In this document: positions 1 to 48,418 of the stretch, piece by piece
How positions within the stretch are numbered: position 1 is the stretch's first letter
How the letters are laid out: each line of letters opens with the position of its first letter
DNA from: an uncultured Acidobacteriota bacterium
GTDB taxonomy: Bacteria > Acidobacteriota > CAIWXX01
NCBI GenBank assembly: GCA_903916735.1
Contig: CAIWXX010000097.1
Coordinates: 1 to 48,418, forward strand
Direction of reading: 5' to 3'
Length of the DNA: 48,418 nucleotides
Notes under the pieces: model-generated
Told to the model about the DNA's origin: nothing
The model's database searches: none
Seen by the model: the letters and a program-made list of their open reading frames with translations, nothing else
Translations under genes and position numbers: made by a program

Positions 1-27
1 ATTCCCAGCTGTCGGCTATCGAAGAAA

Positions 28-375
28 TTAGAACTTGTTCCAGTTCACGAAGAAGATGATCAGGTTAATCAACAGGACGTAAATCGCGAGTGATTCAATC
101 AGAACCAGGCCGAAAATGAGGACGAATCTGATCTGACCGGAGGCGCCAGGATTCCGAGCGATGCCTTTGCATGCCGCGATAATCGACAGACCTTGTGATA
201 GACCGCAGATAGCGGCTGCGAATCCAAGGCTGAAGGCGCCGGCGATGACCGACCACTTGTGATACTCGATGCTTCCCGGCGTGCTCGGGGCCGCCGTCTC
301 CTGCGCGAATGCAGGCGCCGTGATCGATAGCAAGACAATACCAAGAATCGCAATCAGCATAAGCTTCTGTCTCAA
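28..375 (-). CDS. atpE: ATP synthase F0 subunit c with signal-like N-terminus and Na+-site signature
   Basis: This is the ring-forming proteolipid of the F-type ATP synthase in the inner membrane (115 aa). Residues 1-25 are a signal-peptide-like segment ending in APAFAQ. Two membrane helices follow, joined by the polar loop ARNP. The ion-carrying carboxylate is Glu94 in helix 2 (IESLAIY). Gln61 in helix 1 lies 15 residues before the loop proline, the same spacing as Gln32 in the Na+-translocating c subunit of Ilyobacter, and Ser95 follows the Glu. Gln plus Glu-Ser is the known Na+-ligand set, so Na+ coupling is inferred. It is the last atp gene here, 26 bp downstream of atpB. A good AGGAGG-type ribosome site precedes the ATG. 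Confidence 0.93.
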   Translation of the reverse strand: MRQKLMLIAILGIVLLSITAPAFAQETAAPSTPGSIEYHKWSVIAGAFSLGFAAAICGLSQGLSIIAACKGIARNPGASGQIRFVLIFGLVLIESLAIYVLLINLIIFFVNWNKF

Positions 376-401
376 GTAATTCCTCCTTAGAAAAGTCCTT
401 A

Positions 402-1169
402 TCAGTGTGCTTCTTCCTTGTGGCCCTCATCTTCATCTTCAGCGGCAATCGCTCCACCAATGTAAATGCAGGACAGCATGACGAACACGAAGGTTTGGAC
501 GAGCGATGTGAAGAGCGACATGAACTGCATGGGGAGCGGAATGAAAAGAGGCACAAGGCTGAAGAGAATCACGATCACCAGATCCTCTCCAAATATGTTT
601 CCAAAAAGACGAACCGATAGCGAGATGATCCTCGAAAAATGGCTGATGATTTCGATGGGGACAACCAGGATCGCCAGTGCCGGCACGGGTCCAAGAAAGT
701 GCTTCATGTAATGAAAAACCCCCTGCTCGCGTATGCCGGAAAAGTGGTAGTAGATGAAAATTGTGATGGCGCACGCGACTGTGACATTGAGGTTTGATGT
801 GGGTGATTTACAGCCAGGGACAAGGCCAATGACGTTTGAGAAGAGAATGAATAGTCCGAGCGTCCCGATGACCGGGAGATATTTTTTCCCTTTCTCGCCG
901 ATGACATCCGCGATGAGCCCGTTGAAGAATTCGACGATCAGTTCAATCACCTGCTGCGCCGGCCCAGGAACGATCTGATATCGGTTGCGCATGAGCGCTG
1001 TTATGATGATGAGGATCGCCGCAACCCAAATGGCCATCGCTACATGATCGGGGACCGGCTTTTCGGGATTGAGATGAACTCCCAAAAATCCCGCCAGCCG
1101 TATGGCGATGCTTCCAAAGAGGAAATTGAATAGCTGGACCAACAGGATCGGGTGTTCTAGCTCTTCCAT
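402..1169 (-). CDS. atpB: ATP synthase F0 subunit a
   Basis: This is the stator channel subunit of F0 (255 aa), which delivers ions to the c-ring. It has the expected run of hydrophobic helices, the essential arginine at about residue 187 in SVRLFGNIFGEDL, and a final helix pair ending in an acidic, histidine-containing tail. The open frame extends further upstream, but that part is arginine-rich out-of-frame translation of atpI. The ATG at 1169, giving MEELEHP, overlaps the 3' end of atpI by 13 bp and matches the family length. The translationally coupled order atpI-atpB-atpE is a standard F0 arrangement. Confidence 0.93.
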   Translation of the reverse strand: MEELEHPILLVQLFNFLFGSIAIRLAGFLGVHLNPEKPVPDHVAMAIWVAAILIIITALMRNRYQIVPGPAQQVIELIVEFFNGLIADVIGEKGKKYLPVIGTLGLFILFSNVIGLVPGCKSPTSNLNVTVACAITIFIYYHFSGIREQGVFHYMKHFLGPVPALAILVVPIEIISHFSRIISLSVRLFGNIFGEDLVIVILFSLVPLFIPLPMQFMSLFTSLVQTFVFVMLSCIYIGGAIAAEDEDEGHKEEAH

Positions 1170-1501
1170 CCTAAAACCATCCCTGAGACGACGCCTGGAA
1201 TGATCATCGTCACGCCAATTATCACGCCGATTGGATTCATCTTCAAAAGCGCAATCATAGCAAAGAGAACCGTTCCCATCAACATGAATCGAACCCAGAA
1301 GAATCCGTAGGGCTTGGGATCCGAGGTCGTCGTGATTTTGTTGACATCGCGGACGAGCAGAAAATAGTTGCCGATGGCCATGACGCCGCCGGCTGCCGTG
1401 GCGGCAGCCGCAAGAGGACCTGCGGCAATCCACATGATGAGGCTCGCCATACCAGTCAGGATTGACGTCGTTATGATGCTGATTCGGATGTGTTTTTCCA
1501 A
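1157..1501 (-). CDS. atpI: ATP synthase protein I-like membrane protein
   Basis: This small integral membrane protein (114 aa) has four predicted hydrophobic segments and a conserved-looking motif GNYFLLVRDVNK between helices 2 and 3. Its position between a 77-aa AtpZ-like protein and atpB, overlapping atpB, fits the ATP synthase I chain. Members of this family act in c-ring assembly or Mg2+ supply for the F-ATPase. The assignment rests on size, membrane topology and operon position, because this family is weakly conserved in sequence. Confidence 0.75.
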   Translation of the reverse strand: MEKHIRISIITTSILTGMASLIMWIAAGPLAAAATAAGGVMAIGNYFLLVRDVNKITTTSDPKPYGFFWVRFMLMGTVLFAMIALLKMNPIGVIIGVTMIIPGVVSGMVLGWKS

Positions 1502-1505
1502 AAAA

Positions 1506-1739
1506 TCACTCGTCGTCCTTAAATTTTGACACGACCTTGAAGAGATTTATGAATCCGGCGGCGATTCCCAGCAGCGCAAATAACATCAGCAGCCAGGGGC
1601 CTGTCCCGAGCCACCGATCGAGGTGGTAGCCGAAGACGAGTCCCACGCCGATGGAACAGGGAAACATTAGTCCGACTGTCGACAGCAGCGCCAGCTTTCG
1701 GGTTTTCACGGCTCGCTGTTCGCGTTCTTCGTTGTTCAT
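1506..1739 (-). CDS. atpZ: AtpZ/AtpI family small membrane protein
   Basis: This 77-aa protein has a charged N-terminus, two hydrophobic helices (about residues 17-38 and 46-66) and a lysine/aspartate-rich tail. The sequence GVGLVFGYHLDRWLGTGPW between the helices is typical of the AtpZ family (a putative F0-ATPase subunit found next to AtpI). It is the first gene of the atp cluster seen here and lies 4 bp upstream of atpI. The cluster's promoter must lie in the 246 bp between this start and the end of the nucleosidase gene, but I could not pick out a convincing one. Confidence 0.75.
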   Translation of the reverse strand: MNNEEREQRAVKTRKLALLSTVGLMFPCSIGVGLVFGYHLDRWLGTGPWLLMLFALLGIAAGFINLFKVVSKFKDDE

Positions 1740-1985
1740 GTGACTGCGGATCTACTGACGATCCACCCCTGATTCTGTCACAAATCGCTTGAAGAGTAAG
1801 CAATAATTGCAGGGTGAGGAATTGTCGTGGGCGCGAAGAGCCAAGCCGAATTTTTCAACCATCGATGAGCGCTGATATTTCACAACTCGATCGGTGTTCA
1901 TCCACTATTCTTCTTTCTGACCTTACTGAAGGATCTTTGGCTGTATACATCAGGAAATTTATTGCACTTCAGTCCGGCGTTGAAT

Positions 1986-2678
1986 TTATCGGTCCGGACG
2001 TTTGTCGGGTTCTCTGACTTCAATCCGAGTCGGTTTATCGAGGAGCGTCAGAAGCGCCTTGTTGAGTTTCAACACGGCCACGATGGCTTTTCTTGCAAAC
2101 TTGATTTTCATACCGAGCGATATGCGAGACATGATTTCCACCATTTCCACATCATCTTCCGGCGATTCGAATTCGGGAAGTCTGTCATCGACACCGTCCA
2201 TGATGACGCGAATGACGGCGACGGGTATTCCATACTTCTTCCCAATCTCCGCTATCGCTCCCGACTCCATATCGACGCACAGCGCGCCGGTCTGCTTGAA
2301 TATTTCAGTGCGTGCGATGCGAGATCCGACGACCTTTGACGAACAATACACCGGTCCTTCAAGGTACGGAACTTGGGAAAGATGGACACGGGCCGTCTCA
2401 TATTCGGCATCGCCGAAAAGAACCTTCGTCGCCATGATGATCTTGCCGGCGAGCAGATCTCCAGTCAGCGCGCCCGAGACGCCTGTGCTTAAGATCAGAG
2501 ATGGGCTCGGCCTCGTTTCAAGCACCTCTCGCAGTTTTCGCCTTGCGAAATGAACTCCGATTCCAGTAATACAGACCTCCACATTTTTTAAGACCATGAA
2601 GATTTCGGACTTTGTCGCGGCTACGATCAGGATGTCGCGACGACCAATTTCTCTGGCGAAACTTACGGCATGAGGCAT
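1986..2678 (-). CDS. Nucleoside phosphorylase/nucleosidase family protein (MTAN- or HpnG-like)
   Basis: This 230-aa protein belongs to the PNP/UDP phosphorylase fold. An N-terminal strand carries ILIVAATKSE. The glycine-rich STGVSGAL segment lies near residue 65, the base/ribose-binding motif CVDMESGAIAE near residue 134, and the catalytic-region aspartate in RVIMD about 20 residues further. Relatives cleave purine nucleosides such as methylthioadenosine or adenosylhomocysteine, or act as the hopanoid-associated nucleosidase HpnG. The sequence does not decide among these. The tail after residue 180 is longer and more basic than in MTAN. The gene stands alone between atpZ and ppdK, on the same strand as both. 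Confidence 0.7.
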   Translation of the reverse strand: MPHAVSFAREIGRRDILIVAATKSEIFMVLKNVEVCITGIGVHFARRKLREVLETRPSPSLILSTGVSGALTGDLLAGKIIMATKVLFGDAEYETARVHLSQVPYLEGPVYCSSKVVGSRIARTEIFKQTGALCVDMESGAIAEIGKKYGIPVAVIRVIMDGVDDRLPEFESPEDDVEMVEIMSRISLGMKIKFARKAIVAVLKLNKALLTLLDKPTRIEVREPDKRPDR

Positions 2679-2721
2679 CTGTAGCTCAGTTCGCTAACGC
2701 TTGGGCCACGCGCGTTGAGCA

Positions 2722-2746
2722 AAAATGCCCCGGAAGGGCTCCAGAG
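2722..2746 (-). terminator. Possible weak intrinsic terminator after ppdK
   Basis: Read on the minus strand downstream of ppdK, a short GCCC/GGGC hairpin with a five-base loop is followed by ATTTTTG. The stem is short, so it is only a candidate. It would separate ppdK from the nucleosidase gene. Confidence 0.3.
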
Positions 2747-2804
2747 GCTCCTCTGTCGCCCTCCCAGGGCTCTGCAATTTTCCTCGTGGATTTATTTCGA
2801 ATCC

Positions 2805-5540
<2,736 letters not shown>

Positions 5541-5596
5541 TAGTTCTCCTTTCGAACTGTGTGAGGGATTAATCTTGCCCCCTTTTGAGTGACATA

Positions 5597-6346
5597 TCAA
5601 ATCACGCCGATTGACTGTGCCGGCACCCACCCACTGTAACCGCCGGCGATTTTTATCGCGATCCAATCTGCCTGCGTGTTGAGGATCTTGATCCTCAGTC
5701 CTTCATGGATCTCCATGAGGACGGTGTTCTGCGTTCCAGGCCCACTCCTCACAGACTCCTTCGGCACGAGCAGGATGCCGTAGTGACTGCTCTCGAATTG
5801 GTAGATGTTGATACCGAGGACGACCGTGGTGAGAAGACAACATGATAGCAACCCGATGGCCAGGGCTTTGAGCCAGCGAAAAGATCCGTTGGATACGATC
5901 ATTCCGAGAAAGGCGATATTCGTGAGAATCCAGAGCCATGATGCCGCGGTCTTCAAATAGGGTATCGGAATACCGAAGACGAGAGCGATCAGCCATTGAA
6001 GAGGCAGTGGTGTTTGATCGGGAGGGACGGCGTCATGAAGGAGTTTCGATGCAAGCTCCAGGTTTCCGGCGCAATCCTGATCCAACGGATCCAGCTTGAT
6101 TCCGCGTTCCCAATAGAAAATCGCTTCGCCGAGCCGGCCCCTTTTATAGCATGTATTCCCGAGGTTGTAGAACACCGTGGATGACGGTTGAGCGCATTCC
6201 TTGAAGGCGGCTTCAGCATCGGCGAATTTGCCCTGTTGATACAGCGCCACGCCACGTTGGAATGCATCTTCCGCACCGGCAGCTCCGATGCAAAGAAAGA
6301 AACAGAATGCAAAAAACAAGAAGATGACGGCAATGGCTCTCTTCAT
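5597..6346 (-). CDS. BatE-like TPR and SH3 domain protein
   Basis: This is a 249-aa envelope protein. An N-terminal signal or anchor (residues 1-25) is followed by TPR units around residues 28-95, with AFQRGVALYQQGKFADAEAAF and YNLGNTCYKRG. Two hydrophobic segments lie at about 115-170. A C-terminal bacterial SH3 domain includes VRSGPGTQNTVLMEIHEG. This domain order is that of BatE in the Bacteroides aerotolerance (Bat) cluster. The start overlaps the batD stop in an ATGA arrangement, so the two are translationally coupled. Confidence 0.82.
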   Translation of the reverse strand: MKRAIAVIFLFFAFCFFLCIGAAGAEDAFQRGVALYQQGKFADAEAAFKECAQPSSTVFYNLGNTCYKRGRLGEAIFYWERGIKLDPLDQDCAGNLELASKLLHDAVPPDQTPLPLQWLIALVFGIPIPYLKTAASWLWILTNIAFLGMIVSNGSFRWLKALAIGLLSCCLLTTVVLGINIYQFESSHYGILLVPKESVRSGPGTQNTVLMEIHEGLRIKILNTQADWIAIKIAGGYSGWVPAQSIGVI

Positions 6347-8154
6347 ATCTTACCGTCCAGCCGACCGATCGTTTGATTGGCTTCGCGCATGAGCTTTTCC
6401 ATAGAGCTCACTCCGGGTTGGCCGGCGCCGAAGAGGCCATACTCGGCATCATTCCAGAGCGATTGGAAACGCTGTTGCAACTCAGGCTCGATCCGCCTCT
6501 CTTCCAACTGGTCCAAGACACTCTGCAGGGTCAGTCCTTGAGCCGAGAGTGAGAGCTTGTGAGCAGCATAGCGAGCCAGACTGTCGGTCAGAAGGTGATA
6601 GAACAATTTCGCATCTGTGGGATTGACCAAGGTGCGCGCCTTTTTGATTGATTTCTTGAATTGGCTGTAGGCCCTGTTTCGCAGATAAGATGCCAGATCG
6701 GTTTGTCTGCTTTCTCGATGCCGCCGGTATGCAAATGCGACGACATTAACGAGTGGTGGGAGAATGATCCAGAGATAGGCCAGGAATGATTGTGCAGAGG
6801 CTGGGCGGATCCCTTCACTTTCATTCGTGTGGATGAAGGAGATGTCCTGCCGGAGAGCTCGCAATTGGGATCGGTCGTCACCGGTGACTGGAGTTGTAAC
6901 GAGCTGACCGCCTTCAACTTTCAGTGTCAGCGTTCTCGTCTGCGCAATTCGATACTCTCGCCGGGCGGGGTCGAAGAACGGTAAAGAAATGGAACCAATC
7001 TGGTTCGTGCCCTTTACCTTTGGGCTCAGGACGTATTCCCAACTTTTCTCGCCCTCCATGAAGGCTCCGGTTAGGGAGATTTTTTCCGTGTATTTCGGCT
7101 CATATATCTTGAAATCGTCGAGTGGCGGAAGAGTCGGTGCGGCAATCGTCTTGAGATTTCCACGACCTGAAATTGTGATCGTGAGGGCCGCGACATCACC
7201 CAGTGCAACCGTCGAGCGGTCGAGTTGCGCAGAGATCGAATAGGAACCGATGATGCCGTCAAAATTCGCCGGCCGGTTTCCTTGTGGGAGAGGAAGCACA
7301 TCCAGGACCAACGCCTTCGATTGGCGTTTGATAGATTGAGGACCACTGAAAACCCCGCCGCCGGATTCAGTCTGAATAGCTAGAGTGGCCGGGCCGATTG
7401 TGAATCGGCCAGGATGCGTGGGGAAGAGGGCGTTCCGTTTGATGAGGAATTCCACATACTCCTGCCCATTGATGTTGACCCGTTTGCCTGACGGGTTCTT
7501 ATCGACTTGAAGATCTTCCACCCAGAATCCGGTGAGCACCGGGAAGTCGTCGATTTGAATACCGGCGATGCTGACCTGAGTGAGAATTTTCAGGGTCATC
7601 ATGGCCTGTTGACCCTGATAGACCTGCTTCCGGTCAAGCTCGCCGACAAGCTGAATTGATTCGGGACCATAACGTCGGCCGGTTGGATGCTCATTCTCAA
7701 ATGGATTGAAGAATGGTGACCATGGACTCTGCTGTTGCTTCGATGCCGTTCCCATCGAACCGGCGACAACTTCGATGTCGACCGGTGATGTCCGATATTC
7801 TTTTCCCGCGTAGTTCAAGCGAACCGGCGGAATGGTGAACTTGCCGGCCCTTTTTGGAGTGAGCGAGTAGATGATACTGCGAGACGAGGAGACTTTCCCG
7901 TTGATAAAACTAATGTTGGATGATTGGGATTGCCCGACTATGTCGAAATCATTCAGGTCAGGCATAATTGGATTGATGCTTTCGTTCAGGTTGGCCCCGG
8001 AGATCGTCACAGTCAGGGCCAGGGTATCGTCGAGGCCGATCTTCTGATTGTCGACTTCGGCTGTGAAAGTGATGTCTTCGGCGATGAGGGCGAGCGGGAA
8101 CGGCGGCAACAGAGTTATCAATGCCAGAAGGCAGAAGAAATATATGCGGCTCAT
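6343..8154 (-). CDS. batD: BatD-like oxygen tolerance protein
   Basis: BatD is an envelope protein usually made with the MoxR ATPase and von Willebrand proteins BatA/BatB. This copy is 603 aa. It has an N-terminal signal peptide (MSRIYFFCLLALITLL...), then beta-sandwich repeats beginning with ITFTAEVDNQKIGLDDTL. A single membrane helix lies near residues 455-475 (AYLWIILPPLVNVVAFAY), followed by a basic cytoplasmic helical domain. I chose the ATG at 8154 because it gives a clean signal peptide; the track start 11 codons upstream does not. No moxR, batA or batB lies next to it in this window. Confidence 0.85.
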   Translation of the reverse strand: MSRIYFFCLLALITLLPPFPLALIAEDITFTAEVDNQKIGLDDTLALTVTISGANLNESINPIMPDLNDFDIVGQSQSSNISFINGKVSSSRSIIYSLTPKRAGKFTIPPVRLNYAGKEYRTSPVDIEVVAGSMGTASKQQQSPWSPFFNPFENEHPTGRRYGPESIQLVGELDRKQVYQGQQAMMTLKILTQVSIAGIQIDDFPVLTGFWVEDLQVDKNPSGKRVNINGQEYVEFLIKRNALFPTHPGRFTIGPATLAIQTESGGGVFSGPQSIKRQSKALVLDVLPLPQGNRPANFDGIIGSYSISAQLDRSTVALGDVAALTITISGRGNLKTIAAPTLPPLDDFKIYEPKYTEKISLTGAFMEGEKSWEYVLSPKVKGTNQIGSISLPFFDPARREYRIAQTRTLTLKVEGGQLVTTPVTGDDRSQLRALRQDISFIHTNESEGIRPASAQSFLAYLWIILPPLVNVVAFAYRRHRESRQTDLASYLRNRAYSQFKKSIKKARTLVNPTDAKLFYHLLTDSLARYAAHKLSLSAQGLTLQSVLDQLEERRIEPELQQRFQSLWNDAEYGLFGAGQPGVSSMEKLMREANQTIGRLDGKI

Positions 8155-8639
8155 TGTATCCCTACTCAAAACGGAAATTATTAGCACAGCGCATGCCGAA
8201 CCGTCAACGCATGTCAGTCGGCTCTCATCCCGTTGCCTTCAATTTGCAGTTGAGATTCTCGTGGCAGGAGTAAAGATTGAGCAGACTCTTCAGCGCCCCC
8301 ACCTCTCTGCACCGCGACTCCTCTGCAGCTACCAAAATATCACCCATTTGGATTAGTATGGCACATAACAACCGGCAGACTCCAGGGGTGTTGCTGGATC
8401 GGATGTCCATCAGAAAAATTGCACACTAAAACTATGGCGCATTGAACCGAACCACTGATGAGCTCGGATACGCGGCATCCGATTCGTATTCATCCAAGTT
8501 CATCTGAGGTTTCAAAGTTTCTTCCTTGCCGGCAACAATTTTGTCGCACACCCAGTTGGATCAAGGAAAGGGGGAAATGGGTATCGCTCGGGATTCTTGG
8601 CCGAGGTATCGAGTGTGTCTGATTCTGCCATTTCCGGAT
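8155..8639. other. Intergenic region without recognised gene
   Basis: These 485 bp separate batD from the downstream end of the HerA-like gene. I found no open frame with family features, no RNA gene and no clear repeat. The batD promoter should lie in its left part on the minus strand, but no strong match to a consensus was found. Confidence 0.5.
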
Positions 8640-10088
8640 TTATCTGCCGCCGAAAAGCGATCCAAACACCCCGCGGATGATCTGCCGCCCGACCTGGCTG
8701 CCGATTGAACGAGCGGCGCTTTTGGCCAGGATTTCCATGACGCCGTCCGGCTGCCGCCCAATCCTCTGTGGCGGGGCCGGTTTCGGAGGAGCCATTGTCG
8801 AGGCAACGCGCTGTTCGGCCTTCGCCTTCAATTTTTCATAAGCCGATTCGCGATCGATCAATTTCTCATAGCGGCCGTAGGCAATGGATCCATGGATGAT
8901 TTGCTGACGTTGCCCGGCATCAATCGGCCCGATCTGGCTGTGCGGCGGGCAGATCCATGCGCGGTCAACCACCCCGGGAGTGCCCTTTTCATCCAGGAAC
9001 GAGACGAGTGCTTCTCCGACGCCGAGCTCGGTGATGCACTTTTCAACATCGATCTTTGGGTTGCTCCGGAATGTATCCGCTGCTGCGCGCACGGCCTTCT
9101 GATCGCGCGGTGTAAAGGCTCGTAGCGCGTGCTGAATACGATTCCCCAGTTGCCCAAGCACAACATCCGGCAGATCCAACGGATTCTGGCTGACGAAGTA
9201 GACTCCAACCCCCTTCGATCGGATAAGGCGAACAACTCGCTCAATGGTCTCTTCAAGAGCTTTGGGGATGTCGTTGAAGAGGAGATGAGCTTCGTCGAAA
9301 AAGAAAACCAGTCGCGGCTTCTCGAGATCACCGACTTCCGGCAAGCGTTCGAAGAGCTCGGCCAGCAGCCAGAGCAGGAAGGCAGCGTAGATTTTTGGAT
9401 ACTGAATCAGCTTATCGGCGGCCAGAATGTTGATGACACCTCGTCCGTCCAGACCTGTTTGAATGAAGTCCGTCAAACTTAATGCCGGTTCGCCGAAGAA
9501 CGCCCCACCACCGGCTTCTTCCAGCGAGATCAGCCCTCGCTGAATCGTTCCGATGGTGGCCGGGGAAATGTTTCCATAGGCCGTTGTGAATGAACGGGCA
9601 TTCTCTCCAGCATACTGCAATATCGCTCGGAGATCCTTGATGTCGAGCAAAAGAAGGCCGCTGTCGTCGGCGATTTTGAATATGAGCGTCAGGACACTGT
9701 CCTGTGTCTCATTTAAATCGAGGAGACGGCCGAGGAGGAGTGGGCCCATTTCAGAAATAGTCGTCCTCACAGGATGCCCCTGCTCGCCGAATACATCCCA
9801 GAAGTCCGCCGGGCAATTTGAAAACGAAAAGTCGACAAGGCCCAGTTTTTGAATACGGTCGGCGATTCGAGGGTTGGGAAATCCGGGACGGCTGATACCA
9901 GACAAATCCCCCTTGACATCCGCCATGAACACTGGAACACCGATCCGGCTGAATTGCTCAGCCAGCACCTGCAGGGACACGGTCTTGCCGGTCCCGGTCG
10001 ATCCCGCGATCAAACCATGACGATTGGCCATCCCAGGCAACAGATTGAGATCGACTTCACCCTTGGCGATTAAAAGCGGTTGTGCCAT
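8640..10088 (-). CDS. HerA-like/DUF853 ATPase (YjgR family)
   Basis: This is a 482-aa P-loop ATPase of the HerA/FtsK-like DUF853 family. The Walker A motif GSTGTGKT is at residues 29-36 and the Walker [13 protein letters not shown] is around 255-265. The family segment [19 protein letters not shown] follows, and the C-terminus contains a typical proline/alanine-rich linker. Relatives such as E. coli YjgR are poorly characterised; a role in DNA translocation or repair is inferred from HerA. The long upstream extension of the frame is not plausible. The ATG at 10088 has a strong GGGAGGGG ribosome site and starts [10 protein letters not shown], as in the family. Confidence 0.88.
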
Positions 10089-10328
10089 TTTCCCCTCCCA
10101 CCTTTTGGCAGAATCCTTTCCAATCTTATCATGTCGGCCAAATTCACTACATGCCTCGTACGGGTTGCCGAAATCCACATTTCTCCATCTTGAACCTCTC
10201 ATCCTTGTTCCTCCGCGTTCTCGCTTGTTCACACGAGATCCACCAAATCGGGCCGGGAATGGGTTTCGCGATTGGAATATCGGCAGGTTGAGATGTCGAG
10301 TCGCAGATCGGGGGTCATAGACAAGGTC

Positions 10329-10357
10329 TTGCAAAACGCGCATGCTTTGGCTAAAGT
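10329..10357 (+). promoter_or_regulatory. Sigma70-type promoter for tRNA-Val(CAC)
   Basis: TTGCAA at 10329-10334 and TAAAGT at 10352-10357 are separated by exactly 17 bp. The implied start site lies only a few bases before the mature tRNA 5' end at 10370, as is usual for single tRNA genes. Confidence 0.5.
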
Positions 10358-10369
10358 CTATCGCGCCGT

Positions 10370-10444
10370 GGGCGATTAACTCAGCGGTAGAGTGCTACTT
10401 TCACACGGTAGAAGTCAGAGGTTCAAGTCCTCTATCGCCCACCA
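10370..10444 (+). tRNA. tRNA-Val (anticodon CAC)
   Basis: A complete cloverleaf is visible. The 7-bp acceptor GGGCGAT/ATCGCCC, a D arm ACTC/GAGT, the anticodon stem CTACT/GGTAG with loop TTCACAC (anticodon CAC), and a T arm AGAGG/CCTCT with loop TTCAAGT are all present. The 3' CCA is encoded at 10442-10444. It reads valine codon GTG. Confidence 0.95.
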
Positions 10445-10542
10445 CGCCAAAAAAACTCCTGCATCAGATTCACCCTCCGGCAATACAAGCCTCGGCTTTC
10501 CACTTCCATGAAGAGCCTCACCGAAACTGGAAAGTGTCAACC

Positions 10543-11169
10543 TTACTTCCGGATGCTGTCGGAGAAATGCTTTGTCTTGTACTCCTCGAGAAGTTCCAGT
10601 GTTTTCGGTTTACATTGCCCGCAGACGGTGCCGATCTTTGTGTGTTCCTGCAGCTCGGCATAAGTCCGGGCTCCTTCAAGCACGGCATTTTCGATCTCCT
10701 CATCTGTCACGCCCACGCACTGACAGATGATATGCGCCTTTTGTTGCTTGACCTTGTCGAACATGCCCTGCCGCGCATAGTAATCGTCGATCGCGGCTCG
10801 CAGTGCTTTGTCGCCAAGAACCGAACAATGGATCTTGTGTTCAGGAAGCCCGCCAAGCTCCCGTTCAATATCCTTGGAGGTCAGTCCGTAGGCGCTGTCA
10901 AGCTTCATCCCTTTCGCCAATTCAGAGAGGATGGATGTGCTTGCAATGGCGCTGGCACATCCGTATGTTTTCCACCGGATATCAGAGACCGTGCCTTTTT
11001 CCTTGTCGACCTTGATGAGGAGGATCATTTCGTCGCCGCACTTGATATTGCCGACAACCCCTCGGGCATCCTCATCGAAAACTTCATCGTCCTGGAGGAC
11101 ATTCTTCGGGTGTATGAAGTGCTCTTTTACTTTTTCGGTATAGACCCACGCCGGGCCTTGCGTTGTCAT
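10543..11169 (-). CDS. nifU: NifU-like Fe-S cluster scaffold with BFD-type [2Fe-2S] domain
   Basis: This scaffold (208 aa) receives sulfur from the cysteine desulfurase encoded just upstream and assembles Fe-S clusters. The N-terminal IscU-like domain (about residues 10-130) has the three ligand cysteines in NIKCGDE, KTYGCASAIAS and HKIHCSVLG. The C-terminal BFD-like domain has ICQCVGVTDEEI and TVCGQC, i.e. the CxC...CxxC pattern of the permanent cluster in NifU. The third domain (Nfu) of full NifU is absent, so this is the shorter two-domain form. The gap to nifS is 12 bp, so the pair forms an operon. Confidence 0.92.
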   Translation of the reverse strand: MTTQGPAWVYTEKVKEHFIHPKNVLQDDEVFDEDARGVVGNIKCGDEMILLIKVDKEKGTVSDIRWKTYGCASAIASTSILSELAKGMKLDSAYGLTSKDIERELGGLPEHKIHCSVLGDKALRAAIDDYYARQGMFDKVKQQKAHIICQCVGVTDEEIENAVLEGARTYAELQEHTKIGTVCGQCKPKTLELLEEYKTKHFSDSIRK

Positions 11170-11181
11170 GTTTTTCCTCCG

Positions 11182-12366
11182 TTATTTATGCATGTATGCA
11201 GATGACATCTTCCTCACACGTGAGATGGTCTCGAGGAGATTATCAACGACATAATCGATATCTTCCCTTGTGTTGTCCCTGCCCATGCTCATTCTGATGG
11301 AGCCGTGTGCCTGCTCCGCTTCCAGGCCGATCGCCAGCAGTACGTGAGATGGATCAAGCGAGCCGGAAGCGCAGGCGGAGCCCGTCGATACAGCGATTCC
11401 TGCAAGATCGAGATAAAGCAATATAGCCTCTCCCTCGGCTCCCATGAATGAAGCATTCAGCGTCCCGGGGAGTGAATCAATCGGGTGGCCGTTGAAAGAG
11501 ACATCGGGTATTCTCTTTTCTATTCCGGCCCTCAGAAGGTTTTTTAGCCCCAGGAGTCTGTCGTGCTCGGCCTTCATCTCGATCTTTCTCATCTCGACGG
11601 CCTTGCCGAGCCCGATGATGCCCAGCGTGTTCTCGGTTCCCGCGCGCATTCCACGTTCCTGATGTCCGCCTCTGATGAAGGGGCAGAAGGGAACGCCCTT
11701 TTTCACATACAGTGCGCCGACACCTTTCGGTCCGTAGATTTTGTGCCCGGAAAACGAAAGGTAATCTATTTTGAGGTCATCGACGTTCATCGGCAACTTG
11801 CCCACCAATTGAACGGCGTCGGTGTGGAAAAGCGCACCCTTTTGATGAACGATTTCAGAGATCCTTTTCATATCCTGAATTGTGCCGACCTCATTGTTCG
11901 CGGCCATGACTGAAACAACCGCCGTCGCATCGCTGATTGCATGTTCAAGCTGGTCGAGATCAATCTTCCCGTATTTATCGACACCGATGTACTTAACCTC
12001 TTCGCCTTTCTGCGCGAGGCAGGCTGCAGTTTCAAGCACGCATGGATGCTCGATTTTCGTCGTGATGATCTCCCTTTTTCTGTTGACGGGACATTCGCAC
12101 CCGTGCGACGGGCAGCTGATGGTATTAAGGACCGTGTTGTTCGCTTCCGAGCCGCTGCCTACGAAGATGAGTTCTTCAGGCTTAGCCCCGATGAAAGATG
12201 CGATCATCTCGCGAGCGTTCTCGACGAGTGCCTTGGCTTCCCTTCCGAATGAATGCATGCTCGAAGGGTTGCCATAAGCCTCCATTGCCTGGAGAAGGGT
12301 TTTCTTGACCTCCGGATGAAGGGGGGTTGTCGCGTTATGATCCATGTAGACTTTTCGTTCAGCCAT
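11182..12366 (-). CDS. nifS: Cysteine desulfurase, NifS/IscS family
   Basis: This PLP enzyme (394 aa) converts cysteine to alanine and hands a persulfide to the NifU-like scaffold downstream. Lys209 in SFSGHKIYGPKG binds PLP. Catalytic Cys332 lies in STGSACASGS, the longer active-site loop of group I (NifS/IscS) enzymes. The N-terminus MAERKVYMDHNATTPLHPEV is standard. A GGAGGAAAG ribosome site lies just before the ATG. No iscR-like regulator or hscBA genes are nearby, so this is a minimal two-gene system. Confidence 0.95.
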   Translation of the reverse strand: MAERKVYMDHNATTPLHPEVKKTLLQAMEAYGNPSSMHSFGREAKALVENAREMIASFIGAKPEELIFVGSGSEANNTVLNTISCPSHGCECPVNRKREIITTKIEHPCVLETAACLAQKGEEVKYIGVDKYGKIDLDQLEHAISDATAVVSVMAANNEVGTIQDMKRISEIVHQKGALFHTDAVQLVGKLPMNVDDLKIDYLSFSGHKIYGPKGVGALYVKKGVPFCPFIRGGHQERGMRAGTENTLGIIGLGKAVEMRKIEMKAEHDRLLGLKNLLRAGIEKRIPDVSFNGHPIDSLPGTLNASFMGAEGEAILLYLDLAGIAVSTGSACASGSLDPSHVLLAIGLEAEQAHGSIRMSMGRDNTREDIDYVVDNLLETISRVRKMSSAYMHK

Positions 12367-12631
12367 TGCTTTCCTCCACGCCTCCTATGATGCCGTCGCC
12401 TTGAGCCGTGTCAGTCGGGTTTGACGACATCGACCCGAGGCAACTCAACCTTGTCGATTATACCACTCGAACCCGCTTTGAATGGAAAAAGAGATGACGA
12501 AAAGGATCTGATGAGCACTATTGCCGTGGTAATTCAGGGCGAGTCCATGTTCGGAAATTCTCTATGCCCGAAATCAACGGTTGGAATTCAGATTGAAAGG
12601 GCCGCGAATGTCTCCTGGATTTCCCGGGTGA

Positions 12632-12802
12632 AAGTGGGCCGACGGATCAGTTTCTTCATGGCCGGGTTGGACCCCGATTCCTGGGGGAGGCACCACGAAT
12701 GCTGCGCCCTTTGCGATCAGCTATTTTGGGAAGCCATGGCTCTTCGCCAAGGGCATCAATGACAAGAACTTCAGGTTGAGTCTATTCGGGATGATGCGGT
12801 AA
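12632..12802 (+). pseudogene. Remnant of a beta-propeller lectin/sialidase-like repeat
   Basis: A 56-codon stretch on the plus strand reads WPGWTPIPGGGTTNAAPFAI and then WLFAKGINDKNF, and ends at a TAA. An in-frame stop lies immediately upstream. The W-x-x-W...PGGGTTxAAP...LFxKGxxDK pattern resembles one blade of PLL/sialidase-like sugar-binding propellers, which normally occur as repeats. It has no start, no signal peptide and no neighbouring blade, so it looks like a scrap of a lost gene. The rest of the 12367-12870 gap holds nothing I recognise. Family identity is from memory of the motif only. Confidence 0.35.
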
Positions 12803-12870
12803 AGAATAACGCTATTGAGGTGGCCGTCCGCGGGACCGACTGTGCTTCCGAAATAATCGGCCAAAAGCTC

Positions 12871-15800
12871 CTACTTGATCTTCGCGCTTTCGGCTGAGCC
12901 CGGCGAATACAGGTAGTACATGATGCCGAAGGGGTTTCCCTCGGACCCCACGCCGACGAGGATCAGAATTTCCTGTTTGGCCGGATCGAACATGCGGGCC
13001 TGCTTGCTGGTCTGGTCGTTGCCGAACAACGACTGATGCGTTTCCAGCCGAGGGGCCTGGATCAGCACCTTCTTGCTCAGGCTGGGCCATTGGCGGTCCT
13101 TCCGAATGGTAATGGTCTCCCCGCCCACCGTCAGTCCATAGTCCTTTCTGGCGTACCCGAACGGATAATAGTAGACCCACAGGCTAGTGCTGCCATTCGG
13201 ATTGGACATTTCCCCGTACTTGTCCTTGACAGAGAGCGATCCCGCGTCGGCGACGCCCATTGTAATCTCATATTCCTTGCCGGCCTGCATCTGGGCCGGG
13301 AGCGCGCTCCAGGAGTGGCTGAACACTCCGCGTTGCACAGGGATGTTGTAGGCCTTTTCGTAATCGCTCTGGTTGAAGGTGTAGAAGGTCGTCGCGCCGC
13401 CGTCGGAGATGGAAACCTTTTGGGGTCCCGGGGAGCCGCTCTTGTCGCCCATCACCTCGGACCACCGGCGCGCCAGGACCCAGGTACCGCCGGGGCCTCC
13501 CTTCGCCGGTTCCACAGCGGCGGTGGCGCGGTCCTGGGCCAGCAGGTTTCCGTCCGCATCGAAGAGCTCGACGGTGACGGGATGCTCGCCCTCCTGGGTG
13601 AAGACCGGCGCGACTTTGGAATCCTCCCCTTGCGTGACCACGGCCTTGTCCAGTCCGGGCCAGCGCCACTGGAACCGGTAGACGCCGGGCGGCCTTGCCT
13701 TGGCGGTGAAATCGAAGGTCGCCCCGGGCGGCCCCACGCCCCGGCCGGGCTCGATCACCACCTGGGGCTTGCCCAGCGGCATGGTCACCTTGGCCTCCGA
13801 CTGGGTCAGCGTCATCCCCGTCTCGCTCTTCAAGACCACCTTGAGCGTGTAGACCTGCTCCTCGTCGCTCTCCTCGTATGTGTAGTGGATCTCCGCCTCC
13901 GCCCCGCCGTCGGCCACGGGTTCCTCCTCCGTCCCCGAGCTCTCCTCGCCGCCGTCGCCGAAATCCCAATCGAAGAAAGCCTTCTGGACCTGCTTGGGGA
14001 TCTTCTCCGCCTTGAGCTTGAACTCATAACGCTGGTTGGGGACGGCCTTGAGTATTTCCGGCGGGTCGATCTCCAGCAGGACGCCGGTGTCGACCACGAC
14101 CACTTCCGCCCGCCCCGCGCTCATGTTCCCGTTGCCGGCCATGACGCAGAGCGTGTCGCCCGCCCAGGCTTTGACCAGCACCGAAGCATCCTCGGTAAAC
14201 AGGGACTTCACAGGCTTGGCGGGCTGTAACGTCCGCTGGCCGGCCGGGATCACGAAGAGATCCACCACCACCCCCGAGGTCTTCTCATTCACCTTGACCA
14301 GGAGGGGCTCTTTCTGCCCCCCCTTCTTGACCCCCTTCTGCAGGCGGACGGCCCACAGTTGCGCGGTGTAGCCAACCGGCAGGTCGAAGGCGTGGGTCAC
14401 CTCCTTCCCAGTTCCCAGGGTCAGCATGCTCCGCGCGGAGGCGATATCCCGGTCGGTGGCGCCGCTGAAGGTGGCGAGCGGGTACTTTTTCAGGAACCCG
14501 CTTGGGGAAAAGGCCATCCAGGCGGCAAAAGCGCGGTGGAGCGCGTCCATGCCGCCCCGGTCGGCCAGATAGTTGGCCAGGGACCGCGTGGGGGGCACCA
14601 GGGCGACGTCGCCCGCCACCGCCTCGAACATCTCCCTGAACCCCACCCCCCCGTCCACCAGGTACTTGACCCACCCCGCAGTGATGTACTCGTAGCCACG
14701 GTCGGTCCACCCGGGGCCGGCGATAGCACCCTTGGTGGAGATGGGATAGGTGAAGTAGTTGGGGCCGCAGCCGAAATCGAGCCCCGCCAGGGGCGCTGGC
14801 CAGGCGGCCACATGGGCGGCATAATCAGCCGTGGCCTCGAGCCACCAGGAGTTCATGGGGTTGGTCATCCCGGCGATGCCATAGTATTCCGCCTGCACAA
14901 CATGGAAGAGCTCGTGGCCCAGGGTCACCCGCGCGTTGTTGGCCGATAAGGCCTCGTCCGTGGGGATGTGGAGCCGCTCGAAGATCTTCTCATAGCTGGG
15001 CGCCCCAGTGACCGCTGAGAAGTAGGAGTCCATCTTGACGATGATGCTCTTCTGGTACTTGCACAGCCACCCCTGCCTCTCTCCGGCGGGGTTGCGGAAG
15101 CCGTGGGTGCCGGCGTAGGCCTTCAGGGCGCTCTCCAAAAATCCCCCGATGTCCTGGATGTAGCGGGGATATTGTCCCGAATAGGCGAAGGTCGGGTTCT
15201 GATTGAGCTTTCCCCAGGCGGAATCGTTTAGGACCACGTGGCCCTCGATCGCCTTCTTCGAATAGAGGATCCTGAAGTTGCCCTCGGGGGTCACATACAC
15301 ATCGTTGAGCGCCCACTCGCCGATGGAGGTGACCACGACCGCGGCCGTGCCTCCGACCCCGAGGACCTTGCCCAGCAGTTTGAACACCCCGACAACGCTG
15401 AAGTGGTCCATGAGGACGGCGGCGGAACGGGACCGCTCGTCCACCCGCATGGGCAGGGCGATCCATCCGCCGCCTTTTTCGTCCCAGCGGAAGGCGGCCA
15501 GCTGTTCCTGCGGCGTGTACGCGGGGTCCAGCTCCGCGGGGTCGTAGGCGACACGGAGCTCCACCGGCTTGAGGGGCTGAACCCCGCCGTCGAGGGTCAG
15601 GTCCACCAGAGCGAGCACGCCGGGGCTTTTGATGGCGAAGGAGGGGACTTCCTTCAGACGGCCCACGGTAAGCGTGTGCTGCTTTTCTAGGAATCCCGGG
15701 GGAAGAGTCACGGTGACCTTCTCCCCATAGGTGATCACCTGCTCCTTGGAGCCGGGGACGACCCGGTATGTGGCCACATCCACGATGGTGTACTGAGTCT

Positions 15801-16236
15801 TTGACGCGGATCCTTCAATCCACGCCATGCCGGCTCCTTCAGATGCGGCGTTTTGAGCCCAGGTGGAAGGACTGGAATCCTCCACTGTATATGTCCCTGC
15901 AGCGAGTGTTGTGTCCGGATTGGCAACCCAGTACACCCGGCTTTCCACGTGAACTTGCCAGGGACCGTAGACTTCTCCCGCGCTGCTCCGCAGTGTGATC
16001 GTTCCGGCCGGCTCACCCTTCCCGCCGTTCCAGTGATAAGTCGTGATCATGGTGATCCGCGTGGCCCAGTTCAGTTTGAAGACTGTTGCGCGAGTTGGAT
16101 GATTCTGCACAGCGTAAACATTGCCGTTGTTGAATATTGTTTGGGCGCCGGCGTTCACGCATTGCGCATTTAATGAAGCCCCGAGTATGAACAAGAAACA
16201 GATTGCAAGCAACTGAAAGCGATTTCTACGAGCCAT
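12871..16236 (-). CDS. Secreted multidomain protein with HExxH metallopeptidase motif and PKD domains
   Basis: This 1121-aa protein begins with a signal peptide (MARRNRFQLLAICFLF..., cleavage near residue 26). An N-terminal beta region of about 350 residues includes a ZU5-like stretch with VTLPPGFLEKQHTLTVG. The motif GHELFHVVQ (HELFH at about 441-445) is followed some 20 residues later by WWLEATADY, giving HExxH plus a downstream Glu, the zinc-site pattern of gluzincin peptidases. A PKD-like domain has FFDWDFGDGG near residue 755 and a second follows near 815-900. The final domain is unrecognised. The gene is clearly GC-richer than its neighbours, suggesting recent acquisition. The upstream 94-residue extension of the frame has no leader features and was discarded. 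Substrate unknown. Confidence 0.75.
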   Translation of the reverse strand: MARRNRFQLLAICFLFILGASLNAQCVNAGAQTIFNNGNVYAVQNHPTRATVFKLNWATRITMITTYHWNGGKGEPAGTITLRSSAGEVYGPWQVHVESRVYWVANPDTTLAAGTYTVEDSSPSTWAQNAASEGAGMAWIEGSASKTQYTIVDVATYRVVPGSKEQVITYGEKVTVTLPPGFLEKQHTLTVGRLKEVPSFAIKSPGVLALVDLTLDGGVQPLKPVELRVAYDPAELDPAYTPQEQLAAFRWDEKGGGWIALPMRVDERSRSAAVLMDHFSVVGVFKLLGKVLGVGGTAAVVVTSIGEWALNDVYVTPEGNFRILYSKKAIEGHVVLNDSAWGKLNQNPTFAYSGQYPRYIQDIGGFLESALKAYAGTHGFRNPAGERQGWLCKYQKSIIVKMDSYFSAVTGAPSYEKIFERLHIPTDEALSANNARVTLGHELFHVVQAEYYGIAGMTNPMNSWWLEATADYAAHVAAWPAPLAGLDFGCGPNYFTYPISTKGAIAGPGWTDRGYEYITAGWVKYLVDGGVGFREMFEAVAGDVALVPPTRSLANYLADRGGMDALHRAFAAWMAFSPSGFLKKYPLATFSGATDRDIASARSMLTLGTGKEVTHAFDLPVGYTAQLWAVRLQKGVKKGGQKEPLLVKVNEKTSGVVVDLFVIPAGQRTLQPAKPVKSLFTEDASVLVKAWAGDTLCVMAGNGNMSAGRAEVVVVDTGVLLEIDPPEILKAVPNQRYEFKLKAEKIPKQVQKAFFDWDFGDGGEESSGTEEEPVADGGAEAEIHYTYEESDEEQVYTLKVVLKSETGMTLTQSEAKVTMPLGKPQVVIEPGRGVGPPGATFDFTAKARPPGVYRFQWRWPGLDKAVVTQGEDSKVAPVFTQEGEHPVTVELFDADGNLLAQDRATAAVEPAKGGPGGTWVLARRWSEVMGDKSGSPGPQKVSISDGGATTFYTFNQSDYEKAYNIPVQRGVFSHSWSALPAQMQAGKEYEITMGVADAGSLSVKDKYGEMSNPNGSTSLWVYYYPFGYARKDYGLTVGGETITIRKDRQWPSLSKKVLIQAPRLETHQSLFGNDQTSKQARMFDPAKQEILILVGVGSEGNPFGIMYYLYSPGSAESAKIK

Positions 16237-16775
16237 ATGGGCCACCCAATTTTTCTTGACTTGCAATTGACTGCTGTGAGCAGAAAAACAGCAGGAGTCC
16301 CATCCTCTGCGAACGGCTTCGTATCCTCTTAGAAAATTTTGCCGTTTTCCAATTACTATGATTCTTTCGCGAACCTGGGGCGTTGTCAAAACAGATAGGA
16401 AAATCAATTTCCCCCATGCGTGCATTTTGAGAATAATTATCTGAAATGTCAATATATAGTCGGCACGGCAAAGTCGGGGCCGATATGTATCAGATGCTGT
16501 CAACTCGATTCGGTTCATCAGGTATCACATGAGAGTCTTCATCCTACAGGCCTCGGTTCGACGATCTTACGGGTAGCGTGATGTTCAAATTGTCTGCAGT
16601 GCTGGATGACAGAAGGCTGCCGAGAGAGGTCGTGTTGACCCATTATTACTACAACGGTAGTATTCCTGGTATCCGGTCGGAAAAGGAAACTCCTATAGCC
16701 TGCCCCACTTGGTCTTCATCCGTTGCACGAAGAACCTTTTCACTTTTACGCCGATTATCGGTTCCCATTTTTCGA
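16237..16775. other. Intergenic region between the PKD protein and the type I RM locus
   Basis: This 539-bp stretch is AT-richer than the gene to its left. It contains the short copy of repeat R1 (16607-16700) and otherwise no recognisable gene. The small plus-strand frame at 16578-16799 is created by the repeat itself. Confidence 0.5.
16607..16700 (+). repeat. Repeat R1, copy A (right half only)
   Basis: These 94 bp align without gaps to the right ends of copies B (22592-22791) and C (28789-28988), with few mismatches. It runs from TGACAGAAGG to CTCCTATAGCC. The left half, including one arm of the palindrome seen in copy C, is missing. It lies 75 bp beyond the decayed 3' end of the AlbA_2 gene. 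Confidence 0.85.
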
Positions 16776-17423
16776 TCAATTATGGAACTGCTTGCTTGAG
16801 TTGCTCCCGATACCACGCCTCAACGATGCCCCGCTGATAAGGCGATGCGCCCGCTGGGAAAACAACAGGCAGGCCGCCCGTTTCAGGTAGGAGCCTTCGG
16901 TCAATTCCAGGTTGTCCAAAATGACCTCGCGGCTGTCCTTGAGGATGGCAGTGTCCATGCGCCCACTGCGGCTGGCACGTTGCGCAACCAGACGTAGGAC
17001 ATCCACACTGCAATCTTTAACCTGAAACGCGGGTTCGGGCACGCCGTCCCAGTGCCTGCCCCATTTTTTGAGAAGAAACCGCTCCAACGCAGCGCCTTTC
17101 AGCTCCTGCTTGGTGCTGCCGCTGCGGAAGTGGTATTCGCCCTTGTAGCTGACTGGACTCGGGTATGGCTCGACCCGGATCTCAATCCATTCCTTCCCGT
17201 CTTCCTCGCTCAGATTCACATCCACCATGATACCGAGGATGTCGCGCACCTTGTTCGGAATGTCCTCCAGCAGCTTCGGCGCGTTTGGCAGCCCCGAGAC
17301 CACGCCCTTGGCATTCCTGCCGATGTGCAGCACTCCACCGTCGGCATTGGCAAAGCCGCAGATCCACTTCAGGACTTCGTCCCGCCAGGATTCCTTCCAT
17401 TCGATGTGCTGGTTTTCTTTCAT
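16776..17423 (-). pseudogene. AlbA_2 (Schlafen-type) ATP-binding domain protein, 3'-truncated
   Basis: The first 175 residues are a clear AlbA_2 domain protein of the kind often embedded in type I RM loci. Visible motifs are IEWKESWRDEVLKWICGFANADGG at the N-terminus (conserved core KWICGFANADGG), then YHFRSGSTKQEL and the helix with RKAA-like SYLKRAACLLF. Family members continue for another 200-300 residues. Here homology stops near residue 190 (LLFSQRAHRLISGAS) and the frame ends in unrelated codons. Another frame shows GIVEAWYREQ, suggesting a frameshift or deletion. Its function, if any, is probably lost. It follows the four-helix-bundle gene on the same strand. Confidence 0.7.
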
Positions 17424-17481
17424 ACGAGCCGCGTTCTCCTAAATAATGGAGAATTGAAAAATATCGGGCATTCGTGGTTCC

Positions 17482-17541
17482 CTTTAACGACATTCTCTTT
17501 CATTTTCAATTATCCATTCTCAATTTTTAATTTGGTTAACC
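17482..17541. repeat. AT-rich direct repeat, copy 1
   Basis: These 60 bp (CTTTAACGACATTCTCTTTC ... TTGGTTAACC) recur at 17861-17920 with one mismatch. The two copies flank the four-helix-bundle gene, giving a 379-bp repeat-plus-gene unit. The core is built from AATTGA/GAGAATT-like steps shared with the insertion in hsdM. Confidence 0.9.
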
Positions 17542-17882
17542 TTGGAGGTCTTGACAATAGAGACAAGTATTTTCACGAGTTCTTCGCTGTCGGTACGGAT
17601 TGATTCAAAGCGCGGTACACATATGTATTCGGAGTGATGGAGTAATTCCAGCCAGTAAAGTGTCTCGTTGGCTTCCTTGAGGGCAATGGTCATCTTGTGA
17701 ACAAAATCCGCTTTGCTTTCAGCGTGTTCTGCTTCTCGCACCAGCGCCCCAATGGCCGTGCCGCTGCGCAGCACCTGTTTCGACAAAACGAATTCTTTCT
17801 TCTGCTCCTGCAAGTGCTTGGCCAACTTCACCACCCGCAATGCAAAGGCAAACGACTTGTCTTTAACGACATTCTCTTTCAT
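17520..17882 (-). CDS. Four-helix-bundle protein (S23/IVP family)
   Basis: This small helical protein (120 aa) belongs to the family first found in 23S rRNA intervening sequences. The family signature is seen in FALRVVKLAKHL, LSKQVLRSGTAIGALVREAEHAES and FVHKMTIALKEANETLYWLELL. The biochemical role of the family is unknown. A TTG two codons upstream (17888) is possible, but the ATG at 17882 is more likely. The start codon lies inside one 60-bp direct repeat and the stop inside the other, so the gene is exactly bracketed by the repeat. It sits 6 bp downstream of hsdS; in RM loci such genes appear as inserted cassettes. Confidence 0.85.
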   Translation of the reverse strand: MKENVVKDKSFAFALRVVKLAKHLQEQKKEFVLSKQVLRSGTAIGALVREAEHAESKADFVHKMTIALKEANETLYWLELLHHSEYICVPRFESIRTDSEELVKILVSIVKTSKVNQIKN

Positions 17883-17920
17883 TTTCAATTATCCATTCTC
17901 AATTTTCAATTTGGTTAACC
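17861..17920. repeat. AT-rich direct repeat, copy 2
   Basis: This is the second copy of the 60-bp repeat (one mismatch to 17482-17541). It supplies the start of the four-helix-bundle gene and, in another frame, the last codons and stop of hsdS (KLKIENG). Confidence 0.9.
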
Positions 17921-19148
17921 GGACTCGTCCGGTTAACAACTCCTGCATCATGCCCTGCTTGATGGCGCGGGTCTTGTCGCGTCGCTGCGTAAGCGCCGCC
18001 AGCTCTGCGTCCATGTCCGACAGCACCTCGGCGATGGCGGTTTGTTCGGTCGGTAGCGGAAACGGAATTTCCTGCTCTTCAACGCTCTTGCGCCCAAGCC
18101 CGAGTTGCGCAGACCCAATTACCTTCTTCCGCAATGCGTTGTTTGTCTTGTGGCCGTTGATGACATAGCAAAGAAAAAGTGGGTCGCCTACATTTGCTCT
18201 CAGACAATAGACATGATCACCAAGCACATACGTGTCGTCCGCGTCGATGTAACCAACCTTGCCAATGATATTGCCGCCGCCGATATCATCTTTCGGCATC
18301 ACAAGGTCACCAGCCTTGAGGAAGTCGCCTTGATAATTTGTTCCCTTCGAGACAATGAGTCTTCCGTCTCTCGAAACCGAACCCATATCTACAACCCAAT
18401 AGCGTCCGCCGATTACGACGTAAGCGCTCTTCGACTTGCCTGCTGAAATGGAGAACACATCCCCCAACCGTTTCACCCCCCACTCACCGTGGAAGCTGGG
18501 GAGGCGTTTTTGGCCGGTGAGAAGCTGCTGCATGGCGGCCTGTTTGAGGTTGAGCTTCTTAGCAATGAGCTGGTCCAGCGCACCGATCAGCGCATCCACA
18601 TCGCTCAACGCCCCCGCGATGGCTCGTTGTTCTTCAATTGTTGGTGGCAGCGGAACGGGAGTATTCCTCAACGATTGAAGTGACAGGTTACGAATCGTTG
18701 TTCCGGTCAGTTCGTTCTCGAAGAACAGAGATGTGGGGCGATTCTTGAGGCAGTAGGAAATGAACGTCCTTGACCCGGTCTTGGCCACATTTATGTATGC
18801 CGCGCTTTTGCCCAAAACGACCTGTTCGCCGTTGTAAAAAGCGAGATTTCCAATCGTGCCGTTAATCGAGAGGAGAAGCGTTCGATCAGTCAGGTTTTTT
18901 CGGAGGGTTTTGTATTCCGACTCGCTGACGCACATTGTGCTGTCGGTAATCGAAATCCGATCGTTTACCAGATTGTTGCCATTTACAAAGTAGAATTCGG
19001 AAGACTTAATATAGTTCGGGGTAGAGTGAATGCCGTCACCGATCTCCGTGCTGAGACTGAACAATGGCTTGATTTCCCACTCCTCCGGAATCACCCCCAC
19101 CTCGGTCTGCTTGTAGCCGGGCGGGCAGTCGCCGGACTTCACTTCCAT
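17889..19148 (-). CDS. hsdS: Type I restriction-modification specificity subunit
   Basis: HsdS (419 aa) recognises the bipartite DNA target for the HsdM methyltransferase. Two target-recognition domains are visible, roughly residues 20-165 and 225-370. Each is followed by a conserved helical spacer: IEEQRAIAGALSDVDALIGALDQLIAKK with QQLLTGQKRL, and TEQTAIAEVLSDMDAELAALTQRR with QELLTGRVRL. These two copies give the usual pseudo-symmetry. The ATG at 19148 overlaps the hsdM stop by 10 bp. The longer frame upstream is an hsdM shadow. The last seven codons (KLKIENG) come from the AT-rich repeat, so the natural C-terminus was probably altered. Confidence 0.92.
   Translation of the reverse strand: MEVKSGDCPPGYKQTEVGVIPEEWEIKPLFSLSTEIGDGIHSTPNYIKSSEFYFVNGNNLVNDRISITDSTMCVSESEYKTLRKNLTDRTLLLSINGTIGNLAFYNGEQVVLGKSAAYINVAKTGSRTFISYCLKNRPTSLFFENELTGTTIRNLSLQSLRNTPVPLPPTIEEQRAIAGALSDVDALIGALDQLIAKKLNLKQAAMQQLLTGQKRLPSFHGEWGVKRLGDVFSISAGKSKSAYVVIGGRYWVVDMGSVSRDGRLIVSKGTNYQGDFLKAGDLVMPKDDIGGGNIIGKVGYIDADDTYVLGDHVYCLRANVGDPLFLCYVINGHKTNNALRKKVIGSAQLGLGRKSVEEQEIPFPLPTEQTAIAEVLSDMDAELAALTQRRDKTRAIKQGMMQELLTGRVRLTKLKIENG
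17914..17937. repeat. Perfect hairpin at the hsdS 3' end
   Basis: An 11-bp inverted repeat GTTAACCGGAC/GTCCGGTTAAC with a two-base spacer lies within the last codons of hsdS, directly beside the AT-rich repeat. It has no U-run and so is not a standard terminator. It may mark the end of the inserted cassette. Confidence 0.6.
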
Positions 19149-21679
19149 ACCGCCCCCATCTTCGTGAGCTGTTCGTCCACGCGAGCGGCCAGCGTCGCTA
19201 CTTGGCTGGTGAGCTGCGGCAGCGGGGTAGCGTAGCGTTCGGCAAGCTCTCGGATGCGCCCGGTGAGCGTCTGCGACACGCGGTCCAGTTCGCCCTGCAC
19301 GGCAGCGGCCAGCGTGGCCTGCCATTTGTCGTCCACCACAAGTGTCTTGATCTCGTCCTCGGTGAGCTTGCCATACTGCGCGGCTACCTTGGCTATGAGC
19401 GCATCCTGCGCCTCCTTGACTTTCGCGATGGTGACCGCCTCCTTTTCGATAAGGGCGAGGTAGTCGCTGAGCACCTTGTGCTCTTCGCCAGAGTCCGCAT
19501 CGCCCTTGATTTCCTTCAGCCGCGCAGCGACAGAGGCCTTGGTGAGCTTGTCCTTGTCGTTCTTCGCCGATTCCAGCAGTCCGTCCTCACCACTGTGTTC
19601 TTCGGCCATTTCTTCCATCGCCTGCTCTATGGCCGCGACCTCGGCTTCCAGCTTCTCGATGGTCCCCTGCTCGGCGGCAAAGTAACTGGCGATGATCAGC
19701 ACAGTAGGGATCAACTCGGCTCTATATTTCAGCTTCCCGACAATGAAGTCGGGCTTTTCTTTCGTCTTGCCGCCTTTCTCCTCGATGATGAGCCGGGGCT
19801 TGGCAGCCTCATACCAGCCGTCGCCCACGATCAGGTAAACGTCGTCCTGCATGGTCATTGCCCAGTAGTCCATGAGGTGTTGATACACATCGTAGGGATC
19901 GAGCAGCCGGGCTTGCTCGAAGGTTTCGAGCAGGTCCTCTGCGAGCGTTTCGATAAGCGCCTTGGGGTTGCCGTCCTGGCGGATACCTTTCAGGCGCGGG
20001 GTGTTCGCCTCCTTCCACTTCGCGAACAGCTTGGTCACCGATTCGTTGTAGGCGGTGAACTCCGCGTGGCCGAAGATGGTTTCTTTAATGGATAATGGAG
20101 AGTTGACAATGGATAATGAAGAGCTTCCAGCGCATCCAACTTTACATTCTCCCTTCTCAATTTTCAATTCTCCATTATCAATTCTCAATTGCGAGTAGCC
20201 GGGGCGGCCGGCATTTTTGAACAACGTAGCACGCACGCCGGGGATGACCTGCCAGTAGCGTTCGAGCGCATCGATGTCGCGCTCCGGGATACCGCCACGC
20301 AGGTGGGCGTCGATGTCCTGCAATTCCTCCGGCTCGGTGCTGTCGATGTAGCGCGGGAGGTTGAGGTTGAAGTCGTTCTTCGGGTCGCTTATCTCGGCCA
20401 CCGACACCATTCGCGAGTAGCGCGGTATTTGGGCCTGGCGCGCGAAGATGTCCACGATCTTATGTATGTCCTGGGCGCGCAGGCGGTTCTTGTTGCCGTC
20501 CTTGATGAAGCCCTTGGAGGCGTCGATCATGAAGATACCCTTGCGGGCCGCGGCGTTTTCCTTGTCGAGCACGATGATGCAGGTGGGGATGCCCGTTCCG
20601 TAGAAGAGGTTCGCCGGCAGGCCAATGACCGCCTTGATGTAGCCGCGCTGCACGAGGTTCTTGCGGATGACGCCCTCGGCGTTGCCCCGGAAGAGGATGC
20701 CGTGGGGGAGAATGCACGCGCCTTTGCCTCCGGGCTTGAGCGAGCGGACAATATGCAACAGGTAGGCGTAGTCGCCCTGCTTGGCGGGCGGCACGCCGTA
20801 GTACTTGAAGCGCTTGAAGGGGTCGTTGGCCGGGTCAAGGCCGTTGCTCCAGCTCTTGTCGGAAAAGGGCGGATTGGCGACGATGTAGTCAAAGGTTTTG
20901 AGCTGGCCGGATACGTCGGTGAAGAGAGGGTTGGCCAGCGTGTTGCCCTGCATGATGAGAGCCGTGGGGTTGTTGTGCAGGATCATATTCATGCGGGCAA
21001 GGCCGTAGGTGGCGGAGTCTTTTTCCTGCCCGTAGAGGGTGACCTTGATGTCTTTGCTATGGCCGGCCTCGTCCCCGACCTTCAGCAGCAGCGAGCCGGA
21101 GCCGCAGGTGGGGTCGTAGACGGTCGTGTCATTCGTCGTGGCGGCGCTGCGGATTCCTAGGAACTGCGCCATGATGCGGCTGACCTCTGCCGGAGTGTAG
21201 AACTGCCCCTTGCTCTTGCCGCTCTCGGTGGCGAAGTGCCGCATGATGTATTCGTAGGCGTCGCCGAGGATGTCGTCGCCGTCGGCGCGGTTCTTCGAGA
21301 AGTCGAGCGAGGGGTTCTCAAAAATGGCAATGAGGTTGGTGAGCCGGTCCACTATCTCCTTGCCGCTGCCGAGCTTGGTGGCATCGTTGAAGTCCGGCAT
21401 GTCGGACAGCTTATTGGCATTGGCCAGCGGTCCGAGGATCTTCTTGTTGATCTGGTCGCCGATGTCGCTCTTACCCTTGAGCGCGACCATGTCCTTGAAG
21501 CCGGCGCCTTCGGGAATCGTGATCGGGGCATAGGGTACGCCGACATATTTATCGGAGACATATTTGACGAACAGCAGGACAAGAACGTAATCCTTGTACT
21601 GGCTGGCATCCATGCCTCCGCGCAGTTCATCGCAACTGGACCAAAGTGAGGAATAAAGTTCGGATTTTTTCAGGGCCAT
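19139..21679 (-). CDS. hsdM: Type I restriction-modification DNA methyltransferase subunit with in-frame repeat insertion
   Basis: HsdM (846 aa) methylates adenine at the target set by HsdS. The N-terminal helical domain begins MALKKSELYSSLWSSCDELR. The SAM-binding motif is DPTCGSGSLLLKV and the catalytic N6-adenine motif NPPF is at residues 269-272. The long C-terminal part after residue 540 is rich in Glu/Lys helices (about 640-840) and exceeds the usual HsdM length of about 500, as in some large HsdM forms. Residues 499-531 are encoded by a 99-bp AT-rich insertion (20087-20185) that keeps the frame. No hsdR gene is present in the window, so only methylation can be expected from this locus. 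Confidence 0.92.
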   Translation of the reverse strand: MALKKSELYSSLWSSCDELRGGMDASQYKDYVLVLLFVKYVSDKYVGVPYAPITIPEGAGFKDMVALKGKSDIGDQINKKILGPLANANKLSDMPDFNDATKLGSGKEIVDRLTNLIAIFENPSLDFSKNRADGDDILGDAYEYIMRHFATESGKSKGQFYTPAEVSRIMAQFLGIRSAATTNDTTVYDPTCGSGSLLLKVGDEAGHSKDIKVTLYGQEKDSATYGLARMNMILHNNPTALIMQGNTLANPLFTDVSGQLKTFDYIVANPPFSDKSWSNGLDPANDPFKRFKYYGVPPAKQGDYAYLLHIVRSLKPGGKGACILPHGILFRGNAEGVIRKNLVQRGYIKAVIGLPANLFYGTGIPTCIIVLDKENAAARKGIFMIDASKGFIKDGNKNRLRAQDIHKIVDIFARQAQIPRYSRMVSVAEISDPKNDFNLNLPRYIDSTEPEELQDIDAHLRGGIPERDIDALERYWQVIPGVRATLFKNAGRPGYSQLRIDNGELKIEKGECKVGCAGSSSLSIVNSPLSIKETIFGHAEFTAYNESVTKLFAKWKEANTPRLKGIRQDGNPKALIETLAEDLLETFEQARLLDPYDVYQHLMDYWAMTMQDDVYLIVGDGWYEAAKPRLIIEEKGGKTKEKPDFIVGKLKYRAELIPTVLIIASYFAAEQGTIEKLEAEVAAIEQAMEEMAEEHSGEDGLLESAKNDKDKLTKASVAARLKEIKGDADSGEEHKVLSDYLALIEKEAVTIAKVKEAQDALIAKVAAQYGKLTEDEIKTLVVDDKWQATLAAAVQGELDRVSQTLTGRIRELAERYATPLPQLTSQVATLAARVDEQLTKMGAVWK
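20087..20185. repeat. AT-rich inverted-repeat insertion inside hsdM
   Basis: This 99-bp (33-codon) segment separates two conserved HsdM blocks, GRPGYSQL and KETIFGHAEFTAYN. Its ends are imperfect inverted repeats built from AATGGATAATGGAGA/TCTCCATTATCAATT steps around a GC-richer centre. It belongs to the same family as the repeats flanking the four-helix-bundle gene at 17482 and 17861. The length is divisible by three and no stop occurs in the hsdM frame. Confidence 0.8.
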
Positions 21680-22085
21680 TTTCTTTTCTACTTTCTAACT
21701 TTTTTCTTTAACATGCAGTTGTACTTGGCCGCTGAGGGCTAGCTTATGCTTAACCGGCGAGCGGGCTTGGCCCGCGAGTCTGGTTGAAACGGTTGTTGGA
21801 TTTTCAAAACAAGCCCATTTGCATGCGTTCATTAATCTCATGCTTTTTCTTAATTTTGGAATGGCACTGCCTCTTCAGTCATCATACCAAAATCACCAGG
21901 AATGGACGTATGACATATGAAAGTCTTTGACGGCCGGCTTCGTATTACGTTCCATGGAATTCGTCCATTGAAATTCATATGAATGCTGATGCCCGTATAT
22001 ATTTCCTTTTGATTCGCTTTCATTAATCCGGGAAGAGCCCCCTTTCTCCCATTGATCTTGAAACCGCAGACTCATAATCCGGATG
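21680..22085. other. Intergenic region upstream of hsdM
   Basis: These 406 bp hold no recognised gene. A two-part hairpin at about 21753-21786 (AACCGG...GCGGGC-TTG-GCCCGC...CTGGTT) is the main visible structure. The hsdM promoter should lie here on the minus strand, but I see no strong consensus. Confidence 0.45.
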
Positions 22086-22499
22086 TCAAGAATCTGTTTC
22101 GGATTTCATATAACCGATCTGGATGAAAGGGGTCTTCCGGTCGCATGCACACTCATTACGCTCATCACGGTAGAAGATGCCGGCGGTTTTTAATTCCTTT
22201 TTGAGACGTGTCCGGGCGCGGTGAAGGCGGATCTTGGCTGCCTGAAGTCTTAATCCAATAATGTCGGCGATTTCAGCGTCTTTAAATCCCTCCAACTCGC
22301 TGAGGACGATGACGGATCGGTAGGTTTCCGGCAGCGTCGCGATAATTTCCCGGATGCAGCCGTTCATTTCCTCACGAATAACCCGCACCTCGGTGGAAGG
22401 CGTTTGCTCAAGATCCTGGCCAGCCTCAAGTTCGTCTTCTAAGTTCTCAAGCTCCCAGATCATCCGCCACCAGCGCGTCCCCCTGAGCCGGAGGAGCAC
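22086..22499 (-). pseudogene. ECF sigma factor, N-terminally truncated (region 4 only)
   Basis: Residues 45-110 are a sigma-70 region 4 domain that binds the -35 element: IREIIATLPETYRSVIVLSELEG, then DAEIADIIGL and KIRLHRARTRLKKEL. The tail FYRDERNECACDRK is typical of a particular ECF group. Region 2, needed for -10 recognition and core binding, is missing. Upstream sequence becomes unrelated and the R1 repeat begins about 90 bp away. No anti-sigma gene follows. It is most likely a remnant of a broken gene. Confidence 0.75.
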
Positions 22500-22591
22500 T
22501 GGGATGACGGTTCCCGCACCGACGCCTCCTGCTACTGATCAGCTCAACGCCAGCCCACGTTGTTCAACTTCTGCATGGTCGGCCATCTCGC

Positions 22592-22791
22592 CAACCGCGC
22601 TTATTGACTCAACCTACAAACCCCCCTACTCTTAACCCGTGATTCAGATGCACTCTGAAAATATATTCTCCTGGCAACCTTCTGTCACCCCCGGGGGTTA
22701 CAGAAGGCTGCCAGGAGAGGTCGTGTTGACCCATTATTACTACAGCGGTAGTATTACTGGTATCCGGTCGGAAAAGGAAACTCCTATAGCC
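22592..22791 (+). repeat. Repeat R1, copy B (200 bp)
   Basis: This copy aligns end to end without gaps to copy C at 28789-28988 (200 bp each), starting CAACCGCGCTTATTGACTC and ending CTCCTATAGCC. Its central palindrome (around 22667-22720) is imperfect, with uncompensated mismatches. The right edge abuts the point where a sulfatase-like gene is cut off. Confidence 0.9.
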
Positions 22792-23366
22792 CTGCCGACA
22801 GACGCAATTGTATATACAGCTTGTGTAACCGCATTGTCATACACGATTCCTTCGGCGGCAAATGCGTCGACGATCGGAGTCGTCGGCCTGCCATAACCGT
22901 AACAGCCGAAATGTGATGCAGTAGCGGCATCGAAAAGCACAACCAGGAGATTGTCATTCTTGTGGCGTGTGCGGAAGTCATCGAACCGATTTCGTTCAAA
23001 ATCCTTCTTCTGTTCTTCCGAATTCTGTTCCACGACGGGATCGACCCAGTAGAGTTTACCGTCCCATGGGTTTCCATTTCCGCCCTTCGCCGAAAATGTG
23101 ATATCGGCTGTACGATTCTGAAATTCCTGTAAATCAATCTTTTGTGTTCGCCCAATCTTTATTTCTCGCTCCAATAGCAATTAATCGGGGGAGTCACTTT
23201 CGATTCGTACCGACGCAGTCAGATCGTCGGCATGTGTTCCTGTAAAACGAGAGGACAGTTTCAGAGAGGGTGCTACTCCAAGGAGAGCGTAGAAACAGAT
23301 GGACCCGGGACGAACCTGCATTAATTCAGAAACCTGTTCCTTTGAAAACTGTTTTGGAGCTTGTTC
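22792..23366 (-). pseudogene. Sulfatase-like protein fragment with in-frame stop, cut by R1
   Basis: Read on the minus strand, coding similarity starts near 23366 (QAPKQFSKEQVSELMQ, then FYALLG) and hits an in-frame TAA at 23181-23183. It then continues as DGKLYWVDP and the sulfatase-fold N-terminus NLLVVLFDAATASHFGCYGYG...FAAEGIVYDNAVTQAVYTIAS. This is the start of an alkaline-phosphatase-superfamily domain of the type lacking the Cys/Ser formylglycine site. The next residues are encoded by R1, so the remaining three quarters of the domain are gone. The stop and the truncation both indicate a dead gene. Confidence 0.7.
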
Positions 23367-23921
23367 AAAAGGGATGAGTTTTCGAAGGTGCCGACACAGG
23401 CTTTGATGGCGTTTCGATTAGCGGGAATCATCGTGCTTGTGAGTATCCCATTTTTCACCGCCGGCATACGCCTGGCGCGGCTTTTCAAGGAATTTCATGA
23501 CAACATGCCTCGGCTCTACATGGCGGATCTTCTCGGCCCTGGGGTAGGAACTCTGGCTGCAATTCTATTAATGAATACCGTCCAAACTCTGTTGACGACT
23601 TTTTTGATCTGCATCCCAGTGATTTTCGCCGCACTGATCGTGCCGGGCGGATTCCGCGTTGTACCAGTCGCGCTGATGGTCCTGACGGCCGTGCTTGGGT
23701 GGTTCTCGACGTCCATACTCAATCCTCCCCGCACCGAACGATCGCTCATCATAGCTCAATACTGGGATGCAATGTGGGAAATCAAGGTCAATATCGCACT
23801 TGAAATCGGCGGCCTTTTCTACCTCTTGGCGATGATGCTTATGAGATCCGGGGATGATTGGGTGCGGAAATGCGAAGTTCAGTCGTCCGCGCCATTGGCA
23901 AAGGGTCCGATTCCAGTATGA
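23361..23921 (+). pseudogene. Fragment of a membrane-bound spermidine synthase-like protein
   Basis: This 186-residue frame has hydrophobic segments around SIPFFTAGIRLARLF, the motif PRLYMADLLGPGVGTLAAI, and two further helices near LTTFLICIPVIFAALIVPGG and a later one. The SIPFF...RLYxADLLG pattern matches the membrane domain of large polyamine-synthase-like proteins. Their N-terminal helices and the catalytic methyltransferase-like domain are both absent. There is no ribosome site at the nominal start. It is probably a remnant adjoining the divergent sulfatase fragment. Confidence 0.45.
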
Positions 23922-24136
23922 CCTGCCGTCGGGCAGGTTTTCGTCACAGGACTGGAAAAGGAACGCGGGAACGGATTGAATCACGACTCCATGTCGGATT
24001 TTACGGTCTTTCCCGGAGGGGCACACTTGTACCCTGTAACATTAAATTAGATATAGACGCCGGCCAATAATCCCATATATTGCAGAAATTCATTGAAAAA
24101 TTGACGGGAAATCCTTCTCACGAAAATCGGTGTTGA

Positions 24137-24165
24137 TTGAAATTTCGAGGTACTTTCGCTAAAAT
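24137..24165 (+). promoter_or_regulatory. Sigma70-type promoter upstream of the OmpA-family gene
   Basis: TTGAAA at 24137-24142 and TAAAAT at 24160-24165 have a 17-bp spacer. The element lies about 80 bp before the start codon, in an AT-rich stretch. Confidence 0.5.
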
Positions 24166-24246
24166 TTCAACTTGATCAAAACGAATGGCCTATCGTGTAT
24201 CCCAGGCAAGGCCGTTTTCAATAAGATGCCTTAGAGGAGGAAGATC

Positions 24247-25074
24247 ATGAACAAGATTGCTCTGAGCATTCTGCTTCTGTCGCTGGCGACCGGCTTCGCT
24301 GCCGGACAGCCGGATGTCCCGGAGTGCAAGGATCACCCGCTGTTTCCCACGCGCATGCCGGAATACCGCATCGAAGTCTGCAAAGTCGAGGATTACGGGA
24401 TCTACGAATTCTCGTCGACCAAAGGACCGAAGACCCCGGTCGAAGGCAAGTTCACCTTCCTAACCTACTCTTTCACCGGACAACGGATCAGCGAACCGAG
24501 CGGTCTTGCCGTTGTCCGGAACTATGAAAACGCCATCCGGAAGGTGGGGGGCACGATCCTCCAGAGCGATCCGCAGCGTTGGGTGAACGGGAAGATTATC
24601 AAGGACGGCCAGGAGGTGTGGGTGCAGATCGAAAAGGGGAACGGGAAAATCTGGCTGCGGATCGTCGAGAAGAAAGCGATGGAGCAGTTTATCGAGGCGG
24701 ACGCGGCAGCCTTTTCCAACGACATCCGGACCACGGGCCACGTGGCTGTCTACGGCATCAATTTCGATACCGGGAAATCGACGATAAAGCCCGAGTCAAC
24801 CCAGGCCATTGGGGAGATCGCCAAGCTCCTGAAAGCCGATTCGGGACTCAAGATTTACGTTGTGGGTCATACGGACAACACGGGCAGCGTGGACGGCAAC
24901 ATCAAGCTTTCCCAGGACCGTGCCGAAGCCGTCCTCCAAGCGCTCGTCCGCGACCACAGCATCGCCCCCGCGCGCCTGAGATCCTTCGGGTGCGGCCTGT
25001 TCGCTCCCGTCGCATCCAACGACACCGAGGAGGGCCGGGCCAAGAACCGCCGGGTCGAACTAGTGAAGCAATAG
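24247..25074 (+). CDS. OmpA-family outer membrane/peptidoglycan-associated protein
   Basis: This is a 275-aa exported protein. Residues 1-20 form a signal peptide (MNKIALSILLLSLATGFAAG). The N-terminal half (about 25-150) is an unclassified domain with conserved-looking charged and aromatic residues. The C-terminal OmpA domain (about 165-275) binds peptidoglycan through NFDTGKSTIKPES, GHTDNTGS, NIKLSQDRAEAV and GRAKNRRVEL. No lipobox cysteine is present, so it is periplasmic or barrel-less. A strong AGAGGAGGAAG ribosome site precedes the ATG. It stands alone, with its own promoter, between the pseudogene cluster and the sulfatase operon. Confidence 0.88.
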   Translation: MNKIALSILLLSLATGFAAGQPDVPECKDHPLFPTRMPEYRIEVCKVEDYGIYEFSSTKGPKTPVEGKFTFLTYSFTGQRISEPSGLAVVRNYENAIRKVGGTILQSDPQRWVNGKIIKDGQEVWVQIEKGNGKIWLRIVEKKAMEQFIEADAAAFSNDIRTTGHVAVYGINFDTGKSTIKPESTQAIGEIAKLLKADSGLKIYVVGHTDNTGSVDGNIKLSQDRAEAVLQALVRDHSIAPARLRSFGCGLFAPVASNDTEEGRAKNRRVELVKQ

Positions 25075-25268
25075 AATCCCGCTCACCGATTTTGTGCTAT
25101 TAGGCAGAACCGAATGGAGTTATCGATGCTCACGCGGCTCCGCACAATGCCCGGTATGCAGCCAAGAGCCGATGATCCATTTTTAGCGCGGCGTCAACAG
25201 CAAATTCCAGCCGGTGATGAACATGCCCCGCATACCCGCTGGAACCTACGACGCCCCTAGGAGGTAAA

Positions 25269-26978
25269 ATGTCAGCGAATCCGTTCGAAAAATCCCGACC
25301 GGCGGGCGTTGATTTGAGCCGCCGGCAATTCATGGAAAAGAGCGGGGTCGCGCTGGTCGCCGGGGTCGCAATGTCATCTTTTTCAACCGTTGTGGATTCG
25401 AGCACTGAGCAGGGCTCGGGACAGCCATCGAAGCACCCGAACATCGTCATCCTCATCACGGATCAGGAACGTCTTCCGCAGTACTGGCCTGACGGCTGGG
25501 CCGATACGAATCTGCCGAATCGCAAGCGGCTCGCCAAACATGGGCTGACTTTTACAAACGCATTCTGCAACGCCGCCATGTGTTCGCCCAGCCGTGCCAC
25601 GCTGTTCACAGGCCTTTATCCGGCCCAGCACGGCGTGGAGCACGTCCTGAACGCAGCCAACACCGAGCAGCCGACGCTTCAACCTGCGACTCAGAACATG
25701 GCGCGCATGCTGGTGACCGCCGGATATGATGTGCAGTATCGAGGGAAATGGCATATGAGCAAGGATCCCAGCGGCACGCTGCCTGTCCAGAGCCGATCTG
25801 ACCTCGGTAGATATGGGTTTCAAGGCTGGCAGCCGCCCGATGCCGGCGGAGACCAGAATCCCGCGACCTTCGGGGGTGGCTGCACAAACTACGACGCCAT
25901 GTATGCGGATCAGGCCGCGGCATTCCTCGAACGTGCCGACCCGCGGGCGTCCAAGCCGTTCGCACTTTTCGTCTGTCTGATCAATCCGCACGATATCATG
26001 TCCTATCCGTCGTTGTGGAATCAGGCGAGCTTCAGCGATATTCCCCAATTTGAAGGATGCAACAATTATGGCGATCTGGCTCCCGGTTGTTTCGACCAGG
26101 GAATTTCCCTGCCTCCCACCGTCCATGAGAATACGGACAAGAATTTCAAGCCGTCGGCGCAGGCCCAGTCCACGGCAATGTGGGCTCAAGGGTTAGGACC
26201 CATTACCAGCCATCAGGATCAGATGAAGTATGTCAACTTCTATGCCTACCTGCATCGAATCTCGGATGCGCATATGGGCACGGTGCTTGACGCGCTGGAG
26301 TCCAACCATGCCTTATACGAAAAGACGATTGTCATTCGCCTGGCCGACCACGGGGAGATGGGGCTTTCGCACGGCGGCATGCGTCAAAAGGCCTTCAACG
26401 CATACGAAGAGACGATCCATGTGCCGCTCGTGATTTCCAATCCGATGCTCTTCCCAAACCCAGTTCACACCCACGCGCTGGCCTCGTTGATCGATCTGAT
26501 GCCTACGCTCGCAACTCTCGCCGACGTGCCGGACCGGGATCGGTGGAACTTCAAAGGAGTTGACCTCACTCCAGTCATTCAGGACGCCATCGACCATCCA
26601 GGCCGGCACCCCACCGAGACGGTGCAGGATTCCATACTCTTTACCACCGACGAAACCGATCCCGGCGGCACTGTGACCGAGCCCAGCCATGTCCGCTGTC
26701 TCCGTGAAATGTGGTGGAAGTTTACCATCTATTTCGACCCCGACGGCAAAGCGGATCCCCAGTACGAACTCTATGATCTGAGGACCGACCCAACAGAACT
26801 GCACAACATGGCCAATCCTGCCAACGTAAAATACTATGACCCTGACAAGACAAAGGTAATGCTGGACAAACTCCTCCGCAAAATGGAGGAAACCGGCACC
26901 GACCCGCGCCGCTTCACCGGGGACAGTCCCGATCACCACGCCGAGGCATCGCCACAGATTCAGGATTCGACCATATAG
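25269..26978 (+). CDS. Cys-type sulfatase with Tat-like signal
   Basis: This 569-aa enzyme hydrolyses sulfate esters after its active-site cysteine is converted to formylglycine. The modified residue is Cys105 in the signature CSPSRATLFTGLYP. The metal-binding start NIVILITDQERLPQYWP and the downstream motif RLADHGEMGLSHGG support the fold. The N-terminus has SRRQFMEKSG (residues 17-26) followed by a hydrophobic stretch, a Tat-type signal suited to export after cytoplasmic maturation. A strong TAGGAGGTAAA ribosome site precedes the ATG. The maturase gene follows after 47 bp, so the two form a functional pair. The substrate cannot be told from sequence. Confidence 0.93.
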   Translation: MSANPFEKSRPAGVDLSRRQFMEKSGVALVAGVAMSSFSTVVDSSTEQGSGQPSKHPNIVILITDQERLPQYWPDGWADTNLPNRKRLAKHGLTFTNAFCNAAMCSPSRATLFTGLYPAQHGVEHVLNAANTEQPTLQPATQNMARMLVTAGYDVQYRGKWHMSKDPSGTLPVQSRSDLGRYGFQGWQPPDAGGDQNPATFGGGCTNYDAMYADQAAAFLERADPRASKPFALFVCLINPHDIMSYPSLWNQASFSDIPQFEGCNNYGDLAPGCFDQGISLPPTVHENTDKNFKPSAQAQSTAMWAQGLGPITSHQDQMKYVNFYAYLHRISDAHMGTVLDALESNHALYEKTIVIRLADHGEMGLSHGGMRQKAFNAYEETIHVPLVISNPMLFPNPVHTHALASLIDLMPTLATLADVPDRDRWNFKGVDLTPVIQDAIDHPGRHPTETVQDSILFTTDETDPGGTVTEPSHVRCLREMWWKFTIYFDPDGKADPQYELYDLRTDPTELHNMANPANVKYYDPDKTKVMLDKLLRKMEETGTDPRRFTGDSPDHHAEASPQIQDSTI

Positions 26979-27025
26979 CCGGTGGCCGCAATGAAATCGG
27001 CGGGACATCATGGTGCCAGAAGACA

Positions 27026-28273
27026 ATGATGGACCCGCCGACCACTTTGAGAACCTCAGAAACATTGGCTTTAGCCCCGGCTGCGTTCCATGTGATGACA
27101 AAGCCGCGCGGCGCGATCTGCAACCTGGATTGCAAATATTGCTTCTATCTTTCCAAAGAAAAGCTCTACCCCGGCAGCGATTTCCGGATGTCCGACGAGC
27201 TGTTGGAACAGTACATTCGCCAGCATATCCTGGCGCATCATGTGCCCGAAGTCACATTCACCTGGCAGGGTGGCGAACCCACGCTGATGGGACTCGATTT
27301 TTTCAGGCGGGCTATCGAGTTGCAGATGAAATACCGCAAGCCGAATACGCAAATCAACAACGCGCTCCAGACCAACGCCACAACACTGAATGAGGAGTGG
27401 TGCCGGTTCTTTCATCAGAATGATTTCCTGCTCGGCGTCAGCCTCGATGGCCCGCAGTCGTATCATGACGCCTACCGCGCCGACAAAGGAGGCGCCACCA
27501 CCTTTGACCGCGTGATGGCCGGTATCGCGTTGCTGCGGAGGCATCGAGTGGAGTTCAATATCCTCGCCACCGTCCACGCCGCGAACGCAGGCCACGGCCT
27601 TGAAGTCTACCGCTTCCTGCGAGACGATGTTCAGACTCAGATGATCCAATTCATCCCGATCGTCGAGCGCGACAATGCGACGGGATTTCAAGAAGGCGAA
27701 AAAGTAACGGCCAGGTCAGTCACCGGCAGGCAATACGCCGAATTCCTGATTGAGGTCTTTGACGAGTGGGTGCGTCATGATGTTGGTCGCGTATTTGTGC
27801 AGATCTTCGATGTCGCGCTCGGAGTCTGGTTCGGTCAGCCTTCGACGCTTTGCATTTTTTCCGAGACCTGCGGAGACGCCCTTGTGCTGGAGCACAACGG
27901 CGATCTGTTTTCTTGTGATCATTTTGTCGAACCTCGCTACAAACTGGGGAACATCACCGAAACACCTCTCGCCGGTCTGGTCGCTTCGCCGCAGCAGCGT
28001 AAATTCGGGCTGGATAAACACGCTACCCTGCCGCGCTACTGCCGTGAATGCGCGGTGCGGTTCGTCTGCAACGGCGGCTGTCCGAAGGACCGCATCCTCA
28101 CAACTTCCGATGGCCAGCCGGGCCTCAATTACCTGTGCGAAGGTTTCAAAGCGTATTTCACCCACATTGACCGCCCCATGAAAATCATGGCGGACCTGTT
28201 GCGCAAACGGCGCTCACCGGCCATCATTATGCTCTTGCTCGCCGGCACGCCCGGGAACCCCGTCCAGCCATAG
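27026..28273 (+). CDS. Anaerobic sulfatase-maturating enzyme (radical SAM/SPASM)
   Basis: This enzyme (415 aa) oxidises the active-site Cys (or Ser) of sulfatases to formylglycine without oxygen, in the cytoplasm. The radical-SAM cluster motif is Cys32-x3-Cys36-x2-Cys39 in AICNLDCKYCFYLSK. It is followed by TWQGGEPTLMGLDFF and QTNATTLNEEW. The SPASM domain holds the cysteines of the two auxiliary clusters in CIFSETCGD, FSCDHFV, CRECAVRFVCNGGCPKDR and YLCEGF. It sits 47 bp downstream of the Cys-type sulfatase, its likely substrate. Two ATGs (27026 and 27029) are equally usable. Confidence 0.93.
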   Translation: MMDPPTTLRTSETLALAPAAFHVMTKPRGAICNLDCKYCFYLSKEKLYPGSDFRMSDELLEQYIRQHILAHHVPEVTFTWQGGEPTLMGLDFFRRAIELQMKYRKPNTQINNALQTNATTLNEEWCRFFHQNDFLLGVSLDGPQSYHDAYRADKGGATTFDRVMAGIALLRRHRVEFNILATVHAANAGHGLEVYRFLRDDVQTQMIQFIPIVERDNATGFQEGEKVTARSVTGRQYAEFLIEVFDEWVRHDVGRVFVQIFDVALGVWFGQPSTLCIFSETCGDALVLEHNGDLFSCDHFVEPRYKLGNITETPLAGLVASPQQRKFGLDKHATLPRYCRECAVRFVCNGGCPKDRILTTSDGQPGLNYLCEGFKAYFTHIDRPMKIMADLLRKRRSPAIIMLLLAGTPGNPVQP

Positions 28274-28293
28274 CATTTCCCGCGGTAAAAAAT

Positions 28294-28781
28294 GGGGCCA
28301 GAGCTACCGCAACCATGTGGGCGATCCGGTATGCGTGGACTGGGTGACGACGGTGAGAAGCCAGTTGTCGGCCCGTTCAGACAAGCCGTTGCAGGATTGG
28401 CGCTGGGCGGCGAGGAATTCACTCGGCGCCTCGTGCACCTCATGAGAGCTGCTGTGAGTGGTGAAGAACCATCTGCCCGGCAACCTCGGCGACACCGCGA
28501 AAAGAGAAGGAGTCCCCAATAGATCGAACAGGCGGTTGAAGACGTGTTTTGAGACGAGCATCCCAGGCGCCGAGCACGGATGTTTCTCTGCGCCCAAAGG
28601 CTGCATTCTCTAATGACCGTGCGAGAGATCGCGGGAACGATACGGGAAAGGCTCGTCTGCTGTCTCGATGGCGGTGAAGGCAATCAAGAGGGAATCTGCG
28701 AACGATTCGAGTTCAGTTGCGAAACTTCAGCAGTTGGGTCAACGCCTGATCACGAAAAGTGAAAAATGAAGACCTGGCCCC
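28294..28781 (+). mobile_element. Decayed RAYT (Y1/REP-associated transposase) element, copy 1
   Basis: The right end carries GAAAAATGAAGACCTGGCCCC, the same terminal sequence as the element at 33469-33891. The left end retains only GGGGCCAG of the matching inverted repeat. Plus-strand reading shows pieces of the Y1 transposase C-terminal region: IPGAEHGCFSAPKGC, then RERYGKGSSAVSMAVKAIKRES. The N-terminal HUH catalytic part is not recognisable. Stops and shifts interrupt the frame. Confidence 0.65.
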
Positions 28782-28788
28782 ACGCCCA

Positions 28789-28988
28789 CAACCGCGCTTA
28801 TTGACTCAACCCACAAAAACCCCTACTCTTAACCCGTGATTCAGATGCACTCCGAAAATATCCTCTCCTGGCAACCTTCTGTCACCCCCGGGGGTGACAG
28901 AAGGTTGCCAGGAGAGGTCGTGTTGGTCCATTATTACTACAGCGGTAGTATTCCTGGTATCCGGTCGGAAAAGGAAACTCCAATAGCC
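28789..28988 (+). repeat. Repeat R1, copy C (200 bp) with a perfect 56-bp palindrome
   Basis: This is the best-preserved copy of R1. Its centre, 28862-28917, is a perfect palindrome of two 28-base arms with no spacer (CCTCTCCTGGCAACCTTCTG... and its complement). The left 73 bp include TTGACT and TACTCT separated by 17 bp, a weak promoter-like pair that is also kept in copy B. The right 70 bp contain a TACTAC-AGCG-GTAGTA hairpin. The copy begins 7 bp after the RAYT remnant and ends 21 bp before the next gene's ATG. Confidence 0.9.
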
Positions 28989-29009
28989 TATTCCCAGGAG
29001 GTAATCGAT

Positions 29010-30437
29010 ATGAAACAGTTCCGCCTTCCATTCTTCCTGACCCTTTTCTTTTGTATAGTGCTTTGTTTTTCAGTTTCGGTTGAGGCACAAATTGGACCCG
29101 ACAGAGGCGAAGCCTTTAAGGTGCAGGGGGATATCGACCCTTATGAGGTTACTCTTTATCGAAGTGCAGGCTACGCTGATCCGATCGGGACATGGAAACT
29201 TTCACTCGGCATGCGAATGCTGAAAATTCCGGATATTGGCGGCACTCCCAGATCCATGCTCCTGGGCTCCAAGGTCCGGGCGTTGCTGTTCCCCAGAAGT
29301 GATTTTTCTGCACTCTTGGGGCAGGACTTTGTGTATCGGGATCCCTTTCCTTACATCAAGGTTTTGAATTCAACGCCAGATCTGCAATATACTGGCGAGT
29401 CACTTATTATCCATCGTAAAGACATATCTGATTTCATTGGTGTTTATCTGCTATCAGGACCATCAGATACCTCTGCGGGTGAATTCTATCCGCTACCCGA
29501 GAAGGCCGACGAATCGGCGATAATCTATCATAAAATATCTTACGGAGGGCCGTTCATTGTGGAGTTTATTCATGGCGGTGCTGATACAGGCTTGGCTATG
29601 CAGTGGTCGCCTAACTCCCGCAGCCTTTATGAAATGGAAGTCAACATAACGTCCGACAATGGGGTCACACTGAGGTTGCCGGACCCCGATGGATACAGCA
29701 TTATTAAGGGGTACCCCTTCGATCTTGCAAAATATAAGGTTGGACGGATTTCCTCTATGTACATTCAATACAAAGGGCCATATACTGCACAGTCATACCT
29801 GGATATTAGCCGCGAACGGGCGCCGGCGGCTCCCGACTCGGTCCCTGCAGAGCCGTCTTTGTCTGCGGCAGCGGTCAATGTTGCTGGAACCTGGCAGAGC
29901 GGCGCAGGAGCCGTCTACGAGTTCCAGCAGAAGGGGGCCACGTTTACCTGGACCTCGGCCGCATTGGGACAGCAGGGCTCTGGCGCGGTGAACGGAAAGG
30001 CCGTCACCACCCAGTGGACGGGTAGCGGCGGATCCGGATCGGCGACGGGACAGATCACCCAGATCAACTCCGCCGGATTGGCATCATGCATCGAGTGGAA
30101 CAACGGCGTGTCCTTTATCCGGCCGCTCGATCGCCTGGTTGGATCCACGACGCTGGTCCCGGCAGAGCAACTCCAGTCGGCAGTGGTTGATGTCTCCGGG
30201 CCGTGGAAAGGGCCGATGGGTGCCGCCTATCAGTTCACCCAGAACGGCGCTCAGTTCAGCTGGACGGTCGCGCTGACGGGTGAGAAGGCGACCGGAACCA
30301 TGACCGGGATGGACGTAACTGCCCAGTGGTCGGGGCCGGTGGGCCAGGGATCGGCTAAGGGCACGATCGCCAAAGTAGACCCGGGCGGCAGGGCGAGCAG
30401 GATTGAATGGTCCAACGGCGTGGTGTTTGTCCGTTGA
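29010..30437 (+). CDS. Secreted protein with two tandem C-terminal beta repeats, function unknown
   Basis: I do not recognise this 475-aa protein. Residues 1-25 are a signal peptide (MKQFRLPFFLTLFFCIVLCF...). Residues 30-280 form an unclassified domain. Residues about 288-372 and 392-475 are tandem copies of one unit: VNVAGTWQSGAGAVYEF...ASCIEWNNGVSFIR and VDVSGPWKGPMGAAYQF...ASRIEWSNGVVFVR. The alternation of hydrophobic and small residues suggests a beta barrel or sandwich, such as an MLTR/lipocalin-like fold. The ATG at 29010 has a CCAGGAGGTAATCG ribosome site and starts a proper leader. The frame stays open 58 codons upstream through repeat R1, which I regard as coincidental. The ribosome site directly follows R1, so R1 may act as its leader. 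Confidence 0.72.
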   Translation: MKQFRLPFFLTLFFCIVLCFSVSVEAQIGPDRGEAFKVQGDIDPYEVTLYRSAGYADPIGTWKLSLGMRMLKIPDIGGTPRSMLLGSKVRALLFPRSDFSALLGQDFVYRDPFPYIKVLNSTPDLQYTGESLIIHRKDISDFIGVYLLSGPSDTSAGEFYPLPEKADESAIIYHKISYGGPFIVEFIHGGADTGLAMQWSPNSRSLYEMEVNITSDNGVTLRLPDPDGYSIIKGYPFDLAKYKVGRISSMYIQYKGPYTAQSYLDISRERAPAAPDSVPAEPSLSAAAVNVAGTWQSGAGAVYEFQQKGATFTWTSAALGQQGSGAVNGKAVTTQWTGSGGSGSATGQITQINSAGLASCIEWNNGVSFIRPLDRLVGSTTLVPAEQLQSAVVDVSGPWKGPMGAAYQFTQNGAQFSWTVALTGEKATGTMTGMDVTAQWSGPVGQGSAKGTIAKVDPGGRASRIEWSNGVVFVR

Positions 30438-30489
30438 GCGTCGCGCCTTGCCGTCGTATGTAAACCGGATGAACTCCTGGCGGGCGCGT

Positions 30490-30696
30490 CGAGGCGACCA
30501 GGCCAATGGCAATCCCCACGGCGACCGGCACCAACCCCTCGACAATGACCATCCAGCGAACGCGCCACGTGCCGGCGCCCAATGCGATGCGGACTCCGAT
30601 CTCACGGGTCCGGCGGCTCACCGAGTACGACAAGAGGCCGTATAGATCCATGGCAGCCATGACGAGCTCAAGACCCGCCCCCCCAGGGTCAACGCG
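30490..30696 (-). pseudogene. ADOP-type FtsX permease fragment, distal part
   Basis: On the minus strand, codons give MAAMDLYGLLSYSVSRRTRE followed by IGVRIALGA and GLVPVAVGIAIGLVAS. This is the last-but-one membrane block of MacB/FtsX permeases in the style of acidobacterial ADOP proteins. A run of seven G near 30679 puts the ALTLGG stretch before it in another frame. The upstream continuation lies at 33400-33468, beyond the transposon. Confidence 0.75.
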
Positions 30697-30716
30697 CTAG
30701 CCGTTTACTTAGGGTG

Positions 30717-30745
30717 TTGACAACTTGCCCTGTATACCCTATAAT
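30717..30745 (+). promoter_or_regulatory. Consensus sigma70 promoter at the transposon left end
   Basis: TTGACA (30717-30722) and TATAAT (30740-30745), both perfect, are spaced by 17 bp. The -35 box starts just inside the terminal inverted repeat. The promoter reads into the transposase, whose ATG is 20 bp after the -10 box. Confidence 0.85.
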
Positions 30746-30765
30746 ATGTACGATGGACAAGGGCT

Positions 30766-32535
30766 ATGGAATCGGACGTGCTGCGGAAGAAATCTTCTGG
30801 AGAATCCCATGAGCGAATCCCCGTGCAAACGGGCGGCGTCCAGGTCAACTTCTGCAAGAACCCTGTTTGCAAGAACTTCGGCATCCCCGCGAAGGAATCC
30901 TTGTCCAAGGGCAAGAAGGACGCGTACGGGCTCGACACGACGGGGCGGAGCCTGCGGCCCGCTCTCGTATGTTCCGGATGTGGCGAGAAGTTCCCAGTAA
31001 AGAGCAACCTCGGCATCGCTGAGGAGACTGGGCGACTCGCCAGGGAGCTACACGAGCGGCCCGAGCCATCATGCCCCAATGAACCGTGTGTGAACCATGC
31101 AGTTCCGGTGAAGGCTGGTTCTTCCGCATACCACTCCTTCGGGAAGACGCATTCGGGGTCGCATCGTTACAAGTGCAAGGCTTGCAAGCGGACCTTCGCC
31201 GTGGGCACATCCACAGTGCGCCAGAGACACCCACACAAGAACAAGACAGTGTTCCTGCTTTTGATGAACAAGAGTCCCTTCCGGCGGATCTGCGAGGTTG
31301 CCCGAGTCAACCCGAAGACGCTGATGCGGGACAAGATCGAGTTTATTCACCAACAGTGTCTTGCATTCGGGGCGGATCGGGAAAGCGCCCTTCTCGATGC
31401 GATGCCCATACGTCGGCTCTACCTGAGCACGGATCGTCAGGATTATGTGGTGAACTGGACCCACAGAGAGGACCGCCGAAACGTCGTTCTCCATGCCGTC
31501 TCGACGGCAGACAACGCCACCGGCTACGTCTTCGGGACGCATCTCAACTACGACGCGACGCTCGATGCGGATGCGATAGAAGCCGAAGCGGAGAAGATCG
31601 GCGATGCTTCCAAGAAAGGCCCTTACAAGCGCTACGCCCGCCTCTGGCTGAAACGGGACTACATGGAGGCTCTTGCATCCCGCAACGGGCGCAAGAAAGT
31701 GGCTGGCAGCCTTCTCAGAGACGTGGAAGCCTCCTATGCCGAGTGCGCGGCGAGAGATGACGTTGAGGAATTCGAAACGCAGGACACGAGCAGGCGGCTT
31801 CCAGCCAAGGGTATGCAGGTCCATGCCGAGTACACGCTGTACGCGCACTTCATGTTTCTGCGCAAGCTCTTCTCGGGTGTTGAGAAAACGCGGTTCTTTC
31901 TCGATCAGGATTCGGGCATGCGTGCGGCTTGCCTCTCGGCGTTCTGGCGTGAGATCAAGGCCCGGCGCTGCGATGCGTTCTTCGTGCGGATCGCCAAGGA
32001 CAAGACTGTGAACGAGAAGCGGGCATTGGTCGCGAAACGCCGGGATGAATTCGAGTTGGCGAAGTTGGGCCACCCCGGTCTCACTGACTGCGAACTCAAA
32101 ACGCTTCTGATGAAAGACCGGCTGGGCGCGGCCCGCGAGATCGGAAGGTGGCGCGACCGATGGATCGTCCATCCCCTGCCGGACATGAGCGAGCCCGAGA
32201 AGGCGGTATGTTATCTGACTGACTACGGAGACTATGACGAGGACCACCTGGCGCGGCTGTTGTGCAAGGCGAGCTTGCATGGAACTGACCGGTTTCTCAT
32301 GCAGGTGAGAAGGCGACTGTCGTTGCTGGAACGGCCCATCGCCACGGCGAACAACGACAGGCGGCTTTGGCACGGCTACGCGGCGTACAATCCGGCAATG
32401 GTCGGGAAGATGCTCGGGATCTTCCGTGTGTTCTACAACTACTGTCTCGCCGGGGAAGACAAGAAGACTCCGGCGCAGCGACTCGGACTCACCAAGGCCA
32501 GGGTCGAACTCGAAGACATCATCTATTTCAAGTGA
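30766..32535 (+). CDS. Putative DDE transposase with two zinc-ribbon segments
   Basis: This 589-aa protein fills two thirds of the transposon and is its likely recombinase. The N-terminal part has cysteine pairs in FCKNPVCKNFG and CSGCGEKF, then CPNEPCVNH and RYKCKACKRTFAVG. This is the InsA/IS1-type zinc-ribbon arrangement that binds transposon ends, here duplicated. A helix-turn-helix-like region follows near residues 165-190. Candidate catalytic acids are Asp in YLSTDRQDYVV, Asp in FFLDQDSGMRA and Glu in YNYCLAGEDKKTPAQRLGL near the C-terminus, but the DDE assignment is inferred. It reads intact from start to stop, so the element may be active. Confidence 0.75.
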   Translation: MESDVLRKKSSGESHERIPVQTGGVQVNFCKNPVCKNFGIPAKESLSKGKKDAYGLDTTGRSLRPALVCSGCGEKFPVKSNLGIAEETGRLARELHERPEPSCPNEPCVNHAVPVKAGSSAYHSFGKTHSGSHRYKCKACKRTFAVGTSTVRQRHPHKNKTVFLLLMNKSPFRRICEVARVNPKTLMRDKIEFIHQQCLAFGADRESALLDAMPIRRLYLSTDRQDYVVNWTHREDRRNVVLHAVSTADNATGYVFGTHLNYDATLDADAIEAEAEKIGDASKKGPYKRYARLWLKRDYMEALASRNGRKKVAGSLLRDVEASYAECAARDDVEEFETQDTSRRLPAKGMQVHAEYTLYAHFMFLRKLFSGVEKTRFFLDQDSGMRAACLSAFWREIKARRCDAFFVRIAKDKTVNEKRALVAKRRDEFELAKLGHPGLTDCELKTLLMKDRLGAAREIGRWRDRWIVHPLPDMSEPEKAVCYLTDYGDYDEDHLARLLCKASLHGTDRFLMQVRRRLSLLERPIATANNDRRLWHGYAAYNPAMVGKMLGIFRVFYNYCLAGEDKKTPAQRLGLTKARVELEDIIYFK

Positions 32536-32553
32536 CGGGGAAGGCGATGACAC

Positions 32554-32811
32554 ATGCGATGTGAATTTGGAGTGCCTTTTTGGAGCTACGGACCGAATGA
32601 TGCCATTCCGTCCGATGTGATAATCGAGCACGTGCTTCTATTTAGACAAGTTGAGGATATGTTGCGAGTTGTAACCAGGTTCGGTTACGACCGCTGTCTC
32701 GATGTTTTCAAGAAAGCCGTCTTGACACAGAAACGCCGTTTCCCGATAGCGGTTTCCTTATCAGAGGAGGTCATGAATGCCCTTGCAACATCTCAACCCC
32801 GGTGCCATTAG
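32554..32811 (+). CDS. Small antitoxin-like protein (DUF6922-type)
   Basis: This 85-aa protein has FWSYGPNDAIPSDVIIEHVLL near the N-terminus and then QVEDMLRVVTRFGYDRCLDVFKK. The W-x(n)-I/L-E-HVL...GD/QVEDxxxLxxxFG pattern resembles short proteins encoded directly upstream of AbiEii-family nucleotidyltransferases (DUF6922 type). In those pairs the small protein is thought to be the antitoxin. The gene overlaps the start of the nucleotidyltransferase gene by 35 bp, so the two are translationally coupled. It begins 18 bp after the transposase stop and has no promoter of its own that I can see. Confidence 0.6.
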   Translation: MRCEFGVPFWSYGPNDAIPSDVIIEHVLLFRQVEDMLRVVTRFGYDRCLDVFKKAVLTQKRRFPIAVSLSEEVMNALATSQPRCH

Positions 32812-33373
32812 TCTCCTGCGAGTACTATCGAAACAAGACTACATCAGCAAGTTCGTATTGGTGGGCGGCAGTGCAATGGCATTCCACCTGGGTCATCGCA
32901 GATCGGAAGACTTGGATTTTTTCACGGGGGAGGGGGATTTTCGTCCACGCACTATTGATCAATGGATCAAGAGACTGTTTCCTGGTGCCTCGCAACTCTT
33001 GGCAGAAAGTACAAAACTCAACTGCCTCGTCGGCGAAACAAAACTCACTTTCTACGACCTGTTCGTCACTATGCAAGACATTTGCTCTCTATCCTGCGTC
33101 ATTGAATTGGCAAAGTCTAACTTTACGGATTTTAATCCGCGATTTTTCCTCGGGCAAATCCTGTATCTTGACGACATCCCGCCCGACGACACAATATGGG
33201 AACCGAAGTACCCTATGTCCAGGGAAGATTTTCGTGGCTTTTTCGTACAACGTGTGCAGAAATACACTCTATCTCTTCAACTAGCTCCCAAGGCTCCGGA
33301 ACCTTCCCATTCCCAACCCGATGCCGACGGGACTCCCAAGCATCGATTTAGCATCCAACCGGCATTACTATGA
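32777..33373 (+). CDS. AbiEii-like nucleotidyltransferase, toxin-like, possibly internally deleted
   Basis: This is a 198-aa protein of the AbiEii/DUF1814 nucleotidyltransferase family. The catalytic motif appears as FVLVGGSAMAFHLGHRRSED with LDFF, i.e. GGS followed by DLD. The conserved DLF...ICSL helix and FFLGQILYLDD are further on. In relatives about 40 residues separate the KLTF strand from the DL(Y/F)xLL helix, and include the third catalytic acid region (xIAAMKLxAI). Here KLTFYDLF is fused directly, which may impair activity. The C-terminus after residue 165 is an unusual Pro/Ser/His-rich tail ending 26 bp from the transposon end. A strong GAGGAGG ribosome site lies 6 bp before the ATG. 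Confidence 0.7.
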   Translation: MPLQHLNPGAISLLRVLSKQDYISKFVLVGGSAMAFHLGHRRSEDLDFFTGEGDFRPRTIDQWIKRLFPGASQLLAESTKLNCLVGETKLTFYDLFVTMQDICSLSCVIELAKSNFTDFNPRFFLGQILYLDDIPPDDTIWEPKYPMSREDFRGFFVQRVQKYTLSLQLAPKAPEPSHSQPDADGTPKHRFSIQPALL

Positions 33374-33399
33374 CTTACACACCTTTAGTAAACGGCTAG

Positions 33400-33468
33400 G
33401 GTCAACGCGTAGAACCGCGGCGATCCGATCGGATCGAACTCCGTAAAGAGACCGCCGACCATGAGGAT
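33400..33468 (-). pseudogene. ADOP-type FtsX permease fragment, proximal part
   Basis: Minus-strand codons read MVGGLFTEFDPIGSPRFYALT, the segment that precedes the LYGxLSYSVSxRTREIG block in FtsX-like permeases. The ALT codons are the 10-bp target duplication. The rest of the gene upstream is replaced by the RAYT remnant starting at 33469. Confidence 0.7.
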
Positions 33469-33891
33469 GGGGCCAGGTCTTCATTTTTTCATTTTTGTTG
33501 TCTTGCTGGTGTTGGAAGGAAACGCGAGATAGCATGGAGACATGCGTCGGCCGACGAGGATCGAGTTCGATGGTTCGCTCTGCCACGTCATGTCCCGCAG
33601 CGTGGGCCGCATGGCGGTCTTTCTCGAAGACTCCAATCGGATCGACTTCCTGGTCGGAAGGAGCTTCCCTGGCGCTGGGCACGGATGCTTCTGTACGCCC
33701 AGATGCTGTATTCATTGATGACGGTAAGCGAGATCGCCGAACGGTATGGAAGGGGAGCTTCAGCCGCCTCGATGACGGCGAAAGCCATCAGATTGGAATC
33801 CGAGACCCCCATCCCCGGATGGCGGCAAATCTCCGGCTGTTGGATCAACGCTTGACAACTACGAAAAATGAAAAATGAAGACCTGACCCCG
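33469..33891 (+). mobile_element. Internally deleted RAYT (Y1 transposase) element, copy 2
   Basis: The ends are inverted repeats: GGGGCCAGGTCTTCATTTTT on the left and, inverted, GGGGTCAGGTCTTCATTTTT on the right. The frame starting at 33541 reads MRRPTRIEFDGSLCHVMSRS, the HUH-transposase N-terminus, then VFLEDSNRIDFLVG. It jumps to C-terminal pieces GAGHGCFC and, in another frame, TVSEIAERYGRGASAASM. The central region with the catalytic tyrosine is missing, so the element cannot move itself. It ends the ADOP fragment on its left side. Confidence 0.75.
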
Positions 33892-33993
33892 GTCTTGGGG
33901 TAGCGACTGCCAACTTTCAGCGCACAGCTCCCCATGCCAGGAGTGCCACCCATTCCTCCTCAATTGTCGCGACGTACCTCAGCGATCCCGGCT

Positions 33994-35019
33994 TCAAAGA
34001 ATTAGGAATTCCCCGTCACGCATAATGGGCATGCCATCGACTGTGATCGATACACGACGCATGACAACATCAAGATGCGCGTCGGATTTCCAGGGCGATC
34101 CAGTCTTCTCCGGATAGCCGTGGCCGAAGGCGATATGAACGCCGGGGAATTTTTCATCCTGGAGCAGGTTGCCGATGATCCGGTCGAGTCCGATATTGGT
34201 CCCGATGGCGAACTCTCCAATTCGATTTGCATTCTCATCCTGAGCAATATACTTTCGCAATTCAGCATCGATATCGGGACGCGCGGGGCATGAAATGTGG
34301 GTGATAATGCCGTCGGCCATGTCGACCAAGACGGGGAAGGATTCGCACGAGCCCTCTTTGCTGAGATAATCGCCGAGGCACCCATCAACCACGGCATGGC
34401 CTGTCACCGACTGGGCACACGTGAAGACCTCGCCATCCGGCAAGTTCTTCCATTCCTCGGGTGTGATCAGCCCGTCCGATATGATCCAACGCCAGCCGGG
34501 ATTGAAATGTGCAGTGAAATCGGTGCCGGCGGCGGACGTGACGCGGATGGCCGACGCCTTGTGTACGATGTCATAAACCTTCTTGCTCAGGCGCTGCACG
34601 ACATCATAGTCAGCCGCCATGCCCGTTTCCATGATCTGCCGAGTGACACTCGGCATATGCGCATGCCTCAAGTCGGGCTTCGCATCGACGATATCCAGCA
34701 TGGGGATCCGGAAAGATTTGAGCTCCCCGCGCTTCCCGGCAGCGGCGTAAATCGATGCTGTCACCGTCTCATACGCTTCCGCGATAACGGCCGGAAATAC
34801 AAGAGGCACTGATCCATCCTCGGGACGATCTCCGAAATCTTCCATCACAAAGCGCTTCACATGGCTCGTGACACCGTTGATCTGTTCCATTAAGGCATCC
34901 GAGACATCGGATGTCTCATGATCCGTAATCAGGACGATTTCTTCATCACGATGGAGGCGCAGGCATTTATGAATCGCCTGCTCGGCACCAAATTTCAGTG
35001 TTCCCATCATTTGCTCCAT
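33994..35019 (-). CDS. M29-family aminopeptidase-like metallopeptidase
   Basis: This protein (341 aa) resembles the C-terminal catalytic part of M29 aminopeptidases (AmpS/AmpT). Likely metal ligands lie in GEVFTC, then GEFAIGTNIGLD, HIAFGHGYPE and DAHLDVVMR, which are typical M29 segments with Glu, His and Asp ligands. It is shorter than classical M29 enzymes of about 410 aa, as in the leucyl aminopeptidase-like subfamily. Three ATGs (35019, 35010, 35007) are possible. The GGAG sequence placed between the first and the later two favours 35010 or 35007. It is divergent from the FHA gene. Confidence 0.82.
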   Translation of the reverse strand: MEQMMGTLKFGAEQAIHKCLRLHRDEEIVLITDHETSDVSDALMEQINGVTSHVKRFVMEDFGDRPEDGSVPLVFPAVIAEAYETVTASIYAAAGKRGELKSFRIPMLDIVDAKPDLRHAHMPSVTRQIMETGMAADYDVVQRLSKKVYDIVHKASAIRVTSAAGTDFTAHFNPGWRWIISDGLITPEEWKNLPDGEVFTCAQSVTGHAVVDGCLGDYLSKEGSCESFPVLVDMADGIITHISCPARPDIDAELRKYIAQDENANRIGEFAIGTNIGLDRIIGNLLQDEKFPGVHIAFGHGYPEKTGSPWKSDAHLDVVMRRVSITVDGMPIMRDGEFLIL

Positions 35020-35181
35020 GGGTTAATTGTGAATTCGTTTCAGGCACGTGTGTGAAATTCCAATTGGAACCATGGATGAATTATGGGATGGACACCGGAG
35101 TGCGTCAAGCTGAAACCCCTCACCGCGATTCAATCTCATTGCGATTTTTCCATCCGGATATGGGCTTGTGGAAATCGGCCA

Positions 35182-35190
35182 TGCTATAGT
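35182..35190 (+). promoter_or_regulatory. Extended -10 promoter element for the FHA gene
   Basis: TGCTATAGT matches the extended -10 pattern TGnTATAAT at eight of nine positions. It lies 36 bp before the start codon. No clear -35 box is present, which extended -10 promoters do not require. Confidence 0.4.
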
Positions 35191-35225
35191 AGAGAACCGT
35201 AAGTGCTGATGAAGGAGAGACGAAC

Positions 35226-36095
35226 ATGCCTGCAAAGTTGAAGGTCCTCAGAAGCGGCTCTGTCGTTGAGGAATTCGACATTACAAAGCCGGCGATTCTG
35301 ATCGGCAAGGGGGCACACTGTGATCTCATCCTCAATTTCCCCGGCGTCGGTCGGGAGATGGCACGGCTGACGGCGGAAAAAGACGGGTTCTATCTTAATG
35401 ACGTCAGCCTCCTTGGCGTGTTCGTCAGTGGGCGGAGAATCACACGCCAGCGGATCGAGCCCGGTCAGGAAATCCTCTGCGGCTCAGTCAAGATGTCCCT
35501 CATCGACGAACCTCCCGTCCAAGCGCCTGTATCAGGCGGCTATACATCGGCCCGGGAATTATGGGAAACTGCGCGATCGAAGGAACCTCAGCCGGCGTGT
35601 CTCGTTTCTCGTGAGAATCCTGCAGACGCGCATGTGATTTCAAATGATGAGTACACAATCGGCAGAAATCCGGAAGAATGTCGGCTGGTACTGAACGATA
35701 AATCCGTTTCGAAATGCCATGCTCGTATCACACGGAACGGAGATCGATTCATGCTGGCCGATTTGAATAGCTCGAGCGGCACGTTCGTCAATGGCAAGAA
35801 ACTCTCCGGATCGATCGAATTAAAAGCGGGAGATGAGGTCAAAATCGAGAAGAGCGTTTTCATTTTTCAAAAACAATCTGAAGAGGATCCGCAATCCAGG
35901 CCATTGAATATGCAAGGCGTTGGCATTCCGAATCAGTCGCCGGAGAACGTTCGCGATTTCTCCTACGATGATCCGCCGCAGGCATCCCTTGCATTTGCCA
36001 AAAGCAGAAAAGGCACAATCATTTTCGCTCTTGTCGCTGTCATACTCATTGTGATTTTGGTGACAGTTGCAATCGTTGTGATCAGGGGCAGATAG
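35226..36095 (+). CDS. Double-FHA domain membrane-anchored protein
   Basis: FHA domains bind phosphothreonine peptides, so this 289-aa protein probably recruits Ser/Thr-kinase targets at the membrane. FHA domain 1 covers about residues 5-90, with ILIGKGAHCDLIL; its recognition residues are poorly kept. FHA domain 2 (about 130-215) is canonical: YTIGRNPEECRLVL, SVSKCHARI and NSSSGTFVNGKKL, with the Arg, Ser, His and Asn/Gly residues in place. A single membrane helix lies at about 262-286 (TIIFALVAVILIVILVTVAI), followed by RGR, so the FHA part is cytoplasmic. No kinase gene is adjacent. A GAAGGAGAGACG ribosome site precedes the ATG. Confidence 0.88.
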   Translation: MPAKLKVLRSGSVVEEFDITKPAILIGKGAHCDLILNFPGVGREMARLTAEKDGFYLNDVSLLGVFVSGRRITRQRIEPGQEILCGSVKMSLIDEPPVQAPVSGGYTSARELWETARSKEPQPACLVSRENPADAHVISNDEYTIGRNPEECRLVLNDKSVSKCHARITRNGDRFMLADLNSSSGTFVNGKKLSGSIELKAGDEVKIEKSVFIFQKQSEEDPQSRPLNMQGVGIPNQSPENVRDFSYDDPPQASLAFAKSRKGTIIFALVAVILIVILVTVAIVVIRGR

Positions 36096-36457
36096 ACCCG
36101 GCGCAACATCCTGCATGCCCAGTCCTTTTCTATCGCTTGACATTCCCTAACCTTGCGTAGCCAGAACCAAAGGCGGAGGCAGCACCAATCGCAATCCTGG
36201 ACTTCTCCGGAAGCGAGGAAGGGAGGAATGCAGGAGCGGACTTTGTTATCGACCAGTGGTGGTTCCATAAACTATTCCTGCATTGCCGAGAGGAATTCAC
36301 GATTTTGCCCTGTCACTACTTTTCCATTTTGTGTACAGATTTCACCGGTAACACACTATTGATCGCTGTCCTGGTTCAAGGAAGCTCTGCCTGGCTGCCT
36401 GCTATAGAGCCTGATGGAAGAAACTGCCATTGACTCGTTGAGCGCCGCCCCTGCCTT
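36096..36457. other. Intergenic region containing a dispersed repeat
   Basis: This 362-bp gap between the converging FHA and ymdB genes contains repeat R2 copy 1 (36201-36349). No coding region or RNA gene was recognised in it. Confidence 0.5.
36201..36349 (-). repeat. Dispersed repeat R2, copy 1
   Basis: The complement of this 149-bp stretch aligns along its whole length with 46431-46580. Shared blocks include CGGTGAAATC, CACAAAATGG, ATCGTGAATTCCTCTC and CTGGTCGATA, at an estimated 70-75 % identity. Neither copy has a convincing open frame. Confidence 0.65.
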
Positions 36458-37243
36458 CTACTCCGGCTCGTCGATCCTCACGCGGTTGATCGAGGCCGCT
36501 TTGCCTGTTTCGTGATCGACCTCGATGATGACGCCCTGGAGTGTGCCTCGTCCCGGGGCCGATTCGAATTTCCCCGGCATGCCCGTCAGGAATCGAAGCA
36601 TCGCCTGTTCCTTGACGACGCCGATGACCGAGTCGAGTGATCCTGCGAAACCGGCATCGGTGATATAAGCGGTGCCTCCAGGCAGCACCCTCTCATCGGC
36701 CGTCTGCACATGCGTATGAGTTCCAACCATGGCCGCGACACGGCCATCGAGATAAGCCCCCAGCGCCTGCTTCTCGGATGTCGCTTCTCCGTGGAAATCG
36801 ATCAGAATCGTCTTCGCGTACTTTTGGATTTCGGGCAGGATGCGATCGATCGCCTGGAACGGGCAATCAACCGGCGGCATGAAGACTCGCCCCATCAGGT
36901 TGACGACTGCGATCCGATAGCCAGCCGGTGTCTCTCCGGCATACCATCCAAACCCCTTCACACCTGGCGGGTAATTGATCGGTCGCAGCAATCGTTTCTG
37001 AGCTTCGAGGTATGGAAGAATTTCCTTCTTATCCCAGATGTGATTCCCCGACGTCAGGGTATCGATTCCCCACGAAAGAAATTCATCAGCGATCACAGGC
37101 GTGATGCCGAACCCAGCGGCAGCGTTCTCGACATTGGCGATCGTGAAATCGATATGATGATCCAAGATGAGTTTGTCCAGGAAGGACCGCACCATCGTAC
37201 GACCAACCTTGCCGTTGATGTCCCCCAGAAAAAGTATCTTCAC
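36458..37243 (-). CDS. ymdB: YmdB-family metallophosphoesterase (TIGR00282)
   Basis: YmdB-type enzymes (261 aa here) hydrolyse 2',3'-cyclic nucleotides and affect RNA turnover. Metal-binding motifs of the calcineurin-like fold are all present: FLGDINGKVGR, NVENAAAGFG, SGNHIWDKKE, DFHGEATSEK and GTHTHVQTADE. It lies 6 bp downstream of rny on the same strand, the usual rny-ymdB arrangement, so both are co-expressed. Confidence 0.95.
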   Translation of the reverse strand: MKILFLGDINGKVGRTMVRSFLDKLILDHHIDFTIANVENAAAGFGITPVIADEFLSWGIDTLTSGNHIWDKKEILPYLEAQKRLLRPINYPPGVKGFGWYAGETPAGYRIAVVNLMGRVFMPPVDCPFQAIDRILPEIQKYAKTILIDFHGEATSEKQALGAYLDGRVAAMVGTHTHVQTADERVLPGGTAYITDAGFAGSLDSVIGVVKEQAMLRFLTGMPGKFESAPGRGTLQGVIIEVDHETGKAASINRVRIDEPE

Positions 37244-37249
37244 AGGGTG

Positions 37250-38815
37250 CTACTTGGCGTATTCAACGGCACGCGTTTCGCGAATCACCGTGACCTTAAT
37301 TTGCCCAGGATACTGCATCTCACTTTGGATCTTTTTCGCGATATCTTTGCTCAGCCAGATCGCCTGCTCATCGGAGATTTTCGCGCTCTCGACGATGATG
37401 CGAATCTCACGCCCCGCTTGCAGAGCAAATGCCTTGGAAACGCCATCGAAGGAATCGGCGATTTTTTCAAGTTTCTCCAGTCGCTTGACATAACTTTCCA
37501 GCATCTCGCGTCGCGCGCCGGGACGAGCAGCCGAAATCGCGTCCGCGGCCTGGACGAGAATCGATTCGATGTTGACGAAGTCGACGTCGAAGTGGTGCGC
37601 CTCGATCGCGTCCATGACATCCCGCGATTCTCCATACTTGCGGCACAATTTCAGCGACAGCTCCGTATGCGTCCCTTCTATCTCGCGATCCATCGCCTTT
37701 CCAATGTCATGGAAGAGGCCCGCTCGGACGGCCGTCCGCGACGGCAGCCCAAGTTCCCGCGCCATGAATCCGGCCAGATAGGCGACTTCTTTAGAATGCT
37801 GGAGCACATTCTGCCCGTAGCTCGTGCGGAACTTCAGCTTGCCAAGCATGTAAAGCATATCAGGATGGATGTCGGCCTGCCCGAGCTCGAGTGCCGCATT
37901 TTCGCCCTCCTGCTTGATCCGCTCATCCAGCTCTTTCTTGACCTTCTCAACAACTTCCTCGATTCGCGATGGGTGAATGCGGCCGTCGGAGATAAGCTTT
38001 TCGATGGCCATCTTCGCGACTTCGCGACGGATTGGGTCGAAGCCTGACAGGATGATGGCCTCGGGCGTATCGTCGACGATGAGATCGACGCCGGTCGCCT
38101 GTTCGAGAGTCCGGATGTTGCGTCCTTCGCGCCCGATGATCCTCCCCTTGAGATCTTCCCGTGGAAGATCAACCACCGAAACGGTAGTTTCGACCGTGTG
38201 ATCGACGGCGCACCGCTGGATGGCCATGCTGATGATACGGCGCGAATTGTGTTCGGCCTTCTGGCGGGCTTCATCTTCAATCTTCTTCACGAGGAGAGCC
38301 GCGTCATGCCGCGCATCAGATTCCAGGCTCTTCAAGAGCATCCTTTTCGCATCATCGCTCGTCAATCCCGCGATCGTTTCGAGCTGTCGCTGTTGTTCAG
38401 CGATCAAATCCTTGAGTTTCCGATCTGTTTCCTCGTTCTGCGCTTCGCGAGATGAGAGCTGCTTCTGGCGGCCCGCCAATTCGCGGTCCTTGTTCTCCAT
38501 CTCAGCGAATTTGCGATCAAGGTGCTCCTCCTTCTGCGTCAGGCGGCGTTCGATCGAGTTCAGTTCGTTGCGCCGGTCTTTGGCCTGTTTGTCGAAATCG
38601 GCCTTCAGAGCGAAGAACTTCTCCTTCGCCTCGACTTGCGCCTCCTTTCGAAGGCGTTCAGCGTCCCGTTCGGCTTCAGAAACTGTTTTCTTGGCCAGTT
38701 CCTCGGCCCGGCCGATTGTCTGAGCGGCAATCTTCCGGCGATTCGATACCCAGATGACGAAAGCCACGACGCATATCGCCAAGCTTGTTATTATGCAAAC
38801 CAATAATTGTGTCAT
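37250..38815 (-). CDS. rny: Ribonuclease Y
   Basis: RNase Y is a membrane-anchored endoribonuclease that initiates mRNA decay (521 aa, normal length). An N-terminal membrane helix (MTQLLVCIITSLAICVVAFVI) is followed by a long coiled coil (about residues 30-200). The KH domain has GRIIGREGRNIRTLEQATGVD. The HD domain carries the catalytic FHDIGKAMD and AIEAHHFDV. The upstream 14 codons of the open frame are unsupported. The ATG at 38815 gives the anchor and has a GAGGGA ribosome site. Confidence 0.96.
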   Translation of the reverse strand: MTQLLVCIITSLAICVVAFVIWVSNRRKIAAQTIGRAEELAKKTVSEAERDAERLRKEAQVEAKEKFFALKADFDKQAKDRRNELNSIERRLTQKEEHLDRKFAEMENKDRELAGRQKQLSSREAQNEETDRKLKDLIAEQQRQLETIAGLTSDDAKRMLLKSLESDARHDAALLVKKIEDEARQKAEHNSRRIISMAIQRCAVDHTVETTVSVVDLPREDLKGRIIGREGRNIRTLEQATGVDLIVDDTPEAIILSGFDPIRREVAKMAIEKLISDGRIHPSRIEEVVEKVKKELDERIKQEGENAALELGQADIHPDMLYMLGKLKFRTSYGQNVLQHSKEVAYLAGFMARELGLPSRTAVRAGLFHDIGKAMDREIEGTHTELSLKLCRKYGESRDVMDAIEAHHFDVDFVNIESILVQAADAISAARPGARREMLESYVKRLEKLEKIADSFDGVSKAFALQAGREIRIIVESAKISDEQAIWLSKDIAKKIQSEMQYPGQIKVTVIRETRAVEYAK

Positions 38816-38919
38816 TCGGCTGTCCCTCTGCCATTGCCTTTCGCAGCACCGGATCATTCTCCTTCTGTCGCCAAGCGATATTTTTGATTTTCATGGATGT
38901 GATCCGGTTTATTTCCATA

Positions 38920-39091
38920 CCCCGCCGTGCCGTGTGGAGCGTCCGTTTGAACCTGTCAAACAGGTGGTCACCCTATCCACGCATCAGGCTTCTGCGGCGC
39001 GAGGCTACAGCGTGCACACAACATGGAAAATCAGGCTCCCTTTCAATGGACTGTTGGCTCAAACATATCAACCATCACGAACACGGCAGGG
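38920..39091 (-). ncRNA. ssrS: 6S RNA
   Basis: 6S RNA binds the housekeeping RNA polymerase and tunes transcription in stationary phase. The 334-bp gap between zapA and rny is the classical location. Read on the minus strand, the ends form a closing stem, CCCTGCCGTG at the 5' end with CACGGCGGGG at the 3' end. Family-like features include GAGCCAAC near the 5' side and CACCTGTTTGACAGGTTCAA, then GGACGCTCC, on the 3' side. The length of about 172 nt is close to known 6S RNAs. Ends are approximate. Confidence 0.72.
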
Positions 39092-39149
39092 ATTTAAGTT
39101 CCTTCCGCTTCTTAACATTCTACAATGTCACGCCAATTGTCAAGGACGA

Positions 39150-39434
39150 CTATTCGAGCGCCCTGGCAAGTATCGATCCGAGTTTATCAGCTCGTTTGTT
39201 GATTTCCTCCTCCAGACGTTCCATTTGTCTTCGAGCTTCAAACAATTCATGAGTCAGATGAACCGCCGCCAGGATCGAGATTTTGAGTGTATCGACCGTC
39301 GGCGTTCCGGCAGCGATCCGGCGCATGGTTTCATCGACGTAGGCAGCGAGCTCTTCCAGTTCTTTCTCATTCCCGGCTTCTCCGCGCAGCGAATACCCCT
39401 GCCCGTAGATCTCGACCTTTCTGGTCGCAGCCAT
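39150..39434 (-). CDS. zapA: Cell division protein ZapA
   Basis: ZapA (94 aa) crosslinks FtsZ filaments at the division site. The N-terminal sequence VEIYGQGYSLRGEAGNEKEL with YVDETMRRIA is the family signature. The C-terminal helix LTHELFEARRQMERLEEEIN forms the coiled coil used for tetramerisation. The ATG at 39434 lies 4 bp after the stop of the ZapB-like gene, so the two are coupled. Confidence 0.9.
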   Translation of the reverse strand: MAATRKVEIYGQGYSLRGEAGNEKELEELAAYVDETMRRIAAGTPTVDTLKISILAAVHLTHELFEARRQMERLEEEINKRADKLGSILARALE

Positions 39435-39438
39435 TTTT

Positions 39439-39714
39439 TTAATCGTCGCCGTCGAGTACGGCGAGTTTTTCGAGCATCGAGCTGATCCGATTCTTCGCTG
39501 CCTCGCGTTCGCTCCGGAGAGCACTCAGCTCCTCTTCCATTTTCTTCAGTGCACCGGCCGTTGTCTGTGCTTTCTCCAGTTCGTTTTGCAGTCTCTTGGT
39601 TTCGGATTCGGCCTTTTTCAGTTTATCTGAGAGCGCGGCGTTGTCGGTCCGAAAACGGGTCAAAGCATGAACAGCCGCTGCCACCTTTTCTTCCAGAATT
39701 TTCAAGTTGTCCAT
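39439..39714 (-). CDS. zapB: ZapB-like coiled-coil protein
   Basis: This 91-aa protein is almost entirely coiled coil, starting MDNLKILEEKVAAAVHALTR, as in short proteins that precede zapA in many deltaproteobacteria. In E. coli, ZapB binds ZapA and stabilises the Z ring; a like role is inferred from the pairing. The ATG at 39714 has a GGGAGG ribosome site 6 bp upstream. The longer open frame overlaps pheT and has no ribosome site. Confidence 0.75.
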   Translation of the reverse strand: MDNLKILEEKVAAAVHALTRFRTDNAALSDKLKKAESETKRLQNELEKAQTTAGALKKMEEELSALRSEREAAKNRISSMLEKLAVLDGDD

Positions 39715-39764
39715 CAAGCCTCCCATCAAGTAGTATGAACGATCATCCACCTGCCAATGAATCA

Positions 39765-41762
39765 CTATCTCCGGATAGCCCCAGCCTGTTCGAGTGCCCG
39801 GACGCATCGTTCATGAAGCGAATCGACCTCGACAGACGTCAGCGTCTTTTCGGACGACTGGTATCGCAGCCGCATCGTCATGGATTTCTTCCCGGCAGGT
39901 ATCTTATCGCCACGATAGAGGTCAATCAACGATAATCCAGTGAACTCGGGCCCAGATGCTTCTGACACGACCGCGGCAAGGCGTGCGTATTCGATGTTTT
40001 CGTCTATCAGGAACGAAACATCTCGAGAGCTCGCCGGGAATCGAACGAGCGGCCGGTAGGAAACCCGGCTCTCCACTTTCGTCAGTAGCGCTTCCAGATT
40101 GAGCTCAGCCGCATACGCCGGATGCTTGGAATCGATATCGATTCGTTCACATCGGCCGATCTCATCTCCCCCGGCGGTTAAAAGAGCCACAACCATCGTC
40201 GTACATCCATCCGGCGCCGGAGAAAATTTAACCTGCCGAATGCCGATTCGATCGAAGAGATCCTCGATGTGACCCTTCAGATCGTAATAATCCGATGTCG
40301 ACCCGCGGCTCCGCCATGATGATTCCCCCGGCAGGCCGGCCGGTATTAAAATCCCTAATGCGGCGCATTCCTGATCCGGGAGATGAAAGATATGACCGAT
40401 CTCGAACAAGCGGATTCCTTCATTCCCATTGTTGAAATTATGAAGCGCCGATTCCGTCAATCCCGGCAAGAGCGTATTGCGAAGATGCGTGCGCTCGGAG
40501 ATCGGGTTGAGTAACGGACGCATTTGCGATGGATCACCCGTTGGAGTGATGAATGTGTAATTAATCACCTCAGTCAGTCCCATTCCGACGAGGCCGTCAC
40601 GTAGATCCTCTTCAAGCTGCAGATGGGGCACGAGGGGTTCAGGTTCGGAATCCAGGGGCGGGAGCAAGGATGGAATGCGGTCATAGCCGTATATGCGCGC
40701 AATCTCTTCGACGAGATCCACAGAGGAGACGACATCGTTGCGATAGCTGGGTGCGCATGCACAGAGTTTGGAAGGCGCATCGAAACGCACCAGGAAGCCG
40801 AGCTTTTCCAGAATTTTTCCGCATTCATCGATCGGAATCGCCACTCCCACCAGCGTTGCCACCTCTTCGGCAGTGAGATCAATGCACCCGTGCGGTTCCG
40901 ATGCGGCGCGAACATCCAGGTATCCGCGCGAAACCTGACAACCCATTTCCTGCAGGAGCCGGCAGACACGGGCGGCTGCGAACAATGCAGCCTCTTGATC
41001 GCAGCCTTTCTCAAGACGCGTCGACGCCTCGGTCCGAAGTCCCAGCTTTTTGCTCGCTCGTCGGATGCCGCGTGGCTCGAAAGCAGCACTCTCAAGCAGA
41101 ATCCTCTTCGTCCCGGCGCTGACCTCCGTTGCCTCGCCGCCCATGATCCCTGCCAATCCAACGGCGTCTTTCTGATCGGCGATCACGAGAACCTGTGGAT
41201 CCAGTACTCGATCGACGCCATCGAGGGTGCGGAGGCGTTCGCCGGGCCGTGCCGGGCGGACACGGAGCATGTGACCGTTGAGCCGATCCAAATCGTAGGC
41301 ATGAACCGGGTGTCCGGTCTCGAACAAAACGTAATTTGTGACATCGACGACATTGTTAATGGATCGCTGTCCAATGGTTTCGAGTCTGGCACGAAGCCAA
41401 TCCGGCGACTCGCCGACGACGACTCCAGTCATCACCCTGGCACAAAACCGTGGACAGAGATCATCACTATCAACGATGACGGTCGTCACGCCTTCGATCC
41501 TCGGACCCTCCTCTATCACATCGCTGGGTGGCATGTTGATCGAAGCCCCATGAACCGCCGCCAGTTCGCGGGCGATCCCAATGACGCTCAGGCAATCCGG
41601 CCGATTGGATGTGATGTCCAGATCGAAAACAGCGTCCTCCCCCCGTATCGTCAGCGTATCGACGGCATGACCAATCGACGTGAGCGTGCGGGAAACACTC
41701 TCAGGGCCGCCGAGCGAGCAGCCCGGGAGCAGATCTTTCAGCCAAAGATAATTAACCTTCAT
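39765..41762 (-). CDS. pheT: Phenylalanyl-tRNA synthetase beta subunit lacking the OB-fold tRNA-binding domain
   Basis: PheT pairs with PheS in a (alpha-beta)2 enzyme that charges tRNA-Phe. The N-terminus MKVNYLWLKDLLPG is standard. Yet residues LTIRGEDAVFDLDITSNRPD follow at about residue 36, where most bacterial PheT proteins have roughly 100 residues of EMAP-type OB fold. The B3/B4 editing domain, the B5 region and the C-terminal FDX-ACB anticodon-binding domain (YRPLVRFPASSRDVSFLIDE) are present. At 665 aa it is shorter than the usual 790-810 aa. No frameshift is seen, so the loss is clean. The gap to pheS is 6 bp. Confidence 0.94.
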   Translation of the reverse strand: MKVNYLWLKDLLPGCSLGGPESVSRTLTSIGHAVDTLTIRGEDAVFDLDITSNRPDCLSVIGIARELAAVHGASINMPPSDVIEEGPRIEGVTTVIVDSDDLCPRFCARVMTGVVVGESPDWLRARLETIGQRSINNVVDVTNYVLFETGHPVHAYDLDRLNGHMLRVRPARPGERLRTLDGVDRVLDPQVLVIADQKDAVGLAGIMGGEATEVSAGTKRILLESAAFEPRGIRRASKKLGLRTEASTRLEKGCDQEAALFAAARVCRLLQEMGCQVSRGYLDVRAASEPHGCIDLTAEEVATLVGVAIPIDECGKILEKLGFLVRFDAPSKLCACAPSYRNDVVSSVDLVEEIARIYGYDRIPSLLPPLDSEPEPLVPHLQLEEDLRDGLVGMGLTEVINYTFITPTGDPSQMRPLLNPISERTHLRNTLLPGLTESALHNFNNGNEGIRLFEIGHIFHLPDQECAALGILIPAGLPGESSWRSRGSTSDYYDLKGHIEDLFDRIGIRQVKFSPAPDGCTTMVVALLTAGGDEIGRCERIDIDSKHPAYAAELNLEALLTKVESRVSYRPLVRFPASSRDVSFLIDENIEYARLAAVVSEASGPEFTGLSLIDLYRGDKIPAGKKSMTMRLRYQSSEKTLTSVEVDSLHERCVRALEQAGAIRR

Positions 41763-41768
41763 GAGAAC

Positions 41769-42797
41769 CTAGCCGCCGAATTGTGAAATGAAACGGAGGT
41801 CGTTTTCGAAAAACAAGCGGGTGTCTTCGATTCCATATTTAAGGAGCGTGATTCGGTCGATACCCATACCGAATGCAAAGCCCGTCAATCCCGTCGGATC
41901 ATAACCGACCCTGTCGAACAGCGCCGGATGCACCATTCCGGAACCGAGAATTTCGATCCATCCCGAATCTTTGCAGACCCGGCATCCTCGGCCCTTGCAG
42001 AGAAAACACGAAATATCAACTTCAGCGCCGGGTTCGACAAACGGAAAATAGCTCGGGCGCAGGCGCAGCTTCACATCAGACCCGAACATCATGTGAGCGA
42101 ATGTCTGGAGCGTCCCGCGCAAATGAGCGAAGCTGATCCCGCGGCCGACGACGAGCCCTTCGACCTGGAAGAACATCGGCGTGTGTGTGGCGTCGGTGGC
42201 GTCGCGCCGGAAGACGCGCCCGGGAGCGATGATGCGGATGGGCGGTTTGCGGCGAAGCATTGAATGGATCTGCACGGGAGTCGTATGCGTCCGCAATAGC
42301 GTGTCTTCGGAGATGTAGAAGGAATCCTGTGCGTCGCGCGCCGGGTGGTCGGGCGGAATATTGGCCGCTTCAAAATTGAAGTAATCGGTATCTAGCTCCG
42401 GTCCATCCTCGATGGAATAGCCCATCTGCATGAAGATCCGGCAGATCTCGCGACGTGTCTTGGTGATCGGGTGGAGGAAACCCCGTGGAGGGCGAATTCC
42501 AGGAAGAGTGACGTCAATGAGATCGGGCTTGGCCGCCCTCTGAGAAGCCGTGATCTCGGAGGCTCGCTCCTGCAGCTTTTCTTCGATGAGACGTTTGAGC
42601 TCGTTGGCGCGCTGGCCTGCCACTGCCCGCTGGGCAGGGTCGATCTGCGGCAGCAGCCGCATCTTATCGCTTAGAAGTCCGCGCTTGCGCGACAAGTATC
42701 TGTCCCGCAGTTCCGTGAGAGCGTGGTCATCGGAACAGGCGGCAATCTCCGCACGAAAGCTCGCTTCCAGCGCTTTCAGTTCGGCCAGCAGGTCCAT
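41769..42797 (-). CDS. pheS: Phenylalanyl-tRNA synthetase alpha subunit
   Basis: PheS (342 aa) is the catalytic class II subunit. A helical N-terminal arm (residues 1-85) precedes the core with HPITKTRREICRIFMQMGYS, motif 2 FRRDATDATHTPMFFQVEGL and motif 3 GFAFGMGIDRI. A CxxCxxxxCxxC-like zinc-ribbon insertion is visible (CFLCKGRGCRVC), an additional feature found in many bacterial PheS proteins. The ATG at 42797 gives the usual N-terminus; the 17 extra codons upstream do not. Confidence 0.96.
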   Translation of the reverse strand: MDLLAELKALEASFRAEIAACSDDHALTELRDRYLSRKRGLLSDKMRLLPQIDPAQRAVAGQRANELKRLIEEKLQERASEITASQRAAKPDLIDVTLPGIRPPRGFLHPITKTRREICRIFMQMGYSIEDGPELDTDYFNFEAANIPPDHPARDAQDSFYISEDTLLRTHTTPVQIHSMLRRKPPIRIIAPGRVFRRDATDATHTPMFFQVEGLVVGRGISFAHLRGTLQTFAHMMFGSDVKLRLRPSYFPFVEPGAEVDISCFLCKGRGCRVCKDSGWIEILGSGMVHPALFDRVGYDPTGLTGFAFGMGIDRITLLKYGIEDTRLFFENDLRFISQFGG

Positions 42798-42929
42798 CTC
42801 AGGCACCCTGTATGTGAAGAGCGTATGATGAACACCCGGCGTTACCAATCCTCATCAGACATCTCCGTCTCTCTCGATTCGCCTATCTACAATATCACCC
42901 CCGGTTTTCAGACCAGGGTTCAGCCGCTC

Positions 42930-43307
42930 CTAAGCGGCCGCGCCCTTCTTTGCGGGTAACTGTGCTTTCGCCCGTGCGACAAGCTGCTCGAACGTCGGCA
43001 TGTCCTTGATCGCGATATCCGAAAGGATCTTGCGATCAAGCAGGATGCCGGCTTTGGTAAGACCGGAGATCAGCCGATTATAGGAGAGGCCGGCTTTTCG
43101 GGCGGCCGCGCCGATACGCACGATCCAGAGTGAACGCATGTCGCGCTTTTTCGTACGGCGATCGCGATACGCATAGACACCGGCTCGTTCGGATGCTTCC
43201 TTGGCAAATTTATAGAGCTTGCTCTTGCCAGCGTAATATCCTTTCGCCAGCTTCAGATATTTTTTCCGCTGGTTTTTTCTCTTAAACCCTCGCTTGACTC
43301 TTGGCAT
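42930..43307 (-). CDS. rplT: 50S ribosomal protein L20
   Basis: L20 (125 aa) is an early-assembly protein of the large subunit and a translational regulator of its own operon in several bacteria. The N-terminus MPRVKRGFKRKNQRKKYLKL and the core DRRTKKRDMRSLWIVRI are diagnostic. It follows rpmI by 15 bp in the infC-rpmI-rplT operon. The last ten residues (PAKKGAAA) are a short extra tail. Confidence 0.97.
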   Translation of the reverse strand: MPRVKRGFKRKNQRKKYLKLAKGYYAGKSKLYKFAKEASERAGVYAYRDRRTKKRDMRSLWIVRIGAAARKAGLSYNRLISGLTKAGILLDRKILSDIAIKDMPTFEQLVARAKAQLPAKKGAAA

Positions 43308-43322
43308 GTGACTTCTCTCCGC

Positions 43323-43523
43323 CTATGAACCGTATGGGAGCATCAGCTTGATGCGTTTGTGATCCGCTTTGCTGACGAGACCCGGCATGTCGAGTTTCCG
43401 CTTCCGCCCCGTCGCCTTCTTGGTCAGGATGTGATTCTTGAAGGCCTTGCTACGCTTTATCTTTCCCGAGGCCGTCAGATGGAAGCGCTTCTTTGCGCCT
43501 CTGTGTGTCTTCAGTTTTGGCAT
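43323..43523 (-). CDS. rpmI: 50S ribosomal protein L35
   Basis: L35 (66 aa) is a small basic large-subunit protein. The sequence [20 protein letters not shown] is typical. Its start lies within the 3' end of infC, overlapping it by 74 bp in another frame, so translation of the two may be coupled. Confidence 0.97.
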
Positions 43524-44052
43524 GATGGCCAGACTCCTTGATCTTCTTTGGTGTGAGTATCGCGAAGAGATTCCGCCCTTCCTGCTTCGGCTGCGATTCG
43601 ACGATCGCCAGCTCCTGGAGCTCCAGGAGAAGGCGGTTCAGAACGTGCCTGCCGAAATCCGTGTGGGCCAACTCGCGGCCGCGGTACATGATAATCGCCT
43701 TAACCTTATCGCCGTCGATGAGGAATCGTTCGCAATGCTTCTTCTTGAACTGGTAGTCGTGCTCGTCGATCTTCGGCCGGAATTTGACCTCCTTGACCTG
43801 GATCGTGCGCTGGTGCTTCCTCGCATCATGGATCTTCCTTGCGAGCTGGTACTTGTACTTACCGAAGTTCAGGATCCGGCACACAGGCGGTGTTGCCTGC
43901 GGCGCGACTTCCACAAGATCGAGGTCCCTCTCATGGGCAAGCTTCAACGCGTCAATCGGCGTCATGATCCCAAGCTGAACCCCATTCTCGTCGATCACTC
44001 GAACTTCGCGAACGCGAATTCGTTCATTCACCCGGATATTGCTACTTTCGAT
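43450..44052 (-). CDS. infC: Translation initiation factor IF-3, ATC start
   Basis: IF-3 (200 aa with the start chosen here) keeps 30S subunits free and proofreads the start codon. The N-terminal domain contains [18 protein letters not shown] with VQLGIM, and the C-terminal domain [12 protein letters not shown]. The family sequence begins before the GTG at 44031. The upstream frame gives ATC-Glu-Ser-Ser-Asn-Ile-Arg, with AAGGAGG placed 8 bp before the ATC. Rare AUU/AUC starts are known for infC and let IF-3 repress its own synthesis, so ATC at 44052 is preferred. The C-terminus carries about 30 extra residues after LFAILTPKK that overlap rpmI. Confidence 0.93.
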
Positions 44053-44067
44053 GGGTAAAACCTCCTT
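44050..44067 (-). promoter_or_regulatory. infC ribosome site and ATC start
   Basis: On the minus strand AAGGAGG is followed by TTTTACCC and then ATC in the infC frame. No ATG is available in frame near this site. A non-AUG start with a strong Shine-Dalgarno is the known arrangement for autogenous control by IF-3. Confidence 0.8.
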
Positions 44068-44079
44068 CTAAGGTAACAC

Positions 44080-46020
44080 CTACGGTCGTGTGCTTTTCTC
44101 CGTGATGTGCTTTTTAATCTCGGAGAGAAAATCGTTGAGCGGCTTCGCGCCTTGATCGCCCTGGGAGCGAGTGCGGATAGAAACGGTTCCACTCTCCGCT
44201 TCCTTGTCTCCGACGATCAGCATATACGGAATCTTCTGAGTCTGCGCTTCCCGAATTTTATGGCCGATTTTTTCGTTTCGGGAATCGACGGCGACGCGAA
44301 TGTTATCGCGTTCAAGCACGGCGCGCACAGACTCTGCATATTCCACATGCCGGCTGGAGATGGCGATGATGATGACCTGAAGAGGCGCGAGCCAGATTGG
44401 GAAGGCACCGCCATAATGCTCGATGAGCACCCCGATAAATCGCTCGATTGAACCGAGTAACGCCCGATGAATCATGATCGGTGCATGATGGTTCCCGTCC
44501 TCACCCATGTAGGTCACATTAAGCCGCTCTGGAAGATTGTAATCCACCTGGATGGTAGTGCACTGCCAGGATCGGTTCAGCGAATCCTTGATCTTGACGT
44601 CGATCTTTGGCCCGTAGAAGGCGCCGCCGCCTTCTTCGACGGTGAAGGCGAGGCCTCTTGTCTCCAACGCCTTACGGAGAGCTGCTGTGGCCAGGTCCCA
44701 GTTCTCGACAGTTCCGATGTGCTTTTCGGGACGCGTCGACAAAAAGATTTCGTACGCTTCAAAGCCGAACGACGCCAAGATGAAGAATGTGAAGTCCACC
44801 AGCCGCTGGATTTCGTTATCCAGATCATCGGGCCGGCAGAAAACATGCGCATCATCCTGGGTAAAGCCGCGGACTCGGAGCAAACCATGCAGGACGCCGC
44901 TCCGCTCAAACCGGTACACAGTGCCGAACTCGCACAGCCGGATCGGCAAATCGCGATAGCTGCGAAGGCGGCTCTTATAGATGGCGACATGGAACGGACA
45001 GTTCATAGGCTTCAGCTGATACTGCACCTGATCCATGTCGATCGGTGAATACATGCTCTCACGGAAAAACTCGGTGTGACCGCTTGTCTTCCAGAGGCTC
45101 AAGCGGGCGATGTGCGGTGTATAGACGGGCTCATAGCCGTTCCGCATGAGCTCAGCTTTGAGGAAATCCTCGACAATCATGCGCACACGCGCGCCTTTGG
45201 GATGCCAGAGAATCAGTCCGGCGCCCACTTTTTCCTCTTCGATGGAGAAGAGATCCAGCTGTGGGCCTAGCCGGCGATGATCTCGTTTTTTGGCTTCTTC
45301 GAGAAAAGTGAGGTAATCGGCGAGAGATTTATCATCAAAGAAAGCTGTGCCGTAAATTCGCTGCATGGACGCGTTGCGCTCATCGCCCTTCCAATAGCAG
45401 GCGGCGACACTCAGCAGTTTCACAGCCTTGATGAGCCCGGTTGATGGAAGATGAGGGCCGAGGCAAAAATCAATGAAATCACCCTGCTCATAGCAGCTGA
45501 CCTGTGCACCGCCCTTTTCAGTGATCAGCTCGATCTTCAACTTCTGCCCGCGTTCTTGGAAGATCCGAATGGCTTCTTCCTTCGTGATCAGTCGGCGGAC
45601 GATCGGAAGGTTGGCACGGATGATTTCGAGCATCCGCTTCTCGATTTTTTCCAAATCCTCAGGATTGAAGGTCCCATCCCTGAGAAAGTCGTAATAGAAA
45701 CCCGTGTCGGTCGCGGGACCAATGCCCACTTCGACGCCTGGAAAAAGGTCGGTCACGGCCTGGGCCATCAGGTGTGAGGCCGAGTGACGCAGCATGTCCA
45801 TTGCCTCGGGCGATGACGGGGTTACGGGCGCAGCCCGTCCACCGTGCGGGAGCACGGCGCCGAGATCATAGACGCCATCGTCGATGCGCAATCCAATCAC
45901 AGGCTCAGATTCCGTTATGACGCCGGCAAGGGTTTCGCGGGCAACGACACCCAGCGCGTATTCCCTTTTTTCGCCATTTGGAAATTCCAAAATCAATTGA
46001 TTGCTCACCGTTCTATCCAT
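44080..46020 (-). CDS. thrS: Threonyl-tRNA synthetase
   Basis: ThrRS (646 aa) charges tRNA-Thr and edits Ser-tRNA. A TGS domain opens the protein (LILEFPNGEKREYALGV). The editing domain has HSASHLMAQAV and CYWKGDERNASMQRIYG. The class II core has the zinc ligands in KPMNCPFHVAIY, DDAHVFC and NHHAPIMIHRALLGSIERF. An anticodon-binding domain ends the chain. The ATG at 46020 is preferred over the GTG one codon upstream. It heads the thrS-infC-rpmI-rplT-pheS-pheT operon, with 27 bp to infC. Confidence 0.97.
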   Translation of the reverse strand: MDRTVSNQLILEFPNGEKREYALGVVARETLAGVITESEPVIGLRIDDGVYDLGAVLPHGGRAAPVTPSSPEAMDMLRHSASHLMAQAVTDLFPGVEVGIGPATDTGFYYDFLRDGTFNPEDLEKIEKRMLEIIRANLPIVRRLITKEEAIRIFQERGQKLKIELITEKGGAQVSCYEQGDFIDFCLGPHLPSTGLIKAVKLLSVAACYWKGDERNASMQRIYGTAFFDDKSLADYLTFLEEAKKRDHRRLGPQLDLFSIEEEKVGAGLILWHPKGARVRMIVEDFLKAELMRNGYEPVYTPHIARLSLWKTSGHTEFFRESMYSPIDMDQVQYQLKPMNCPFHVAIYKSRLRSYRDLPIRLCEFGTVYRFERSGVLHGLLRVRGFTQDDAHVFCRPDDLDNEIQRLVDFTFFILASFGFEAYEIFLSTRPEKHIGTVENWDLATAALRKALETRGLAFTVEEGGGAFYGPKIDVKIKDSLNRSWQCTTIQVDYNLPERLNVTYMGEDGNHHAPIMIHRALLGSIERFIGVLIEHYGGAFPIWLAPLQVIIIAISSRHVEYAESVRAVLERDNIRVAVDSRNEKIGHKIREAQTQKIPYMLIVGDKEAESGTVSIRTRSQGDQGAKPLNDFLSEIKKHITEKSTRP

Positions 46021-46104
46021 CACCTGTTCTTATCTGACCTGCCGACGAAAAATCCGCCATTTTGTCCGGGATTGCTGGAACACATTAACATTTTCATTGC
46101 AAAG

Positions 46105-46181
46105 TGGTAGGCGCGGACGGACTTGAACCGTCGACCTCTACCATGTCAAAGTAGCGCTCTAACCACCTGAGCTACGCGCCT
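46105..46181 (-). tRNA. tRNA-Val (anticodon GAC)
   Basis: On the minus strand the cloverleaf is complete. The acceptor is AGGCGCG/CGCGCCT, the D arm GCTC/GAGC, the anticodon stem CTACT/GGTAG with loop TTGACAT (anticodon GAC), and the T arm GACGG/CCGTC with loop TTCAAGT. CCA is encoded. It reads GTC and GTT valine codons, complementing the CAC isoacceptor at 10370. Confidence 0.96.
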
Positions 46182-46827
46182 CCATATCCAGCAATCGAAA
46201 GAAAATATTGCCCCCTCAGGGGCGCCGGAACAAGGAAACTAGCAGAATTCCCGGAGCCAGTCAAGAACGCTGAATGAGTTGACGGTTTCAGTTCCTGGTT
46301 CCCCGTAATAAATTGCCTGTTTTGGGCGCCTCGAAAAGCTTGCCTGGATGTCATCTTGAAGTTTTCGAACGCAACTCAAGCGATGTCTCGGGCGAAATCA
46401 TATGTGATCCAGAGCGGGGCTTGTATCTGATCGGTGAAATCCGTGCACAAAATGGCAAAAGTTGTTATTTGGCAGGATCGTGAATTCCTCTCAGGAAGCC
46501 GGGAATGACTTGTGAAACCGCCGCTGGTCGATATGAAAATCCGTTCCTGCTTTCCTCTCTTCCTGCATTCCTGAGAGGTTCGGTAGCGATGGTTGTCAAA
46601 GACATCTTGTTTGGTTGCGGCTATGCCGCGTTAGGATCTTCAGTCCATATCAGACTGCCGCTTGATTCGAGAGATGTCCCAGTCCTTTCCAGCCCCTTCA
46701 CAATGACCTGTAGGAATTCCTTCCTGGAAAGTGAGCTGACCCTTGGGTCGATCAAAAACGTTCCCAAGCCGACTTATCAGGGGACTGAGTGTGAAAGTTG
46801 GGTTGTCTGAGAACTGGGACGTTTAGT
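46182..46827. other. Intergenic region between two tRNA genes
   Basis: These 646 bp contain repeat R2 copy 2 (46431-46580). The plus-strand frame at 46505-46810 shows no family features and is not supported as a gene. Confidence 0.5.
46431..46580 (+). repeat. Dispersed repeat R2, copy 2
   Basis: This 150-bp stretch matches the complement of 36201-36349 along its length, in inverted orientation and about 10 kb apart. It lies between tRNA-Val and tRNA-fMet. Confidence 0.65.
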
Positions 46828-46904
46828 TGGTAGCGGGGGGTGGATTTGAACCACCGACCTTTGGGTTATGAGCCCAACGAGCTTCCAGACTGCTCCACCC
46901 CGCG
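46828..46904 (-). tRNA. Initiator tRNA-fMet (anticodon CAT)
   Basis: On the minus strand the acceptor CGCGGGG pairs with CCCCGCT except at position 1-72 (C opposite U). The anticodon stem TTGGG/CCCAA contains the three consecutive G-C pairs of initiator tRNA, with loop CTCATAA. The T arm is GGTGG/CCACC with loop TTCAAAT, and CCA is encoded. The unpaired 1-72 and the G-C pairs identify it as the initiator. Confidence 0.96.
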
Positions 46905-46979
46905 ACCGATTGGAGACCTTTATTTATAGCGCATGCTTGCGATTGTGTCAACTCGATCAAGCGTCTGCGTCGTCTTTCG

Positions 46980-47426
46980 TTACAGGCGCTCGATCTCGGC
47001 CTTCGCCATCCGATCACATTCCTCGTTCTCGCGATGGCCGGCATGACCTTCAATCCAAACGGGTTCAAGAGCGTGCGTCGCTTTCAGCGAGGCAAGCCTT
47101 TCCCAGAGGTCCTTATTCTTCACAGGGCTCCCCGATGAGGATTTCCAATGGCGCCGTTGCCAGCCATCCAGCCACTCGCGGAGGCCCTTCACCACATACT
47201 GCGAGTCGCTCACGATGCGCACGCGGCATGGTTTCTTTAATTGCTCCAACGCTCGGATGACGGCCATCATTTCCATACGGTTGTTGGTGGTCGATGCTTC
47301 CGCGCCCGATATTTTTTTCTCTGCGCCTGTCTCCCGATGCCGTAGAATGGCAGCCCATCCTCCCGGCCCCGGATTCCCGAAACAAGCGCCGTCGGTAAAG
47401 ATGTCGACGTCCGGCTCCATCTTCAT
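46980..47426 (-). CDS. rnhA: Ribonuclease HI
   Basis: RNase HI (148 aa) removes RNA from RNA-DNA hybrids. The four catalytic acids are in FTDGACFGNPGPGG (Asp), NNRMEMMAVIRAL (Glu), VSDSQYVVKGL (Asp) and GHAGHRENEECDRMA (His/Asp). The ATG at 47426 overlaps the TGA of the upstream exonuclease gene in an ATGA arrangement, which is more convincing than the GTG/ATG six codons upstream. Confidence 0.95.
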   Translation of the reverse strand: MKMEPDVDIFTDGACFGNPGPGGWAAILRHRETGAEKKISGAEASTTNNRMEMMAVIRALEQLKKPCRVRIVSDSQYVVKGLREWLDGWQRRHWKSSSGSPVKNKDLWERLASLKATHALEPVWIEGHAGHRENEECDRMAKAEIERL

Positions 47427-47998
47427 TGGGCCTCGGCCATGCACATCAGAAGCCGGCGCGCCGTGTCGGCATCAGCTCTGGCGCGGTGAAATTTGCCGCA
47501 CGGGTCAATGCGGCATTGGAGCGCTGCTTTCGTGAGACTCTGCCACGCGTACGACAGACGGCGCTCGTTCCATTCCCCATAGAATTTTGCATAGAGATCC
47601 ATCGCGCAGTAGGAGCGGAAAGGAAGATCGAATGCGGGCATGCACCGTGCGGCGGCAGACTGATAGAACATCCGGGTGTCATATTCAGCATTATAGATAA
47701 CGACGGCTCTTCCGTGGAGAATCATGAGCTGTGTCGGCCAGACCTCCGCAAAGCCCAAGGCGTTGGCGACATCAGCGTCCTTGATCCCATGGAGGTGAGT
47801 GGCTGATGCCGGGATCGAGATCGTCGGTTTGACATAGGTTTCCAGAAGAACCGATCCATCCGTATCAATAATGGCCAATTCACAAATCTCATCCTTTTCG
47901 CCGAGTCCGGTAGTCTCCGTGTCGAGAAATACGGGATTCATCGATAGCCAGTGTCGAGCTGTTTGAATCGCCTGAGAACGCACAGTGTCATGTTTCAT
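47423..47998 (-). CDS. DEDD-family 3'-5' exonuclease (DnaQ-like)
   Basis: This 191-aa protein is a single exonuclease domain like the epsilon subunit or ExoX. The Exo I motif is FLDTETTGLGEKDEICELAI, Exo II lies in YNAEYDTRMF and Exo III in HRARADADTARRLL (the HxAxxDA form, DEDDh). It is coupled to rnhA by a 4-bp overlap, suggesting a joint role in nucleic acid processing. The ATG at 47998 has a GGAGAGGAAG ribosome site; 25 further upstream codons in the frame are unsupported. Confidence 0.9.
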   Translation of the reverse strand: MKHDTVRSQAIQTARHWLSMNPVFLDTETTGLGEKDEICELAIIDTDGSVLLETYVKPTISIPASATHLHGIKDADVANALGFAEVWPTQLMILHGRAVVIYNAEYDTRMFYQSAAARCMPAFDLPFRSYCAMDLYAKFYGEWNERRLSYAWQSLTKAALQCRIDPCGKFHRARADADTARRLLMCMAEAQ

Positions 47999-48069
47999 GA
48001 CTTCCTCTCCATCGGGGAAATTCCTGACAATAGAAATAGTTGACATGGCCGGGGTTTGCAACCAGGGAA

Positions 48070-48291
48070 TCAATCATCGTCATTCATGGATCGGTTGGGA
48101 GCAGCGCGCTGAACAACCAAAGCACTGCCGCCGACCACAAGAACGCCTCCGAAGAGTTGAATCCAGCCGAGTTTTTCGTCGAGAAAATAATGGCTCTGCA
48201 GAACCGTCAGAAAGGGCGCGACGAAGGCGATCGTGGACGCCCTCATCGCCGACACTCGATGTATCAGCCAATAATACAGGGTCTTCGCGCA
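48070..48291 (-). pseudogene. EamA/DMT transporter, C-terminal fragment
   Basis: Minus-strand codons read TLYYWLIHRVSAMRAS, then TIAFVAPFLTVL and LGWIQLFGGVLVVGGSALVV, the last two helices of an EamA (drug/metabolite transporter) domain. The first eight or so helices are missing. A TGA just upstream marks the end of a transposase fragment in the same frame, so the gene was cut by that insertion. Confidence 0.75.
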
Positions 48292-48418
48292 TCACAGTGG
48301 GCCATTTGAGGCCTTTCTGCCCAAGGCGGGTAGGAAGGCAGCGACGATTTTCAGATTGAGGTACTGTTCGTCACGGTAACCGTAAGCGCGGCGTTGCAGG
48401 ACGCGGATCTTGTTGTTG
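48292..48418 (-). mobile_element. Transposase C-terminal fragment (ISL3-like), runs off window
   Basis: The last 42 codons of a minus-strand frame enter from the window edge: NNKIRVLQRRAYGYRDEQYL, then LKIVAAFLPALGRKA and a TGA at 48292-48294. The NNKIRVxQRRAYG(Y/F)RDxxYLxLK end is typical of ISL3 (IS204/IS1001/IS1165) transposases. It borders directly on the EamA fragment. Confidence 0.65.

Follow-up and report, generated by a model that had tools for sequence, protein, structure and literature searches.

IS91 and ISCR elements mobilise resistance genes, and the steps that start and stop their movement are poorly resolved. According to the available part of a review, the IS91 transposase nicks the element at ori and displaces one strand, with a second cut at ter (PMC5714925). 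The accessible text on ISCR1 gives its oriIS as GTGGTTTATACTTCCTATACCC (PMC13023784), and that on ISCR27 gives GCGGTTGAACTTCCTATACC, located 236 bp past the stop codon (PMC8894482). IS91 and IS801, like the family described here, have a Y2 transposase and need their right end, and the available sections of a study of IS801 in P. syringae report trapped, right-end-intact fragments of 229, 360 and 679 nt that arose by one-ended transposition (PMC3189936).

The repeat examined here, R1, is 200 bp long and lies in a window of 48,418 nucleotides, the whole stretch of DNA analysed, which is contig C97 of the assembly (5.37 Mb, 183 contigs) of an uncultured Acidobacteriota bacterium. The initial annotation proposed that it could be a small mobile element, a resolution site or a structured leader RNA. 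As far as sequence comparison can tell, R1 is almost certainly the right, oriIS-bearing end of a rolling-circle insertion sequence of the IS91 family (Y2 HUH transposase), and it is very likely that the best explanation of the whole is an IS91-family oriIS end with the palindrome found within R1 as a subterminal structure. R1 is not a free-standing element and probably not a leader RNA. The idea of a mobile element stands in that R1 is part of one, namely an origin end of a known kind, but R1 does not form an element of its own.

Copies of R1 and the IS91-family right end

All three plus-oriented copies reported in the window were recovered, with copy A beginning at 16604 instead of 16607. Copy B (22592-22791) and copy C (28789-28988) align without gaps over 200 bases at 94% identity, and copy A (16604-16700), a shorter right-end fragment that begins within the right arm of the palindrome, corresponds to R1 positions 104-200 (92% identity). 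Copy C is a solo right (oriIS) end on the plus strand that shares the fixed right end, has its left boundary at 28789/28790 and contains no remaining tnpA sequence. A further 183 bases are common to copy B and other copies and move its start left to approximately 22409, making it a left-truncated IS91-family end (22409-22791, plus strand) in which a C-terminal remnant of tnpA (22409-22538) precedes R1. A C-terminal remnant is the most of tnpA that any copy in the window retains.

Searching the whole assembly with BLASTN, as the initial annotation had recommended, revealed further copies. R1 gave 42 matches, which reduce to 33 copies after removal of 8 matches of the palindrome to its own complement and merging of two pieces of one copy; this is a lower bound, the candidates scored being 40 of the 54 seen at first look. 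Subfamily A includes the copies in the window, and its complete members have 89-94% identity to copy C; for subfamily B the figure is approximately 71-75%.

R1 is identified as an IS91-family end by its fixed right end with unrelated downstream flanks, tnpA remnants upstream, an oriIS motif and intact relatives. The aligned copies share a single right-hand stop at ...GGAAACTCCTATAGCC or ...GCAAACCCCTATAGCC, and an all-against-all comparison of the downstream flanks was empty, with nothing in common past that point. Extra upstream sequence of varied length is present in 9 of the 27 copies that were fetched (L002, L003, L004, L005, L007, L012, L019, L023 and L030). This shared sequence codes for the C-terminus of the transposase, and in L030 it extends back to the PHVHG motif. 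The combination of a fixed right end and a variable left end is as in IS91, though deletion can yield the same pattern.

The terminal motif of copy C, GGAAAAGGAAACTCCAATAGCC (28966-28988, plus strand), includes TCCAATA, one base different from the TCCTATA of the family. The family right end, GGAAAAGCAAATTCCTATAgCC, corresponds to the oriIS sequences published for ISCR1 and ISCR27, and each of the six known IS91/ISCR elements retrieved as controls has TTCCTAT at its right end. R1 resembles ISCR1, ISCR27 and ISCR2/ISVsa3 in having a terminal (T)TCCTATA downstream of tnpA, as is typical of an IS91 oriIS.

The gene to which relatives of R1 are linked is of the Y2 type, REP/RAYT repeats being associated with a Y1 TnpA-REP gene. 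Intact elements whose ends are organised in the same way occur in the host genome (contig C82, 428 aa) and in a sister genome (G001). The Pfam domains Zn_Tnp_IS91 and Y2_Tnp were detected in 3/3 intact relatives, which accordingly carry the Y2 HUH transposase and zinc-binding domain seen in IS91, and 2/3 pass the NCBIfam IS91 equivalog cut-off. However, no intact tnpA is joined to an A- or B-type R1 in the host assembly, which counts against the identification. Among 396 genomes of Acidobacteriota, 12 matched the transposase alignment at E 1e-60 or better; narrowed to the class of the host, this search covered only 2 genomes. Membership of a known repeat family, which the initial annotation had set against its own reading of R1, is therefore what was found.

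A miniature inverted-repeat element (MITE) was considered and rejected. The left ends vary by copy, inverted repeats are not present at both termini, and the sole long inverted repeat is internal.

The subterminal palindrome

The palindrome of copy C (28862-28917) is perfect over 56 bp, as originally described, with two 28-base arms, no spacer and 28/28 Watson-Crick pairs. The number of such palindromes expected by chance in the window is about 7e-13, and the predicted folding energy of the 56-mer is -33.5 kcal/mol with DNA parameters. The counterpart in copy B (22665-22720) is imperfect, and its arm changes are indeed without compensation. The TACTAC-AGCG-GTAGTA hairpin noted closer to the end is also present, at 28935-28950, and similar short end-proximal dyads are found in L033 and L041. 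The possibility that the palindrome is a separate repeat was rejected, as its sole BLASTN matches in the host genome fall inside R1 copies. Across the two sister genomes its sequence differs by lineage, with palindromes of 48 bp in L033, 57 bp in L036, 46 bp in L047, 36 bp in L050, 60 bp in L064 and 30 bp in L031.

The distribution of the palindrome was surveyed in 31 distinct right ends in which a TnpA C-terminus was found along with the end motif. The highest-scoring palindrome in the last 170 bp of each end was compared with 60 dinucleotide-shuffled versions. Loci without the motif (65) or without the C-terminus (17) fall outside this set, among them L030, L034, L054, L059, L137 and L145, several of which bear palindromes, and in two of the ends included (L060 and L103) the motif is perhaps a chance TTCCTAT. 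Scores of 15-29 were obtained for 12/31 ends, the top shuffle value being 13, and each of these 12 has a near-perfect palindrome of 30-60 bp that stops 56-83 bp short of the motif's end. The host and sister genome supply eight of them, and the others come from Lentisphaerae (L070), Planctomycetia (L079), Rhodopirellula (L089) and an uncultured proteobacterium (L104). The other 19 ends have a weak palindrome (score 9 or less) or none. No long palindrome was found within 170 bp of the six classical IS91/ISCR ends (score 5-6), and the copies of ISCR1 and ISVsa3 (best 5-6) and the IS91 copy L118 differ from R1 in this respect.

The 19 ends lacking a strong palindrome, together with L040, in which a 452-codon tnpA frame is open but only a stub of the palindrome remains, indicate that the family can do without it. 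Loss is also seen in other close relatives: in L041 the palindrome has disappeared between two GGCC words, and L164 differs from L064 by the absence of exactly the palindrome and one base. No such palindrome in an IS91-family end appeared in the titles and opening lines of abstracts among the matches listed, which come mostly from outside the subscription journals. Within the literature that was searchable, this family is known already, but the structure at its end appears not to have been described.

The covariance check proposed in the initial annotation showed matched changes between lineages. When the consensus arms of subfamilies A and B are compared, 5 of 25 positions are different, each with a change in both arms; one of these is an A-C mismatch in the A consensus but A-T in copy C itself. 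One compensated pair also distinguishes L033 from L056. Within subfamilies A and B, 30 private changes were counted, of which 22 leave the position unpaired and 8 give G-T, and none is compensated; among the 12 B copies, L024 was excluded from this count because of its foreign left part, and L020 has no left arm. Centre-anchored comparisons of L036, L064 and L070, which had come out off centre, and of L031, read on the opposite strand, do not enter the counts. Of 331 arm pairs scored, 318 are Watson-Crick. Over 14 palindromes there are 3 G-T pairs versus 10 other non-Watson-Crick pairs, a count biased against G-T in that the palindrome finder scores Watson-Crick matches alone. As G-T is not favoured, there is no sign of selection for an RNA helix. 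The pattern suggests that pairing is maintained during mobility, by restoration or by selection, and decays after a copy becomes fixed. Matched changes between lineages combined with uncompensated private changes weigh against a simple process of continuous correction and in favour of a function linked to mobility.

Outward promoter-like site and possible roles of the palindrome

The promoter-like TTGACT-N17-TACTCT is present in copy C (28801-28829, plus strand) as first described, with TTGACT at 28801-28806 and TACTCT at 28824-28829. It was not reported by a generic promoter scan, and the case for it is its conservation among related ends: of 17 ends with a palindrome, 13 have TTGAC 45-76 bp upstream of it. 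Outward promoters near oriIS have been tested in ISCR1, according to the accessible part of that work (PMC6218425), and this is the likely meaning of the site in R1.

The end of copy C is separated by 21 bases from the start codon of a 475 aa gene (29010-30437, plus strand) that is preceded by a strong Shine-Dalgarno sequence, AGGAGG (28996-29001). The predicted product has a hydrophobic N-terminus resembling a signal peptide and no Pfam match. Given this spacing, a hairpin-carrying transcript of the gene could start in R1. More generally, a co-directional Shine-Dalgarno sequence and ORF occur within 150 bases after 11 of 34 right ends, compared with 81 of 1240 random positions in the flanks and none of 14 left ends read outward. 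The right ends comprise 23 R1 copies and 11 relatives, with related copies included, the Shine-Dalgarno rule was a simple one, and two of the 11 matches are ORFs of only 62 and 71 codons. The excess, which is suggestive only, fits either retention of ends where an outward promoter is useful or an insertion bias. Together with the promoter-like sites, it raises the prospect that these ends could rewire gene expression in a phylum that has received little study.

In types A and B, L030, L033 and L056, a frame that begins with a GTG or ATG past the -10 box stays open as far as the right end. In copy C it continues from the GTG in frame into the downstream gene (28836-30437, plus strand), and L031 has a similar read-through open frame. 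A small coding sequence within R1 was rejected, as pN/pS values are 0.65-1.12 with similar values in the other two frames, and L031, L047 and L057 do not have this frame open.

We tentatively favour a role for the palindrome, which lies between the outward promoter-like site and the putative nick site, as a hairpin on the displaced single strand. Lying approximately 60-80 nt from the start of that strand, the palindrome would fold soon after the nick at oriIS, and the hairpin could act via its shape rather than its sequence in initiation, transposase retention or synthesis of the complementary strand. It is conceivable, at a similarly cautious level, that these ends represent a class of IS91-type elements in which a hairpin at the initiating end has a conserved form and position but a variable sequence (a stem of 15-29 bp, 56-83 bp from the motif), works in the single-stranded intermediate and is free to diverge between elements without loss of function. 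This would be a bacterial counterpart, at the opposite end, of the terminal hairpin of Helitrons. Shape can matter in that related system: the available text on the Helitron Helraiser reports that the hairpin stem is exchangeable, with about 90% of activity kept, and that corrected transposition is 8.8% when the hairpin is deleted (PMC4778049). The Helraiser hairpin, on the evidence of the same text, is 19 bp, eukaryotic and at the terminating end, whereas R1-type palindromes are 30-60 bp and at the initiating end. Palindrome-bearing ends are known here from Acidobacteriota, Planctomycetota, Lentisphaerae and an uncultured proteobacterium. Integron attC sites similarly combine variable sequence with conserved folding and are used as single strands, but by a different recombinase. 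Divergent IS91 ends share the position of this structure, and its two arms change in concert, which offers a direct handle on transposition.

Other explanations begin from different parts of the same data. In one, the palindrome would be a transcriptional insulator or terminator, protecting the element from transcription that enters from outside or modulating its outward promoter. It directly follows the promoter-like site, and a run of at least 4 T lies within 14 bases past the hairpin, reading into the element, in 9 of 17 ends. This reading is unlikely, however, since the inward run is missing from the remaining 8, an outward run of 4 T is found in 2/17, and the palindrome was not reported by a terminator scan. 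Less probable again is that it is functionless and owes its perfection to mutational correction, with template switching from arm to arm and covariation as a by-product. Correction of quasi-palindromes is a known process and would account for arms that are so nearly pure Watson-Crick, but it would have to be limited to the replicating intermediate to fit the lack of compensated private changes in resident copies, and the distance from palindrome to end is constant across phyla.

The structured leader RNA of the initial annotation, here one made from the outward promoter and controlling downstream genes, draws on the excess of co-directional gene starts after right ends. It now appears improbable, more so than either of the preceding readings: Rfam gave no match at gathering score, only sub-threshold generic hairpins, and a helix whose sequence is not conserved between lineages and in which G-T pairs are not favoured is not what such an RNA would be expected to have. 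No evidence was found for a resolution site, and that proposal is not supported.

Truncated copies and other features of the window

The copies in the window are left-truncated remnants that may have arisen either by one-ended transposition from oriIS or by later deletion or recombination. That they derive by deletion or recombination from once complete elements is almost an even call. Copy B lies between a broken ECF-sigma-like gene fragment and a sulfatase N-terminal fragment (21650-22420 and 22740-23180, both minus strand), the former label being a reading of the translation, and the parting of two fragments on the same strand looks like rearrangement. Most natural IS801 fragments in P. syringae were also ascribed to reorganisation, according to the available sections of that study (PMC3189936). 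On the other side, right-end sequence is kept in all copies found and left ends are varied, a result biased by the use of a right-end query. Insertion in the IS91 family is at a target tetranucleotide and leaves no target duplication. The left boundaries are at CAAG in copy B and CAAC/AACC in copy C, and at CATC, GATG, ATCG, GCGC and others elsewhere, with no tetranucleotide common to all.

Three truncated B copies (L024, L025 and L029) have one common left neighbour, CATGCCGGGCGCA, as if they had been co-amplified or inserted into another repeat. In the window, a repeat, AAAAATGAAGACCTGaCCCC, at 28752-28781 stops approximately 7 bases to the left of copy C and is found again at 33861-33890 and, inverted, at 33468-33498. 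AT-rich repeats (17482-17541, 17861-17920 and 20140-20199) adjoin the type I restriction-modification genes hsdS and hsdM. An inverted pair of 130-base segments (36201-36330 and 46450-46579), 75% complementary, is separated by 10 kb, and a 6S RNA was identified with Rfam at 38915-39095 on the minus strand (92 bits).

Follow-up and report, generated by a model that had tools for sequence, protein, structure and literature searches.

The window analyzed here, a stretch of 48,418 nucleotides from an uncultured Acidobacteriota bacterium, contains a complete transposon of 2703 bp at positions 30697–33399, with coordinates that can be read directly in the sequence. It is bounded by terminal inverted repeats at 30697–30719 (left, + strand, bearing the family motif CNAGSC-N11-GTGTTG) and 33377–33399 (right, − strand), and comparison of the left end (CTAGCCGTTTACTTAGGGTGT) with the reverse complement of the right end (CTAGCCGTTTACTAAAGGTGT) shows 19 identical bases out of 21. 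Immediately beyond the two ends, at 30687–30696 and 33400–33409, stands the 10-bp sequence GGTCAACGCG, an exact target site duplication. Reading inward is a sigma-70 promoter (TTGACA-17-TATAAT; 30717–30745, + strand) that matches the consensus at 12 of 12 positions. Here, as in the majority of close relatives, the inner bases of the inverted repeat form part of the −35 box, and the promoter would drive the gene for a 589-aa transposase (30766–32535, + strand), the frame of which is unbroken and lies inside the repeats. Two passenger genes follow. The near-perfect 21-bp ends, target duplication, perfect consensus promoter, and intact single transposase had all been recorded in the first-pass annotation, and each is borne out. 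The structure is beyond chance, as its end motif, 9–10-bp duplications, and transposase recur in >20 other delimited copies.

The element interrupts the remnant of a FtsX/ADOP-type permease gene (assigned by eye from a translation of the rejoined flanks), one part of which occupies 30355–30696 on the − strand and the other part of which lies to the right of 33400. Also by eye, a small REP-type/IS200-like transposase gene has left remnants between 33400 and 33900, where the reading frame of the permease gene shifts at a run of G. A search of the genome's contigs yielded one full copy of the element and no others. Contig C136 has a short copy of 177 bp that shares these ends and is flanked by an imperfect 9-bp duplication, and contig C182 has a truncated element end. 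Since these are non-autonomous derivatives, their presence suggests that the family moved in this genome in the past.

The transposase begins with two zinc-ribbon segments, as originally proposed for this protein, defined by two sets of Cys pairs (C30/C35/C69/C72 and C103/C108/C137/C140), followed by a helix-turn-helix (HTH) region at approximately residues 156–210 and a RNase-H-like core. In an alignment of 18 transposases, the Cys residues of both segments are invariant, and so are three aspartates: D223 (codon at 31432–31434), D380 (31903–31905), and D508 (32287–32289), all on the + strand. An AlphaFold2 model built from 13 sequences (pLDDT 82, pTM 0.83) showed an RNase-H-like order of elements, with core strands at residues 217–231, 238–249, 255–260, 374–380, and 402–409 and a helix at 505–517. 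The model places D223 in the middle of the first strand, D380 at the end of strand 374–380, and D508 on the helix, and thus locates a putative catalytic D-D-D triad, as had been hoped of a predicted structure. By hhalign, the protein matches an IS1-type transposase (E = 3e-6) in a region that reaches from the zinc ribbon through the HTH to the first Asp strand, and D223 falls within the stretch aligned to that strand. Top PDB matches by Foldseek include the transposases of Mu, Tn5, and ISCth4; at E-values of 0.01–0.06, none of them below 0.001, and with low global TM-scores, they are supportive of the fold rather than proof of it. A PDB sequence search with the transposase profile returned zinc-finger look-alikes only. 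The protein is related to IS1 in its zinc-ribbon/HTH region and, judging by conservation and the model, would have a RNase-H-type catalytic core.

Relatives of the transposase are 29–59% identical to it and occur mainly in Pseudomonadota, with the nearest (57–59%) in Pseudomonadota and Methylomirabilota. Homologues were found at 18 loci of the genome collection and in 131 plasmid records. About seven close, full-length genes occur in 398 sampled Pseudomonadota genomes. Within the element's own phylum, a full-length copy is confined to the genome of the window (one of 297), and two further weak matches cover the zinc region alone. No match was found in viral contigs searched with the transposase alignment; two matches in phages are both of the dfrG-transposon type. 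Likewise, each Gram-positive match examined proved to be the dfrG-transposon transposase; this transposon has the registered name Tn7491.

About 25 other copies, ranging in size from 174 bp to 8.3 kb, have the same ends and duplications. The delimited copies share a 23-bp repeat of the form CNAGSC-N11-GTGTTG, looser in distant members, and 9–10-bp duplications. In most close members the −35 box is supplied by TTGA at the inner side of the left repeat, with the −10 box 16–18 bases further on. A strong leader hairpin (z below −2.5) is found in 15 of 20 members, for instance at about 5906–5945 of L015, either covering the point where transposase transcription begins or lying shortly after it; T-runs accompany it in some members (L014, L025, L072). 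Such a hairpin may shield the transposase gene from outside transcription or substitute for a terminator split by the insertion. The window copy has no leader hairpin (z +0.9).

Several derived or distant forms were also encountered. MITE-like derivatives of 174–279 bp with family ends are present in three genomes (L036 at 1516–1692, L085, L087, L090, and L091), and those of Paraburkholderia and Rhodoferax are located in terminator hairpins. In L003 (4000–7794), two non-identical copies lie back to back with one common duplication, GGGCGAATCT, which also flanks a third end in the same genome (L097); no tRNA genes were found as targets at L003 or L097. Vibrionaceae homologues of about 500 aa and 27% identity (L027, L074–L077, L079, L080, and L107) retain all eight zinc cysteines, have lost the three putative catalytic Asp residues, and are without inverted repeats. 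The one in Salinivibrio is flanked by deoD and hdfR and carries the annotation "lactate dehydrogenase". Judged by sequence, these look like a domesticated, catalytically dead transposase. Two distant homologues are larger: one of 783 aa (L016, 5395–7746), in which, by eye, the transposase seems to be joined at its N-terminus to a DnaQ/DEDDh exonuclease, and one within an 858-aa frame (L078, about 1922–4496).

The region downstream of the transposase varies widely among family members. Copies with repeats and a duplication that consist of the transposase gene only are known from L003 (first copy, 1911 bp), L007 (1934 bp), L015 (2014 bp), L022 (2010 bp), L025 (2043 bp), and L026 (1886 bp). Restriction-modification (RM) genes occupy the region in six of 14 cargo-bearing elements, and the six systems all differ: a Type IIG system in L005 (5397 bp), a D12-class methylase with a NotI-type enzyme in L068 (4066 bp), a methylase with a BsuBI/PstI-type enzyme in L069 (4573 bp), a methylase with a restriction-enzyme-like protein in L070 (4002 bp), an N6-methylase with a specificity (S) subunit in L071 (5199 bp), and a Type III system in L096 (8258 bp; same locus as L008). 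Other cargo includes Fic (L010, 2694 bp), a beta-lactamase-fold protein (L013, 3836 bp), a weak TnsA-like gene (L014, 2779 bp), a hydrolase-like gene (L072, 2996 bp), a gene with no assigned family (L073, 2834 bp), and dfrG in Tn7491. In L088 (2600 bp), a degenerate transposase is accompanied by a nucleotidyltransferase gene beside a gene that appears HEPN-like by eye. These counts come from a small sample, drawn in part from metagenome-assembled genomes. Since right ends were not found for L002, the second L003 copy, L004, L012, L016, and L023, their neighboring genes were not counted as cargo. At L023, on a Polaromonas plasmid, a Mokosh-like MkoC helicase gene (PADLOC, E = 2e-157; 7798–12042) directly follows the family transposase.

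Because relatives hold nothing, RM systems, Fic, dfrG, or other genes at this position, the sequences indicate that the contents of the slot behind the transposase gene can be exchanged. Direct evidence of exchange comes from L068, L069, and L070, which form one clade (support 99/97) and bear non-homologous restriction systems. The general idea of selfish or defense cargo in such elements, put forward from the window copy, holds at the level of the family, given its RM genes. Cargo of this kind would render the element beneficial, or its loss costly.

The closest described relative is Tn7491, the dfrG transposon, first seen inside the Tn916-type element Tn6198 and present in Listeria, Staphylococcus, and Enterococcus. 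Its transposase is homologous to that of the window over residues 25–589 (25.6% identity, E = 7e-36, 96% of length), it combines one transposase with one cargo gene, and its repeats follow a similar pattern (TAAGTAGTTCAG...) with a 9-bp duplication (PMC10763498). Both elements have AG at repeat positions 3–4, plus several further shared bases, and duplications of 9–10 bp. Tn7491 differs in having a small additional ORF upstream of its transposase and different cargo, and the identity is just about 25%. The first-pass annotation knew of no described IS family with this layout. This is partly right: Tn7491 combines a transposase of 25% identity with similar ends and a single cargo gene. The transposase of the window belongs to no Pfam family.

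Among insertion sequences, the IS1 family shares several traits, and it could be argued that the element is an ordinary IS1 member whose transposase has grown and which picked up a passenger by chance. In favor of this, the N-terminal zinc ribbon and HTH that precede the catalytic domain, and the start of the core, are IS1-like, and the repeats (about 23 bp) and duplications (9–10 bp) are close to the short repeats and roughly 9-bp duplications of IS1. However, the transposase, at 589 aa, is much longer and has an additional Cys segment, its triad may be D-D-D rather than D-D-E, and the curated IS1 model (NCBIfam NF033558) matches residues 119–189 only (E = 5e-9), at 36 bits against a cut-off of 100. 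Cargo genes and hairpin targeting also set the window's family apart from IS1, and since cargo recurs across the family, that of the window is not a single chance passenger. Ordinary IS1 membership is therefore unlikely. The element is a real, intact transposon of a probably undescribed family that is distantly related to IS1 and Tn7491.

Other known systems share individual traits. The IS1595 family has a zinc ribbon as well, its model NF050000 matching the transposase weakly, under the cut-off. The ISXO2-type domain of IS1595 gave no Pfam match at E ≤ 1. Passenger genes are frequent in IS1595 elements, and their duplications are 8 bp long, in contrast to 9–10 bp here. Tn7-like transposons with defense cargo are likewise vehicles for varied defense and resistance genes, but they employ several proteins and dedicated target selectors, whereas a single transposase is present here. 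Group IIC introns aim at terminator-type stem-loops, as the family does, but these introns, which work through a ribozyme and a reverse transcriptase, lack inverted repeats and insert next to the stem.

Target choice was assessed at 26 insertion sites rebuilt by rejoining the flanks, with stems centered on the duplication scored against 6240 nearby background positions. L024, with perfect repeats 6082 bp apart and no duplication, was left out of these statistics. A gapless stem score of ≥10 was reached at 11 of the 26 sites and at 0 of the 6240 background positions, and a score of ≥6 at 14 sites versus 3.8% of the background. The Fisher-combined probability is 5e-12, with the sites treated as independent and the background positions within one site overlapping. 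Judged by folding energy, 16 of the 26 duplications are located in a strong, mostly terminator-like hairpin, their sites ranking in the top 8% of local windows for stability. In most of these hairpins the stem is preceded by A-runs and followed by T-runs, as is typical of bidirectional terminators; examples are aaaaagccccGCATAAGCGgggcttttt (L071) and aaaaagcgcggtgGCAATCAGGCcaccgcgctttttt (L085). By eye, seven of seven further two-ended copies from three genomes sit in such hairpins, and a copy of Tn7491 on a S. aureus plasmid also lies in a terminator-like hairpin loop. A second, published copy is inserted between the convergent genes csbB and saeS (PMC10763498).

Exceptions without a clear terminator are the window copy, which lies in the permease-gene remnant and not in a terminator hairpin, L005, L007, L026, L069 (weak), L073, the 177-bp copy of the window's own genome, and one Tn7491 copy. 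The preference is therefore not absolute and cannot be claimed for the window copy. As a family tendency, the statistics show that members prefer the loops of terminator-type hairpins, mostly between genes. A search of open-licence papers for terminator-aimed transposons returned no report for this type of element.

Such a pattern might also arise through survival bias, if other insertions kill or burden the host and small intergenic hairpins simply lie at terminators. The sites are indeed mostly intergenic and often between convergent genes. Survival does not, however, require that the 9–10-bp duplication be placed over a hairpin loop, and within a given stretch, stems fall on the duplication much more often than on neighboring positions. 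Moreover, some members do sit in genes (the window copy, L007, and L026). We regard survival bias as a distinctly improbable account. The preference probably arises because the transposase recognizes a palindrome or extruded hairpin, and insertion in terminator hairpins spares coding genes.

The passengers of the window copy are modular in composition, with a GC content of 48.5% versus 59% for the transposase. The first is an 85-aa ORF (32554–32811, + strand) that had been called a DUF6922-type antitoxin. It gave no Pfam match to DUF6922 at E ≤ 1; the label of putative antitoxin stands by position and weak alignment, since homologous AbiEii genes have a DUF6922 gene at the same place (E = 2e-18 in L106 and 8e-4 in L101). 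The second, which overlaps the first, encodes a 198-aa AbiEii-like nucleotidyltransferase (32777–33373, + strand). Its assignment agrees with a match to PF08843 (E = 1e-7), although this covers residues 13–67 only, or profile positions 2–59 of 238. A search upstream for an AbiEi antitoxin gave no match, the DUF6922-like ORF being present there instead, and a PDB sequence search with the AbiEii-like protein returned chance matches only.

Motifs I and II are found in the AbiEii-like protein (VGG...EDLD, residues 29–47), and a motif search found neither motif III nor motif IV. Residues 6–94 align with residues 6–91 of the L101 homologue and residues 107–155 with its residues 147–195; approximately 43 residues therefore appear to be missing between residues 94 and 107 (33059–33096, + strand). 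L101 has both motifs III and IV, and motif IV is also found in L105 and L106. Each of these motifs is required, as mutation of either abolished AbiEii toxicity (PMC3985639). With the segment that holds them missing, the window protein is probably inactive and non-toxic, unless the gap is an assembly error. That the pair works as an addiction module and aids persistence of the element, as first suggested, is very doubtful: the pair lies inside the repeats, its genes overlap, homologous pairs exist in L101 and L106, and motifs I and II are intact, but motifs III and IV are gone, and no homologues of either passenger were found in related elements, which have the same ends without the pair. This is the outcome that the first-pass annotation had named as speaking against its reading, and the pair is apparently not a regular part of such elements.

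Taken together, the evidence argues with good confidence for an autonomous, IS1-related DDD transposon with an exchangeable cargo slot, a family-wide preference for hairpin loops, and, in the window copy, a toxin that is probably inert. A single transposase, with its zinc-ribbon/HTH region and RNase-H-type core (putative D-D-D), would move the element, which has 23-bp ends (CNAGSC...GTGTTG) and makes 9–10-bp target duplications, and the inner end of the repeat would serve as the −35 box of the transposase promoter. Recognition of a palindrome or extruded hairpin by the transposase would direct insertion into the loop of a terminator. The slot downstream of the transposase takes up unrelated genes, often RM or toxin-antitoxin-like, and is empty in some copies; the window copy has taken up a DUF6922/AbiEii pair whose toxin is without motifs III and IV. 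Somewhat less securely, though on balance favored, these elements constitute an undescribed one-protein DDD family that uses the terminator hairpin as its landing site, carries interchangeable RM and toxin-antitoxin cargo, and brings its own leader hairpin.

The target preference and RM cargo are more interesting findings than the passenger pair. Aiming at terminator loops would provide a simple transposon with harmless intergenic sites nearly everywhere, and the family lends itself to studying how DNA hairpins are recognized by a lone DDE-type enzyme. A transposase profile combined with the end motif and a 9–10-bp duplication provides a recipe for delimiting further elements, the transposases of which are mostly annotated as hypothetical. 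The family may also carry RM systems from one replicon to another, as well as the trimethoprim resistance gene dfrG in Gram-positive bacteria.
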